Below, piece after piece: positions 1-45,829 of a stretch of DNA of 45,829 nucleotides. Under the pieces are notes generated by a model. The model worked only from the letters and a program-made list of their open reading frames with translations, was not told the origin of the DNA and did not search any database. Position numbers and translations under genes: made by a program. The stretch spans positions 1-45,829 of the forward strand of contig JAAZEB010000228.1 of the NCBI GenBank assembly GCA_012512505.1, written 5' to 3'. Origin of the DNA: Armatimonadota bacterium (GTDB taxonomy: Bacteria > Armatimonadota > JAAZEB01). How positions within the stretch are numbered: the stretch's first letter is position 1; the number at the start of each line of letters is the position of its first letter.

Positions 1-1123
1 CCTCGCTGGGCGCCCGCCACCGGTCGCGCCCGCAGTAGGCGCCGCCGTTCGGGTCCGGCCGGTCCGGGTTGAGCACCGGCTGCCGGAAGGCGGGCGGCTC
101 CTGGATCCAGTCGTTGATATCGCAGCCCACGTCGCCGGCGGTAAAGAGAACGCGCCCGCCGCCGTAGCGCCCCCCGGCGATGTAGGGCAGCGGCGCCGCC
201 ACGCTGTTGGGCGGGTCGTCGAAGTTCAGGCCGGCGTTCAGCACAATCGGCGAGAGGCGCGGATCGGGCGGCCCGTCGCCCAGGAGGTTGGTGATCCGGT
301 ACTGGTCCACGTTTTTATCGCCGAGGCGGTTCACCTCTTCCTGAGTGAGCCGGTAGGGGCTGTTCAGCAGCGGGTGATGCCGGTCGGCGATGATGCCGCT
401 GTAGCGCGGCTTGCCCCCAAAGCCTTCGAGGCTTTCGCCACGGAAGTTCACCTCCGGGATGAAGAAGGGAGCAGTGGGGTCGATGCGCATCAGCCAGCAG
501 TCGTCCACCCAGATCGTGCCGCCCATATCGACCAACTGGCGCAGGCGGCGGGTATCCTCCGGCCAGAAGATGACGTTGGTGGCCGTCGGGCCGTAGGGCG
601 TGCCCTTCGACATGTGGCTGGTGAGGAAGATCAGGTCAAACTGCAGCAGCTCTTCCAGGGAGACGTCGTTGAGGTAGACCTCCCAGTAGCAGGCCATATC
701 CTTGGTGACGCGCTGACCAATCTGGTAGGGGTGCGCGGGATCGAGCCCGCCCCGGTCGGCGGCACCGTAGGTGCCGGGAGCACGCGACCAGCGGTCGTAG
801 ATCCGCTGATCGACGAAGCGAGGCGCCAGGGGGTTGACCAGTTCCCACCCGCGCGGCTTGAGGTCCTCGCGCGAGTCCAGGATGTAGAAGATGTGCGGGT
901 CGGCGTTTTCCAGCTCGTGGTAATCCGGGCCCGGGGTGGGGTCGGGGCCACCCAGGTCGAGGTTGGGGCAGAACGAGTCGAGGAGCAGGATGCAGACCTT
1001 GATCTCGCGCTGTCTGACGGAGTACATGTAGGAGTCCGCCCGTGCCGGGGCCTGGCGCAACGCCCAGGCCAACACCAGGGTTGCCGCCAGCACGGTTCCG
1101 GCCAGCAAAGCTTTGATCCTCAT
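1..1123 (-). CDS. Secreted DUF4159/glutamine-amidotransferase-like protein (3' end outside window)
   Basis: 374 codons are visible; the reading frame is still open at the window edge. The N-terminus (MRIKALLAGTVLAATLVLAW, then APARA) is a typical signal peptide, so the product is exported. The middle holds a FDLIFLTSHM strand and LRQLVDMGGTIWVDDCW. That pattern resembles DUF4159/GATase1-like domains, in which a strand ending in a GG turn is followed by an acidic pair. There is no classical catalytic triad that I can confirm. The ATG has GGGGGA about 7 nt upstream and starts 30 nt after the stop of the giant PilX-like gene, so it is probably the distal gene of the pseudopilin operon. Family assignment is by pattern only; the job is unknown. 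Confidence 0.6.
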   Translation of the reverse strand, partial: MRIKALLAGTVLAATLVLAWALRQAPARADSYMYSVRQREIKVCILLLDSFCPNLDLGGPDPTPGPDYHELENADPHIFYILDSREDLKPRGWELVNPLAPRFVDQRIYDRWSRAPGTYGAADRGGLDPAHPYQIGQRVTKDMACYWEVYLNDVSLEELLQFDLIFLTSHMSKGTPYGPTATNVIFWPEDTRRLRQLVDMGGTIWVDDCWLMRIDPTAPFFIPEVNFRGESLEGFGGKPRYSGIIADRHHPLLNSPYRLTQEEVNRLGDKNVDQYRITNLLGDGPPDPRLSPIVLNAGLNFDDPPNSVAAPLPYIAGGRYGGGRVLFTAGDVGCDINDWIQEPPAFRQPVLNPDRPDPNGGAYCGRDRWRAPSE

Positions 1124-1153
1124 CGCCACGTCCCCCATCCGCCGCCAGTAGCC

Positions 1154-4100
1154 CTACTGCAGCGGCCGTTCGCCAAAGTAAACCATGCCGGGGCACATCG
1201 GCAGCCGTGGCGTGCCCGGCAGGTAGTAAGCCGGCTCTTGCTCACTGAAGCGCACGAGGCGCGTATCGGTGATCAACAGCGGGTCGAACGCGTAGTTGAT
1301 GCCGCCCCGCCGGCTGAAGTCGCTGTCGTCCAGCTCCATCTGGGTGCCCGCCCGCTCGAACTCGGTGCGGTTGGCGCCGCGCCAGTGTGCCGTCCACAAC
1401 GTCACGTCTTCCAGGGAGGCCGCCTGCCCCTCGGAGATCCCGCCGCGGATGTGGATCTGCACGTCCAGCGGCTCGCAGTTCTTCGGATAACGCCAGCAGT
1501 CGGTCGAGGGTTCCGGGTCGCCGGCGGTGGTATCCTGGAAGAAGGTGCCCGGGATCACGAACCAGGAATAGTGTTCGGCGTAGATGAGCGCGGTCACCAT
1601 GATGTCCAGCGGCTGGATCGCCGCCGCCCCAAGGTTGTAGTCGCCCCCGGTCGTCTGCAGCGAGCCATCGGGCGAGCCCGGGTCGTACTGCTGGATGCGG
1701 ATCTGGTTGCGATGGCCGGCCCGCTCGTCCAGGGCATAGTTCTGGCCGGCGGGGATGGTCAGCCCGCCACCGGTGTACAGCTCGAAGGGGCGCGCCGGGC
1801 TTTGCAGGTGATCGGCGAAGTAGCTCCACTCGCCGGCGTTCAGCAGCGGGTAGAACGCCTGGGGCGTGGCCGAGTCGAACGGCGCCCACAGCGGGTGGTT
1901 GTAAGGCACGTTGTTCACCAGCCACTGCATCGTGGCAGGGGCACCCGCGGCCTGGTGGCGCAGGAAGAGCGCCGGCCCATAGCCCAGTTGGCCCACCCGC
2001 CGGTTGTAGTACTCCCGCACCGAGTCGTCGTTCGGCTGCACGCCGAAGTCCCAGGAGAGCAAGAAGGCGCGCTCCGGCTCGTTGTTCGCCAGACGCCAGA
2101 AGTAGGGCGGGCCGTTGTCGCCGGCGGCGACGAAGCTGGTATCGGTCTCCACCTGCACGAACTGGGTCGTGTTCAGGCAGACGTAGTCCCGCGCCAGCAG
2201 GGCGATTTGCGAGCGGGCAGGCGCGTTGGCGTTCACCGGGGGGCCTTTGACCAGGTTCCCGTCGATGTAGATCGTGCCGCGCGAAACCACGGTGAGGCGC
2301 ACGCCGCCCTGGGCGGTATCCTGAGGCAGGCAGCCGCGGATGCGCACGTTCCCCTCGGCGAAGATCACCCCGTTGAACGGGTAGCGCCAGCTATCCGGCA
2401 CCGAGCCGGGCAGGTCCACCCACTCGTCGCGGGTCCAATCCCAGGTCTTCCAGGTGCCGCTGCCGCTATCCCACCACTTGGGCAGCAGGGTGTATTCGCG
2501 GCTGTTGCCAGCAATCGCCGGCGGCGGGCCGGGGCGCAGCTCGAAGAACAACGTGCGCTGCGCCATGCGCCGGCCCAGCGGATCACGCCAGCCGGTGGAA
2601 TCGTTCCGGGTGATGCGGATCAGGCCGTGCTCGGGGTTCGTGCCGCCGTTGGACCAGTCCGGCTCCAGGGCGATGATCACGGCGGGTGGCTCGTAGACGC
2701 GGCCGGGGTATTTCCAGCCACTGTCCGGGGCCACCTGGGCATAGGGGCGCACCCAGTCGGCGCGCAGCTTCTCGGGATTGTGGTTGTACTGGACATCGCC
2801 GCTACAGCGCCGGTGCTCGCCGCTGTGGCGGGCGTTGTCGAGGTAGATTCCGGCGCCGTAGCCGTAGCGGCCGGCGGTCTGCCCCTTCCAGGGGTTCGCC
2901 GCGTCCGCGCGGGCGGCGCCGGCCTGAGTGATCACCTGATAGCGCAGCCGGCCGCTCGTCGGATCGGTGACCTCAATCTGGGGCGGATCGAGCCGCTGCA
3001 CGCTGCGGCGCGGATCGAAGTTTGCCTTCTCGGCGGGGCTCGCGGTCAGCCAGGCGTTGTCCAGGTAGCGGCCGGCAAAGCTGCCATTGCGCACCAGCGT
3101 CTCGAACTCCGGGTTCTCGCTGGCGGGCAGTGCCGCCTCCAGCGGCGCCGAGCCGGACGAGGCACCCGGGGGATAGAGACGCAGCACCATCCGGTTGAGG
3201 TTGGGGCTATCGCTATCCTGGCCGGTGCCCTCGCGGCGGATGCGGCCGGCCACTTCCACCTTTTGATGGGCCACGCGCTCCTGGCCGTTGAAGCTCTCGT
3301 TCGTCAGGCTGACGCTCACCTCCGGCTGGTTATCGTCGGTCGGCAGCGCCGAGCCGAACCACACCAGGTCGCCGTTCACCCGGATCGGGCCGCCGGTGGC
3401 CTGGGCCGCAAAGTCCGATTGGAAGCGGTCGGCATCAATGCCCACGCGGAACGGCAGGTCAATCAGGTTGGGGCTGGGCGTTTCGCCGTCGCGGATCAGC
3501 AACTGATCCACCCCCAGGTAGGTCGGCCGGCCGAGCTGGGCGCGGTCGGTGACGAAGCGCAGGTAGTTGTTGATCCCAATCGCCTTGAACGCCACCAGTT
3601 CGCGGCGGAAGCGGTAGGCGCCACTGCTGTTGAGCGCCTGTGTCGTGTCACCAAAGACGGTCGGATCAATCGGGTCGGCCCCGTTGCTGTCGATAAAGTC
3701 TTGGTACTCCTTGTCGATCTCGGCGGCGCTGCCCCGGCGTCCGACCGCCTCAATCATCACGTAGCGCGAGAGTTCGGTGGGGCCAAACCGGGTGGTGCTG
3801 GCATCATAGCTGCCGGGCACCACGTCCGGCATCACCGGCAGGCCTAGCGGATTCCCGTTGGGGCCGGGGATCGTGTTCCCGGCGGCATCGCGCACGTAGA
3901 CCGAGTTTTCGGGGTTGTAGGTCACCCGCAGCAGGAAGCGCGAGTCGCCCAGGTTGTAGCGAATGTAGCCGCCCACATCATCGCTCGGGTCGGCGGGGTT
4001 GCGCACGTCAAACGGCTGGATCCAGTAGTAGTCGGGGTCCTGGGTCAAGAAGGCGCCGGCAGCGCTGGCGGCGATGGCGGCGATGTTGTAGTAGGGGCGC

Positions 4101-4438
4101 GGGCGCCAGTCAGCCCCCAACTCGCTGGAGACCAGGTTGGTGTCAGCAAAGCGGATGCCAGCCTCGGCGGCGGTGTACTCATTGGCAGCGGCGCCGGCGT
4201 GCTCGGCATGCCGCAGGTTGGCAAGCACCGTCCGCAGGAAGATAGAGCCCAGGAAGACTACCAGGAGCATCACCACTACGGCGAGCACCAGCGCCTGCCC
4301 ACTCTCGGACGACGTCACCGTCCGCGGCCGGCGCGCGTAGCCGCGAGCGGCCGGCGGCGTGTCGCGGCGGGGTCGGCCGATGCCGAGCCGAACGGCTCCT
4401 GCCGGCCACCTCAACGCCGCGCGCCCCTGCGCCTCCAT
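1154..4438 (-). CDS. Giant PilX-like minor pilin/secretion-associated membrane protein
   Basis: About 1094 aa from the ATG at 4438. After a basic leader comes SGQALVLAVVVMLLVVFLGS (one membrane helix), then a polar helix ending in the TAAEAGIRFADTN motif typical of PilX N-terminal domains. There is no G^xxxxE prepilin cleavage site. The remaining roughly 1000 residues are a Trp/Tyr/Pro-rich, probably exported beta-rich region that I do not recognise. Ordinary PilX is below about 200 aa, so this is unusually long. The frame opens upstream to a TTG at 4498, but that stretch is an intergenic repeat. The ATG at 4438 has GGAAG upstream; a GTG at 4318 just before the helix is the other option. It lies about 70 nt after the PilJ-like gene. 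Confidence 0.75.
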   Translation of the reverse strand: MEAQGRAALRWPAGAVRLGIGRPRRDTPPAARGYARRPRTVTSSESGQALVLAVVVMLLVVFLGSIFLRTVLANLRHAEHAGAAANEYTAAEAGIRFADTNLVSSELGADWRPRPYYNIAAIAASAAGAFLTQDPDYYWIQPFDVRNPADPSDDVGGYIRYNLGDSRFLLRVTYNPENSVYVRDAAGNTIPGPNGNPLGLPVMPDVVPGSYDASTTRFGPTELSRYVMIEAVGRRGSAAEIDKEYQDFIDSNGADPIDPTVFGDTTQALNSSGAYRFRRELVAFKAIGINNYLRFVTDRAQLGRPTYLGVDQLLIRDGETPSPNLIDLPFRVGIDADRFQSDFAAQATGGPIRVNGDLVWFGSALPTDDNQPEVSVSLTNESFNGQERVAHQKVEVAGRIRREGTGQDSDSPNLNRMVLRLYPPGASSGSAPLEAALPASENPEFETLVRNGSFAGRYLDNAWLTASPAEKANFDPRRSVQRLDPPQIEVTDPTSGRLRYQVITQAGAARADAANPWKGQTAGRYGYGAGIYLDNARHSGEHRRCSGDVQYNHNPEKLRADWVRPYAQVAPDSGWKYPGRVYEPPAVIIALEPDWSNGGTNPEHGLIRITRNDSTGWRDPLGRRMAQRTLFFELRPGPPPAIAGNSREYTLLPKWWDSGSGTWKTWDWTRDEWVDLPGSVPDSWRYPFNGVIFAEGNVRIRGCLPQDTAQGGVRLTVVSRGTIYIDGNLVKGPPVNANAPARSQIALLARDYVCLNTTQFVQVETDTSFVAAGDNGPPYFWRLANNEPERAFLLSWDFGVQPNDDSVREYYNRRVGQLGYGPALFLRHQAAGAPATMQWLVNNVPYNHPLWAPFDSATPQAFYPLLNAGEWSYFADHLQSPARPFELYTGGGLTIPAGQNYALDERAGHRNQIRIQQYDPGSPDGSLQTTGGDYNLGAAAIQPLDIMVTALIYAEHYSWFVIPGTFFQDTTAGDPEPSTDCWRYPKNCEPLDVQIHIRGGISEGQAASLEDVTLWTAHWRGANRTEFERAGTQMELDDSDFSRRGGINYAFDPLLITDTRLVRFSEQEPAYYLPGTPRLPMCPGMVYFGERPLQ

Positions 4439-4448
4439 GCCCCTGCTT

Positions 4449-4493
4449 CCATCTGCGCTCATTCGCGGCCTCCGTCTGCGTCCATCTGCGGCC
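4449..4493. repeat. Short intergenic repeat with CATCTGCG direct copies
   Basis: The 45-bp stretch contains CCATCTGCG twice (4449-4457 and 4482-4490) flanking CTCATTCGCGG and a CCGTCTGCG variant, so it is built from near-copies of a 9-mer. It lies exactly between the stop of the PilJ-like gene and the chosen start of the PilX-like gene. Similar CATCTGCGT-type strings are, from memory, common intergenic repeats in Chloroflexota-like genomes; that was not checked here. It makes an upstream start for the PilX-like gene unlikely. Confidence 0.45.
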
Positions 4494-4507
4494 CTCAACC
4501 CCTACCT

Positions 4508-6739
4508 CTACCGCAGGTTGCGCGGGCGCACCGTTGCCGAAAGCTGGAACGGCTGCACCCGACCGGTATCGGCATCATAGGCGCGCAGCGCCAGCGTCAG
4601 CCGCAGCACCTCTTTGGTGAAGTACGACGCCGTCATCGAGTGCCCATCAGTGCTATCGACCGGCTCGTTCTGGTTGCGGCGCTGCACGTTGGTCTGAAGC
4701 TGGTACCAGGCCCGGATCTTGTAGCTTTCGTCCCAGTTGCCGGCCTCGTTCGGGTCGAAGGAGAGCTGGCCGGTCTCCTCATCGAACCAGAACTCGCCCC
4801 GGCTCAGCAGCGTGCGCTCGGTGGCCCGGGTGTAGGACTCCCACACGTAGCGGTCGGCGTCCAGCGGATCCGGATGGCCCACCATCACCCGCATCGTCTC
4901 CGCCGGGATCCGCAGCCAGGTGGTATTCTCGTCGGCGCCCAGGTTCAGCGCGGCGGCGTCGCCGTTGTTGTACTTACCGGCGTAGGCATCGCGCTTCGCC
5001 AGCGCCACGTCGCGGATGATCCAGTCGGCGCGCACCCCATCGGGTGCCGGCTGGTGCCAATCGTCGCCCGCGGTGCCGTAGGGCGCCTGGAACGGCGCCA
5101 GCGGCCCGGGTGGCTGGGGCTCGTTCGCCTCCGGCGGGCGCACCGGCGCATCCACCCGAAACTCCACCGAGCCCCGCTCCGCGTCGGCCAGGAACGCCAT
5201 CTGCGGCCAGTAAGGCTCCGCGTGACTGGTTGGCAGCAGGTTCAAGGCGTTGTTGTTGCCGCCGTAGGGATCGTGCTCGTTCCAGAAAGCAAGCGGCGGC
5301 TCGTTGGAGCGGCTGCGGAAGGCGTTGATGCGCTCCTGGTACAGCGTCATGTTGAACACCGGCACGTCGGTGGCCGGCCACACCCCCTCGGGGGGCACCG
5401 GACCGGTGAGCCGGAAGACATAGTAGTGGTTCGGGTCCGTCGCGTCGACGCCGCTGACGCTGTCGGTGCGGCCGATGCTCAGGTAGTAATCGCGCTGAGC
5501 CGTGCCGCCGGGATAGGCATAGCGGTGCGAGGCCCGCAAGTCGAACACCTGGTAGTAGCGGGCCCACGGCGGCGGCAGCAGGCCGGTGCCATAGGCCGGG
5601 TGTGACCAGTCCTTGCGGCGCACCGTCTGCCAGTGCCCATACTTGGCGCGGTAGGCGCTGGCGTAGCTGGCCCCGCCGGTGACCACCGGCGCCAGCGATT
5701 CGTTGGCGACCGAAAGCGACTCGAAGCGCACGCCCGGCTTCGCCGCCCACACGCCCGGGATGCTCTCGGTGGCGGGGGTGTAGGTCACCGTCGCCATATC
5801 CACGTTCTCGCGCGGCGTCAGGCCAACGAGCGCGCCGCTGTATTCCATCAGTCGCCGGCGCTCAGCCGCCTCGGGAGAGTTGCACAGGCCGGTGGCGCCA
5901 CCGCGCGGCATGCGGATGAACAGCGAGTCCTCGAAGAAGCCCGGCTCGCGGAACGCCTGCGGCTGCCCCGCCGGGTAGAGCGTGCCAAGCAGATTGGGCA
6001 GCAGGAACGCCGCCACGGCGCTTGCCGGGGTGCTGCTGCCCGGCAGGAAGTACTCGGCGTAGAACAGGCGATAGAGATTGTCGGCCGGGGGCGGCGAGGG
6101 GATGTCGACCAGGCCGGCGTCGCGCAGCTCCGGGTTCTCCATCTCCCACTGGTTCCAGTAGGGCAACGCCGGCGCCGTCGCGTTGTTCGCCTTGGCGCGC
6201 GCGAGGGCCACGAAGAAGTGCTTCACCAGCGGCTGCACGCCCCATTCAGCGCCCGGCCCCGGGTGCAGCAGCGGCGGCAAGCTGGACGCCCCGGCGCTTT
6301 GGCCGGCGTTGGACCCCAGCCCGCTGGGCGACACCATGATCAGCGAGCTTTCGGTGGGGTCATCCTTGTTGTCGTAGATGTAGAGCGCGTCGGAGACCTC
6401 GCGCACCAGCGTCTCGAAGACGCCCCGGCCGACGCTCTGCGCCTCCACCCGCACCGTGCTCGTCTGGATGAAACCAAACGCCTTCATCACCGGCAGGATG
6501 AGCAGGCCAAAGAGGATGCTGAGGATCGAGATGGCGACCAGGAGTTCCGGCAGCGACATACCGTGCGGCCGGCGGCGCATCCGTTCACGCCCGCACCGGG
6601 CGCGAACCGGCCGAACCGGGGCCGGCAGCCACGCGCCGACTTCCTCTTTCACCGGGGCCGTTCTCCGCTTCTGCGCGTTCATCAGCGGCCACACTCCCTC
6701 GTGCCGTCTCCGGCTGCCGCCAGGCAACACCGGCATCAT
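4508..6739 (-). CDS. Large PilJ/GspJ-like pseudopilin
   Basis: About 743 aa. The sequence PHG^MSLPELLVAISILSILFG is a class III prepilin signal: Gly before the cleavage, Glu at +5, then a hydrophobic helix with the pattern of GspJ/PilW. The usual GspJ length is about 200 aa, so some 550 extra residues hang outside the membrane. The ATG at 6739 overlaps the preceding stop as TGATG and has GGAG 5 nt upstream, arguing for coupled translation. This gives a 60-residue leader, far longer than the usual 6-30. An internal ATG at 6580 would give a 7-residue leader, and one at 6682 has its own GGAG. The product is probably a minor subunit processed by the PilD encoded upstream. Confidence 0.75.
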   Translation of the reverse strand: MMPVLPGGSRRRHEGVWPLMNAQKRRTAPVKEEVGAWLPAPVRPVRARCGRERMRRRPHGMSLPELLVAISILSILFGLLILPVMKAFGFIQTSTVRVEAQSVGRGVFETLVREVSDALYIYDNKDDPTESSLIMVSPSGLGSNAGQSAGASSLPPLLHPGPGAEWGVQPLVKHFFVALARAKANNATAPALPYWNQWEMENPELRDAGLVDIPSPPPADNLYRLFYAEYFLPGSSTPASAVAAFLLPNLLGTLYPAGQPQAFREPGFFEDSLFIRMPRGGATGLCNSPEAAERRRLMEYSGALVGLTPRENVDMATVTYTPATESIPGVWAAKPGVRFESLSVANESLAPVVTGGASYASAYRAKYGHWQTVRRKDWSHPAYGTGLLPPPWARYYQVFDLRASHRYAYPGGTAQRDYYLSIGRTDSVSGVDATDPNHYYVFRLTGPVPPEGVWPATDVPVFNMTLYQERINAFRSRSNEPPLAFWNEHDPYGGNNNALNLLPTSHAEPYWPQMAFLADAERGSVEFRVDAPVRPPEANEPQPPGPLAPFQAPYGTAGDDWHQPAPDGVRADWIIRDVALAKRDAYAGKYNNGDAAALNLGADENTTWLRIPAETMRVMVGHPDPLDADRYVWESYTRATERTLLSRGEFWFDEETGQLSFDPNEAGNWDESYKIRAWYQLQTNVQRRNQNEPVDSTDGHSMTASYFTKEVLRLTLALRAYDADTGRVQPFQLSATVRPRNLR

Positions 6740-8742
6740 CAATACTCCAGCGGCTTCGCCACCGCGGCGGTAACGCGCTGCATCTGCAGCACCCCACTCT
6801 CGTCGTCGCGCCAGAAGAAGGGCGCGGCGCCGGACCAACCGGTGGTGAGGATGTCGTAAACTCGGTTGACCTCACCCCGTGTCGGCCAGACCACGCGCAC
6901 CTCCAGCGACATGCCGCGCACCGAATCGATGCTGCGGATCTGCCCGCCGCCGGGCACGTTCAGGCGCACGTAGCCAAGCGTGCCGTCGCGCGTCTCGGTG
7001 ATGGTGTGCATCTCGCCCACCACCTTGCGCAGCGCCTGCCCGTCCTCGTAGGTGTAGTCCACCGACACGGAGTGGCCCACGTCGGCCAGGGTAAAGTAAA
7101 GCCACCACTCGCTGCCGACGGCGCGCAACAGGTAGCGGTCGAAGCGCGGTTCGTTGGCGGCCCAGTACTCCGCGTTGCTGTAGGTCGCGTACGGCTTCAG
7201 CACCTGGGCGGCAAACCCATCCAGGGTGCGGTAGTAGATGCGCACCCGCCGGATCTCGGCGCCCGGCTGGTTGAAGCGCGCCACGCGCAGGCCGATGCGC
7301 CCCGCCTGGGAGTGGTCCGTGCCGCGCACCGGGTCGTCGAACGTCCAGGTGCGCTTGCCGCCGTAGGTACCGTCCGCGTCAATCACCTTCCCGTAGTCCG
7401 GGCTGTTCGGGTCAATATTCTGCAAGAAGACGGGCTGCTGCATCGCCGGGCGGGGGTCGAAGGAGTCGCTGGGATCGTCCGGGTCATCGCCGTCGCCAAT
7501 CGGTTCGTTGATGTCGCGAATAATAAAGGGGAAACTCAGCTTCACCCAGGCGTACTGGTCGGCGGGATCGGGTAGCACGGCATCCTGGCCCGGATCGGGG
7601 TCCAGCGGCACGTCAACGTCGTCGTGCAAGATCTGCCAGTCCATCACCGAGTAGTCGATGCCGATCTGCTGGCCAGCGGTATCACCGGCCAGTTCCAGCA
7701 GGCCCACCGTCTTGTCGGCCAGCAGGTACCAATAGGGGTCGGTGCTGCTCGCCTCGGCTTCGACGTCACGGAAGCGTCGGCGCACCACTTCGGAACCCCA
7801 GATGAACTCCAGGCGCGGGCTGCCGCCGGCATCGCCCAACTCCACGAAGGAGCCGGTGCCAAACTCGCGCGCCTGCTCTTCACCAGCCGCCACGTAGATG
7901 ATCTTCTGGGTCAGGCTCTCCACGTCCGGGTTGGCGGTGCCTTCCTGGCGCACCGCGTAGTCCAGCTTGAAGGTGCGCGGATAGCCGACGCTGCTGAAGT
8001 GAAGCGTGCGCACCGTCGCCGCCTCGTCCTCATCCGGCGAGAGGGCGTAATAGCCGTCGCGGCCGGCATAGCGCCCCAGGTTGTCGTAATCGACCCGGTA
8101 GTAGGGCCGCAGGCTGTAGACGGTGAGCATGTCATAGTAGTCGCTGGTCAACTGCGGCGTATGCTGGGGGTAATACTCCATCGGGGCGAAGGGCAGCACC
8201 ACCCGGGCCACCTGCTGGCCCCCGGAGTCGTAGCCGGCGCGGGGCACGCGCACCGTCAGTTGATGGATCTTGCGAAACTGAAACACCGAGTTGCGCAGGT
8301 CGCGCAGGCCCTCGTCGCCGGCGAGGGTGGTGCGCGGCTCCAGGTCGGTCGGCCGCACGTGCGAGTTGATCGGCCAGCGCGACTGGTTCACCGGGTTTTG
8401 CAGGTAAACGGCGGGGAGCACGCCGTCCGGCAGCAGGCTGGGGTTGGCGCGCAGCTCGCCGAGCCAGGTTTGGCAGTAGCGGTTCGCCAGGGTGATGTAG
8501 CCGCTGCGGGTGACGATGTCGAAGCCGACGGGGAAGATGCGGATCACGGTGAGGATGCCCACCAGCAAGACGACGGAGACCACCAGGATCTCCAGCAGCG
8601 TGGTGCCACGCTCACCGTGCTGGCCGGCCGGGGCGGCTGCCCCCGCCAGGCGGCGGCGGGCGGCGGACCACCGCGCCACCACCGGCGCGCCGACTGGCCC
8701 GTGCTGTCTGGACAACTCCGCCTGCATGTCGCTTCCACGCAT
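6739..8742 (-). CDS. Large PilV/GspI-like pseudopilin
   Basis: 667 aa. ERG^TTLLEILVVSVVLLVG at residues 44-62 is a prepilin peptidase site with Glu at +5 and a hydrophobic helix, closest to PilV/GspI pseudopilins (the FPVGFD segment follows the helix). The leader is 46 residues and Arg/Ala-rich, with no ATG closer to the cleavage site. The exported part of about 600 aa has no family I recognise and is 3-4 times longer than GspI. The ATG at 8742 has GGTGAG 5 nt upstream, inside the loop of a small GGGTT/AACCC hairpin. It follows a 323-nt gap and is stop/start coupled (TGATG) to the PilJ-like gene. Confidence 0.78.
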   Translation of the reverse strand: MRGSDMQAELSRQHGPVGAPVVARWSAARRRLAGAAAPAGQHGERGTTLLEILVVSVVLLVGILTVIRIFPVGFDIVTRSGYITLANRYCQTWLGELRANPSLLPDGVLPAVYLQNPVNQSRWPINSHVRPTDLEPRTTLAGDEGLRDLRNSVFQFRKIHQLTVRVPRAGYDSGGQQVARVVLPFAPMEYYPQHTPQLTSDYYDMLTVYSLRPYYRVDYDNLGRYAGRDGYYALSPDEDEAATVRTLHFSSVGYPRTFKLDYAVRQEGTANPDVESLTQKIIYVAAGEEQAREFGTGSFVELGDAGGSPRLEFIWGSEVVRRRFRDVEAEASSTDPYWYLLADKTVGLLELAGDTAGQQIGIDYSVMDWQILHDDVDVPLDPDPGQDAVLPDPADQYAWVKLSFPFIIRDINEPIGDGDDPDDPSDSFDPRPAMQQPVFLQNIDPNSPDYGKVIDADGTYGGKRTWTFDDPVRGTDHSQAGRIGLRVARFNQPGAEIRRVRIYYRTLDGFAAQVLKPYATYSNAEYWAANEPRFDRYLLRAVGSEWWLYFTLADVGHSVSVDYTYEDGQALRKVVGEMHTITETRDGTLGYVRLNVPGGGQIRSIDSVRGMSLEVRVVWPTRGEVNRVYDILTTGWSGAAPFFWRDDESGVLQMQRVTAAVAKPLEY

Positions 8743-9065
8743 GGGTTCTCACCAACCCTCGTCCGCCCGATGGGCCTCTCCAGCGAAGCCGGAAAGATCA
8801 GGTTCCAGGGCGATCTGGAACCGCGCAATCGCGGGGGGCATCCGGGCGAGGCAGCCATTGGGGGCGCCTTCGCCTCTCTATCGATTAGACGCGGCCCCAG
8901 AAATGATTGTTCCGCCGGGCCTGCCGGGCACCGGCGTGCTGCCCGGGCGCCCCTCGGCCGGTGAACGAGGCCCGGAATCGCGTGGCGGCTGCGGGTACCC
9001 GCAGCCGCCACGTTGGCAAGCAAAGGGGTTTCGGCGCGCGCCGGGCGCGGCACTGCCGCAGGGGC
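8743..9065. other. Gene-free 323-bp gap with several hairpins
   Basis: No ORF is supported here. Read on the minus strand from the second GspG-like gene toward the PilV-like gene it holds a perfect 32-bp palindrome (8981-9012), an 8-bp stem with 6-nt loop (8801-8808 with 8815-8822), a roughly 9-bp stem with wobble pairs around 8780-8800, and a small hairpin next to the PilV-like start. There is no convincing -35/-10 pair. It may end the pilin transcript and give the PilV-like gene a structured leader. I recognise no riboswitch class. Confidence 0.45.
8981..9012. repeat. Perfect 32-bp palindrome
   Basis: The two 16-bp halves are exactly self-complementary around 8996/8997 (core CTGCGGGT|ACCCGCAG). 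In RNA it would form a very stable hairpin. It sits about 54 nt after the stop of the second GspG-like gene. No U-run follows on either strand, so it is not a textbook intrinsic terminator; it could be an RNA-stabilising hairpin or a dimeric protein site. Confidence 0.6.
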
Positions 9066-9821
9066 TCAGTCCACATCACCCGGAAGCGTCAGATGCCCGC
9101 ATCCCAACTCTGGCACGCTGTCGTTCGATGGCACCAGGCGTGCCGTGCCGTCCAGGTGCAGCACGATGTCCCGGTCCTTCGTGCTGAGGACCGGCGCGGG
9201 GTCGTTCGGATCCACATCGCGGTGGAAGATGCACCAGGTCACGACGGTGTCCTCGGGCGGATAGCGCCAGTAGAGCTGGCGGCGGTAGTGGCGGTCGAGC
9301 GCGCCCAGCGCCGTGGGCCGCCAGAGGCGGTCGTAGCGCAACTGCCCCAAGGCCAGGTCCCAGCCATCGTAAGAGTTGTAGCTGATGCCGGTGGCACTCT
9401 GCGCCTCGGCCTGGGTCACCGGAGGGTTTTGGCCCCCCTCGGCAGCCAGGCTATCTGTCTCGTTGTTCGGGCAGTTGAAGGTGCGCAGGCTCTGGATGTA
9501 GTCCGGGTAGAGCGTCGCCAGGCCGTAGCCGGGAGCACTCTTCGCGGGACGGCCCTGGGCATCGACCGGCCCGAACCAGCGTTCAGTGCCGGGGATGGGG
9601 CGCTCGCTAAGATCGGGGGGATACTCGCGCTCGTCCAGCTTGAACAGCTTGATGGCGGTGGCAATCTGATGCAGGTTGGCCATGCACTCCGTGCGGCGGC
9701 TCTGCTCGCGCACACGCCCCAGCACGGGCAGGAGGATCGCCGCGAGAATGACCATGATCGCGATCACGGTCAGCAGCTCGATCATCGTGAACCCGGTCTG
9801 TGATCTTGTTGACGCGCGCAT
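9066..9821 (-). CDS. GspG/PilA-type pseudopilin, paralogue 2
   Basis: 251 aa. MRASTRSQTG^FTMIELLTVI is a classic prepilin signal with a 10-residue leader and Glu at +5, followed by a long hydrophobic helix and the LGRVREQSRRTECMANLHQI segment of GspG-like pseudopilins. The C-terminal region (HRDVDPND, then DIVLHLDGTARLV) resembles the H...DG ending of the large Planctomycetota/Armatimonadota pilin-like family. The start is ATG 9821 with GGAG 6 nt upstream; the GTG at 9833 overlaps that ribosome site. It lies 31 nt after its paralogue, which has the same length. It is probably a major or pseudo-major subunit of the locus's pilus or secretion fibre. Confidence 0.88.
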   Translation of the reverse strand: MRASTRSQTGFTMIELLTVIAIMVILAAILLPVLGRVREQSRRTECMANLHQIATAIKLFKLDEREYPPDLSERPIPGTERWFGPVDAQGRPAKSAPGYGLATLYPDYIQSLRTFNCPNNETDSLAAEGGQNPPVTQAEAQSATGISYNSYDGWDLALGQLRYDRLWRPTALGALDRHYRRQLYWRYPPEDTVVTWCIFHRDVDPNDPAPVLSTKDRDIVLHLDGTARLVPSNDSVPELGCGHLTLPGDVD

Positions 9822-9852
9822 CCTCTTCTCCACTCTCCCCCGGGACGCCAGC

Positions 9853-10608
9853 CTACCCGTTGCCGCCGCCTACCACCGACTGGTGCCCCGACTCGCCGGT
9901 GTTCGGGTCAGACTTCACCACCTGCGAGTTGCCTCCCAGGTAGACGATCAAGTCCATGTCGCTCGAGTGGGGGGTGGTGCTCGTCGGGTCGCGGCGGTGC
10001 TGGGAGCACCAGGTGATGACGGTGTCCTCCGACGGGGTTCGCCAGATCAACATGCGGCGGAACTGATTGCGGCTGCCGGCCGCTGCCTGGGTTTGCCACG
10101 GCGCGCGGCGGTACTTCAGCGCCGAGCCAAACTGCGTTCCCTCGCCGCCCATCGCCTCAAAGAGCGGGTCGAGACCATCATAGGAGTTGTAGGCCTGGTA
10201 GCCCCCGGCGTTCTGCGCGTACTCCTGGTTCGGGTCGGCCGGCACCGGGTTGGAGACATCGTTGTTCGGGCAGTTGAAGATCTTGAGATCCTGGACGTAG
10301 TCCGGATAGAGGGTAGCCAGGCCATAGCCGGCACGGGTGCGATCGGCATCGCCGAACCAGTGGTCGCCGCTGATGATCGGCCGTGCCCCGGCCAGCGTCT
10401 CCGCCCAGTCAAAGGGGAATCCCCGGGTGTCTTGCTTGTACAGTTTGATGGCGACGGCGATCTGGCGCAGGTTCGACTGACAGGTCGTGCGGCGTGCCTG
10501 CTCGCGCGCGCGCCCCATGACCGGCAGCAGAATCGCCGCAAGGATCGCGATAATCGCGATCACGGTGAGGAGTTCAATGAGGGTGAACCCGCGTTCTCTC
10601 CGCTCCAT
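9853..10608 (-). CDS. GspG/PilA-type pseudopilin, paralogue 1
   Basis: 251 aa from ATG 10608, which has GGAGG 11 nt upstream; longer frames to 10758 run through noncoding DNA. MERRERG^[12 protein letters not shown] gives a 7-residue leader, Glu at +5 and a membrane helix, followed by [19 protein letters not shown]. The body aligns by eye with the downstream paralogue ([24 protein letters not shown]-like [24 protein letters not shown]). The motifs show tandem duplication. It ends in a Gly-rich tail ([14 protein letters not shown]). The 345-nt upstream gap probably carries its promoter, although no consensus site is obvious. Confidence 0.88.
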
Positions 10609-10953
10609 TTTGGATCGAACCTCCGTTCGTGAGAACAGCCCTAGCCAAGATAGAATCATCGCGTTCCAACTAGTAACCGCACCCGGTGCCGTCCGTGGGG
10701 CACCACACCGGGCGCCAGTTCGGGGCGCCGTAAACGATACCCCTGACCCTGGGGACAAGCACCCTGAAGGGCGCTCTGGAGCCGGCTCCAGGGCTCTAGC
10801 CGGCTGCAGCCGGCTTGTTCCTTGGGCAGAGTAGTCCTTTAGGGCTACCCTGCCAACGGGCTGCCCACCGCACGCCTGTGGACCCCTGCTCCTCGGATCC
10901 TCTGCCGCCTGAGCTTTTGACGCCTGCCGCGCTGCTATCGTTCCACCCGTGCC
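10609..10953. other. Gene-free 345-bp gap upstream of the pilin pair
   Basis: No coding frame with family resemblance. On the minus strand the part next to the pilin gene is less GC-rich and holds TCTATCTT at about 60 nt from the start, a poor -10 candidate without a good -35; no sigma54 site (GG-N10-GC) was found. The centre carries a GGTGCC/GGCACC hairpin near 10690-10710 and two adjacent perfect palindromes at 10776-10815. The 140 nt nearest pilD show nothing I can name. Confidence 0.4.
10776..10815. repeat. Two adjacent perfect palindromes
   Basis: CTGGAGCCGGCTCCAG (10776-10791) and AGCCGGCTGCAGCCGGCT (10798-10815) are each fully self-complementary and separated by 6 bp. Both carry a GCCGGCT core. 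They lie 140-180 nt past the pilD stop on the minus strand. They could end the pilBTCD transcript or be a REP-like unit. No second copy is seen in this window, so repeat status is inferred from structure. Confidence 0.5.
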
Positions 10954-11835
10954 TCACGGCCACGAGCGCACCGCCGGCGCGGGCACCGGCCACCAGAGGC
11001 TGAGCACCGCCGAGACCAGGGCCGGCCCGGAGTACACCACCACCAGCGCCCCGATCACCATCGCCGGCCCGAACGGGATGTAGCGGTAAGGGGTGTACTT
11101 TCCCCGCCGCCGCAGCCCCGCGGCCACCAGCGCCAACCCGGCCACGGTGCCCACGGCAACGGCCAACAGAAACGAGGCAACGGCGCTCACCCAGCCCAGG
11201 TGGGCACCAATGGCAGCGGCCAGCTTCAGGTCTCCCCCACCCAACGCCTCGCGGCGGAAGGCGACGGCGCCCAGCCAGCCCAGGGTGAGGAACACCAGGA
11301 AGCCCACCGCCAGCCCCATCAGCGAGGCGGGCACGATCAACTCGAGGTCGCTACCCGGCACGCCCAGGGCGGTGGGATGGCTCCAGGCGCCGGTGATGGC
11401 GCGCCCCCACACATCGCGCAGGATGCCGGTGGCCGCCGCGACCAGGTTCAACTCGTGCGGGATGATGTAGTGCTCTAGATCGATGGCGAAGATGGCGATC
11501 AGCGTCGCGACGAACACCGCGTCGAACGCCAGCGCCGCGGTAGGTCCGTCCACGAAGTAGAGCGCCGCGAAAGCCACCGCGGTAAGCGTCTCCACCACGG
11601 CATAGCGCCACGAGATCGGCGAGCGGCAGTAGCGGCACTTGCGCCCCTGGGCCAGAAAGCTGAACACCGGCACCAGGTCGCGCGCGCGCAGGCGCGTGTT
11701 GCAGGCCGGGCAGCGCGAGGGCGGCTGCACCACCGAGGCATCGCGCGGCATCCGCCAGATGCACACGTTCAGAAAGCTACCGACCACCGCCCCCAGGAGG
11801 GCCAGGAACCCCACCCAGAACCATGTCGGGAGCAC
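10954..11835 (-). CDS. pilD: Prepilin peptidase / N-methyltransferase
   Basis: 293 aa, inner-membrane aspartyl protease that cleaves the leader of prepilins and methylates the new N-terminus. Two CxxC pairs (Cys42/45 and Cys67/70) form the cytoplasmic zinc site of the methyltransferase domain. The catalytic aspartates are in AIDLEHYIIP (Asp119) and GGGDLK (Asp202). About seven or eight hydrophobic segments are visible, and length is normal. Its likely substrates are the pseudopilins encoded downstream. The start is uncertain: GTG 11835 lacks a close ribosome site, while a strong GGAGG lies about 26 nt upstream with no standard start near it. It follows pilC by 42 nt. Confidence 0.93.
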   Translation of the reverse strand: MLPTWFWVGFLALLGAVVGSFLNVCIWRMPRDASVVQPPSRCPACNTRLRARDLVPVFSFLAQGRKCRYCRSPISWRYAVVETLTAVAFAALYFVDGPTAALAFDAVFVATLIAIFAIDLEHYIIPHELNLVAAATGILRDVWGRAITGAWSHPTALGVPGSDLELIVPASLMGLAVGFLVFLTLGWLGAVAFRREALGGGDLKLAAAIGAHLGWVSAVASFLLAVAVGTVAGLALVAAGLRRRGKYTPYRYIPFGPAMVIGALVVVYSGPALVSAVLSLWWPVPAPAVRSWP

Positions 11836-11877
11836 CGCTGCGGGGGGTGTGATGATCCTCCGCCTCCTTCGTCCAGC

Positions 11878-13170
11878 CTACTCCTCGCCACCACTCAGGC
11901 TGGTGATCACCGAAAGCAGCGGCATGAACATGGCGATGACGATGAAGCCGACGATCACACCCAGCCCCAGGATCATGATCGGCTCCAGGGCGGCCGTCAA
12001 CGACTCCAGCGAGGCATCTACTTCCGCCTCGTAGAAGTCGGCGATCTTCGACAACATGCTGTCGAGCGCGCCCGTCTCCTCGCCAATGGTGACCATGTGG
12101 ACTACCATCGGCGGGAACATGCGGCTCTTCGCCAGCGGTGGCCCAATCGACTCCCCTTCCCGGATGCTCGCCCGGGCCTTCAACACCGCGTCGGCGATCA
12201 CGTCGTTGTCCACGGTGCCTGCCACCGTGTCCATTGCCTGCAGGATCGGCACCCCGGAGACTAGCAGCGTGCCTAAGGTGCGGGCAAAGCGTGAAACCGC
12301 GATCTTGTGGTTCAGCTTGCCAAACACCGGCATCTTCAGCTTGGTCATGTCCCAGAGGCGTTTGCCAACCCGGGTGCGTGTGGTGAACCGTTTCCAGCCG
12401 ATGAACAGGACAATCGCCACGGCGCCGAGGATTACCTGCCGCCAGGGAGCGCCCTTGGTGGCGAAGTTGCTGACGTCCATCAGGAACTGGGTCATCGGCG
12501 GCATCTCTTCCACGCCCAGGTCCTTGAACATCGCCATGAACTTCGGCAGGATGAAGGTGACCAGGAAGCCGACGATGCCGATGGCCGCCACCATGACCAG
12601 CGTCGGGTAAGTCATGGCCGACTTCACCTTGCGGCGAAGGTCCATGTCCTTCTCCATGAAGGTCGCCAGGCGGTCCAGCGTTTCGTCCAGCACGCCACCC
12701 ACCTCGCCGGCGCGCACCAAACCAATGGCGAGGTTGCTGAACACGCGCGGGTGCTTGGCCATGGCGCTGGAGAGGGTGGAGCCTGCTTCCACTTCCGACT
12801 GCAGGTCGGCGATCACGATCTTCAGGCGGGCACTGGCCGACTGCTCGCGCAACACGGAGAGGCAGCGCACCAGCGAGACGCCGGCGTTGATCATCGTGGA
12901 GAACTGCCGGGCGAACACCGAGAGGTCTTTCAGCTTCACCCCGCCGAAGACGAACCCCTGCTGCTGCTTCTTCTTGCCGGCCAGGGCGAGCGTGCCCTGG
13001 CCGCCGGCCGCCGCCTTGGGCTGCTTGGCGCCGCGACCGCGCTTCACCTTCACCGGCAGGTAGCCCTGCTCTTGCAGCCGGCGCGCCAGCGTCTGCTCGT
13101 TCTCCGCCTCCGAGGTGCCGGAGATGATCTTGTTGCTCTGGTCGCGGACCGTATACTCGAACGTTGGCAT
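11878..13170 (-). CDS. pilC: Type IV pilus/T2SS inner-membrane platform protein
   Basis: 430 aa. Two T2SSF domains are clear: FARQFSTMINAGVSLVRCL near residue 90 and VSRFARTLGTLLVSGVPILQ near residue 290. Each is followed by the conserved LxxAGExxGxLDxxL-type motif (LVRAGEVGGVLDETL and VTIGEETGALDSML). Three membrane helices are expected, the last being ALEPIMILGLGVIVGFIVIA. The N-terminal 60 residues have the FEYTVRDxxxKxxxG start of GspF. ATG 13170 has GGAGG about 6 nt upstream. It recruits the PilB/PilT ATPases to the membrane. It lies 98 nt after pilT. Confidence 0.95.
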   Translation of the reverse strand: MPTFEYTVRDQSNKIISGTSEAENEQTLARRLQEQGYLPVKVKRGRGAKQPKAAAGGQGTLALAGKKKQQQGFVFGGVKLKDLSVFARQFSTMINAGVSLVRCLSVLREQSASARLKIVIADLQSEVEAGSTLSSAMAKHPRVFSNLAIGLVRAGEVGGVLDETLDRLATFMEKDMDLRRKVKSAMTYPTLVMVAAIGIVGFLVTFILPKFMAMFKDLGVEEMPPMTQFLMDVSNFATKGAPWRQVILGAVAIVLFIGWKRFTTRTRVGKRLWDMTKLKMPVFGKLNHKIAVSRFARTLGTLLVSGVPILQAMDTVAGTVDNDVIADAVLKARASIREGESIGPPLAKSRMFPPMVVHMVTIGEETGALDSMLSKIADFYEAEVDASLESLTAALEPIMILGLGVIVGFIVIAMFMPLLSVITSLSGGEE

Positions 13171-13268
13171 GGCAACCTCCTCCCCACAGTAATCTGCGGT
13201 TCCAGCTTTCTGATCGGCCCTCGCCGCTCAGAACGCGGGGATGAGGAATCGCAAATCCGCCATTCAGC

Positions 13269-14438
13269 CTACCGATTGGCGGCCGGGGCTGCGGGTTGAC
13301 CCTCCTTGGAGTACAGCATCTTCTTCAACTCGTCCGCGTTCATGGCCCGCTCAAGGGCGGTCTCGTAGGTGATCACGCCCTTTTGGTACAGGTCGCGCAG
13401 GTGCTGGTCCATCGTCTGCATGCCGACGTTACCACTCGTCTGGATCATCGATGGGATCTGGTGCGCTTTGTTCTCGCGGATCAGGTTGCGGATGGCGGGC
13501 GTGCAGAGCATGATCTCCATGGCGCACACTCGCCCGGGCGCTCCAGCGCGAGGCAGCAGTTGCTGGCAAAGGACGGCTTCCAGGTTGTTCGAGAGCTGGA
13601 AGCGGATCTGCTCCTGCTGGCCGGGCGGGAAAACATCCACAATGCGGTCTACCGTCTGCGCGGCGTTGTTAGTGTGCAGGGTCGCGAAGACCAGGTGACC
13701 GGTCTCCGCGGTGGTGATGGCGATCTGGATCGTTTCCAGGTCGCGCATCTCGCCCACCAGCACCACGTCGGGATCCTCGCGCAGGGCCGCGCGCAGGGCG
13801 TTGCTGAAGGCGCGGGTGTCCTGGCCCAGCTCGCGCTGGTTGATGATGCTGTACTTGTGCGTGTGCAAGTACTCGATCGGATCCTCGATGGTGATGATGT
13901 GCTCGCTGCGCTCGTTGTTGATCTGGTTGATCATCGCCGCCAGCGTGGTCGACTTGCCGGAGCCGGTAGGGCCGGTAACCAGCACCAGCCCGCGCTTTTT
14001 CCGGGTGAGGTCATCGAGGACCAGCGGCAGCCCCAGCTCGCGCAGGGTAGGCACCTTGGTGGGGATCTTGCGGAAAGCGGCGGCCACCGTGCCGTTGTCA
14101 CGGTAGACGTTCACACGGAAGCGGGCGATTTTCGCCAGTTGGTACGAGAAATCCAGCTCGAGGTTGGTCTCGAACTTCTGGATCTGCTCATCGGTCATGA
14201 TGTCGTAGATGATGCGCTGCGAATCTTGCGGGGTGACGCGGGCGTAGTTGAGCGCCGTCAGCGCCCCGTCGATCCGCAAGACTGGCGGCACACCAACCAC
14301 CAGGTGCAGATCCGAGGCATCCTTCTCGACCATCTTCCGCAGGAGGTCGTCGAGATGCACGGTATCAAGAGGGGTTTGGGTGCGGCTCACCGGGGCCGCA
14401 CTATGGTTCCTCACGTCGGTCAAGGCCTGCCCTTTCAT
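13269..14438 (-). CDS. pilT: Pilus retraction ATPase PilT
   Basis: 389 aa from ATG 14438. It holds Walker A GPTGSGKS (about residues 156-163), Asp box ITIEDPIEYLH, Walker B VVLVGEMRDLET, His box TAETGHLVFATLHT and, decisively, the AIRNLIRE retraction motif that separates PilT from PilB. It powers pilus disassembly, so the locus encodes a dynamic, retractable fibre rather than only a secretion system. A GTG at 14495 would add 19 residues; neither start has a strong ribosome site. The C-terminal PAAPAANR tail is low-complexity. It lies 95 nt after pilB. Confidence 0.95.
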   Translation of the reverse strand: MKGQALTDVRNHSAAPVSRTQTPLDTVHLDDLLRKMVEKDASDLHLVVGVPPVLRIDGALTALNYARVTPQDSQRIIYDIMTDEQIQKFETNLELDFSYQLAKIARFRVNVYRDNGTVAAAFRKIPTKVPTLRELGLPLVLDDLTRKKRGLVLVTGPTGSGKSTTLAAMINQINNERSEHIITIEDPIEYLHTHKYSIINQRELGQDTRAFSNALRAALREDPDVVLVGEMRDLETIQIAITTAETGHLVFATLHTNNAAQTVDRIVDVFPPGQQEQIRFQLSNNLEAVLCQQLLPRAGAPGRVCAMEIMLCTPAIRNLIRENKAHQIPSMIQTSGNVGMQTMDQHLRDLYQKGVITYETALERAMNADELKKMLYSKEGQPAAPAANR

Positions 14439-14533
14439 CACGCGCAGCAACAGCCAGAAGGGGCGCGCCGGCCCGCCTGGAACGCCCAGCGGCACGCCCG
14501 CGCGGGCAGTTCGGGCGCCGCTGTGGCAGGCAG

Positions 14534-16330
14534 TTACCCGGAGTGGCCGGCCGTGAACACCACGCGCAGAACCTCTTCCACGGTGGTGATCCCCTCGATC
14601 GCTTTCTGCATCCCGTCCTCGCGCAGCAGCTTCATTCCGTTGGCCCGGCCGGCCTCACGGATCTCCGCCAACGGCGCGCGCCGCACAATCAGGTCGTTCA
14701 CCTCATCATTGAGGATCAGCAGTTCGTGAATGCCGGTGCGGCCTTTGTAGCCGGTATGGCGGCAGTTCTCACAGCCTTTACCGCGGTAGAAGGTGATCGG
14801 CGGAGAATCGGGATCCTGCTTGACTCCCAGGCGGGCGACCGCCTCCGGCGGCGGGTTGTAGGGCACTTTGCAGTTCGGGCAGATCTTGCGCGCCAGGCGC
14901 TGTGCCAATACGCCGATCAGCGTCGCGGAGATCAGGAACGGCTCCACCCCCATGTCCACCAGACGCGTCGTGGCTGAGGCCGCGTCGTTGGTGTGCAGCG
15001 TCGAGAGCACCAAGTGACCAGTCAGAGCAGCTTCGATGGCGGTCTCAGCGGTTTCCAGGTCGCGGATCTCACCGACCATGATGATGTCCGGGTCCTGGCG
15101 GAGGAAGGAGCGGAGGGCGCTGGCAAACGTGAGACCTGCCTTGCGGTTCACGGCGACCTGACTGACGCCCGGGAGCTGGTACTCAACCGGGTCCTCAACC
15201 GTGAGGATGTTCACCTCGACCGAGTTGATCTTGTTGAGGATCGAGTACTGGGTGGTCGTTTTCCCCGAACCGGTCGGCCCGGTAGAGAGGAGCATTCCGT
15301 TCGGCTGAACGATGAGCGTCTCCAGACGCGCCAACACCTCGGGGTAGAACCCGAGCTTGTTCAGGCCGATCATGATGCTGCTCTTGTCGAGAATACGCAT
15401 AACGGCCTTCTCGCCGAAGACCGTCGGCAGCACCGAGCAGCGCAGGTCATACTCCTTGCCGTTGTAGGTAATGCCAATACGACCGTCTTGCGGGATGCGC
15501 CGCTCGGCGATGTTCATCTCCGCCATGATCTTGATGCGCGAGAGGAGCGGCGGCTGGATGTACTTCGGGAGCTGCATCACCTCGTGCAACACCCCGTCCA
15601 CGCGGTAGCGGACGCGGGTGAAGCGGGTTCCCGGCTCCACGTGGATGTCCGAGGCGCCATCCTTGATCGCCTGCTGGATCATCGCGTTGACGACGCGGAT
15701 GATCGGCGCCGACTCCGGGTCGACCCCGCCTCCCTCCGTGCCGTTTTCGGCCTCGGCCGCGGCGGCGTTCGGGTTGTTGCGCCGGATCTCGGCCACGGCC
15801 TCCTGGCCGATAGCGTCCCAGGGGTTGGAGGAACTAACGGAGACCGCGGGGGCCGCCCCGGCGGCAGCGGCGGCCGGCGCCGCCTCCGCGTCGGCTGGGT
15901 AATACTTGTTGATCGCTTCCTCGATGTCGCTGGCGGTTGCCAGCGCGGCCACCACCTGCATGCCGGTGATGAGCTTGATGTCATCGAGGGCAATCACGTT
16001 GGTCGGGTCACGCATCGCCACGAAGAGGCGCTGCCCCAGCCGCTGCACCGCGATCAGGTCGTAGCGCTGGGCCTGCTCTTTCTTGATCAGGCGCACGGCA
16101 TCCTCGTTGACCTTAAACTGCGTCAGGTCCACGAAGTTGACCCCCATGGCCGTGGCTTCCGCCTTGGCGACCACCTTCTCGGCAGCGAAGCCCTGGTCGA
16201 TGATCACACGGCCGATGCTTCCCTGCTTCCCGGCGTTGGTCCAGACGTCGTACGCCTGGCGGTACTGCTCGGGGGTAATGACCTTTTGCTCGACAAGGAT
16301 CTCGCCTGCGTTCTTCTTAGCCATAGCCAT
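14534..16330 (-). CDS. pilB: Pilus extension ATPase PilB
   Basis: 598 aa. The N-terminal 145 residues form a GspE_N/MshEN-like domain (VQRLGQRLFVAMRDPTN, ending ATASDIEEAI). An Ala-rich linker (about 146-165) follows, then the ATPase core: Walker A GPTGSGKT at 351-358, Asp box VEDPVEYQ, Walker B IIMVGEIRDLETAE, His box LVLSTLHTND, and a tetracysteine zinc site (CPNC then CENC). The RLG..L c-di-GMP signature of MshEN domains is only partly present, so nucleotide regulation is uncertain. The start is ATG 16330 with GGTGA 6 nt upstream; ATG 16324 is the alternative. It is the first gene of the pilBTCD run, behind a clear promoter. Confidence 0.95.
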   Translation of the reverse strand: MAMAKKNAGEILVEQKVITPEQYRQAYDVWTNAGKQGSIGRVIIDQGFAAEKVVAKAEATAMGVNFVDLTQFKVNEDAVRLIKKEQAQRYDLIAVQRLGQRLFVAMRDPTNVIALDDIKLITGMQVVAALATASDIEEAINKYYPADAEAAPAAAAAGAAPAVSVSSSNPWDAIGQEAVAEIRRNNPNAAAAEAENGTEGGGVDPESAPIIRVVNAMIQQAIKDGASDIHVEPGTRFTRVRYRVDGVLHEVMQLPKYIQPPLLSRIKIMAEMNIAERRIPQDGRIGITYNGKEYDLRCSVLPTVFGEKAVMRILDKSSIMIGLNKLGFYPEVLARLETLIVQPNGMLLSTGPTGSGKTTTQYSILNKINSVEVNILTVEDPVEYQLPGVSQVAVNRKAGLTFASALRSFLRQDPDIIMVGEIRDLETAETAIEAALTGHLVLSTLHTNDAASATTRLVDMGVEPFLISATLIGVLAQRLARKICPNCKVPYNPPPEAVARLGVKQDPDSPPITFYRGKGCENCRHTGYKGRTGIHELLILNDEVNDLIVRRAPLAEIREAGRANGMKLLREDGMQKAIEGITTVEEVLRVVFTAGHSG

Positions 16331-16381
16331 AGCTAGTCACCGCCCTGTGGAGAATGGAGTCGCGTGGTAGCCCTCGCGGGC

Positions 16382-16410
16382 ATTATAACACATCCCGGCA
16401 GAGGGTGCAA
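16382..16410 (-). promoter_or_regulatory. Sigma70-type promoter of pilB
   Basis: TATAAT at 16387-16382, preceded by TG one base upstream (TGTTATAAT), and TTGCAC at 16410-16405 with a 17-bp spacer. The predicted start is about 45 nt before the pilB ATG. The perfect -10 stands out in this GC-rich context. Confidence 0.75.
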
Positions 16411-16476
16411 GAAACAAGATCGCCCAATGGTTCGCCCGGCCGCCAGGCAGCCCGGCGTTGCGGGCGTCTTGTCCGC

Positions 16477-16504
16477 ACCGCCGGGCGCCCGCCAATGCGG
16501 CGGT
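16477..16504 (-). terminator. Possible aroE terminator
   Basis: ACCGCCG (16477-16483) pairs with CGGCGGT (16498-16504) around a GC-rich 14-nt loop that contains GGGCGCCC. It lies about 30 nt past the aroE stop on the minus strand and before the pilB promoter. No immediate U-run follows, so this is a weak call. Confidence 0.35.
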
Positions 16505-16533
16505 ACGCGGATAGGTCTTGATCCCTTGCCCGT

Positions 16534-17400
16534 CTACGACCTGGCACCCAGGGCCGCCCGCAGAGCCTCCTCCATCACGGCGACTGGCGGCTCCACCCCG
16601 GTCCAGATGCGGAACGAGGCGGCACCCTGGAGCACCAGCATTCGCAGACCGTTGGCCGCGCGGGCACCCCGGCGCCGGGCTGCCGCCAGCAGCCGGGTTT
16701 CCGCCGGGTTGTAGATCAGATCGTAGACGAAGAGGCCGGCGTGCAGCGCCTCCTCCGGCACCAGTAGTGGCGCGTCCGCCTGCGGGGACATCCCCACCGA
16801 GGTCGTGTTCACCAGCAAGTCGGCGTTCGCCAGGCACTCGCGCAGCCCCGGCGCGGCCAGCGCCAGGGGGGACACCGGCACTTCGCCCGCCGCCGCGGCC
16901 AACCGGGCCACTTCCTCCGCGCGCGAGAGGGTGCGGTTGGCGATCACCACGGCGGCGGCACCCGCCTCCACCAGGCTGACGGCAACGGAACGGGCAGACC
17001 CGCCGGCGCCGAGCACCACCGCGCGCCGGCCCCGGGGCTCGAACCCCTCCGCGCGCAGCGCCCCCAGGAAACCCTCGCCATCCGTGCTGTAGCCGCGCAG
17101 CACCCCACCGTCGTTGTGGATCGTGTTCACCGCGCCCACCGCCCGCGCGTGAGGGTCCACCTCATCCATTAGGGCAACGAGGGCCTCCTTGTGCGGAATA
17201 GTGGCGTTCACCCCGGCGATCCCCAGTGCCCGCATGCCGCGCACCGCGTCGGCCAGCGCCGCGGGCGCCACGGCGAAGGCGAGGTAACACCAGTCCAGCC
17301 CCAGGTGCTGAAACGCGGCGTTGTGCATCACCGGCGACAGGCTGTGCCGCACCGGCCACCCCCACACCGCGGCCACTCTCGTGCTTGCTTGGATGGTCAT
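16534..17400 (-). CDS. aroE: Shikimate 5-dehydrogenase
   Basis: 288 aa, NADP-dependent reduction of 3-dehydroshikimate to shikimate in aromatic amino acid synthesis. The N-terminal domain has SLSPVMHNAAF (shikimate binding), NATIPHKEAL with the catalytic Lys, and GAVNTI. STDGEGFL carries the catalytic Asp. The Rossmann motif is GAGGSARS, and ANRT is the NADP-selecting segment. The C-terminal NTTSVGM and GLRMLVLQGAASFRIWTG are typical. ATG 17400 overlaps the upstream hydrolase stop as TGATG, so translation is coupled. Linkage of aroE with YqeG and pilB is, as I recall, seen in several Gram-positive and related lineages. Confidence 0.95.
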   Translation of the reverse strand: MTIQASTRVAAVWGWPVRHSLSPVMHNAAFQHLGLDWCYLAFAVAPAALADAVRGMRALGIAGVNATIPHKEALVALMDEVDPHARAVGAVNTIHNDGGVLRGYSTDGEGFLGALRAEGFEPRGRRAVVLGAGGSARSVAVSLVEAGAAAVVIANRTLSRAEEVARLAAAAGEVPVSPLALAAPGLRECLANADLLVNTTSVGMSPQADAPLLVPEEALHAGLFVYDLIYNPAETRLLAAARRRGARAANGLRMLVLQGAASFRIWTGVEPPVAVMEEALRAALGARS

Positions 17401-18398
17401 CACAGGAACCGGGGAAACCAATCGTAGGCGATGGCGCCGGAGATCTCGTGGCCGCCGGCAAACACGTCGAGAGCGAGACGATCCTCGGCACCTTCCAGCG
17501 CGTAGAGCGAGCGCAGGTACTCCACGCTGGCGCGCGCCGTGGCGGTAGGGAAGCTCGGGTCTTCCGTGCCCGTCTCCACCACCAGGGGGCGCGGCACGAT
17601 CAGGGCAGCGATGTCCTGGTGCTCCAGGCGGCGCGCCAGTTGGGGCACGTAGCCGCAGCCACAGTGGCCCTCCGCGAGGAAGGTGTGCTGGTAGGAGGTC
17701 AGGAAGCCGCTGATCCCGGCCACCTTCACGCGCGGGTCGCAGGCAGCCAGCAGCAGCGTCATCTCGCCACCCAGGCTGAGGCCATAGCAGCCGAGGCGGT
17801 CGCCATCCACCTCCGGCAGCGACTGCAGCACATCCAGGGCGCGCTGCAGGTCCCACACCAGGTAGCCCATGGCGTTCTCGCCGAGCAACACCAGGGCGTG
17901 GTAGAAGAAGGCGTGGTTGGCCTGGCGGTCATCATCCGGGGCACCGGTGCGCTCGCCGAAGCCGATATGCTCCGGCACCAGCGCCGCCAGGCCGCGGGCA
18001 ACGAGGGCAAAGGGGTACTGCTTGTAGGCGCCAGGCTCGTCCAGCACCTGGTTCATCCCCCCGCCATGCCCCGGTGGGCAGAGGACCGCCGGCACGGGGC
18101 CAGACGCCGCCTTCGGCAGCAAGAGCTGCGCCGTCGCCGTCAAGTTGGGGCGGGTGTCGTAGTAGAGGCGCTCGCGGCGGTAGGTGGCGGTCTCCTCCAC
18201 CAGGGCACGGCGCAGGTTCAGCGGGCAGCGATGGCGCTCGCGGCCGCCCAGCAGCGCCGCCAGCCGCGGCCGGGTCTGTTCTTGCCAGCGGCGGAACTCA
18301 GCGGCACCTTGCCCGCGAAATGCCCACTCGCGCGAGCGCCGCGCGTACAGCTCGTCCAGGTAGTGACGAAACGAATGGCTCAGCTCCAGCTTTTCCAC
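17400..18398 (-). CDS. Alpha/beta hydrolase, acetyl-esterase/dienelactone-hydrolase type
   Basis: 332 aa from GTG 18398, which has AAGGA 9 nt upstream. The nucleophile elbow is YGLSLGGE (Ser208); the likely acid and base are Asp280 (ETGTEDPSFP) and His317 (AGGHEISG). The oxyanion region is CPPGHGGG (about 107-114). No signal peptide, so it is cytoplasmic. The fold and motif order resemble Abhydrolase_7/acetyl-xylan-esterase-like enzymes that act on acyl esters of small or sugar substrates; the actual substrate is unknown. It sits between the YqeG-like gene (62-nt gap) and aroE (coupled), which gives no metabolic hint. Confidence 0.8.
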   Translation of the reverse strand: MEKLELSHSFRHYLDELYARRSREWAFRGQGAAEFRRWQEQTRPRLAALLGGRERHRCPLNLRRALVEETATYRRERLYYDTRPNLTATAQLLLPKAASGPVPAVLCPPGHGGGMNQVLDEPGAYKQYPFALVARGLAALVPEHIGFGERTGAPDDDRQANHAFFYHALVLLGENAMGYLVWDLQRALDVLQSLPEVDGDRLGCYGLSLGGEMTLLLAACDPRVKVAGISGFLTSYQHTFLAEGHCGCGYVPQLARRLEHQDIAALIVPRPLVVETGTEDPSFPTATARASVEYLRSLYALEGAEDRLALDVFAGGHEISGAIAYDWFPRFL

Positions 18399-18460
18399 AG
18401 CGGATGATCCTTCCCCCGCGGGCGGATCTGGCCGCCGCCCGGTGGGTCGCCCTGGCCGGC

Positions 18461-18994
18461 TCAGCCCGGCGCCTGGTCGTGCCCGGCCTGCACGTGGTGC
18501 CAGATGGCCCGCTCGAGGAGGCGCATCGCCTTCGTAGAGACAAACTCGTGCCGGCGGTCGATTGGCTGCACCAGTACGGTGAGCATCCCCGCCCGGTTGC
18601 CCCCCAGCACGTCGGTGAAGACCTGGTCGCCAATCACGGCGGCCTGCGCCGGCGACACGCCGAGGAGGGCGGCGGCGCGACGAAGCGCCCGGCGCAAAGG
18701 CTTGACGGCGCGCACGGCGTAGGGGATGCCAAGCTGCCGGGCCACCGACTCGACGCGCTCGATGTGGGCAGCGTTGGACACGATGCACAACCGGAACCCC
18801 TGCTCGCGCGCCTGCTGCACCCAGGCCCCGATCTCCGCGCGCACGTCCTTGGAGCGCCAGCACACCAGGGTATTATCCAGGTCCAGCAGTAGCGCCCGAA
18901 TGCCACGTGCCCACAGGGCCGGCAGGTCGATCTCGGTCACCGCCGGGGCAATTACGTCGGGCCGGCACCACTTCTTGACTACCGCTTCGAGCAT
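18461..18994 (-). CDS. YqeG-family HAD phosphatase
   Basis: 177 aa. HAD motif I LLLDLDNTLV, motif II IVSNA, the motif III Lys in RAVKPLRRAL, and motif IV VIGDQVFTDVLGGNRAG are in order, with no large cap domain, which is the class IIIA/YqeG pattern. The substrate of this family is not known to me; phosphatidylglycerophosphate phosphatase is one suggestion made for relatives. ATG 18994 has AGGAG a few nt upstream, and the gene begins 6 nt after the mltG stop, so they are almost certainly cotranscribed. Confidence 0.85.
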   Translation of the reverse strand: MLEAVVKKWCRPDVIAPAVTEIDLPALWARGIRALLLDLDNTLVCWRSKDVRAEIGAWVQQAREQGFRLCIVSNAAHIERVESVARQLGIPYAVRAVKPLRRALRRAAALLGVSPAQAAVIGDQVFTDVLGGNRAGMLTVLVQPIDRRHEFVSTKAMRLLERAIWHHVQAGHDQAPG

Positions 18995-19000
18995 CGGCTC

Positions 19001-20092
19001 CTACCCGCCACGCACCTTGCGGATCGCCGCGCGGTGCTCATCAAAGGTCCGGCTGAAGAGGTGCCGACCGGTCTTGCCATCGGCAACGTAAAAGAGGTAG
19101 TCGTGCCGCTCTGGATTGAGGGCGGCACGCAGGCTGGCCAGGCCGGGGCTGCCGATCGGACCAGGCGGCAGGCCACGATGCCGATAAGTATTATACGGCG
19201 ATTCGATCTGCAGATCCTTGTACAGCAGGCGCGCTTTCGTTTTCCCCAGGGCGTACTGCACGGTGGCGTCACATTCCAGCTTCATCCCGCGGCGCAGCCG
19301 GTTCGTCAAGACGCCGGCGATGCGCGCCCGCTCTTCCGGAAGGCGCGCCTCTCGCTCCACGAGCGAGGCCAGCACCACCGTCTCCTCTACGCTCAGGCCG
19401 TTCGTCCGGTTGCGAATCTCGTCGGCCAGGCCCTGCAGCACCTCCCGCTGGAAGCTGCGCACCATCGCCCGCACCAGTTGGCGCTCGTCGATATCACGCG
19501 GTACCTTGTAGGTGTCGGGAAAGAGGTAGCCCTCCAGGTTGCGCCGGGGCACGCCGTAATCGGCACCCAAACGCAGGCCGCCGCGCGAGGCGATGGCGAT
19601 GAAGCGGGTGGGGTCTCCCAGTTGCATCCGATGGAAGATACGGGCGATCTCCTTGATCGTGGCGCCCTCGGGAATCGTCACCCAGTAAGCACGCACATCG
19701 CCGCGCGCCAGCTTGTCCAGGATCTGCACCGGCGTCAGGCTGGGGCTGAGCTCGTACTCCCCCGCCTTCAGGTGCCGCCAGTCGCCAAGGATCCGACCGG
19801 CCAGCAGAAAGGTCCACTCGCTGCGGATCAGGCCCAGGCGCTTGAGGCGCCCGGCGATCTGGCGCACGCCCCAGTTGCGGGGGATCTCGACGATAACCGT
19901 CTTCTCCTCGCGCGAGACGGGCATCAGCGACCACATCCCCGCGTAGGCGAACGCCGCCAGTGCCGTCAGGAACAGCAGCACCTTGGTCAGCCGCCACTCC
20001 CACCGCGGTGGCACGGCGGGCGCCTCCGGCGAACGCGCGCCCTCCGCCCCTGCTCCCTCGCCTCCAGGCCGCTCCGAACCGCTCTCTGCCAT
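19001..20092 (-). CDS. mltG: Endolytic murein transglycosylase MltG
   Basis: 363 aa from ATG 20092. It has a cytoplasmic Pro/Glu-rich N-terminus of about 30 residues, one membrane helix (LTKVLLFLTALAAFAYAGMW, about 35-54) and a YceG domain outside: LEGYLFPDTY, then LASLVEREAR with the catalytic Glu246, ECDATVQYALG and YNTYRHRGLPPGPI. It cuts nascent glycan strands and sets their length. The frame extends upstream to 20233, but that part is the tandem palindromic repeat read as protein (MARALRPV twice) and is not coding. It is followed by YqeG after 6 nt. Confidence 0.93.
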   Translation of the reverse strand: MAESGSERPGGEGAGAEGARSPEAPAVPPRWEWRLTKVLLFLTALAAFAYAGMWSLMPVSREEKTVIVEIPRNWGVRQIAGRLKRLGLIRSEWTFLLAGRILGDWRHLKAGEYELSPSLTPVQILDKLARGDVRAYWVTIPEGATIKEIARIFHRMQLGDPTRFIAIASRGGLRLGADYGVPRRNLEGYLFPDTYKVPRDIDERQLVRAMVRSFQREVLQGLADEIRNRTNGLSVEETVVLASLVEREARLPEERARIAGVLTNRLRRGMKLECDATVQYALGKTKARLLYKDLQIESPYNTYRHRGLPPGPIGSPGLASLRAALNPERHDYLFYVADGKTGRHLFSRTFDEHRAAIRKVRGG

Positions 20093-20126
20093 GCAACCCC
20101 ATCCCTTAAAATAAAGTATGGATACG

Positions 20127-20278
20127 GGCCGGAGTGCCCGAGCCATCGGGCCTCCGCCGGGTGCCGCATCGCTGCGGCACTCCGCTATTCCCCAGGCAAC
20201 TGGCCGGAGTGCCCGAGCCATCGGGCTTCGCACCGTGGAAGCCGCATCGCTGCGGCACTCCGTTACTCCCCCGGTACT
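20127..20278. repeat. Tandem palindromic repeat, family A, two units
   Basis: Units at 20127-20201 and 20202-20278 (75 and 77 bp) share GGCCGGAGTGCCCGAGCCAT at the left and GCCGCATCGCTGCGGCACTC at the right. Each unit has two hairpins, GCCCGA/TCGGGC and GTGCCGCA/TGCGGCAC (the latter imperfect at its base in unit 2), enclosed by GGAGTGCC...GGCACTCC. Related units in inverted orientation lie at 41295-41410. The pair fills the ruvX-mltG gap. Confidence 0.85.
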
Positions 20279-20281
20279 GGC

Positions 20282-20707
20282 TCAGCCGCGACGGCGACCG
20301 GGGGACTCCAGGTAGCTACGCAGGATCAGTGCCGCCGCCACCTTGTCCACCATTTCCCGCCGGCGCGCGCGCGGCACGTCGCGGCCGATCAGGATCTCCT
20401 CCGCCTCCGCCGTCGTCAGGCGCTCGTCGTAGCAGTGCACCGGCACCGCCACCCGGTCCGCCAGTGCCTCGGCGAACTCCTGGGCGGCTTGTGCCGCCGG
20501 GCCGTGTGAGCCATCCATGTTCACCGGCAGGCCCACCACCACCTCGTCTACTCCCTCTTCGGCGATGACGCGCGCGATGGCGTCCAGCACCGGCGCCGGG
20601 TCCCCCCGGTTGGGAATCACCGAGTGGGGGTTGACCGTGATCTCCAGCGGATCGCTGAGCGCCAGCCCCACTCGCCGGGCGCCGTAATCTACCGCGAGGA
20701 CTCGCAC
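20282..20707 (-). CDS. ruvX: RuvX/YqgF Holliday junction resolvase-like nuclease
   Basis: 141 aa, normal for the family. RNase H-fold motifs are in order: LAVDYGARRVGLALSD with the first Asp, VVVGLPVNMDGS, DERLTTAEAEE and DKVAAALILRSYL with the last Asp. The family acts in 16S rRNA 5' processing and/or Holliday junction resolution. GTG 20707 has GGAGG 7 nt upstream and overlaps the end of the upstream membrane-protein gene by 19 bp, so translation is probably coupled. The usual neighbour mltG follows after the repeat-filled 189-nt gap. Confidence 0.93.
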   Translation of the reverse strand: MRVLAVDYGARRVGLALSDPLEITVNPHSVIPNRGDPAPVLDAIARVIAEEGVDEVVVGLPVNMDGSHGPAAQAAQEFAEALADRVAVPVHCYDERLTTAEAEEILIGRDVPRARRREMVDKVAAALILRSYLESPGRRRG

Positions 20708-22887
20708 GCCGCTCCCTCCCCGGCCGGGTCCAGCGCCAGGTAACCGGCGCCGCCGACCACGAACGTGAGCATCAACCCCCCGGCCAGAATGCCCGAATCG
20801 TTCAGCAGAAACGCTGCCGTGCTGCCCACCACGCCGCAGAGGAGCAGGGACGACACCCCCGGATGCCGGATCCGCGCCCCCTTCGGCAAGCGCAGGCTGA
20901 CCGCAAGCAGCAGCGGCAGCGCGATGAAGAAGAGGCGGGTGAGCTCGTGGCGCCCAATCAAGATGCGGTTCATCTGCGCCTTGCGCAGCACCAGCGCGGC
21001 GACCCACGGCACGCCTCCCGCGTGCGCGTACTCCGCCGCCCGCCCCACGTGCGACATCGCCTCCGGGCCACGTGCCAGGTCCAGCAACACCAGCAGCCCC
21101 GCCATCCCCGCCGTGGCCACCAGCGGCACCGCCACCCGCGGCCAGCCGCGCAAGCCGGACAGCACCACCGCCGCCGTCGCGAAGGTGCAGGCGGCCGTCA
21201 GCCCGCCGCCAAAGTTGGCGCCCAGGCCCGAATAGCCAATCCCCAGGCCGAGCATCAGGCTCATCGCTCCCGCCAGTGCCGCCGGCGGCAGACGCTCTGC
21301 CGACAGCAGCGCCACCAGCACCAGCCCGACCGTGATGCCCATCATCTCGTTGCCGATCCCGTAGAAGCGCGCCCCCTCCGTCAGCGCGTAGCTCACCATG
21401 CAGCGCAAGATGCGCCACGACCCGAACGCCGTATCCACCACCAGCGCCACGGCGGTCAGTGCCGCCACCCACCCGGGCGCGGGCAGCACCCGAAACCGCA
21501 GCGCCAGCCAACGCCCGGCGCAGGCCACCACCGTCACACCGCCGGCGAGGCTCAGAAGATACTGCCCCAGCGATTCGCCGGTCAAACCAGCAGCAAGCAA
21601 AGCGCCGCCCGGCAGCGAGAGGGCCGCCAACTGGAGCAGCCGGGCCGGGCCGGCCAGCCGGGCTGCGCTCTTGCCCCACCCCAGCGCCCGGAGCGCCACC
21701 AGCAGGGGCCCGGCGGCCACCGCCGGACCCAACAGCAGCGCCCACGCGGGGAACACCCGAAACCGCAGCCGCGCCACCCGGCGCGTAAGGCGATCCAGCC
21801 AGGCCAGCCGCGCGCCTGGATCGGCGGCCGGCATCACCGCTAGCGGCGCGCCGACCCCGTCCGGGAGCGGCCGCCCGGTCGCCACCACCGCCAGCGTGGT
21901 CCCTACGTCGGCGTTAGCGACCAACCCCGGCCGCCGCGTCGTCGGCGATACCAGCAGCCCCCTCCCCCACCCTCGTCCCACCAGGAAGATCGGTGTGAGC
22001 ACCTGCTCCGTGGCCGAGGGAGCGACCGGCGGCGCCGGCGAGAGGAGCACGAACAGCGTCTTCTCCGCATCGATGCGCGCCCGCAGGCCGCCGACCAGGG
22101 CGTCGAGGCGGGCAAGTGCCGCCCCTCGGGCGCGCTCGTAGGCCACCGGCGCCAGCTCCTCCTTCAGCGCCGCCAGCCGCGAGGTGTCGCCAAACTCAAT
22201 CGCCACCACGTCGGCGCGCTGGGCCACGCGCGTGAAGGCGGCGAGCATCGCCGGCACGTCGAGATGAACCCCGCCGGGTGCTCGGGGATCGCGTGCCTGT
22301 GTGCCGGGCCCCACGTCGCCGCCGTCCACTACCCCGCGCTCGTCCATGAGGATCGCGAGAATCTGCCGGCGGGGGATGCCGGGCAGGTCGGCATTGCCCA
22401 GGCAGGCGGTACGCTTGCCGGCAGCGCGCAGCGCCTGGCCTAGCGCGCCCACTGGCGCCTCCGGGTTAGCGTAGAGCCGGGTGCGCTCGCGCTCGCGGCA
22501 GTAGAGCGCACCTGGAGGCAGCCGCTCGCCGGCAGCCAGGTGGAATGCCCAGGCATCCTCCGAGTCACCCCCGCCGGCCCAGCGCGCCGAGCCCTCGTAC
22601 TGCACATAGGCGCCCGTCCCCAGCGCCGCGTAGGCGCTCTCGGGGAGGCTGCTGAGCATGAAGCGCGTACACATCAGGCCGACGGCCGCCTCGGCGCGCA
22701 AGCGCGCCAGGTGCGGACCGTGCCCCTCCCACAAGTCGGCGCGCTCCAGGCGGTCGGCCACCAACACCACCACCTCGGCGGCATCCGCCCGCTGGCTGAA
22801 ACCCGCGGCAAGCAGGCAGAGCCCCACCATGGCGAGCAGCACTCCCCGCGGGAGCGGACTGGCCGGCGGCAGGTGGGGTGACTCCAT
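20689..22887 (-). CDS. Alkaline-phosphatase-like multi-spanning membrane protein
   Basis: 732 aa from ATG 22887. A signal peptide or first helix (PRGVLLAMVGLCLLAAGFS) is followed by about 330 exported residues beginning VVVLVADRLERADLW. These resemble an alkaline-phosphatase/sulfatase superfamily strand, but the metal ligands are poorly kept, so catalysis is doubtful. The second half has roughly ten hydrophobic helices, with a conserved-looking GARFYGIGNEMMGI segment and FLLNDSGILAG near the end. Conserved proteins with this two-part layout occur in Gram-positive and related phyla, but I know no assigned function. An envelope role is suggested only by topology and by ruvX/mltG/YqeG linkage. 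Confidence 0.72.
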   Translation of the reverse strand: MESPHLPPASPLPRGVLLAMVGLCLLAAGFSQRADAAEVVVLVADRLERADLWEGHGPHLARLRAEAAVGLMCTRFMLSSLPESAYAALGTGAYVQYEGSARWAGGGDSEDAWAFHLAAGERLPPGALYCRERERTRLYANPEAPVGALGQALRAAGKRTACLGNADLPGIPRRQILAILMDERGVVDGGDVGPGTQARDPRAPGGVHLDVPAMLAAFTRVAQRADVVAIEFGDTSRLAALKEELAPVAYERARGAALARLDALVGGLRARIDAEKTLFVLLSPAPPVAPSATEQVLTPIFLVGRGWGRGLLVSPTTRRPGLVANADVGTTLAVVATGRPLPDGVGAPLAVMPAADPGARLAWLDRLTRRVARLRFRVFPAWALLLGPAVAAGPLLVALRALGWGKSAARLAGPARLLQLAALSLPGGALLAAGLTGESLGQYLLSLAGGVTVVACAGRWLALRFRVLPAPGWVAALTAVALVVDTAFGSWRILRCMVSYALTEGARFYGIGNEMMGITVGLVLVALLSAERLPPAALAGAMSLMLGLGIGYSGLGANFGGGLTAACTFATAAVVLSGLRGWPRVAVPLVATAGMAGLLVLLDLARGPEAMSHVGRAAEYAHAGGVPWVAALVLRKAQMNRILIGRHELTRLFFIALPLLLAVSLRLPKGARIRHPGVSSLLLCGVVGSTAAFLLNDSGILAGGLMLTFVVGGAGYLALDPAGEGAACESSR

Positions 22888-22896
22888 AGCGCAGCC

Positions 22897-22926
22897 ATTA
22901 TAGCACGGGGCGTTCCAGGATGGGAA
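22897..22926 (-). promoter_or_regulatory. Promoter giving a nearly leaderless transcript
   Basis: TATAAT at 22902-22897 with TTCCCA at 22926-22921 (18-bp spacer). The distance from the -10 to the ATG at 22887 puts the expected start only a few nt before the codon, leaving no room for a ribosome site; the nearby bases (GGCTGCGCT) contain none. Confidence 0.6.
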
Positions 22927-22950
22927 GCCATGCCAGGCCTCCTTCCGCGG

Positions 22951-23037
22951 CACTCAGCAACCGGGTCCTGGCCTCCCACGCCGGATCGGGCAGCGAGCGG
23001 ACAGGGCACCGCGCAGGGCGCTGTTGCTCGCTGAGTG
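22951..23037. other. Long-range inverted repeat in a divergent promoter region
   Basis: CACTCAGC at 22951-22958 is exactly inverted as GCTGAGTG at 23030-23037, 71 bp apart, between the divergent membrane-protein and Lon-like genes. It could be a paired regulator site or the base of a stem in the Lon-like leader. Eight bases may also match by chance. Confidence 0.3.
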
Positions 23038-23119
23038 GTCCTTAGTTTGGCTGCCGCGGCTGCGGGCTAAGACCAACGCGGGGCTCCTGACCGGTTCTGG
23101 GCCCTTGGAAGGGGGATCG

Positions 23120-25621
23120 ATGGCGGACGAAAAGTGGGAGGTGCCACCCGAGAACCTGGCGTGGCGCTGCGACCCGGCATCGCTGGGGTTCGAGACCACG
23201 GCGCAGATCGAACCGCTTCAGGGGATTGCCGGGCAGGAGCGCGCCGTTCAGGCAATCGATTTCGGCATCAATATTGAGGCTCCAGGCTACAACCTCTTCC
23301 TGGTGGGCGTGCCGGGCACCGGCCGCTGGCAGGCGGTGCGCACCCAGATCGAGGCCAAGGCGCGCACCGAGCCGCAGCCACCGGATTGGTGCTACGTCCA
23401 CAACTTCGACAACGCCGATGAGCCGGTGGCCATCTGCCTGCCCACCGGCCAGGGCACGCAGTTCGCCGCCGACATGCAGGAACTGCTCTCCCTGAGCCAG
23501 GCAGAGATCCCCAAGGCGTTCCAGGACGAGGAGTACGAGGAGCTAAAGAGCCAGATCATGCGCGAGCATTCCGAGCGGCGCGACGCGCTGCTGGAAGGGC
23601 TGCAGGAACGCGCGCGGGAGGCGGGCTTCATCATCCAGGTGACCCCCGGCGGCATGATGACGATCCCGGTGGTCGACGGCCAGCCGATCACCCCGGAGCA
23701 GTACGAGCAACTCCCCGAGGAGCAGCGGCAGCAGATCGAGGAGCGCGGTAAGGAGCTGCCGTCCCAGATCGAGCAGACGTTCCGCCAGGCGCGCGCCATC
23801 GAGCGCGAGGCGGTGGAGAAGGTGCGCGAGCTGGACCAGAACGTGGTCCGCGAGGCAGTGAGCCACCTCTTCGAGAAGATGCGCGAGAAGTACCGCGGCA
23901 ACCCGAAAGTGGAGCGCTTCCTGGAAGGCGCCGCCAACGACATCGCCGAGCACGTGGAGGAGTTCCGCAATGGCAACCGCCCCCCGATGGAGGGGGTGCC
24001 CGGCGCCACCGTGGCGGCCAGCCTCGCCGAGATGCAGCGCGAGGAGACGATGAACCGCTACCAGGTGAACGTCCTGGTCAGCAACGCCGAAACCGAGGGT
24101 GCGCCGGTCATCTGCGAGGAGCATCCTACTTACTACAACCTGGTGGGCCGGATCGACTTCCGGGTGCGCTTCGGGGTGATGGTGACCGACCCGCGGATGA
24201 TCAAGGCGGGGGCGCTGCACAAGGCCAGCGGCGGCTACCTGGTACTCGATGCCCTGGACGTGCTCACCAACCCCCTGGCCTGGGACGGGCTGAAGCGCAC
24301 CCTGCGCACCGGCAGCGTCAGCATCGAGAACCTCGGCGAGCAGATGGGCATCATCCCCACCACCACCCTGAAGCCGGAGCCGATCCCGATCGAGGCCAAG
24401 GTGGTCCTGGTGGGGCCGCCCTTCGTCTACTACCTGCTCTACGCGCTGGACAAGGACTTTGCTCGCCTCTTCCGGGTGAAGGTAGACTTCGATACCGAGA
24501 TGCCGCTCAACGACCTGCACCTGGCCCAGTATACGGCGTTGCTGGCGGCGCTCACCCGTGGCGAGGGAATGAAGCCGTTCAGCGCCGGCGCCGTCGCCCG
24601 CGCCGTGGAGCACGCCGCCCGACTGCGCGAGCACCAGGGTAAGCTGGCGACCTCCTACCGCGCGGCGAAAGACCTGGTGGCCGAGGCCTCCTACTGGGCG
24701 GGCCAGGCCGGCCACGAGGTGGTGGCCCCCGAGGATGTGGACCACGCCCTGGAGGCCCGCGAATACCGCTCGCGGATGCTGGAAGAGAAGATCCGCGAGT
24801 GGATCGAAGAAGGCACCCTGATGATCGACACTTCGGGGAGCGCCGTCGGCCAGGTGAACGGCCTGTCGGTAAGCATGCTGGGCGACTATATCTTCGGGCG
24901 GCCGTCGCGCATCACCGCTCGGACCTTCCTCGGCCGCGGCGGCGTGGTGAACATCGAGCGCGAGGTGGAGATGGGCGGGCGCATCCACAACAAGGGCGTG
25001 CTCATCCTCTCCGGCTATCTGGGCGGGCGCTACGCCCGCGAGGTGCCGCTCTCGCTGTCGGCCACGCTCACCTTCGAGCAGCTCTATGAGGATGTGGAAG
25101 GCGACAGCGCCTCAGCGGCCGAGCTGTACGCCCTCCTCTCCAGCCTGGCAGACCTGCCGATCCGCCAGGGCATCGCCGTGACCGGCTCGGTGAACCAGCG
25201 CGGCGAGGTGCAGCCGGTCGGCGGCGTCACCCACAAGATCGAGGGGTTCTACCACGTCTGCAAGCTGCGGGGGCTCACCGGCGACCAGGGGGTGATCATC
25301 CCCCACCAGAACGTGCGGAACCTGATGCTCAAGGAGGAAGTGGTCACGGCGGTGCGCGAAGGCCGCTTCCACATCTGGGCGGTGCGGACGGTAGACGAGG
25401 GGATGGAGATCCTCACCGGAACGCCCGCCGGGCGCCAGTACCCCGATGGCTCGTTTGAGATGGGCTCGGTGAACGACCGGGTGATGTGGCGGCTGCGGCA
25501 CTTCGCCGAGACGCTAAAGCAGTTCGCCGTGGAACCGGGCGTGGAGCGGAGCGCCGAGGAGGCGCTGGTCGGCATCGGCGGGCACCGCGGTGACGGCCGG
25601 GTTGAAGAGAGCGACGAATAG
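23120..25621 (+). CDS. Lon-like ATP-dependent protease (AAA_32/LonB type)
   Basis: 833 aa from ATG 23120, behind a purine-rich GGAAGGGGG ribosome site. It has an AAA_32-type N-terminal region: GYNLFLVGVPGTGR (about 56-69) stands where Walker A should be, but with Arg-Trp for Lys-Ser/Thr. A long charged coiled coil at about 150-310 follows. ASGGYLVLDALDVL is the Walker B-like strand. The C-terminal Lon protease domain has the Ser663 (EGDSASAAE) and Lys706 (VTHKIEGF) dyad, 43 residues apart as in E. coli Lon. It probably degrades damaged or regulatory proteins in the cytoplasm. Relatives of this family often have a nonstandard P-loop; whether this one hydrolyses ATP is uncertain. Confidence 0.9.
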   Translation: MADEKWEVPPENLAWRCDPASLGFETTAQIEPLQGIAGQERAVQAIDFGINIEAPGYNLFLVGVPGTGRWQAVRTQIEAKARTEPQPPDWCYVHNFDNADEPVAICLPTGQGTQFAADMQELLSLSQAEIPKAFQDEEYEELKSQIMREHSERRDALLEGLQERAREAGFIIQVTPGGMMTIPVVDGQPITPEQYEQLPEEQRQQIEERGKELPSQIEQTFRQARAIEREAVEKVRELDQNVVREAVSHLFEKMREKYRGNPKVERFLEGAANDIAEHVEEFRNGNRPPMEGVPGATVAASLAEMQREETMNRYQVNVLVSNAETEGAPVICEEHPTYYNLVGRIDFRVRFGVMVTDPRMIKAGALHKASGGYLVLDALDVLTNPLAWDGLKRTLRTGSVSIENLGEQMGIIPTTTLKPEPIPIEAKVVLVGPPFVYYLLYALDKDFARLFRVKVDFDTEMPLNDLHLAQYTALLAALTRGEGMKPFSAGAVARAVEHAARLREHQGKLATSYRAAKDLVAEASYWAGQAGHEVVAPEDVDHALEAREYRSRMLEEKIREWIEEGTLMIDTSGSAVGQVNGLSVSMLGDYIFGRPSRITARTFLGRGGVVNIEREVEMGGRIHNKGVLILSGYLGGRYAREVPLSLSATLTFEQLYEDVEGDSASAAELYALLSSLADLPIRQGIAVTGSVNQRGEVQPVGGVTHKIEGFYHVCKLRGLTGDQGVIIPHQNVRNLMLKEEVVTAVREGRFHIWAVRTVDEGMEILTGTPAGRQYPDGSFEMGSVNDRVMWRLRHFAETLKQFAVEPGVERSAEEALVGIGGHRGDGRVEESDE

Positions 25622-25651
25622 GGGCGCGGAAGCAGGTAGGGCGGCCGCGGC

Positions 25652-25674
25652 GCCAGCGGGGTTCACCCGCTGGC
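25652..25674. terminator. Bidirectional hairpin between convergent genes
   Basis: GCCAGCGGG (25652-25660) pairs perfectly with CCCGCTGGC (25666-25674) around the 5-nt loop GTTCA. It lies between the stops of the Lon-like gene and the 72-aa gene. There is no U-tract on either side. Confidence 0.55.
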
Positions 25675-25694
25675 CCGCTGCTGCCTCGCCTGGG

Positions 25695-25913
25695 TCATTC
25701 CTCGCGTTGCAGTGCCCGATCCAGGTAGGCAAGCGGGCAACTCACACGGACCCCGGCCACCAAAAAGGTGACGATCTTGCCCGAGCGGGTCTCGCTGATC
25801 TCCTCGATTCGCGCGCGCCTTCCGGAGAAGTGGCGGAGCAGCACTCCTCCGTCATTCGGCACCCGAAACACGCGGCCGGGGCGACAGCGTGTTTCGTCCA
25901 AAGTCCACCGCAT
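25695..25913 (-). CDS. Small 72-aa protein of unknown function
   Basis: The frame is longer, but ATG 25913 has GGAGG 5-6 nt upstream, among the best ribosome sites in the window, so this short version is likely real. The protein starts MRWTLDETRCRPGRVFRVPN and looks like a small all-beta domain: alternating hydrophobic residues, GKIVTFLVAGVRVSCPLAYL, two Cys (10 and about 60) and many Arg. No signal peptide or membrane helix. I recognise no family. It follows the ggr-like gene by 83 nt with a hairpin between them, and converges on the Lon-like gene. Confidence 0.6.
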   Translation of the reverse strand: MRWTLDETRCRPGRVFRVPNDGGVLLRHFSGRRARIEEISETRSGKIVTFLVAGVRVSCPLAYLDRALQREE

Positions 25914-25921
25914 CCGCACCT

Positions 25922-25968
25922 CCCGGGTTTGGCAAGCTGACAAGCCCCTGTTCGGCGCCAAACCCGGG
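25922..25968 (-). promoter_or_regulatory. Hairpin abutting the ribosome site of the 72-aa gene
   Basis: CCCGGGTTTGGC (25922-25933) is a perfect 12-bp inverted repeat with GCCAAACCCGGG (25957-25968), with a 23-nt loop. On the minus-strand RNA its 3' arm runs straight into the GGGAGG Shine-Dalgarno, so folding would partly mask it. It may also act as the terminator of the upstream flavoprotein gene. Confidence 0.5.
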
Positions 25969-25996
25969 GCTTCCTTTCCGTGCTGGGAGGAAGCTC

Positions 25997-27049
25997 TCAG
26001 TTGAGGAAGAGGGTGGTGCAGGCGCGGTTGCCCCACCGCCAGCGGCACAGGCCGCGAATCAGCGCCAGGGAGAGGAGGTGCGCCGAGCGGCTTCGCCACA
26101 GCCGCGCGATCCGGGCATGGTGCCAGCGGCGGCGCAGCCAGGCGGCGAGCGCCTCCCGCCGCCGCCCCGGTTCCAGGAGGCTTTGGGCTACCTCCTCCCC
26201 GGAGACCAGCGCGGCGTAGATCCCCTCCCCCGTCAGCGGCGACGCCAGTCCCGCCGCGTCGCCTATCAGGTGAACCGCGCCAAAGTCGAGACCCCGATAC
26301 GCCACCTCAATCGGGAAGCCCTCCGGGCGTGCGCCCTCTAGCCGCAGCCCCGCCTTGCGCAGGCGGCGAGCCAGATAGGCGCGGATGGCCGCCGGCGGGA
26401 TCAAGGCGCGGTCGCCCCCGCAGCCGAAGCAGGTGTAGCCGGCGTGGGGGAAAGCCCAGAAGTAGCCGTTGCCCAGCGCCGCCGGGTCGGAATGCACCGA
26501 GAGCGCGCCGGCATCCACCCCCGCCAGGTTATACTCCACGGCAAACAGGCGCCGGGGGCAGGGAAGCCCGAGCGCCACACGCACCACGGAGAGGGAGCCA
26601 TCGGCGCCCAGGAGGTGCTCGTAGCTGATCTGCTCACGGCCGTTGATGGTGAGGCTGCGCCCGGGAAGATCCACCGCGGTCACCCTCGCCCGGGTACGGA
26701 GGACCGCCCCAGCGGCCTGCGCCACCTGCGCTTGCCACTGCCCCAGCGCCGGCCGGGGAATGGTGCGAACCCGCGCCCCCTCCGCGTCGAGCGCGAAGGC
26801 TGGGCCGCCGAAAACGGAAAGGGAGGCCACCGTCTCCCGCCCCAACGTCGCCGGCAGCCCAAACCGCTCCAGAAAGCGGACGCACTTGCGCGACAGCCCC
26901 CCGGCGCACACCTTCGGGCCGATCTCGGCGTTGCGCTCCAGTACCAGCACCTCGCGGCCGGCCTGGGCCAGCGTGGTCGCCGCCTGCAGGCCGGCCGGAC
27001 CGGCGCCCACCACCACAAACGGCACGCTCTCCAACCGTGTGCCCCCCAC
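25997..27049 (-). CDS. Geranylgeranyl-reductase-family FAD-dependent oxidoreductase
   Basis: 350 aa from GTG 27049 (a GTG at 27025 is also possible). The Rossmann motif is VVVGAGPAGLQAATTLAQAG with acidic Glu38, followed by PKVCAGGLS, the signature of the geranylgeranyl reductase/digeranylgeranyl-lipid reductase family. The second FAD motif is HLIGDAAGLASPLTGEGIYAAL. The family reduces double bonds of prenyl chains in chlorophyll, quinone or lipid synthesis, but many bacterial members have unknown substrates. No photosynthesis or quinone genes are nearby. GGGGGTATACCCCC (27050-27063), a palindrome, lies between the GGAGG ribosome site and the GTG. Confidence 0.82.
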   Translation of the reverse strand: MGGTRLESVPFVVVGAGPAGLQAATTLAQAGREVLVLERNAEIGPKVCAGGLSRKCVRFLERFGLPATLGRETVASLSVFGGPAFALDAEGARVRTIPRPALGQWQAQVAQAAGAVLRTRARVTAVDLPGRSLTINGREQISYEHLLGADGSLSVVRVALGLPCPRRLFAVEYNLAGVDAGALSVHSDPAALGNGYFWAFPHAGYTCFGCGGDRALIPPAAIRAYLARRLRKAGLRLEGARPEGFPIEVAYRGLDFGAVHLIGDAAGLASPLTGEGIYAALVSGEEVAQSLLEPGRRREALAAWLRRRWHHARIARLWRSRSAHLLSLALIRGLCRWRWGNRACTTLFLN

Positions 27050-27252
27050 GGGGGTATACCCCCTCCTGGCAATCAGCAAACGCCCGGCGGAGGGCAGGCA
27101 GACCCGGCGGCGTCTGGCCCCGGGGCGGGAGGGCAAGCCGGCGTAGCAGGAGCCGCCGGGGAAAGGGAGGAAAGAAGAGGCAACCCTGCCTGGCGGGCGG
27201 GCGGCCTCCATGGGGAGGCTGTAGGGGCGCCGCGCCGGAACGAGGAGTGGAG

Positions 27253-27705
27253 ATGCGCAGAGCAACGGATAGGCTGGTCGAGGATTTGCGTACGGGAAAC
27301 CGGTGGGTGCGGGCCGCGGCCGTGCGCGAACTGGGTCAGACCCGGGATGTGCAGGCGGTGACGCCGCTGCTCCACACCCTGCGCGCGCCCAGCAAAGAAG
27401 CGCGCGCTGCCGCCGCGGAGGCGCTCGGCCAGATTGCCGACCCCCGCGCCGTGCCGCCGTTGGTGGAGGCGCTGGGCGACCGGCACGCGGAGGTGCGGCG
27501 CGCGGCGGCGCTGGCGCTGGGGCAGATGGGGGCCATCGCCGCCGAGGCCGTCGCGCCGCTGCGCGAGCGGGCCAGCAGTGAGACCAACGCGCAGGTGAAA
27601 GCGGCGTGCGAGCAGGCGGCGCAACAGATCGCCGACGCCACCCGCGCGGCAGCCGCCGAAGGCGAGTCCGATGCCGCAACGCCGCCGGAGGCCGCGGCGG
27701 AGTGA
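27253..27705 (+). CDS. HEAT-repeat protein
   Basis: 150 aa from ATG 27253 with AGGAG 6 nt upstream. There are about three HEAT/PBS-lyase-like repeats: VRAAAVRELGQTRDVQAVTPLL, then EARAAAAEALGQIADPRAVPPL (the same pattern with A...ALG.I.D..AV..L), then VRRAAALALGQMGAIAAEAV. The C-terminus is a low-complexity Ala/Glu tail (ATRAAAAEGESDAATPPEAA). No enzyme motif. Such proteins are scaffolds or partners for other proteins; no partner is evident. It is divergent from the ggr-like gene with a 203-nt gap and ends 13 nt from the moeZ stop. Confidence 0.8.
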   Translation: MRRATDRLVEDLRTGNRWVRAAAVRELGQTRDVQAVTPLLHTLRAPSKEARAAAAEALGQIADPRAVPPLVEALGDRHAEVRRAAALALGQMGAIAAEAVAPLRERASSETNAQVKAACEQAAQQIADATRAAAAEGESDAATPPEAAAE

Positions 27706-27718
27706 GGGTCTGCCGTCC

Positions 27719-28936
27719 TCAGTAGGTGGGCATCTCCGGATCCACCTCTTGGGCCCAGGCGAGGATGCCGCCCTTCAGGTTCCTCAGGCGGTTGAAGCCG
27801 AGGTCGCGCAGGAAGCGCAGCGCCTGCAGGCTGCGCTTCCCCGAGTGGCAGTAGAGAACGATCTCGTCGGCGGTATCGAGTTCGCGCACGCGCTGGGGAA
27901 GCTGACCCAGCGGGATCAGGCGGGCGCCCTCCAGGTGGCAGATCTCCCACTCGCCCGGCTCGCGCACATCCAGCAGCACCAGCCGGTCACCCGCATCCAG
28001 CCGCGCCTTCAGCGCCGGCGCTTCGAGGTCCCACTCGCCCTCGTCGGGATCCGGCGCGTGGTCGCGGAGGCCGCAGAACCCCTCGTAGTCGATCAGCGAG
28101 TGGATGGTGGGCTTGTCGCCGCACAGCGGGCAGTTCGGGTTGCGGGGCAGGCGCAGCTCGCGGAACTGCAGCGCCAGGGCATTGAAGAGGAGCAGCCGCC
28201 CGATCAGCGGCTGGCCGACCCCCAGGATCAGTTTGAGGCACTCCGTGGCCTGCAGGCAGCCGATCACGCCGGGCAGGATCCCAAGCACGCCTCCCTCGGC
28301 GCAGGAGGGTACCATCCCCGGCGGCGGCGGCTCCGGGAAGAGGCAGCGGTAGCAGGGGCCGCCGGCACGGGGGTAGAAGACCGAGGCCTGCCCATCAAAG
28401 CGGAAGATGCTCCCGTAGACGTTCGGCTTGCCCGCCAGCGCGCAGGCATCGTTGCTCAGGTAGCGCGTGGGAAAGTTGTCGGTGCAGTCCACCACCACGT
28501 CGTGCTCTCGCACCAGATCTAGGGCGATCTCCGACGTGAAGCGTTCGGCCACCGTCTCCACGCGCACGTGCGGGTTCATCGCCGTCAGGCGCTCCTTGGC
28601 CGCTTCGTGCTTTGGGCGCCCCACGTCCATGGCGCTAAAGAGGATCTGGCGCTGGAGGTTGGTGGCATCGACCGCGTCGAAGTCCACCAGCGTGAGGTGA
28701 CCGATGCCGGCGGCGGCCAGGTACAGGCTCACCGGCGCGCCCAGGCCTCCGGCGCCGATGCAAAGGACGCGGGCAGCCTTCAGCTTCTTCTGGCCCTCCA
28801 GGCCCACCTCCGGCAGGATCAGGTGGCGGGCGTAGCGCCGCACCTCCGCCGGGCCCAGACGCACTCCCGCCGGAAACGCCCCTTCGTGGTTCTCCTCGGC
28901 CCCCACAGGGCCCCGTAGCTCCTGCCGGTTGCTCAT
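27719..28936 (-). CDS. moeZ: MoeZ-like sulfur-carrier adenylyltransferase with rhodanese domain
   Basis: 405 aa. The N-terminal ThiF/MoeB E1-like domain has ATP-loop GAGGLG (61-66), DFDAVDATNLQRQ, zinc cysteines 195/198 (CYRC) and 269/272 (CPLC), and Cys212 at the crossover loop. The C-terminal rhodanese domain has active Cys363 (LYCHSGKR). Such enzymes adenylate the C-terminus of a small ubiquitin-like carrier (CysO, ThiS or MoaD) and convert it to a thiocarboxylate. ATG 28936 is used because AAGGG lies just upstream; an ATG at 28960 would overlap cysM. It lies 10 nt after cysM, matching the CysO-dependent cysteine pathway of actinobacteria. Confidence 0.88.
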   Translation of the reverse strand: MSNRQELRGPVGAEENHEGAFPAGVRLGPAEVRRYARHLILPEVGLEGQKKLKAARVLCIGAGGLGAPVSLYLAAAGIGHLTLVDFDAVDATNLQRQILFSAMDVGRPKHEAAKERLTAMNPHVRVETVAERFTSEIALDLVREHDVVVDCTDNFPTRYLSNDACALAGKPNVYGSIFRFDGQASVFYPRAGGPCYRCLFPEPPPPGMVPSCAEGGVLGILPGVIGCLQATECLKLILGVGQPLIGRLLLFNALALQFRELRLPRNPNCPLCGDKPTIHSLIDYEGFCGLRDHAPDPDEGEWDLEAPALKARLDAGDRLVLLDVREPGEWEICHLEGARLIPLGQLPQRVRELDTADEIVLYCHSGKRSLQALRFLRDLGFNRLRNLKGGILAWAQEVDPEMPTY

Positions 28937-28946
28937 CCCAATCCCT

Positions 28947-29888
28947 TCATGGCTCCGCATGCCGCGCCCGCGTGCAGGGGCGGTCCGTCTCGCACTCGCG
29001 CTCCCAGAACGGCTGGCTGAGGTAGCGGTCGCCAGCGTCGGGGAAAACGGTGACGATCACGCCGCGGGCGCCCGCTTCCACCAGCTTCAGCACGCCGGCC
29101 ACGTTCGCGCCAGCGGAGAGGCCGACCAGCAGACCCTCTTCGCGCGCCAGCCGCCGCACCATCGCCTGGGCCTCCGCGGCGGTGACGACTACCTGCTCAT
29201 CGGCCACTGTCGGGTCGTAGATGCGCGGCCGGATCGCCGTCGCCAGGTGCTTGAGGCCCTCGATGCCATGCGCCGGCCGATCCGGCTGGAGGGCCACCAC
29301 GCGCACGCGCGGGTTGTACTGCTTCAGACGGCGGCCGGTGCCGACCAGAGTGCCGCTGGTGCCCAGCCCGGCGATGAAGTGCGTCACCCGCCCCTGCGTT
29401 TGTTCCCAGATCTCGGGGGCGGTGCCGCAGTAGTGCGCCTGCCAGTTGGCGTCGTTGCTGTATTGGTCGGGGTAGAAGTAGCGCTCAGGGGTGGCGGCAT
29501 AGCGGCGGCGCGCCTCCAGGATGGAGCCATCCGTGTTGCGCTCGGGGTCGGTGAGGATCAGCTCTGCCCCGTAGGCGCAGAGGATGCGCTTGCGCTCCTG
29601 GCCGGCGTTGGCCGGCATGCAGAGCTGCACGGCGTAGCCCCGCGCCGCCCCGATCATCGCGAGGGCAATCCCGGTGTTGCCGGAGGTGGCATCGAGGATC
29701 ACTTTGCCCGGCGTCAGCGCGCCCGACTGCTCGGCGGCCAGGACCATGCTGCGCGCCGCCCGGTCCTTGATCGAGCCACCCGGGTTGAAGTACTCCGCCT
29801 TGGCCCACACTTCTACCCCGGCGTAGCCGGCGAAGAGCCGACGCACCGGTACCAGCGGCGTGTTTCCGATCAGATCGAGCAGGTCCAT
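28947..29888 (-). CDS. cysM: Cysteine synthase, CysM type
   Basis: 313 aa PLP enzyme. GSIKDRA holds the PLP Lys41, SGNTGIALAM is the substrate loop, and GLGTSGTLVGTGRRLK the phosphate-binding loop. The segment NWQAHYCGTAPEIW with THFIAGLGTSGTL reads like mycobacterial CysM, which uses O-phosphoserine and a CysO-thiocarboxylate rather than free sulfide. Pairing with the MoeZ-like gene supports that reading. Confirmation would need the carrier protein, which is not adjacent. ATG 29888 is the only sensible start; its ribosome site is weak. The C-terminal CETDRPCTRARHAEP tail is unusual and may come from read-through into the next gene's leader. Confidence 0.88.
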   Translation of the reverse strand: MDLLDLIGNTPLVPVRRLFAGYAGVEVWAKAEYFNPGGSIKDRAARSMVLAAEQSGALTPGKVILDATSGNTGIALAMIGAARGYAVQLCMPANAGQERKRILCAYGAELILTDPERNTDGSILEARRRYAATPERYFYPDQYSNDANWQAHYCGTAPEIWEQTQGRVTHFIAGLGTSGTLVGTGRRLKQYNPRVRVVALQPDRPAHGIEGLKHLATAIRPRIYDPTVADEQVVVTAAEAQAMVRRLAREEGLLVGLSAGANVAGVLKLVEAGARGVIVTVFPDAGDRYLSQPFWERECETDRPCTRARHAEP

Positions 29889-29959
29889 AGGCACTCTGAA
29901 AAGGAGAGCAGTTCCCCGGCGGGCAGCACGCCTGTCCGCCCCTGGTTTCGTTACCGCAT

Positions 29960-29965
29960 AGTATA
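29960..29965 (-). promoter_or_regulatory. -10 element for cysM-moeZ
   Basis: TATACT on the minus strand about 72 nt before the cysM ATG, matching the -10 consensus at 5 of 6 bases. The -35 region at 17 bp spacing (TGCTTT) is poor. Confidence 0.45.
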
Positions 29966-30043
29966 CCATACCCCGGCGCAGAAAGCATCCGGGTGAGCCC
30001 GGTTGTTTGCAGGCAAATCGTGGCCCAGCGCCGGGGGGGCGAC

Positions 30044-30072
30044 TCGCCACGATGCCGGCAATCGTGTATAAT
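30044..30072 (+). promoter_or_regulatory. Sigma70-type promoter of mntP
   Basis: TATAAT at 30067-30072 with TCGCCA at 30044-30049 (17-bp spacer). The predicted leader of about 43 nt is too short for a yybP-ykoY manganese riboswitch, which often precedes mntP. Confidence 0.65.
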
Positions 30073-30121
30073 CAGGACGGCTGCTTGCCAGGAACCGGTT
30101 GGAAGGTGGTTCAAGAGTCGC

Positions 30122-30685
30122 GTGGACTTTGCCTCGTTGATCCTGATTGCCTTGGGTCTCGCCATGGATGCCTCGGCAGTGGCGCTGAGCGTTGGTTTTG
30201 CCTTCAAACGCCTCACCTTCCGGCCGGTGTTTCGGCTCTCCTTCCACTTTGGGCTGTTCCAGGCGCTGATGCCGATGCTCGGTTGGGCGGCGGGCACCAC
30301 CATCAGCCGCCAGATTGAGGCGTTCGACCATTGGGTGGCTTTCGCGCTGCTCGCCTACGTGGGGGTCAACATGATCCGGGCCGGGCTGGGCGGCGGGGAA
30401 GCGGAGCGCTTCGCGAAGGACCCCACCCGGGGCAGCCGCCTGGTGATGCTCTCCGTCGCCACCAGCATCGATGCCCTGGCGGTCGGGCTGTCGCTGGCGA
30501 TGCTGCGGGTGCAGATCTGGTATCCCAGCCTGGTGATCGGCCTGGTGGCGGCGCTGTGCACGCTGGCGGGGATGCTGCTCGGCCACCGCTGCGGCGCGGC
30601 GCTGGGCCGGCGCATGGAGTTGGTTGGCGGCGCCCTGCTGATCCTCATCGGCACCCGCATCGTCTACACCCACCTGGTCGCCTAG
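30122..30685 (+). CDS. mntP: Manganese efflux pump MntP
   Basis: 187 aa from GTG 30122, the family's normal length. Two inverted half-repeats carry the conserved acidic residues: ALGLAMDASAVALSVGF near the N-terminus and SVATSIDALAVGLSLAM in the middle. About six membrane helices. It exports Mn(II) and protects against manganese stress. The frame extends upstream to 29993, but that part lies across the promoter. The ribosome site before the GTG is weak. It is divergent from cysM with a 233-nt gap that carries both promoters. Confidence 0.9.
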   Translation: MDFASLILIALGLAMDASAVALSVGFAFKRLTFRPVFRLSFHFGLFQALMPMLGWAAGTTISRQIEAFDHWVAFALLAYVGVNMIRAGLGGGEAERFAKDPTRGSRLVMLSVATSIDALAVGLSLAMLRVQIWYPSLVIGLVAALCTLAGMLLGHRCGAALGRRMELVGGALLILIGTRIVYTHLVA

Positions 30686-30694
30686 CAGCAAGGC

Positions 30695-30720
30695 CCGAAG
30701 CCGCCAGTCGAGCGCTTCGG
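30695..30720 (+). terminator. Possible mntP terminator
   Basis: CCGAAGC (30695-30701) pairs with GCTTCGG (30714-30720) around a 12-nt loop, 10 nt after the mntP stop. No U-run follows. Confidence 0.35.
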
Positions 30721-30774
30721 TCGGGCAGGCGTTGCCGGCCGGCCGGCGAACTAATGCGGGTCAGGAGGGAAACC

Positions 30775-31743
30775 ATGCCATCCATCCGCTTAGGGCTGAT
30801 CGGCTGTGGCGGCCTCGGGCGCGTCCATGCCGACTGCGTCTCCAAGATCCCCGAAGCCGCGTTCCTCGCCTACGCCGACCTCGTGGAGACGGCGGCCCAG
30901 GCCGCCCTGCGCGATTTCGGCGGCGAGTACGCCACCACCGATGTCGAGAAGGTGCTGTGCGACCCGCGCATCGATGCCGTCTACATTTGCACCCGGCACG
31001 ACTCGCACGCGTCATTGGCAATCGCGGCGGCGAAGGCCGGCAAGCACATCCTGATCGAGAAGCCGCTGGCGCTAACGATGGCGGAGTGCGAAGCGGTGGC
31101 TCGTGCCGTCGAGGCCGCCGGAGTGATGATGATGCCGGCGTTCAAGATGCGCTTCTACCCGCTGGTGCAGAAGGCGCACGAGTTCATCCCCAACCCCCAG
31201 GTGGTGGTGGGCCAGATGATGGACAACCGCTGGGGCGACGACCATTGGGCGCAGGACCCGGTGCAGGGCGGCGCCAACGTGCATAGCCAGGGATGCCACA
31301 CCACCGACATCCTGCGCTACTTTGCCGGCGGCGAGCCTAAGCGCCTCTGGGCTAGCGGCGGCACGATGACGCACCCCGGTCACCCCTGCATCGACCAGTG
31401 CGTGGCGTCGATCCAGTTCAGTAGCGGGCAGGTAGCCGCCTGGATCCAGGGCGACGCCGCCACCAGCCCCTTCGTCAGCAAGTTTTTCTTCGAGCTGTTT
31501 GGCGACGGCAAGAGCGTTCAGCTTTACGACCGCCTGAAAAAGGCGACCTTCTTCGACGGGCAGAACACCTGGATCGAGGAGCGCCCCGAGGAGGAGGGCT
31601 TCCAACTGGAGAACCGCGAGTTTATCAGCGCGCTGCTGGAGGGCCGCCCGCCGATCCTCTCGGCCCACGACGGGATCCAGGCTACGCGCATCGTCCTCGC
31701 CGCTGACAAGGCGATCCGCACAGGAGAGGTGCAAGAGCTGTGA
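30775..31743 (+). CDS. Gfo/Idh/MocA-family oxidoreductase 1
   Basis: 322 aa from ATG 30775 with AGGAGG 6 nt upstream. The NAD(P)-binding start is SIRLGLIGCGGLGRVHADC; AVYICTRHDSHASLAIAAAKAGKHILIEKPLAL has the conserved EKP Lys. The C-terminal beta domain contains QGGANVHSQGCHTTDILRYFAG, including the family's substrate-site His. These enzymes oxidise or reduce sugars, inositols and related cyclitols; the substrate cannot be read from sequence. The following gene starts inside its stop (GTGA), so the two are made together and may form one pathway or complex. Confidence 0.88.
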   Translation: MPSIRLGLIGCGGLGRVHADCVSKIPEAAFLAYADLVETAAQAALRDFGGEYATTDVEKVLCDPRIDAVYICTRHDSHASLAIAAAKAGKHILIEKPLALTMAECEAVARAVEAAGVMMMPAFKMRFYPLVQKAHEFIPNPQVVVGQMMDNRWGDDHWAQDPVQGGANVHSQGCHTTDILRYFAGGEPKRLWASGGTMTHPGHPCIDQCVASIQFSSGQVAAWIQGDAATSPFVSKFFFELFGDGKSVQLYDRLKKATFFDGQNTWIEERPEEEGFQLENREFISALLEGRPPILSAHDGIQATRIVLAADKAIRTGEVQEL

Positions 31744-32663
31744 AGATCGGAATCGTAGATCTCGACACGTCACACCCGGGGAGTTGGATCCCCGTGGAGC
31801 GCGAGCTTGGGCATGAGATCGTTGGCCTGTGGGACGGCGGCGCCGTGCACCCGGCCGGCTATGCCGAGAAGTTCGCCGCCGACCACAACATCCCCAAGGT
31901 CTACGCCTCCCTCGCCGAAATGGTGCCCGAGGTAGACTGCGCCATCATCCACGGCTGCGATTGGGATACGCACGTCGACAAGGCGCGCCCCTTCGTGGAA
32001 GCGGGCAAGGCAGTGCTCCTCGACAAGCCGATGGCCGGATCCGTCCGCGACATCCGGCAGATCTGCGCCTGGGCGAAGCAGGGCGCGCGCATCAGCGGCG
32101 GCTCCTCGCTGCGCTTCTGCTACGAGACACAGGAGTTCCTGGCGAAGCCGGTGGAGGAGCGCGGCACCCCACACACCGTCCTCTGCGGCTGCGCGGTGGA
32201 TGAGTTCAACTACGGCATCCATGCCTACTCGATGCTGGCAGGCATCCTAGGTAGTGGCGCCTGCTGCGTGCGCCACCTCGGCCAGCACGGGCAGCACCGC
32301 GTTCAGGTGAACTGGCCAGACGGGCGCCTCGGGTTCCTCGTGGTGGGCCAGGCGGCCGGCTGGGTGCCGTTCTACGCCACTGTCGTCACCAACAAGGGCT
32401 GCACCCAGTACGTGGCCGACTCCGCCAAGCTCTACCGCGCGCTCCTGGAAGCCACCCTCCCCTACCTGGCCGGCGAGATGGATACCCCGCCGGTGCCGAT
32501 GGAGGAGCTGGTCGAGCCGGAGCTGATCGCGCTGGCGGCACGCCAGTCGTGGCTGAACGGCGACCGCGAGGTGCAGCTCAGTGACCTGACCGCGGACGAT
32601 CCCGGCTACGACGGCAAAGCGTTCGCGGAGAGCTACCGCAAAGCCCGCTACCCGGAAGGGTAA
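31740..32663 (+). CDS. Gfo/Idh/MocA-family oxidoreductase 2, divergent
   Basis: 307 aa from GTG 31740, 4-bp overlap with gene 1. The start KIGIVDLDTSHPGSWIPVER departs from the usual GxGxxG: a DLDTSHPGS segment replaces the glycine-rich loop, so cofactor binding may differ. DKPMAGSVRDI keeps the KP motif. A C-terminal region with DEFNYGIHAYSMLAGIL fits the substrate domain. Together with gene 1 it suggests sugar or cyclitol metabolism, possibly with one partner acting as a noncanonical or regulatory subunit. Substrate unknown. Confidence 0.78.
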   Translation: MKIGIVDLDTSHPGSWIPVERELGHEIVGLWDGGAVHPAGYAEKFAADHNIPKVYASLAEMVPEVDCAIIHGCDWDTHVDKARPFVEAGKAVLLDKPMAGSVRDIRQICAWAKQGARISGGSSLRFCYETQEFLAKPVEERGTPHTVLCGCAVDEFNYGIHAYSMLAGILGSGACCVRHLGQHGQHRVQVNWPDGRLGFLVVGQAAGWVPFYATVVTNKGCTQYVADSAKLYRALLEATLPYLAGEMDTPPVPMEELVEPELIALAARQSWLNGDREVQLSDLTADDPGYDGKAFAESYRKARYPEG

Positions 32664-32678
32664 CGGGTGGGGTGGTAG

Positions 32679-32691
32679 ACCCCTGCGGGGT
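32679..32691 (+). terminator. Short hairpin after the oxidoreductase pair
   Basis: ACCCC (32679-32683), loop TGC, GGGGT (32687-32691), 15 nt past the stop. It is small and has no U-run, so termination is only possible. Confidence 0.25.
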
Positions 32692-32701
32692 GGCCGGCAA
32701 G

Positions 32702-32818
32702 AGGTGGCGGTCGGGCAATCAGCACAGCCCAGGGTTCCGAGCCCTGGATACCCGTAGGCGCCCCCTTCTTCAACTCTGAATAGGGTTGAAGAAAGCGGCA
32801 ACTCGAACGCCGCCACCT
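32702..32818 (+). other. Multibranched structured element upstream of the isochorismatase-like gene
   Basis: A closing stem AGGTGGCGG/CCGCCACCT (32702-32710 with 32810-32818) encloses two hairpins: CCAGGG/CCCTGG with a 7-nt loop (32729-32747) and an 11-bp stem with one G-T pair and 6-nt loop (32766-32776 with 32783-32793). It ends 25 nt before the start codon. It fits a three-way RNA or a composite palindromic repeat; I recognise no Rfam class. Confidence 0.5.
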
Positions 32819-32843
32819 GCTCAAACGGTGAAAGGAGCTGGCG

Positions 32844-33650
32844 GTGGCTGAGACGGCGCCGCGGCGAATCGTGGACGTCCCCTGTCGCTACTACCGCGTC
32901 TACACCGATCCGGGGGTGCCGTGCGAAGAGCACCGCTTCCACTTCGTGGAGCGCACCCTGCCGGTGCCGGCCGACGAGGCGGCCCTGGTGTTGGTGGACG
33001 TGTGGAGCGTCCACTACATCGACACCTGGCTGCAGCGCGCCGCGGCGATCACCCGCGAGCGGATCGTGCCCTTGCTGCGGGCGGCACGCCAGGCCGGGAT
33101 CACCGTGATCCACGCGCCGTCGCCCTACATCACCGAGCGGCGAGGCTACCAAACCGCGAAGCCGGAACTGGCCACGCCCGCGGCCGGCCCCGGAGGTGAC
33201 TGGCCGCCGCCGGAGTTCCGCGGCATCTACCGCGGGGGCCCGTACGCCCCGTTCGGGCGCAACCCGGAGGCGATCTTGCCGGGCGTCTACGCGCGCTACG
33301 AGCGGGAGATGGACATCGCCGCGCCGGCTCGGCCGGAACCGGGCGACCTGGTGATCACCAGCGGGCCGGAGCTGCATGCCGTGCTTAAGGAGCGGCGCAT
33401 CCTGCACCTCTTCTACTGCGGCTTCGCCACCAACTGGTGCCTCATCGGCCGCGACTACGGCATCATGGCGATGAACGAGCGCGGCTACAACATCATCCTG
33501 GTGCGCGATGCCACCACCGGCATCGAGTGCCACGACACCGTGGAGGACCTGTGGGCGACGCGGATGACCATCCGGGAGATTGAGACCAAGTACGGGTGGT
33601 CTACCACCACCGAGGCGTTCGTCGCGGCCTGCGGCGCCGACGGGGGGTGA
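32844..33650 (+). CDS. Isochorismatase-like cysteine hydrolase
   Basis: 268 aa from GTG 32844 with AAAGGAG upstream. Core motifs: ALVLVDVW with the likely catalytic Asp, and LFYCGFATNWCL with nucleophile Cys199. The Lys expected in the middle (VxxKxxxSAF in relatives) is not obvious; the position reads VITSGPELHAVL. Family members hydrolyse amides, N-carbamoyl groups or vinyl ethers. An insertion of about 40 residues (PAAGPGGDWPPPEFRGIYRG region) distinguishes it from small members. It lies on the same strand as the Gfo/Idh pair after 180 nt, so a shared catabolic role is possible. Confidence 0.82.
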   Translation: MAETAPRRIVDVPCRYYRVYTDPGVPCEEHRFHFVERTLPVPADEAALVLVDVWSVHYIDTWLQRAAAITRERIVPLLRAARQAGITVIHAPSPYITERRGYQTAKPELATPAAGPGGDWPPPEFRGIYRGGPYAPFGRNPEAILPGVYARYEREMDIAAPARPEPGDLVITSGPELHAVLKERRILHLFYCGFATNWCLIGRDYGIMAMNERGYNIILVRDATTGIECHDTVEDLWATRMTIREIETKYGWSTTTEAFVAACGADGG

Positions 33651-33674
33651 CCGCTCGCGCCATAGGCAAGAGCG

Positions 33675-33738
33675 CGCGGCCCGGTTGCGGCCCCCATCGC
33701 CCGAACGTGGCGGGCTGGGGGGTCAGAACCGGGCCGCG
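33675..33738. terminator. Long bidirectional hairpin between convergent genes
   Basis: CGCGGCCCGGTT (33675-33686) is perfectly inverted as AACCGGGCCGCG (33727-33738). Inside it, CCCCC/GGGG and GCCCG/CGGGC tracts extend the stem. It separates the isochorismatase-like and SLBB genes, which converge. No U-tract. Confidence 0.65.
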
Positions 33739-33761
33739 TTGGCGAGCCCCGGCCCCCAAGA

Positions 33762-35186
33762 TCAGCGGCCGAAGGCGTAGATGAGTGACGTGAGGAGGCC
33801 CAGCGCCGCGAGGATGTTGGTGCGGCTCAGCACCGGCTCTTGCTTGGTGTCCAGGTAAAGCACATCGCCCGGACCCAGTGTTGCCACTTCGCCCTGCACT
33901 TCGCCCTTGAGCACCTTCCGCAGGTCGATCGCCGTCCGGGTGATGCGGTCGCCGTCGCGGCGGACGATGGAGGCCGCCTTCAGGTCGGCGTCTGGCACCG
34001 GCCCGCCAGCCCGCGCCAACGCCTCGGTAACCGTCACCCGGTCACGCTCCATCAGGAAGTAGCCGCCGGCATGCACCGCGCCCAAGACGCCGAAGCGCCG
34101 CTCGACCTCCGGCTTGGGCAGCGAGATGGTGTCGCCATCCTGTAAGACGAGGTTGGCGGCGGAGTTGGCGTTTTCGAGAGCTTCGCGCAGGTTCAGCGTT
34201 TCCGTGGCGCTGTCGCGGCGCATCAGCTTCGCCAGCGATAGGTCGGCCCCCTCGACAATCCCCCCGGCCAGGGCCACCGCCTCGGCGACGGTAGTGCCCT
34301 CAGGCACCTGGTAGACGGAGGGCTTCAGCACCTGCCCGAGCACCGAGATGGTCAGCATGCGCTTCTCGGGCACGGTCACCGTATCGCCGGCCATCAGCGC
34401 CGGGTTCTGCTCGGCCACGGCCGTGGGCTGGTCCAGCGCCAGGTTCACCGGGATCTGCGCGCCGTTGCGGAGCACCACCACCCGCTCCCGATTGGCGCGC
34501 TCCGTGAAGCCGCCGGCCATCTGAATGGCGTCCATCACCTGGGCACCCACCGGGACCGCCAGCGTGCCGGGGCGCAGCACCTGCCCCAGAACGGCAACGG
34601 AGAGCATCGCGCGCTCCGGAACGCTCAACACGTCGCCGGCCTTCAGCTCCGGGTTGGTGCTGGCGTTGCCGGAGGCCTCAAAGGCGGCCAGATCGACGGC
34701 GATCGTCTGCCCTCGGCGCAGCAGGCGGATCTGAGCCCGGTCGGCGTTCTCCTCGAAGCCGCCGGCCATCTGGATCAAGTCCATCGCCCGAGCGCGGGGT
34801 GGCAGCACGTAGGTGCCCGGGCGCAGTACCCGCCCGAAGACGGAGGCCCGGTTGGCCTCCACCAGATCCACCGCCACCTCCGGCTTCAGCAGATAGCGGC
34901 TGAGCGCCTGGCGGATCGCGTCGGCGGCCTGCGCCGGCTTGAGACCGGCGACTTTCACCTCGCCCACAAAGGCGATCGGCACCTTGCCATCGTCGGTGAC
35001 GGTGACGCGGCGCGACAGCTCTGGCTCCCCCACCACGGTGATGGCGATCACGTCCCCGGGCGAGATGACCGCGTCGGCGGGCAGGGGGGCTCTGGGCATT
35101 GGGTCCGCCACCTCGCCCCGCGCGCCCGCGGCCAGCCCGGCCGTCAAGAGCAGGGCGCCCAGGAACCTGATTGCTAAGCGGGTCAT
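33762..35186 (-). CDS. Polysaccharide export protein with four SLBB domains
   Basis: 474 aa from ATG 35186, AGGAG 6 nt upstream. A signal peptide (TRLAIRFLGALLLTAGLAAG) precedes a Poly_export domain (about 38-115, ISPGDVIAITVVGEPELSRR). Four SLBB units start near residues 112, 195, 278 and 365, marked by FGRVLRPGTYVLPP, LGQVLRPGTLAVPV, LGQVLKPSVYQVPE and LGAVHAGGYFL, each followed by an A..AGG motif. The C-terminal helix is TNILAALGLLTSLIYAFGR. Wza-type proteins form the outer-membrane polysaccharide channel; no lipobox Cys is visible here. No tyrosine kinase, Wzx/Wzy or glycosyltransferase is near, so its partner is elsewhere. Confidence 0.85.
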   Translation of the reverse strand: MTRLAIRFLGALLLTAGLAAGARGEVADPMPRAPLPADAVISPGDVIAITVVGEPELSRRVTVTDDGKVPIAFVGEVKVAGLKPAQAADAIRQALSRYLLKPEVAVDLVEANRASVFGRVLRPGTYVLPPRARAMDLIQMAGGFEENADRAQIRLLRRGQTIAVDLAAFEASGNASTNPELKAGDVLSVPERAMLSVAVLGQVLRPGTLAVPVGAQVMDAIQMAGGFTERANRERVVVLRNGAQIPVNLALDQPTAVAEQNPALMAGDTVTVPEKRMLTISVLGQVLKPSVYQVPEGTTVAEAVALAGGIVEGADLSLAKLMRRDSATETLNLREALENANSAANLVLQDGDTISLPKPEVERRFGVLGAVHAGGYFLMERDRVTVTEALARAGGPVPDADLKAASIVRRDGDRITRTAIDLRKVLKGEVQGEVATLGPGDVLYLDTKQEPVLSRTNILAALGLLTSLIYAFGR

Positions 35187-35438
35187 CCTTCACTCCTCTC
35201 TGGTCCGCGGGTCCGGCCGGTGGCCGGGCCCAACGGAGCGGTGGTGCCCCCATAGCCCCGGGGTCCTACGGCCCCAACGCGGGCGGCACTCCCCGAACGA
35301 GGCCCGCGGCGGGGCGAAGGCGCTCCGCTGGATCCTCAGCGACCTCGCCAACCGTGACCAAACCGCCAAAGGCACCGCGAGCCCCCGGGCGCGGGTGCAC
35401 AATGCGTGCCATGGGTATAAGCCGGCGGGGGCGCGGCG

Positions 35439-37202
35439 ATGGCACTGACGATGGCGGCACTGGCGGCGGCGTTCCAGGCGCTGGAGCAGACGCGGCGGCG
35501 CGGCGAGATGGTGGCGGTGCTGGGGCGCCTGCTGGCGAGCGCCGACATGCAGGAGATCGCCCGCGTCGTCTACCTGTGCCAGGGCCGGCTCCGGCCGCCG
35601 TTCGAGCCGCTGGAGTTCGGGCTGCAGGCCACGCTGATGAGCCGAGCGCTGGCGGAGGCCACCGGCTGCCCCCTGGAGGAGGTGCAGGCACGCTACCAAC
35701 GGCTGGGCGACCTGGGCACCGTCGCCGGGGAACTGCTGCCGCCGGTCGGCGCCGGCCTGCGCGTGCTGGAGGTGTACGACCGCCTCTACGCGATCGCCGC
35801 CCTGTCGGGCAGCGGCGCGCAGGGCGGCAAAGTGGCGCGGCTGGCGGAGCTGCTGCGGCAGCTCTCTGCCCTGGAAGGGCGCTACACCCTGCGGATTGTG
35901 CAGGGCCAACTACGCCTGGGCGTGGGCGACGCCACAATCCTCGATGCCCTGGCGGCCTCAGCGGGGGACCCGGGCCTGCGTGCCCTCCTGGAACGCTGCT
36001 ACAACCTCGGCTCCGACCTGGGCCTGGCGGCCCAACTGCTGCGCGAGCAAGGGGCTGAGGGGCTGCGGCGCTTCAGCGTCTGCCCCGGCCGGCCGGTGCG
36101 TCCAGCGCTGGCGCAGCGCCTCACCTCTCCGGAGGAGGTACTGCGCCGCATCGGGCGCTGCCAGGTGGAGCCCAAGTACGATGGCTTCCGGCTGCAGGTT
36201 CACCGCCTCGGCGACACGGTGCGTCTTTTCTCGCGCAGCCTGGAGGATGTCTCTGGCCAGTTCCCGGAGGTGGCGCAGGCCGTGCCGCGGCAACTTCAAG
36301 CCCGGGAGGCGATCCTTGAAGGAGAGGCGGTCGGCTACCTCCCGGAGACGGGCGAGTTCCTCCCATTCCAGGTCACCAGCCAGCGGCGCCGCAAGCACAA
36401 CATCGCGGCGATGCAGGAGACGATCCCCCTGCGCCTCTTCGTGTTCGACCTGCTCTACGCCGATGGCGAGGCGTACCTGGAGTGCCCGCTCTCGGTGCGG
36501 CGCGAGGCGCTGGAGCGCTGCCTGCGGGCAACCGAGGGGGAGACGCTCTGCCTGTCGCCCGCGCTGGTCACCGCCGACGCGGCACGCTTCCAGGAATTCT
36601 TCGACGAGATGGTGGCGGAGGGCCTGGAGGGCGTGGTGGCCAAACGCCTGGACAGCCCCTACACCGCCGGCGCCCGCTCCTACAACTGGATCAAGCTCAA
36701 GCGAGGCTACCGGGCCGAGTTGGCCGATACCGTCGATTGCGTGCTCGTCGGCTACCTGCTAGGCCGCGGCCAGCGGGCACGCTTTGGGATCGGCTCGCTG
36801 CTGGGGGCCGTCTACAACCCGGAGCGCGACCGCTTCGAGACGGTGGCGAAGATCGGCTCCGGGCTGTCGGACGAGGGGTGGCGCCGGATGAAGGAGGCGC
36901 TCGATGCCGTTGCCGTGCCGCACCGGCCGGCGCGGGTGGAGTCGGTGCTAGTGCCGGACGTGTGGTGCGAGCCGCGCTACGTGGTGGCCGTGCAGGCGGA
37001 TGAGATCACCCGCAGCCCGCAGCACACGGCCGGCCGTGACGGGAGCGCCACCGGCTACGCCCTGCGCTTCCCGCGTGTCGTCGGCTGGATTCGTGAAGAC
37101 AAGCGTCCCGAGGACGCCACCACCGTGGGGGAGATCCTGGACCTTTTCCGCCTGCGGCGCCACGAGACGACGCGCCCGGAGCCGCCGTTACCCGTCGAGT
37201 AG
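35439..37202 (+). CDS. ATP-dependent DNA ligase, archaeal/eukaryal type
   Basis: 587 aa. An N-terminal DNA_ligase_A_N domain (1-200) binds DNA, followed by the adenylation domain with motif I EPKYDGFRLQ (AMP-accepting Lys246), RSLEDVSGQFPE (motif III region), EAILEGEAVGY (motif IIIa), GLEGVVAKRL (motif IV) and NWIKLKRGY (motif V), then the OB-fold. This is the full LigI-like layout of archaea rather than short bacterial LigC/LigD enzymes. The bacterial NAD-dependent LigA would be expected elsewhere in the genome. No Ku or other repair gene is adjacent. ATG 35439 has only a weak G-rich ribosome site. Its last 15 bp overlap the convergent V4R gene. Confidence 0.92.
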   Translation: MALTMAALAAAFQALEQTRRRGEMVAVLGRLLASADMQEIARVVYLCQGRLRPPFEPLEFGLQATLMSRALAEATGCPLEEVQARYQRLGDLGTVAGELLPPVGAGLRVLEVYDRLYAIAALSGSGAQGGKVARLAELLRQLSALEGRYTLRIVQGQLRLGVGDATILDALAASAGDPGLRALLERCYNLGSDLGLAAQLLREQGAEGLRRFSVCPGRPVRPALAQRLTSPEEVLRRIGRCQVEPKYDGFRLQVHRLGDTVRLFSRSLEDVSGQFPEVAQAVPRQLQAREAILEGEAVGYLPETGEFLPFQVTSQRRRKHNIAAMQETIPLRLFVFDLLYADGEAYLECPLSVRREALERCLRATEGETLCLSPALVTADAARFQEFFDEMVAEGLEGVVAKRLDSPYTAGARSYNWIKLKRGYRAELADTVDCVLVGYLLGRGQRARFGIGSLLGAVYNPERDRFETVAKIGSGLSDEGWRRMKEALDAVAVPHRPARVESVLVPDVWCEPRYVVAVQADEITRSPQHTAGRDGSATGYALRFPRVVGWIREDKRPEDATTVGEILDLFRLRRHETTRPEPPLPVE

Positions 37203-37904
37203 GCGCCGTAGGTTGGCGATCGGGCCGGGGGCCACCGGGGTGACCACGAAGCGGCACTCCGCCGCTCCTTGCGCCCGGCAGGCGATCTCCTCGCAGTTCA
37301 TCGGCCGGCCGACCAGCGTGGTCACGGTCTGCGCCAGGAAGCCGCGCGCGAAGTGGTCCTGGGGGTATTCTGCCTCTTCCTGGCTCTCGAACAGGTCGTG
37401 GCCGACAAAGAGGAGCTCGCCGTGCTCCTCGTCGACGCCCGCCAGTTCGAGGTTGCCCAGGCCCTGCAGGCGGAACATGTCGAGGCGGTTGGCCAGGTCT
37501 CCCTCGAAGTTGTCGGCGTACTTGCGGCCGATTGCCACGCGGGCCGCGTCGGGGAGGTGGAACGCCGTCTCCAGCTCGCGGAAGATCTGGCAGACGAAGC
37601 GGCTGGAGACCGCCGTCTCCAGGTAGGGGCGCAGCGGCTCGAGGCCGAAGCCGCGCATCGCCAGGCGCAGGAAGGTCATCGAGCGCACGGCCAGTTCGGC
37701 GGCAAGCGCGGTGGGGAACGCCGGGAGCAGCTCAGCCAGCGCCTGCTCGTGCATCGCGACCACCTCTTCCGGCCCCACCTGTCGGCGCGCGAACTCGCCG
37801 CTCAAGGCGCGCACCGCCGGGAGTGCCCGGTCGTCCTCTCGCCGCAGGTAATCACCCAGAAGCGCCAGGTAGCGGATCCCCAGCGCGTGCTCGTCTTTCT
37901 CCAT
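37188..37904 (-). CDS. RsbU_N-like plus V4R-domain sensor protein
   Basis: 238 aa from ATG 37904. Residues about 5-115 (LGIRYLALLGDYLRREDDRA to SMTFLRLAMRGFG) resemble the N-terminal domain of RsbU-type phosphatases, which docks an RsbT-like kinase. No PP2C phosphatase domain follows. The C-terminal half matches V4R/4-vinyl-reductase domains, including FARGFLAQTVTTLVGRPMNC and CRAQGAAECRFVV with the Cys pair that in relatives can bind small ligands or metal. A GTG at 37970 overlaps the RsbW-like stop (GTGA) and would add 22 residues. It is the last gene of the KaiC operon and probably its sensory input. Confidence 0.7.
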   Translation of the reverse strand: MEKDEHALGIRYLALLGDYLRREDDRALPAVRALSGEFARRQVGPEEVVAMHEQALAELLPAFPTALAAELAVRSMTFLRLAMRGFGLEPLRPYLETAVSSRFVCQIFRELETAFHLPDAARVAIGRKYADNFEGDLANRLDMFRLQGLGNLELAGVDEEHGELLFVGHDLFESQEEAEYPQDHFARGFLAQTVTTLVGRPMNCEEIACRAQGAAECRFVVTPVAPGPIANLRRLLDG

Positions 37905-37966
37905 GGCAACCGCGATCCGGGATTGGCGAGGGGGAAGGCCGCGCGATCGCCTACCGCCCGTTGCGT

Positions 37967-38554
37967 TCACCCGAGGTACTTGATCAACGTCAGCTCATTG
38001 CCTTCGCCGGGGTGGTAGGTGTGGCGCACCTCATCCATGAAGCTGCGGATGATGTAGCTGCCGATGCCGCGGGCTCGCCCGCTGCCAACGACCTCGGCCA
38101 GGTCCAGGCTCTCCAGTTCTTCCACCGAGAAGCGCGGCCCGCGGTCGAAGATGCGCAGCTCGATGCGGTCGCCGTAGATGGAGACGCGCAAAGTGATCGC
38201 CTCGGCTCCGCGGTCGCCATGGTGCGCCACGATCACCCGCTCCCTTAGCGACGCGTTGCCGTAGGCGTGCTCAATGATGTTGGCGCACGCCTCATCCACG
38301 GCGATCTCAATCTCGCCTACCCGGTGGTCAGGGAAGCCCATCTTGCGGGCAATCGCCGTCACGAAGTCACGCACGAGCTGCAGGTAGTCGGTCTCGCCCG
38401 GCACGACGAGCGCCAGGTCACGCCGTCCCGGCGTGCGTCGGACGCAGCGCGCCGCCGTGCAGGCTCCCCCCGGGCGTTCCGCCGCCGGCGGCTGGCCGTT
38501 GCTGTCGCCGTGGTTGTCGCTCGTCATCATGCGGTTCTCAGCGTCTCTGTTCAT
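37967..38554 (-). CDS. RsbW/SpoIIAB-like serine kinase (anti-sigma type)
   Basis: 195 aa with a non-conserved basic N-terminus of about 45 residues. The HATPase_c domain has N-box EIAVDEACANIIEHAY, G1-like FDRGP and G2-like GRARGIGSYIIRSF, the RsbW pattern rather than histidine-kinase spacing. It would phosphorylate the adjacent STAS protein and sequester a sigma factor or other target. No sigma factor is encoded nearby. ATG 38554 overlaps the STAS gene by 17 bp; ATGs at 38530 and 38527 are alternatives. Confidence 0.87.
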   Translation of the reverse strand: MNRDAENRMMTSDNHGDSNGQPPAAERPGGACTAARCVRRTPGRRDLALVVPGETDYLQLVRDFVTAIARKMGFPDHRVGEIEIAVDEACANIIEHAYGNASLRERVIVAHHGDRGAEAITLRVSIYGDRIELRIFDRGPRFSVEELESLDLAEVVGSGRARGIGSYIIRSFMDEVRHTYHPGEGNELTLIKYLG

Positions 38555-38915
38555 CGGCGGTGGCCAGGCACTGCAGCGCCTCCTGCTCAGAGCGGAAGGC
38601 GCGGATCAGTTTGGAGATGCCCAGCAAGTTGAGGATGTTGGCAATCTTCTCCGGCACGCGGGCGACCACCAGGTCGCCCGCATTCTGGCGCACCTGGCGG
38701 AAAAGCTGCAGCATCAACCCCAGGGCGGTGCTGCAGATGTAGGTCACTTCGTGCAGGTCCAGGAGTAGGCGGTAGTGGCCCTGATTGACCAGCGCCAGCA
38801 TCTCCTCCTCAAAGCGAGGATAAGAGTGCGCATCAATGTAGCCAGCCAGGCGCACGATCTGAACGGAACGACCGTCCGTTTCGGTTGGTTCGGTGGCGAT
38901 CCGTAGCTCTTTCAT
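38538..38915 (-). CDS. STAS-domain anti-sigma factor antagonist (RsbV-like)
   Basis: 125 aa. The STAS core has VRLAGYIDAHSYPRFEEEM and LLLDLHEVTYICSTALGLML, in which Ser62 sits where RsbV/SpoIIAA are phosphorylated. The expected DSSG-like sequence is CSTALG, with Ala replacing the first Gly. It would bind the RsbW-like kinase in its unphosphorylated form and release that kinase's target. The gene starts 12 nt after the RecA-like gene and overlaps the next gene. Confidence 0.88.
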   Translation of the reverse strand: MKELRIATEPTETDGRSVQIVRLAGYIDAHSYPRFEEEMLALVNQGHYRLLLDLHEVTYICSTALGLMLQLFRQVRQNAGDLVVARVPEKIANILNLLGISKLIRAFRSEQEALQCLATADEQRR

Positions 38916-38927
38916 CAGCAGTGGGTC

Positions 38928-39671
38928 CTATCGCCGGTAGTAGTCACGGTCCACCAGCAGCCCATGCTCCCGGTGGATGCGGAAAGGAAACGGGCGGGGG
39001 TCGAAGACTCCTCCACGCACCTTCAGCACCTGCAAGTTCCGCCGCGGCATCCCTCCCCGGTCCTCCGCGTAAAAGAGCCGCAGCAACACGTCGTAAGCAT
39101 TCGAGACGCAGTGGGCGTCTCGCGCATCCATTGCCTGCGCCAGGTAGAGATCCATCAAGACGACATCCGGCCTCTTGAGCAGCCGGTTCTTCTCATAGAT
39201 CAGGCGGACCAGGGCGCGCGGGGACAGGTAAGCCGCCAGCGAGGTCACCGAATCGAGCACCACGCGGGTCGGCCGCGGCATGCCGGCGAGCACCTCCGTC
39301 ACCAGGTAGAGCAGCTCCTCGGGATCGGCGCGGTCGGAGACCACGAAGCGCTCGCTGCCCCCCTCGGAGAAGGCGTCGATCAGAACGAGTTGGCCGGCGC
39401 GCTCGTAGGCGCCCAAGGAGAAGCCGAACTGCTGCTGGCTGGCGCGCACGCGCTCGGGAGTGTCGTCGCAAGCGATGAAGAGGACCGACTCGCCGCGCCG
39501 CAGGCCCTGCAGGGCAAACTGCGCGGCGAGGATTGTCTTGCCGATGCCCGCGTCTCCCTGCACCTGCCACGCCGTGCCGAACGGCAGCGAGCCGGCGCAG
39601 ATCGCGTCCGTGGGATCGAAGCGCACCTGGCGGGGCGCCCCGTCGGCCAGGCCCGGGTCGTGCTCAGGCAT
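38928..39671 (-). CDS. Single-domain KaiC/RecA-like ATPase
   Basis: 247 aa. Walker A GDAGIGKT (39-46), the strand ESVLFIACDDTPERVRASQQ in place of the KaiC TFEE segment, and Walker B TRVVLDSVTSLA. This is one RecA-fold domain, related to KaiC-like RadA/RecA-superfamily proteins in archaea and bacteria. The N-terminal 30 residues lack the GxxxLDxxxxGG motif of KaiC CI, so it is a divergent partner. ATG 39671 overlaps the double-KaiC stop by 8 bp, with GGAG 7 nt upstream. It may form hetero-oligomers with the upstream ATPase; that is inference. Confidence 0.75.
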   Translation of the reverse strand: MPEHDPGLADGAPRQVRFDPTDAICAGSLPFGTAWQVQGDAGIGKTILAAQFALQGLRRGESVLFIACDDTPERVRASQQQFGFSLGAYERAGQLVLIDAFSEGGSERFVVSDRADPEELLYLVTEVLAGMPRPTRVVLDSVTSLAAYLSPRALVRLIYEKNRLLKRPDVVLMDLYLAQAMDARDAHCVSNAYDVLLRLFYAEDRGGMPRRNLQVLKVRGGVFDPRPFPFRIHREHGLLVDRDYYRR

Positions 39672-41067
39672 CTTCCTGCTCCGCTCCCGCCGTCGGCCGG
39701 TAGAAGACCTGGATGCCCGCCGGGGTGATCCGCATGCGCCGCTCGCCGAGGACGTGGTTGACCCCGCGCGCCTTAAGGACCTCGATGCCACGCCGGCGCC
39801 GGGTGCCTTCCCGGCGGCTCCGCAGAAGCACCACCGCGTCCGCCAGCGGCTCCGCGACGCCGTAGGCGCTGCTCTGCCCGCTGCCGCCGGGCAGCTCGCT
39901 GATGAAGAGCGCCGTCGCCCCCTGGCCCCGGGTCAGGCGCACCAACTGATCGACGCGTTCCCGGAGCAGGTGGGGCGCGTGGCTCACTTCGTGGAGCATT
40001 GCCGAGAGAGAGTCGAACACCACTCGCCGGATGCCGCCGCGCCGCAGATGCTCTTGGATGCGCCAGAGGTGCTCTGCCAGGCAGGTGGTGGCAAAGGGCG
40101 CCTCCAGCACGTCCAGCTTCCCCTCCGCCCGCGGCCGGGCCAGGTCCCACCCGAACGAAGCGGCCGTGCGCTCCACCGACGCGGGGGTCTCGTGCGACAG
40201 GCAAAGAAGCCCCGGCTCGCCGCGCTGGATTCCTTCTAGCAGGAACTGCACGCCCAGGATGGTCTTCCCGGTGCCGCTCTCGCCGCCCAGCAGGAGGCTG
40301 GCGCCACGGCGCAGTCCGCCGTCCAGCAGGTGGTCCAGGCCCGCCACCCCGGTGGAGACCAGCGGTGCCTCCGCGTCCGGGGCCGGGGCGTCCGGCACCT
40401 GCGGCGGCGGGAAGACCGCGATCCCCTCCGGGCCGAAACGGAATGGGTGGCGGCCAGCGACATGCTCTTGGCCGCGCGTCTTCAACACTTCGAGGTAGCG
40501 GCGGCCGGCCACGCGGCCAACCTGGATCACGGTATCGGCGACGTAGCCCGCGAACGGGAGCGACGCCTCCCCTTGCGGGCCAACCTCCCGGGTGGCCACT
40601 ACCGTCAGGCCGCGTTGCTTCAGGGCGTTCAGCAGGCCCACCACCAGCAGCCGCTGCTCGTTGGGATCGCGGTCGAGGGCCGCGAGGTGACTGAGGCTAT
40701 CGATCAGGAGGCGCCGCGCCCCGGTCTGGCGGATCCAGTCGTCCACCACGCTGTCGGAGCCGTGAAGCTGATCGCGCAACACCTGGGGCGAGGTGCAGAC
40801 GACGCGCAGTTTGTCGGCGGCCTCCAGGGCAGGGAGGTCCCAGCCGAACTGAGCGGCCTCTCGGTAGAGCTGAGCGGGGAGCTGCTCGAAGGTGATGATC
40901 AGGCCAGCCTCGTCGTGACGGGCGGCGCCGGCATGGATGAACTGCACGCCGAGGGTGGTTTTCCCAGTGCCGGGGGCGCCCTCGAGCAGAACAGCCTGCC
41001 CGCGCAGGAAGCCCCCCGTCAGGATAAGATCGAGGCCCTCGATGCCGGTTGGGATCCTGTCCTGCAT
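39664..41067 (-). CDS. Double-domain KaiC-like ATPase
   Basis: 467 aa from ATG 41067 (GGTGA 7 nt upstream). Two RecA/KaiC domains each begin with a G(I/V)xGLDxLLxGG-type motif: IPTGIEGLDLILTGGF and VSTGVAGLDHLLDGGL. Walker A sequences are GAPGTGKT (30-37) and GESGTGKT (262-269). Domain 1 keeps one Glu of the KaiC catalytic pair (ITFEQ, Glu61). The Ser-Thr phosphosites of cyanobacterial KaiC CII are not evident. KaiA/KaiB are absent nearby, so it is not a cyanobacterial clock. It heads a five-gene operon with partner-switching proteins and probably supplies a nucleotide-dependent signal. Confidence 0.85.
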   Translation of the reverse strand: MQDRIPTGIEGLDLILTGGFLRGQAVLLEGAPGTGKTTLGVQFIHAGAARHDEAGLIITFEQLPAQLYREAAQFGWDLPALEAADKLRVVCTSPQVLRDQLHGSDSVVDDWIRQTGARRLLIDSLSHLAALDRDPNEQRLLVVGLLNALKQRGLTVVATREVGPQGEASLPFAGYVADTVIQVGRVAGRRYLEVLKTRGQEHVAGRHPFRFGPEGIAVFPPPQVPDAPAPDAEAPLVSTGVAGLDHLLDGGLRRGASLLLGGESGTGKTILGVQFLLEGIQRGEPGLLCLSHETPASVERTAASFGWDLARPRAEGKLDVLEAPFATTCLAEHLWRIQEHLRRGGIRRVVFDSLSAMLHEVSHAPHLLRERVDQLVRLTRGQGATALFISELPGGSGQSSAYGVAEPLADAVVLLRSRREGTRRRRGIEVLKARGVNHVLGERRMRITPAGIQVFYRPTAGAEQEDA

Positions 41068-41096
41068 GCCGGTGTCACCCCCCAATGCCTACGGTG

Positions 41097-41125
41097 ATTA
41101 TACTGCCGGGCGCGCATTCGGTCAA
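41097..41125 (-). promoter_or_regulatory. Near-consensus promoter of the KaiC operon
   Basis: TTGACC at 41125-41120, a 17-bp spacer and TATAAT at 41102-41097: 11 of 12 bases match sigma70 consensus, one of the two best promoters in the window. The expected start is about 23 nt before the ATG. Confidence 0.85.
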
Positions 41126-41171
41126 GCGGGCAAGCACTCGATCGGGGCTCCGAGATCCGCGCGCGCAACCC

Positions 41172-41262
41172 GGTCGGAGCGCCAGCGTCCCGCCGGCCGC
41201 CCTAGGAGACGCACTCCCACCGACAGGTCGGATCGCCGGCGTCCCGCCGGCCGCCGTAGGAG
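41172..41262. repeat. Family B repeat, two 37-bp copies
   Basis: Copies at 41172-41208 and 41226-41262 match at 34 of 37 positions, with a 54-bp period. The core is GCGTCCCGCCGGCCGCC; in copy 2 CCGGCG-TCC-CGCCGG forms a 6-bp hairpin. Both copies point the same way. Confidence 0.75.
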
Positions 41263-41294
41263 TCCCCCTTGCCCGGCGCCGTGGCCGCCCGACA

Positions 41295-41410
41295 GAAGCC
41301 CGATTGCTCGGGCACTCCGGCCAGTTGCCCGGGAGAGTAGCGGAGCGCCGCAGCCATGCGGCTTCCCAGACCGTTGAAGCCCGATGGCTCGGGCACTCCG
41401 GCTAGTTGCC
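41295..41410. repeat. Family A palindromic repeat, inverted relative to 20.1 kb
   Basis: GAAGCCCGATTGCTCGGGCA (from 41295) and GAAGCCCGATGGCTCGGGCA (from 41376) each continue into CTCCGG(C/T)-AGTTGCC, 81 bp apart. Between them lies CGGAGCGCCGCAGCCATGCG (41341-41360). On the minus strand this is the unit found twice at 20127-20278. Confidence 0.8.
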
Positions 41411-41482
41411 TGGAAGGGTAACTCCCCCATCGGCGCCTCCGGTGCCGACAGGCCGATAGCCGTTCATGGTCTCCGGGCGGTG

Positions 41483-41555
41483 GTAGGGGCGAAGCATTTG
41501 CGGTTCAGGCGTACTGCGCCGCAATCGGTTGAACCCGCCAATGCTTCGCCCCTAC
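41483..41555. repeat. Perfect terminal inverted repeat element, 73 bp
   Basis: GTAGGGGCGAAGCATT (41483-41498) and AATGCTTCGCCCCTAC (41540-41555) are a perfect 16-bp inverted repeat; GGTTCA/TGAACC inside extends the stem. Closely similar GTAGGGGCGAAGCATTTG strings are, from memory, widespread intergenic repeats in several phyla. One copy here. Confidence 0.75.
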
Positions 41556-41606
41556 GGTTCGTGATTACGGTTCGCGTACGGCTCGCAGACACCCCCTTCG
41601 CGCCGA

Positions 41607-41635
41607 TTGACAGCCGCCGCGCCGCGTGCTAAGAT
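41607..41635 (+). promoter_or_regulatory. Promoter of the galacturonokinase-like operon
   Basis: Perfect TTGACA at 41607-41612, 17-bp spacer, TAAGAT at 41630-41635 (4 of 6). The expected start is about 11 nt before the ATG at 41653, so the leader is little more than the ribosome site. Confidence 0.7.
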
Positions 41636-41652
41636 CCGGGTGCCGGAGGAGC

Positions 41653-42876
41653 ATGCAACCGCTGACTACCCAGGAAGAAGAAGCGCGCCGCGCCGCTCAG
41701 GCTGCCGGCGCCGATCCCGCGGCCCTGTGCTGGGTCCGCTCACCGCTGCGCGTCTGCCTGCTGGGCGCCCACGTTGACCACCAGGGCGGCACGGTGCTCG
41801 GCACGGCGATTGACCGCTGCGTTCTCCTCGCCTTCACCCCCACCGCCGACCCAGAGGTAACCCTTTGCAGCCACGACTTCCCCGGCGTGGTGCGATTCCC
41901 GGTAGCCGATCCGCCGGCCGACATCTCGCCGGCATGGGGCCGCTACGCCGCCGGTGCCGCCCTGGCCCTGCGGCGGCGGGAGGCGCTGGCACACGGGATT
42001 CGCGGCGGCTTGGCCGGCGGCTTTCCCGTGGGCGGCCTCAGCTCCTCGGCGGCCGTCGGCGTAGCCTACCTGCTGGCGCTGGAGCACGCCAACGGCCGGC
42101 GCGTGTCCGCCGAAGAGAACATCGAGCTCGACCGCGTCATCGAGAACGAGTACGTTGGCCTCAACAACGGCATTCTGGACCAGTCGATGATCCTCCTCAG
42201 CCGGGCGGGCTGCCTGACGGAGATGGATTGCGCCACCGGCGCCTACACCCACCTGGCGCCGGGCGCCGGCATGCCTGAGTTCCGACTGGCGGTGGTGCAT
42301 TCGGGCGTGCGGCAGGCGCTGGTGAGCACCGGCTACAACCAGCGCGTGGCCGAGTGTCGGGAAGCCGCGCGCCTGCTGTTGATAGCCGCCGGGAGGCCAG
42401 TGCCGGCCGTGCCGCGCCTGTGCGACGTGCCAGCCGAAGTGTTTGCCGCATATCCCCACGCGCTGCCGCCGGAGCTGGCGCGCCGGGCACGCCACTTCTT
42501 TGGCGAGCAGCAGCGCGTGGCCGCCGGACGCGAGGCGTGGCGGCAGGGCGACCTGGCGGCCCTGGGCCGCCTCATTGCCGCCTCGGGGGAAAGCTCCATC
42601 ACCTGCTACGAGTGTGGCACGCCCGCCTTGATCGACCTGGTGCAGATCCTGAACCAGGTGCCGGGCGTCTACGGCGCTCGCTTCAGCGGCGCGGGCTTCC
42701 GTGGCGCCTGCTTCGCCCTGGTTGCCCCCGACGCCGGGGATGCCATCGCCGCCGCGCTGCGGCGTGAGTTCGAGCCGCGGCACCCGGAGCTGGTCGGCCA
42801 GTGGCGCCTCGACCTCTGCGCGCCGGCCGGTGGCGCGGCTGTGACCACCGCCGAAGACAGGCAGCCCGCACCGTGA
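41653..42876 (+). CDS. GHMP kinase resembling plant galacturonokinase
   Basis: 407 aa from ATG 41653, directly after GGAGGAGC. It is a galactokinase-fold sugar 1-kinase. Motifs: LLGAHVDHQGG (36-46) where galactokinase has the GEHTDYNDG-type motif; ATP loop GGLSSSAAVGVAYLLALEHA (from 127); GLNNGILDQSMILLSRAGCL; and GARFSGAGFRGACFA near the C-terminus. AHxDHQGGTV and RNGILDQS-like strings are those I recall from Arabidopsis galacturonokinase, rather than ordinary GalK. The predicted reaction is galacturonate plus ATP to galacturonate-1-phosphate. Galactose or another sugar remains possible. It overlaps the next gene by 4 bp. Confidence 0.82.
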   Translation: MQPLTTQEEEARRAAQAAGADPAALCWVRSPLRVCLLGAHVDHQGGTVLGTAIDRCVLLAFTPTADPEVTLCSHDFPGVVRFPVADPPADISPAWGRYAAGAALALRRREALAHGIRGGLAGGFPVGGLSSSAAVGVAYLLALEHANGRRVSAEENIELDRVIENEYVGLNNGILDQSMILLSRAGCLTEMDCATGAYTHLAPGAGMPEFRLAVVHSGVRQALVSTGYNQRVAECREAARLLLIAAGRPVPAVPRLCDVPAEVFAAYPHALPPELARRARHFFGEQQRVAAGREAWRQGDLAALGRLIAASGESSITCYECGTPALIDLVQILNQVPGVYGARFSGAGFRGACFALVAPDAGDAIAAALRREFEPRHPELVGQWRLDLCAPAGGAAVTTAEDRQPAP

Positions 42877-43619
42877 ACGCGCTCATCCTCGCCGCCGGCT
42901 ACGCGACCCGGCTCTACCCACTCACCCGCGACCAACCCAAGCCGCTGCTGCCGGTAGGTGGCCGCCCGATCCTCGACTACCTGCTGGATGACCTGGAGAC
43001 GCTCCCGGAGCTAAGGCAGGTCTACGTAGTCACCAACCACCGCTTCGCCCCGCGCTTCCAAGCCTGGGCGGCAGCGCGCGGCACCCACCCGCCGCTGCAG
43101 GTCCTGGACGACGGCACCCACACCCCCGACGATCGATTGGGGGCCATCGGCGACCTCGCCTGGGCGATCCGCCACGCGGGGATCGAGGGGCCGCTGCTGG
43201 TAGCGGCGGCGGACAACCTCCTGCCGTTCCGCCTTCAGGAGATGGTCCGTTTCGCCCGCGAACGCGGCACCGACTGCCTCACCTGCTACCACCTGGAAGA
43301 CCCGGAGCGCCTGCGCCGGACCGGGATTTTAGCGCGCGACGCGGCGGGGCGGGTCACCCGCTTCGAGGAGAAGCCGCCGCGGCCCTGGAGCCACCTGGCA
43401 GTGCCGCCCATCTACTACTACCTGAGCGAGACGCTGCCGCTGTTTGCACAGTATCTTGCCGAGGGAAACAACCCGGATGCGCCGGGTGGGTTCGTGCCGT
43501 GGCTGCTCGCCCGCCGTCCGGTGCATGCCTTCCTCTTTGAGGGCCAGCCGCTGGACATCGGCAACCTGCAAAGCTACCGTGAGGCGTGCGCGCGAATGGA
43601 TGGACGGTTGGGTGGTTAG
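42873..43619 (+). CDS. Sugar-1-phosphate nucleotidyltransferase
   Basis: 248 aa from GTG 42873, overlapping the kinase stop as GTGA. The nucleotide-binding motif is LILAAGYATRLYPLT with QPKPLLPVGG (Lys23), then VVTNHRFAPRF, AAADNLL with the metal-binding Asp, and the late EEKPPRPWSHLA and DIGNLQSYREA. It is a short, GlmU/RmlA-like NTP_transferase domain without an acyltransferase part. It would convert a sugar-1-phosphate and NTP to an NDP-sugar; with the kinase upstream the likely product is UDP-galacturonate or a related NDP-sugar. Nucleotide and sugar specificity cannot be read from the motifs. Confidence 0.87.
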   Translation: MNALILAAGYATRLYPLTRDQPKPLLPVGGRPILDYLLDDLETLPELRQVYVVTNHRFAPRFQAWAAARGTHPPLQVLDDGTHTPDDRLGAIGDLAWAIRHAGIEGPLLVAAADNLLPFRLQEMVRFARERGTDCLTCYHLEDPERLRRTGILARDAAGRVTRFEEKPPRPWSHLAVPPIYYYLSETLPLFAQYLAEGNNPDAPGGFVPWLLARRPVHAFLFEGQPLDIGNLQSYREACARMDGRLGG

Positions 43620-43638
43620 CCTGACAACCACCCAACCG
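43605..43638. terminator. Bidirectional hairpin between convergent genes
   Basis: CGGTTGGGTGGTT (43605-43617) pairs perfectly with AACCACCCAACCG (43626-43638) around an 8-nt loop. The left arm includes the last codons and the first base of the nucleotidyltransferase stop. It lies 5 nt from the end of the KGG gene. No U-tract. Confidence 0.7.
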
Positions 43639-43643
43639 CCCGA

Positions 43644-43874
43644 CTACTCGGCTTCCTTGCCCTTCTGGATCAACTCGCGGACGCGCTGGCCGCCCTTGTG
43701 GCCCAGCTCCTCGTAGCCCTCGTGGCCGAGCTGCTCTTTGCGCACCTCGCCGCCCACCTCGCCACCCTTGTGGCCGATCTCCTCATAGAACTCGCGGCCA
43801 TAGCGCTCGGCAGTCGTCTCACCACCTTTGCGGCCTGCCTCACGCACGGTCATCTCGCCTTCGCGCTCCGGCAT
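43644..43874 (-). CDS. KGG-repeat stress protein (GsiB/Em-like)
   Basis: 76 aa from ATG 43874, with GGAGG 8 nt upstream. It is very hydrophilic and built from Lys-Gly-Gly units: [39 protein letters not shown] and [19 protein letters not shown] (the KGG motif, PF10685-like). These proteins are intrinsically flexible, linked to desiccation, heat or general stress, and in Bacillus GsiB is controlled by the sigma-B pathway. No sigma-B promoter is visible upstream. It has no Cys, Trp or membrane helix. It is encoded alone and convergent with the sugar operon. Confidence 0.85.
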
Positions 43875-43997
43875 CCTGCTCACCTCCTTGCCTACACCCA
43901 CGGCGGCAGCGTTCGCCGCCTCGTCCGCGGTGGTGGTTCCCCGGCGCTTCGCGCGCCAAACACGGCGTGGAGGTGCCCCGCGCGGTGGGTAGCTGAG

Positions 43998-44060
43998 AGC
44001 GGGGCCGCGAACCACCACGCCGGTGGTGCAGCGGCCACCCGCCAGGCGAATGGCCCCGCT
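43998..44060 (-). terminator. Probable terminator region after the DNA methyltransferase
   Basis: AGCGGGGCC (43998-44006) pairs with GGCCCCGCT (44052-44060) and encloses ACCACC/GGTGGT (44011-44016 with 44022-44027, 5-nt loop). It starts 17 nt past the methyltransferase stop. No U-run. Confidence 0.5.
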
Positions 44061-44077
44061 TGCTGGCTGACCGCTCC

Positions 44078-44959
44078 TTAGCGGAGGCCGGGCAGGACGG
44101 GCGCCGCCGCCTGGCGGACCCGCTCGCAGGCGATGGCGAAGTAGTCGGGGTCTAGCTCAAAGCCGATGCAGGAGAGGCCGAGTTGGGCACAGGCCACCGC
44201 CGTGCTGCCGAGGCCAAGGAACGGGTCCATCGCCAACCGGATCCGTTCCCGACCGTGGAGGCGAAGGCACATTTCGGGCAGGCGGGTTGGAAAAGTGGCG
44301 GGATGCGGCCGGTCGCGGTGGCGGCTCTGGATCGTCTCGTAGGGGATGAACCAGGTGTTGCCGCGGCAGCGCCGGTCCGCGCGGGCCGAGGCCCAGCGGG
44401 TCACGTTGCTCTTGTCTTGATACGGCACGCCGATCGCCAGCCGATCCAGGGGCACTGCTCCCGTCCGGGTGAAGTGGAAGATATACTCGTGGCAGTCGTT
44501 CACGAAGCGGTGCCCCTGGATCGGCTTGTAGTGGCCAACGCACAGCGGCTCGTCGGCACGGCCGTCCTCCGGGTCCAGGGCAATCGACTTCACCCAGTGA
44601 AAGGTGTTCTGCAAGGTGAAGTGCCGGCGGAAGACCGCCGCGACATCGAACGGCACCCAGGGATCGGTGGGCTTGCCCCCCACGTTGAGGAACAGCGATC
44701 CCGCCTCACTGAGCACCCGGCGCACCGCCAACGCCCACTCCTCGGTCCACTCCAGGTAGCGGTCGCGGGGCAGCGCGTCGTCATAGCGGCTATAGCGGAT
44801 CCCGAGGTTGTAGGGCGGCGAGGTGATGACGACATCGACGCCGCCATCCGGGAGCGCGGCCATTCCCTTCAGGCAGTCGCCAAGGAGCAGGCGGATCCCC
44901 GCCCCATTCGGCAGGGGAAACTCCTCACCGTGCAGGTTGGCCGGCGACACGATCAGCAC
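44078..44959 (-). CDS. Orphan DNA methyltransferase, beta-class, N4-cytosine type
   Basis: 293 aa from GTG 44959. Motif [10 protein letters not shown] (SPPY, typical of N4-cytosine enzymes) comes before FxGxG-type motif [13 protein letters not shown] with [14 protein letters not shown], the order of the beta class. The target-recognition region would lie between ([20 protein letters not shown] to [13 protein letters not shown]). No restriction endonuclease or Vsr gene is adjacent, so it looks solitary, either epigenetic or left over from a restriction system. It overlaps the thiE stop by 7 bp. The target site cannot be predicted from sequence alone. Confidence 0.88.
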
Positions 44960-45621
44960 GCCCCCTCGGCCTGCCGGCGTGCCTGCCCGGCGGCAAACTC
45001 GGCGGCGAGGGCGCGGGTGGCGGCATCCATGTCGGGCGCGCAAACGACGGCGGAGATCACCGCCGCCATCTCGGCGCCGGCCGCCCCCACCGCGGCAATG
45101 TTCGCCAGGCCGATGCCACCGATGGCGGCGATGGGCAGGTGAGATGCCGCGCGGATGCGCCCGATCTGCTCCAGGCCGATGGCCGGCCCCGCGTCTCCCT
45201 TGGTCTGGGTCGCGAAGATTGGGCCCACGCCGAGGTAGTCGGCGCCATCGGCTTCCGCCTGCCGGGCGGTGCGCTCGTCGTCCACCGAGATACCGAGGAT
45301 AGCTTCTGGCCAGCGGCGCCGCGCTTCACGGGCGGGCAGATCCCCCTGGCCGAGGTGAACCCCATCGGCGTCCACGGCGCGCGCCAGCTCAAAGCGATCG
45401 TTCACCAGGAAGAGCGCCCCCGCCGCGCGCGTCACCTGGCGGATCGCCCGCGCCTCCTCGAGGAGGTCGGCATCGGCGGCTTCCTTATCGCGGAGCTGGA
45501 TGACGCGCGCGCCACCGGCGAGGGCCGCCTGAACGATCTCCAAGTGGCTGCGCCCGGGCTTCAGCACCACATCGGTGATCACGTAGAGGCCGCGGAATGA
45601 CTGCAAACGAGGCATCGACAT
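44953..45621 (-). CDS. thiE: Thiamine-phosphate synthase
   Basis: 222 aa TIM barrel joining the pyrimidine and thiazole halves of thiamine. Motifs: GLYVITDVVL, QLRDKEAAD (diphosphate binding), LFLVNDR, GVHLGQGDLP, GPIFATQTKGDAG and IAAIGGIG. TenI-like paralogues have similar motifs, but QLRDK and ATxTK favour ThiE. ATG 45621 overlaps the upstream membrane-protein stop as TGATG; ATG 45615 is possible. There is no TPP riboswitch in the visible sequence; being internal to an operon, one could lie outside the window. Confidence 0.9.
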   Translation of the reverse strand: MSMPRLQSFRGLYVITDVVLKPGRSHLEIVQAALAGGARVIQLRDKEAADADLLEEARAIRQVTRAAGALFLVNDRFELARAVDADGVHLGQGDLPAREARRRWPEAILGISVDDERTARQAEADGADYLGVGPIFATQTKGDAGPAIGLEQIGRIRAASHLPIAAIGGIGLANIAAVGAAGAEMAAVISAVVCAPDMDAATRALAAEFAAGQARRQAEGAC

Positions 45622-45829
45622 CAGTTGTTCCGAAACGGGGGAAATCCCCGCGCCGGCCGGGGCGAGGCAGCGCCCTTCCGCTGCCCAGCCACCACGATCT
45701 CCCGGCTGGCCCACAGCGCCAGGGTGCCGGCCACCAGCCAGAGCGCGTAGACCGCCAGCCGGGGGAGCAAGAAGAGATCGCGGCCAAACAGCGACACCGC
45801 CAGGATGAGGAGGGCTGCCCCGTTCTTCA
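45621..45829 (-). CDS. C-terminal end of a membrane protein (5' end outside window)
   Basis: 69 codons of an open frame reach the right edge. They hold two hydrophobic segments, ALLILAVSLF and LAVYALWLVAGTLALWASR, separated by GRDLFLLPR, then a basic, Pro-rich tail (GQRKGAASPRPARGFPPFRN) ending in TGA. The stop overlaps the thiE start (TGATG), so it is cotranslated with thiE. Too little is present to name a family; a small multi-helix membrane protein is all that can be said. Confidence 0.6.
   Translation of the reverse strand, partial: KNGAALLILAVSLFGRDLFLLPRLAVYALWLVAGTLALWASREIVVAGQRKGAASPRPARGFPPFRNN

Follow-up and report, generated by a model that had tools for sequence, protein, structure and literature searches.

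A conserved operon in Armatimonadota sets two KaiC-like ATPases and a V4R protein alongside a partner-switching pair

KaiC-family ATPases are widespread outside circadian clocks, and the nature of their outputs is an open question. Archaeal KaiC-like ATPases, as Makarova, Galperin and Koonin reportedly argued in 2017 (cited in PMC5847659), serve as hubs of signal transduction, non-clock enzymes connected to a range of sensors and outputs. In the partner-switching pairs RsbV–RsbW and SpoIIAA–SpoIIAB of Bacillus, adjacent genes encode a STAS protein with a phosphorylatable serine and an ATPase with N, G1 and G2 boxes. In RsbU, an RsbU_N domain and a helical linker precede a C-terminal phosphatase; in characterized systems RsbU_N pairs with RsbT, a small HATPase related to RsbW (PMC12143880). 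The RsbU residues implicated in RsbT binding are E24, Y28, I74 and I78, and RsbU_N, HAMP and PAS have been proposed as interchangeable dimeric input domains ahead of different effectors (eLife, PMC12143880). A KaiC-family domain is coupled to an RsbW-type kinase in RsbA-type anti-sigma factors, which combine HATPase_c_2 with MEDS, a KaiC-like domain described as inactivated (PMC5847659). Here we describe an operon that brings these elements together in a bacterium, with partner switching as the candidate output and V4R as the candidate sensor, unlike the archaeal hubs. The literature searched contained no paper coupling KaiC to partner switching, in agreement with the sequence-only reading, which had taken the locus for a system not yet characterized.

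The window, the whole stretch of DNA analysed here, is a 45,829-nucleotide contig (C132) of an Armatimonadota metagenome-assembled genome (G000; 5.66 Mb, 97% complete). Five open reading frames lie on its minus strand from 41067 to 37188, with a single promoter ahead of them:

41097–41125, minus strand: sigma-70-type promoter TTGACC-N17-TATAAT, 11/12 consensus, ahead of kaiC1 (sequence, pattern count, relatives)
39664–41067, minus strand: kaiC1, double-domain KaiC-like ATPase, 467 amino acids (two PF06745 domains, alignment to KaiC structures, motifs, relatives)
38928–39671, minus strand: kaiC2, divergent single-domain KaiC-like ATPase, 247 amino acids (PF06745 at 1e-30; KaiC and PH0284 structures)
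38538–38915, minus strand: STAS antagonist of RsbV/SpoIIAA type, 125 amino acids (Pfam STAS, NCBIfam ant_ant_sig, alignment to 1th8_B/1tid_B)
37967–38554, minus strand: RsbW-like serine kinase/anti-sigma-type ATPase, 195 amino acids (HATPase_c_2, 6m36_A, motifs)
37188–37970, minus strand: protein of RsbU_N, helical linker and V4R, 260 amino acids (Pfam, RsbU structures, AlphaFold/Foldseek, MopR alignment)

The sequence-only reading had claimed a five-gene operon behind one promoter, and every open reading frame, domain, junction and promoter element was found as it described. The domains score far above their Pfam cut-offs: two KaiC ATPase domains in the first protein (5e-96), one in the second (1e-30), STAS (6e-17), HATPase_c_2 (PF13581, 4e-25) and, in the last, RsbU_N (5e-11; PF08673, 4.7e-11) and V4R (PF02830, 1e-12). 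The computed junctions, in order -8, +12, -17 and -4 nt, reproduce the overlaps and the gap that it gave. Downstream, a convergent ATP-dependent DNA ligase gene overlaps the end of the V4R gene by 15 bp (37188–37202). The promoter pattern TTGAC-N18-TATAAT has a single match in the window, where 0.01 would be expected with one mismatch allowed.

Two starts were corrected. For kaiC1, the ATG at 41067 is the most likely start, with an in-frame TTG at 41085 also possible; for kaiC2 it is the ATG at 39671. The rsbW-like gene, the conserved part of which begins at about residue 44, could also start at one of the in-frame ATGs downstream of 38554. The V4R gene has two possible starts, GTG 37970 or ATG 37904, because homology to its relatives begins near residue 19–23.

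Complete cassettes were found in four genomes (G000, G001, G002 and G032), three of them from one family; G001, G002 and G032 all match the window in the order and orientation of the five genes. Protein identity to the window is 63–73% in G001 and G002; in G032 it falls to about 49% for KaiC1, 51% for KaiC2, 44% for STAS, 36% for RsbW and 43% for the V4R protein. The ligase and SLBB neighbours are retained in G001. In G032 (locus L013) they are gone, yet the order of the cassette genes is intact, so the cassette itself, and not just the region, is conserved. The promoter before kaiC1 reads TTGACC-17-TATAAT in G001 and G002 and TTGACG-18-TATAAT in G032. At E < 1e-100, KaiC2 occurs in exactly 4 of 291 genomes of the phylum and the full-length RsbU_N–V4R protein in exactly the same four; were the two genes independent, the chance of identical sets would be 1 in C(291,4), about 3e-9, although three of the four genomes share a family and are not independent lineages. 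In all five genes dN is well below dS (STAS, 0.15 versus 1.66; KaiC2, 0.21 versus 1.08). The five genes are a conserved operon under purifying selection behind one strong promoter. Co-occurrence across genomes had been set beforehand as the test, and the genes are not scattered, their order being common to all four cassette genomes.

Ser62 of the STAS protein, invariant in all four cassettes, aligns with the phosphorylated serine of SpoIIAA (alanine in 1tid/1til) in the alignment to 1th8_B/1tid_B. The RsbW-like protein has an N-box (E88 to N92), a G1 motif (D137) and a G2 motif (G163), and Bacillus RsbW (6m36_A), its best solved relative, is the sole PDB match of the single protein at E ≤ 0.001. 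Judged from these alignments, the pair keeps the phospho-serine and kinase motifs of RsbV and RsbW. The setting differs from that of the Bacillus pairs, in that the operon has two KaiC ATPases and a V4R protein and no sigma or PP2C gene.

These absences, listed in the sequence-only reading, hold locally. No PP2C phosphatase gene lies within the operon, but this means little because elsewhere in the genome there are genes for about 16 SpoIIE-type phosphatases. These can dephosphorylate in trans, which weakens the earlier suggestion that the KaiC ATPases replace the usual phosphatase input. Likewise, neither the open reading frame list nor Pfam showed a sigma factor encoded within the operon or next to it, whereas the genome has one SigB/F/G sigma factor above the cut-off, on contig C122, beside STAS and RsbW-like genes of its own. 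We considered the cassette as cognate anti-sigma system of this factor and rejected the idea: the sigma factor has its own pair, and the C122 RsbW-like protein gave no significant BLAST match to that of the cassette. Since the C122 sigma has its own pair, the target of the cassette is probably a different one. More than 20 HATPase_c_2 matches above the cut-off occur in the genome, some fused to STAS or to a receiver domain.

KaiC1 has two PF06745 domains, and its alignment with KaiC structures spans the protein; the Walker A motifs are intact, both in KaiC1 and the one in KaiC2. Each pair of catalytic glutamates of KaiC is reduced to one glutamate (E61-Q62 and H292-E293), and the positions of the KaiC phosphosites S431 and T432 are occupied by E406 and P407 (E-T, E-S and E-S in the relatives). 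With one glutamate per pair and no KaiC phosphosite, the competence of KaiC1 as an ATPase or kinase is uncertain from its residues. KaiC2 has the Walker A motif GDAGIGKT and D140-S141 after the Walker B strand, and its nearest solved relatives are KaiC and PH0284.

The Pfam MEDS profile also gives KaiC2 a weak, near full-length match below the cut-off, and another Armatimonadota genome (G006) encodes a protein in which MEDS is fused to HATPase_c_2. When the profile of KaiC2 was compared directly with this MEDS domain, the match was not significant; by analogy, the G006 fusion may serve as a precedent, not a proof, for a KaiC-family domain regulating an RsbW-type kinase. The cassette is distinct from the RsbA type, as its KaiC-like and HATPase_c_2 parts are encoded by separate genes and its RsbW-like protein scores 39 bits on NF041045 against a cut-off of 210. 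That KaiC-like protein keeps its Walker A motif whole, and beside it the cassette has another KaiC, with two domains, as well as STAS and V4R.

In the V4R protein, residues ~30–110 match the RsbU structures 2j70 and 1w53, and an AlphaFold model (pLDDT 73) predicts a bundle of helices at the N-terminus, then a linker, also helical but modelled with low confidence, and finally an alpha/beta V4R domain. Pfam and Foldseek agree with the sequence-only reading that the protein has no phosphatase domain, V4R standing in place of the C-terminal PP2C (SpoIIE) domain of RsbU. Foldseek matches the V4R domain to the phenol-sensor domains of PoxR, MopR and DmpR (E ~1e-5) and also to MJ1460. An HMMER alignment places E228, C231 and C239 at E178, C181 and C189 of MopR, and D205 at C155, the four MopR residues being its zinc ligands. 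The putative ligands D205, E228, C231 and C239, together with C226, are invariant in six proteins. As the aligned positions are all invariant, the V4R domain is likely to bind metal. The resemblance to PoxR, MopR and DmpR thus lies in the predicted fold and the E-C-C part of the metal site; the cassette domain differs in D205 at the first ligand position and in being C-terminal rather than part of a sigma-54 activator.

The N-terminal domain had been described as of the RsbT-docking type. Of the four RsbT-contact positions, E24 is conservatively replaced (D47), and Y28, I74 and I78 have become P51, R102 and R106. Because three of the four contact residues are lost, docking of RsbT is unlikely, and the RsbU_N domain is, on its residues, better read as a dimerization domain. 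The same losses, and a kinase nearer to RsbW than to RsbT, weakened a reading of the locus as an RsbT/stressosome system.

Relatives of the V4R protein were also found beyond the complete cassettes. A scan of GTDB genomes with a V4R alignment used two peptide patterns, and the distribution that it gives outside two phyla is a lower bound. In another Armatimonadota genome (G226, locus L030), a HAMP–V4R protein adjoins two KaiC genes. In a second phylum, 'bacterium Yes71-08' (L031) has a Rossmann-like–V4R protein, and the gene just before it encodes a fusion of KaiC1 and KaiC2, 694 residues long and with three KaiC domains, the KaiC2 part of which is 41% identical to that of the window. Two more genomes among the 19 of this phylum searched (G303 and G304) have the order KaiC2, a 120-residue orphan, KaiC1 and a V4R–PAS protein. 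The orphan was considered as a stand-in for RsbU_N or V4R and discarded, as it has no profile similarity and no PDB fold match to support this. Neither STAS nor RsbW lies beside the KaiC and V4R genes of L031, G303 or G304. Because the second-phylum loci keep them together without STAS or RsbW, KaiC1, KaiC2 and V4R are a shared core; their occurrence in this form, once with KaiC1 and KaiC2 fused, is new here.

In the four cassettes, by comparison, STAS and RsbW lie between kaiC2 and the V4R gene, and the V4R protein begins with RsbU_N. The partner-switching pair therefore looks like an exchangeable plug-in output of the core. The earlier claim of a single signalling cassette stands as far as a co-inherited unit with one promoter is concerned; it does not stand as an irreducible set of five genes. 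The N-termini of the V4R proteins are also swapped between loci (RsbU_N, HAMP or Rossmann-like), and the presence of either RsbU_N or HAMP ahead of the same V4R domain, as predicted from sequence, fits the exchangeable-input proposal (PMC12143880). This extends the exchangeable toolkit of RsbU_N, HAMP and PAS to V4R proteins.

We propose, tentatively and with slightly less than even confidence, that the five genes make up a cytoplasmic signalling cassette in which a KaiC-based core for input and processing acts on a partner-switching output. KaiC1 and KaiC2 would assemble into ATP-dependent, hexamer-like rings, and the rings together with a dimeric V4R protein would read a signal, be it the ATP/ADP state, a V4R ligand or a metal or redox state. 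The resulting conformation would gate the RsbW-like kinase between a form free to hold its target and one captured by STAS unphosphorylated at Ser62. One of the SpoIIE-type phosphatases of the genome would reset STAS in trans, and the target would be unlikely to be the C122 sigma factor. We infer the protein interactions, the V4R ligand and the kinase target of this scheme. A bolder version, which we think doubtful, is that KaiC1, KaiC2 and V4R form an unnamed bacterial core with varied outputs, a partner switch being the output in this lineage, and that ATP-driven conformations of the KaiC rings directly set the RsbW-type kinase, replacing phosphatase input. Conserved gene order here ties a non-clock KaiC to a biochemically well-understood output, RsbW/STAS; the cassette is a concrete reconstitution system for how such KaiC proteins signal, and the core with and without RsbW/STAS provides a natural comparison.

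The two halves of the operon could also be independent modules under one promoter, one a KaiC1–KaiC2–V4R sensor, the other a STAS/RsbW pair of the usual kind with a target of its own, co-regulated without contact. The core does stand alone in the second phylum, and in a genome full of STAS and HATPase_c_2 modules, some of them single-chain fusions, chance capture is conceivable. However, in all four genomes, and down to 36–51% identity, the pair is flanked by core genes, kaiC2 on one side and V4R on the other. Moreover, V4R proteins carry RsbU_N beside STAS/RsbW and a Rossmann-like or HAMP N-terminus where these neighbours are lacking; N-terminus and output therefore change together, and we regard independence as unlikely. 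Somewhat less probable still is an arrangement in which the V4R protein, dimerized through RsbU_N, itself binds the RsbW-like ATPase, the KaiC ATPases merely remodelling or chaperoning the complex. Its RsbU_N is a real RsbU-type domain, among the V4R proteins examined this domain occurs only on those adjoining a HATPase_c_2 gene, and the relatedness of RsbT to RsbW would suit such binding. Against this, three residues of the RsbT interface (Y28, I74 and I78) are replaced, and it is RsbW that the cassette kinase most resembles; a search of solved structures at E ≤ 0.001 gave no match to RsbT.

A clock was weighed as well, a timing or oscillating system of the KaiC type that would drive partner switching, since KaiC1 is homologous to KaiC over its full length and has both domains. 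KaiC1 has lost the CII phosphosites of the KaiABC clock protein and does not reach the cut-off of either circ_KaiC or PRK09302. The absence of KaiB, pointed out earlier for the operon, extends to the whole of the window's genome and to G001 and G032; it breaks down in G002, which has three tandem KaiB-like matches on contig C151, away from the cassette. Because the phosphosites are missing and its genome has no detectable KaiB, we do not read KaiC1 as a clock protein and consider a circadian role highly improbable; the signalling cassette proposed above is the reading that we retain. A role in phage defence was likewise set aside, as a library of defence systems gave only weak P-loop matches. 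A comparison of the V4R protein and its core with viral contigs found no relative, and the plasmid matches of KaiC2, among those listed, are generic KaiC-like proteins of ~29–32% identity.

KaiC–V4R loci of two phyla are accompanied by a protein of about 120 amino acids, copies of which lie at the following positions:

L030:1174-1533, in an Armatimonadota locus with a HAMP+V4R gene beside two KaiC genes
L031:2852-3199 and 3206-3577, in the Yes71-08 locus of the second phylum
L086:5885-6247
L087:10192-10563

Zero Pfam matches were returned for the L030 and L031 copies, and the AlphaFold model of the protein (pLDDT 85), which is helical for the most part, matched no PDB fold at E ≤ 0.001.

The sole SigB/F-type sigma factor of G000 to score over the cutoff is adjoined by an RsbW-like protein (L091:2516-2935, contig C122) with the N-box EACTS, which lacks the usual Asn; this protein may be kinase-defective. 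HATPase_c_2 domains also occur in single-chain fusions:

L063:1111-1881, L064:1033-1869 and L071:125-1120, STAS+HATPase_c_2 and receiver+HATPase_c_2 fusions of G000
L089:1495-2448 (G006:C11, another Armatimonadota genome), RsbA-like MEDS+HATPase_c_2 fusion

The cassette-bearing genome G002 carries three KaiB-like matches in tandem (C151:8403-9471), outside its cassette.

Repeats lie near the cassette in the window:

41172-41269, direct-repeat pair
41295-41420, direct-repeat pair
41483-41555, palindromic repeat GTAGGGGCGAAGCATT...AATGCTTCGCCCCTAC

Both direct-repeat pairs (44-45 nt, 86-89% identity) lie between a galactokinase-like gene and the cassette promoter. The palindrome belongs to a REP- or MITE-like family with about 100 genome matches (51 forward and 52 reverse, compared with 0 for the reversed control), mostly arranged as inverted pairs spaced by around 57-58 bp.
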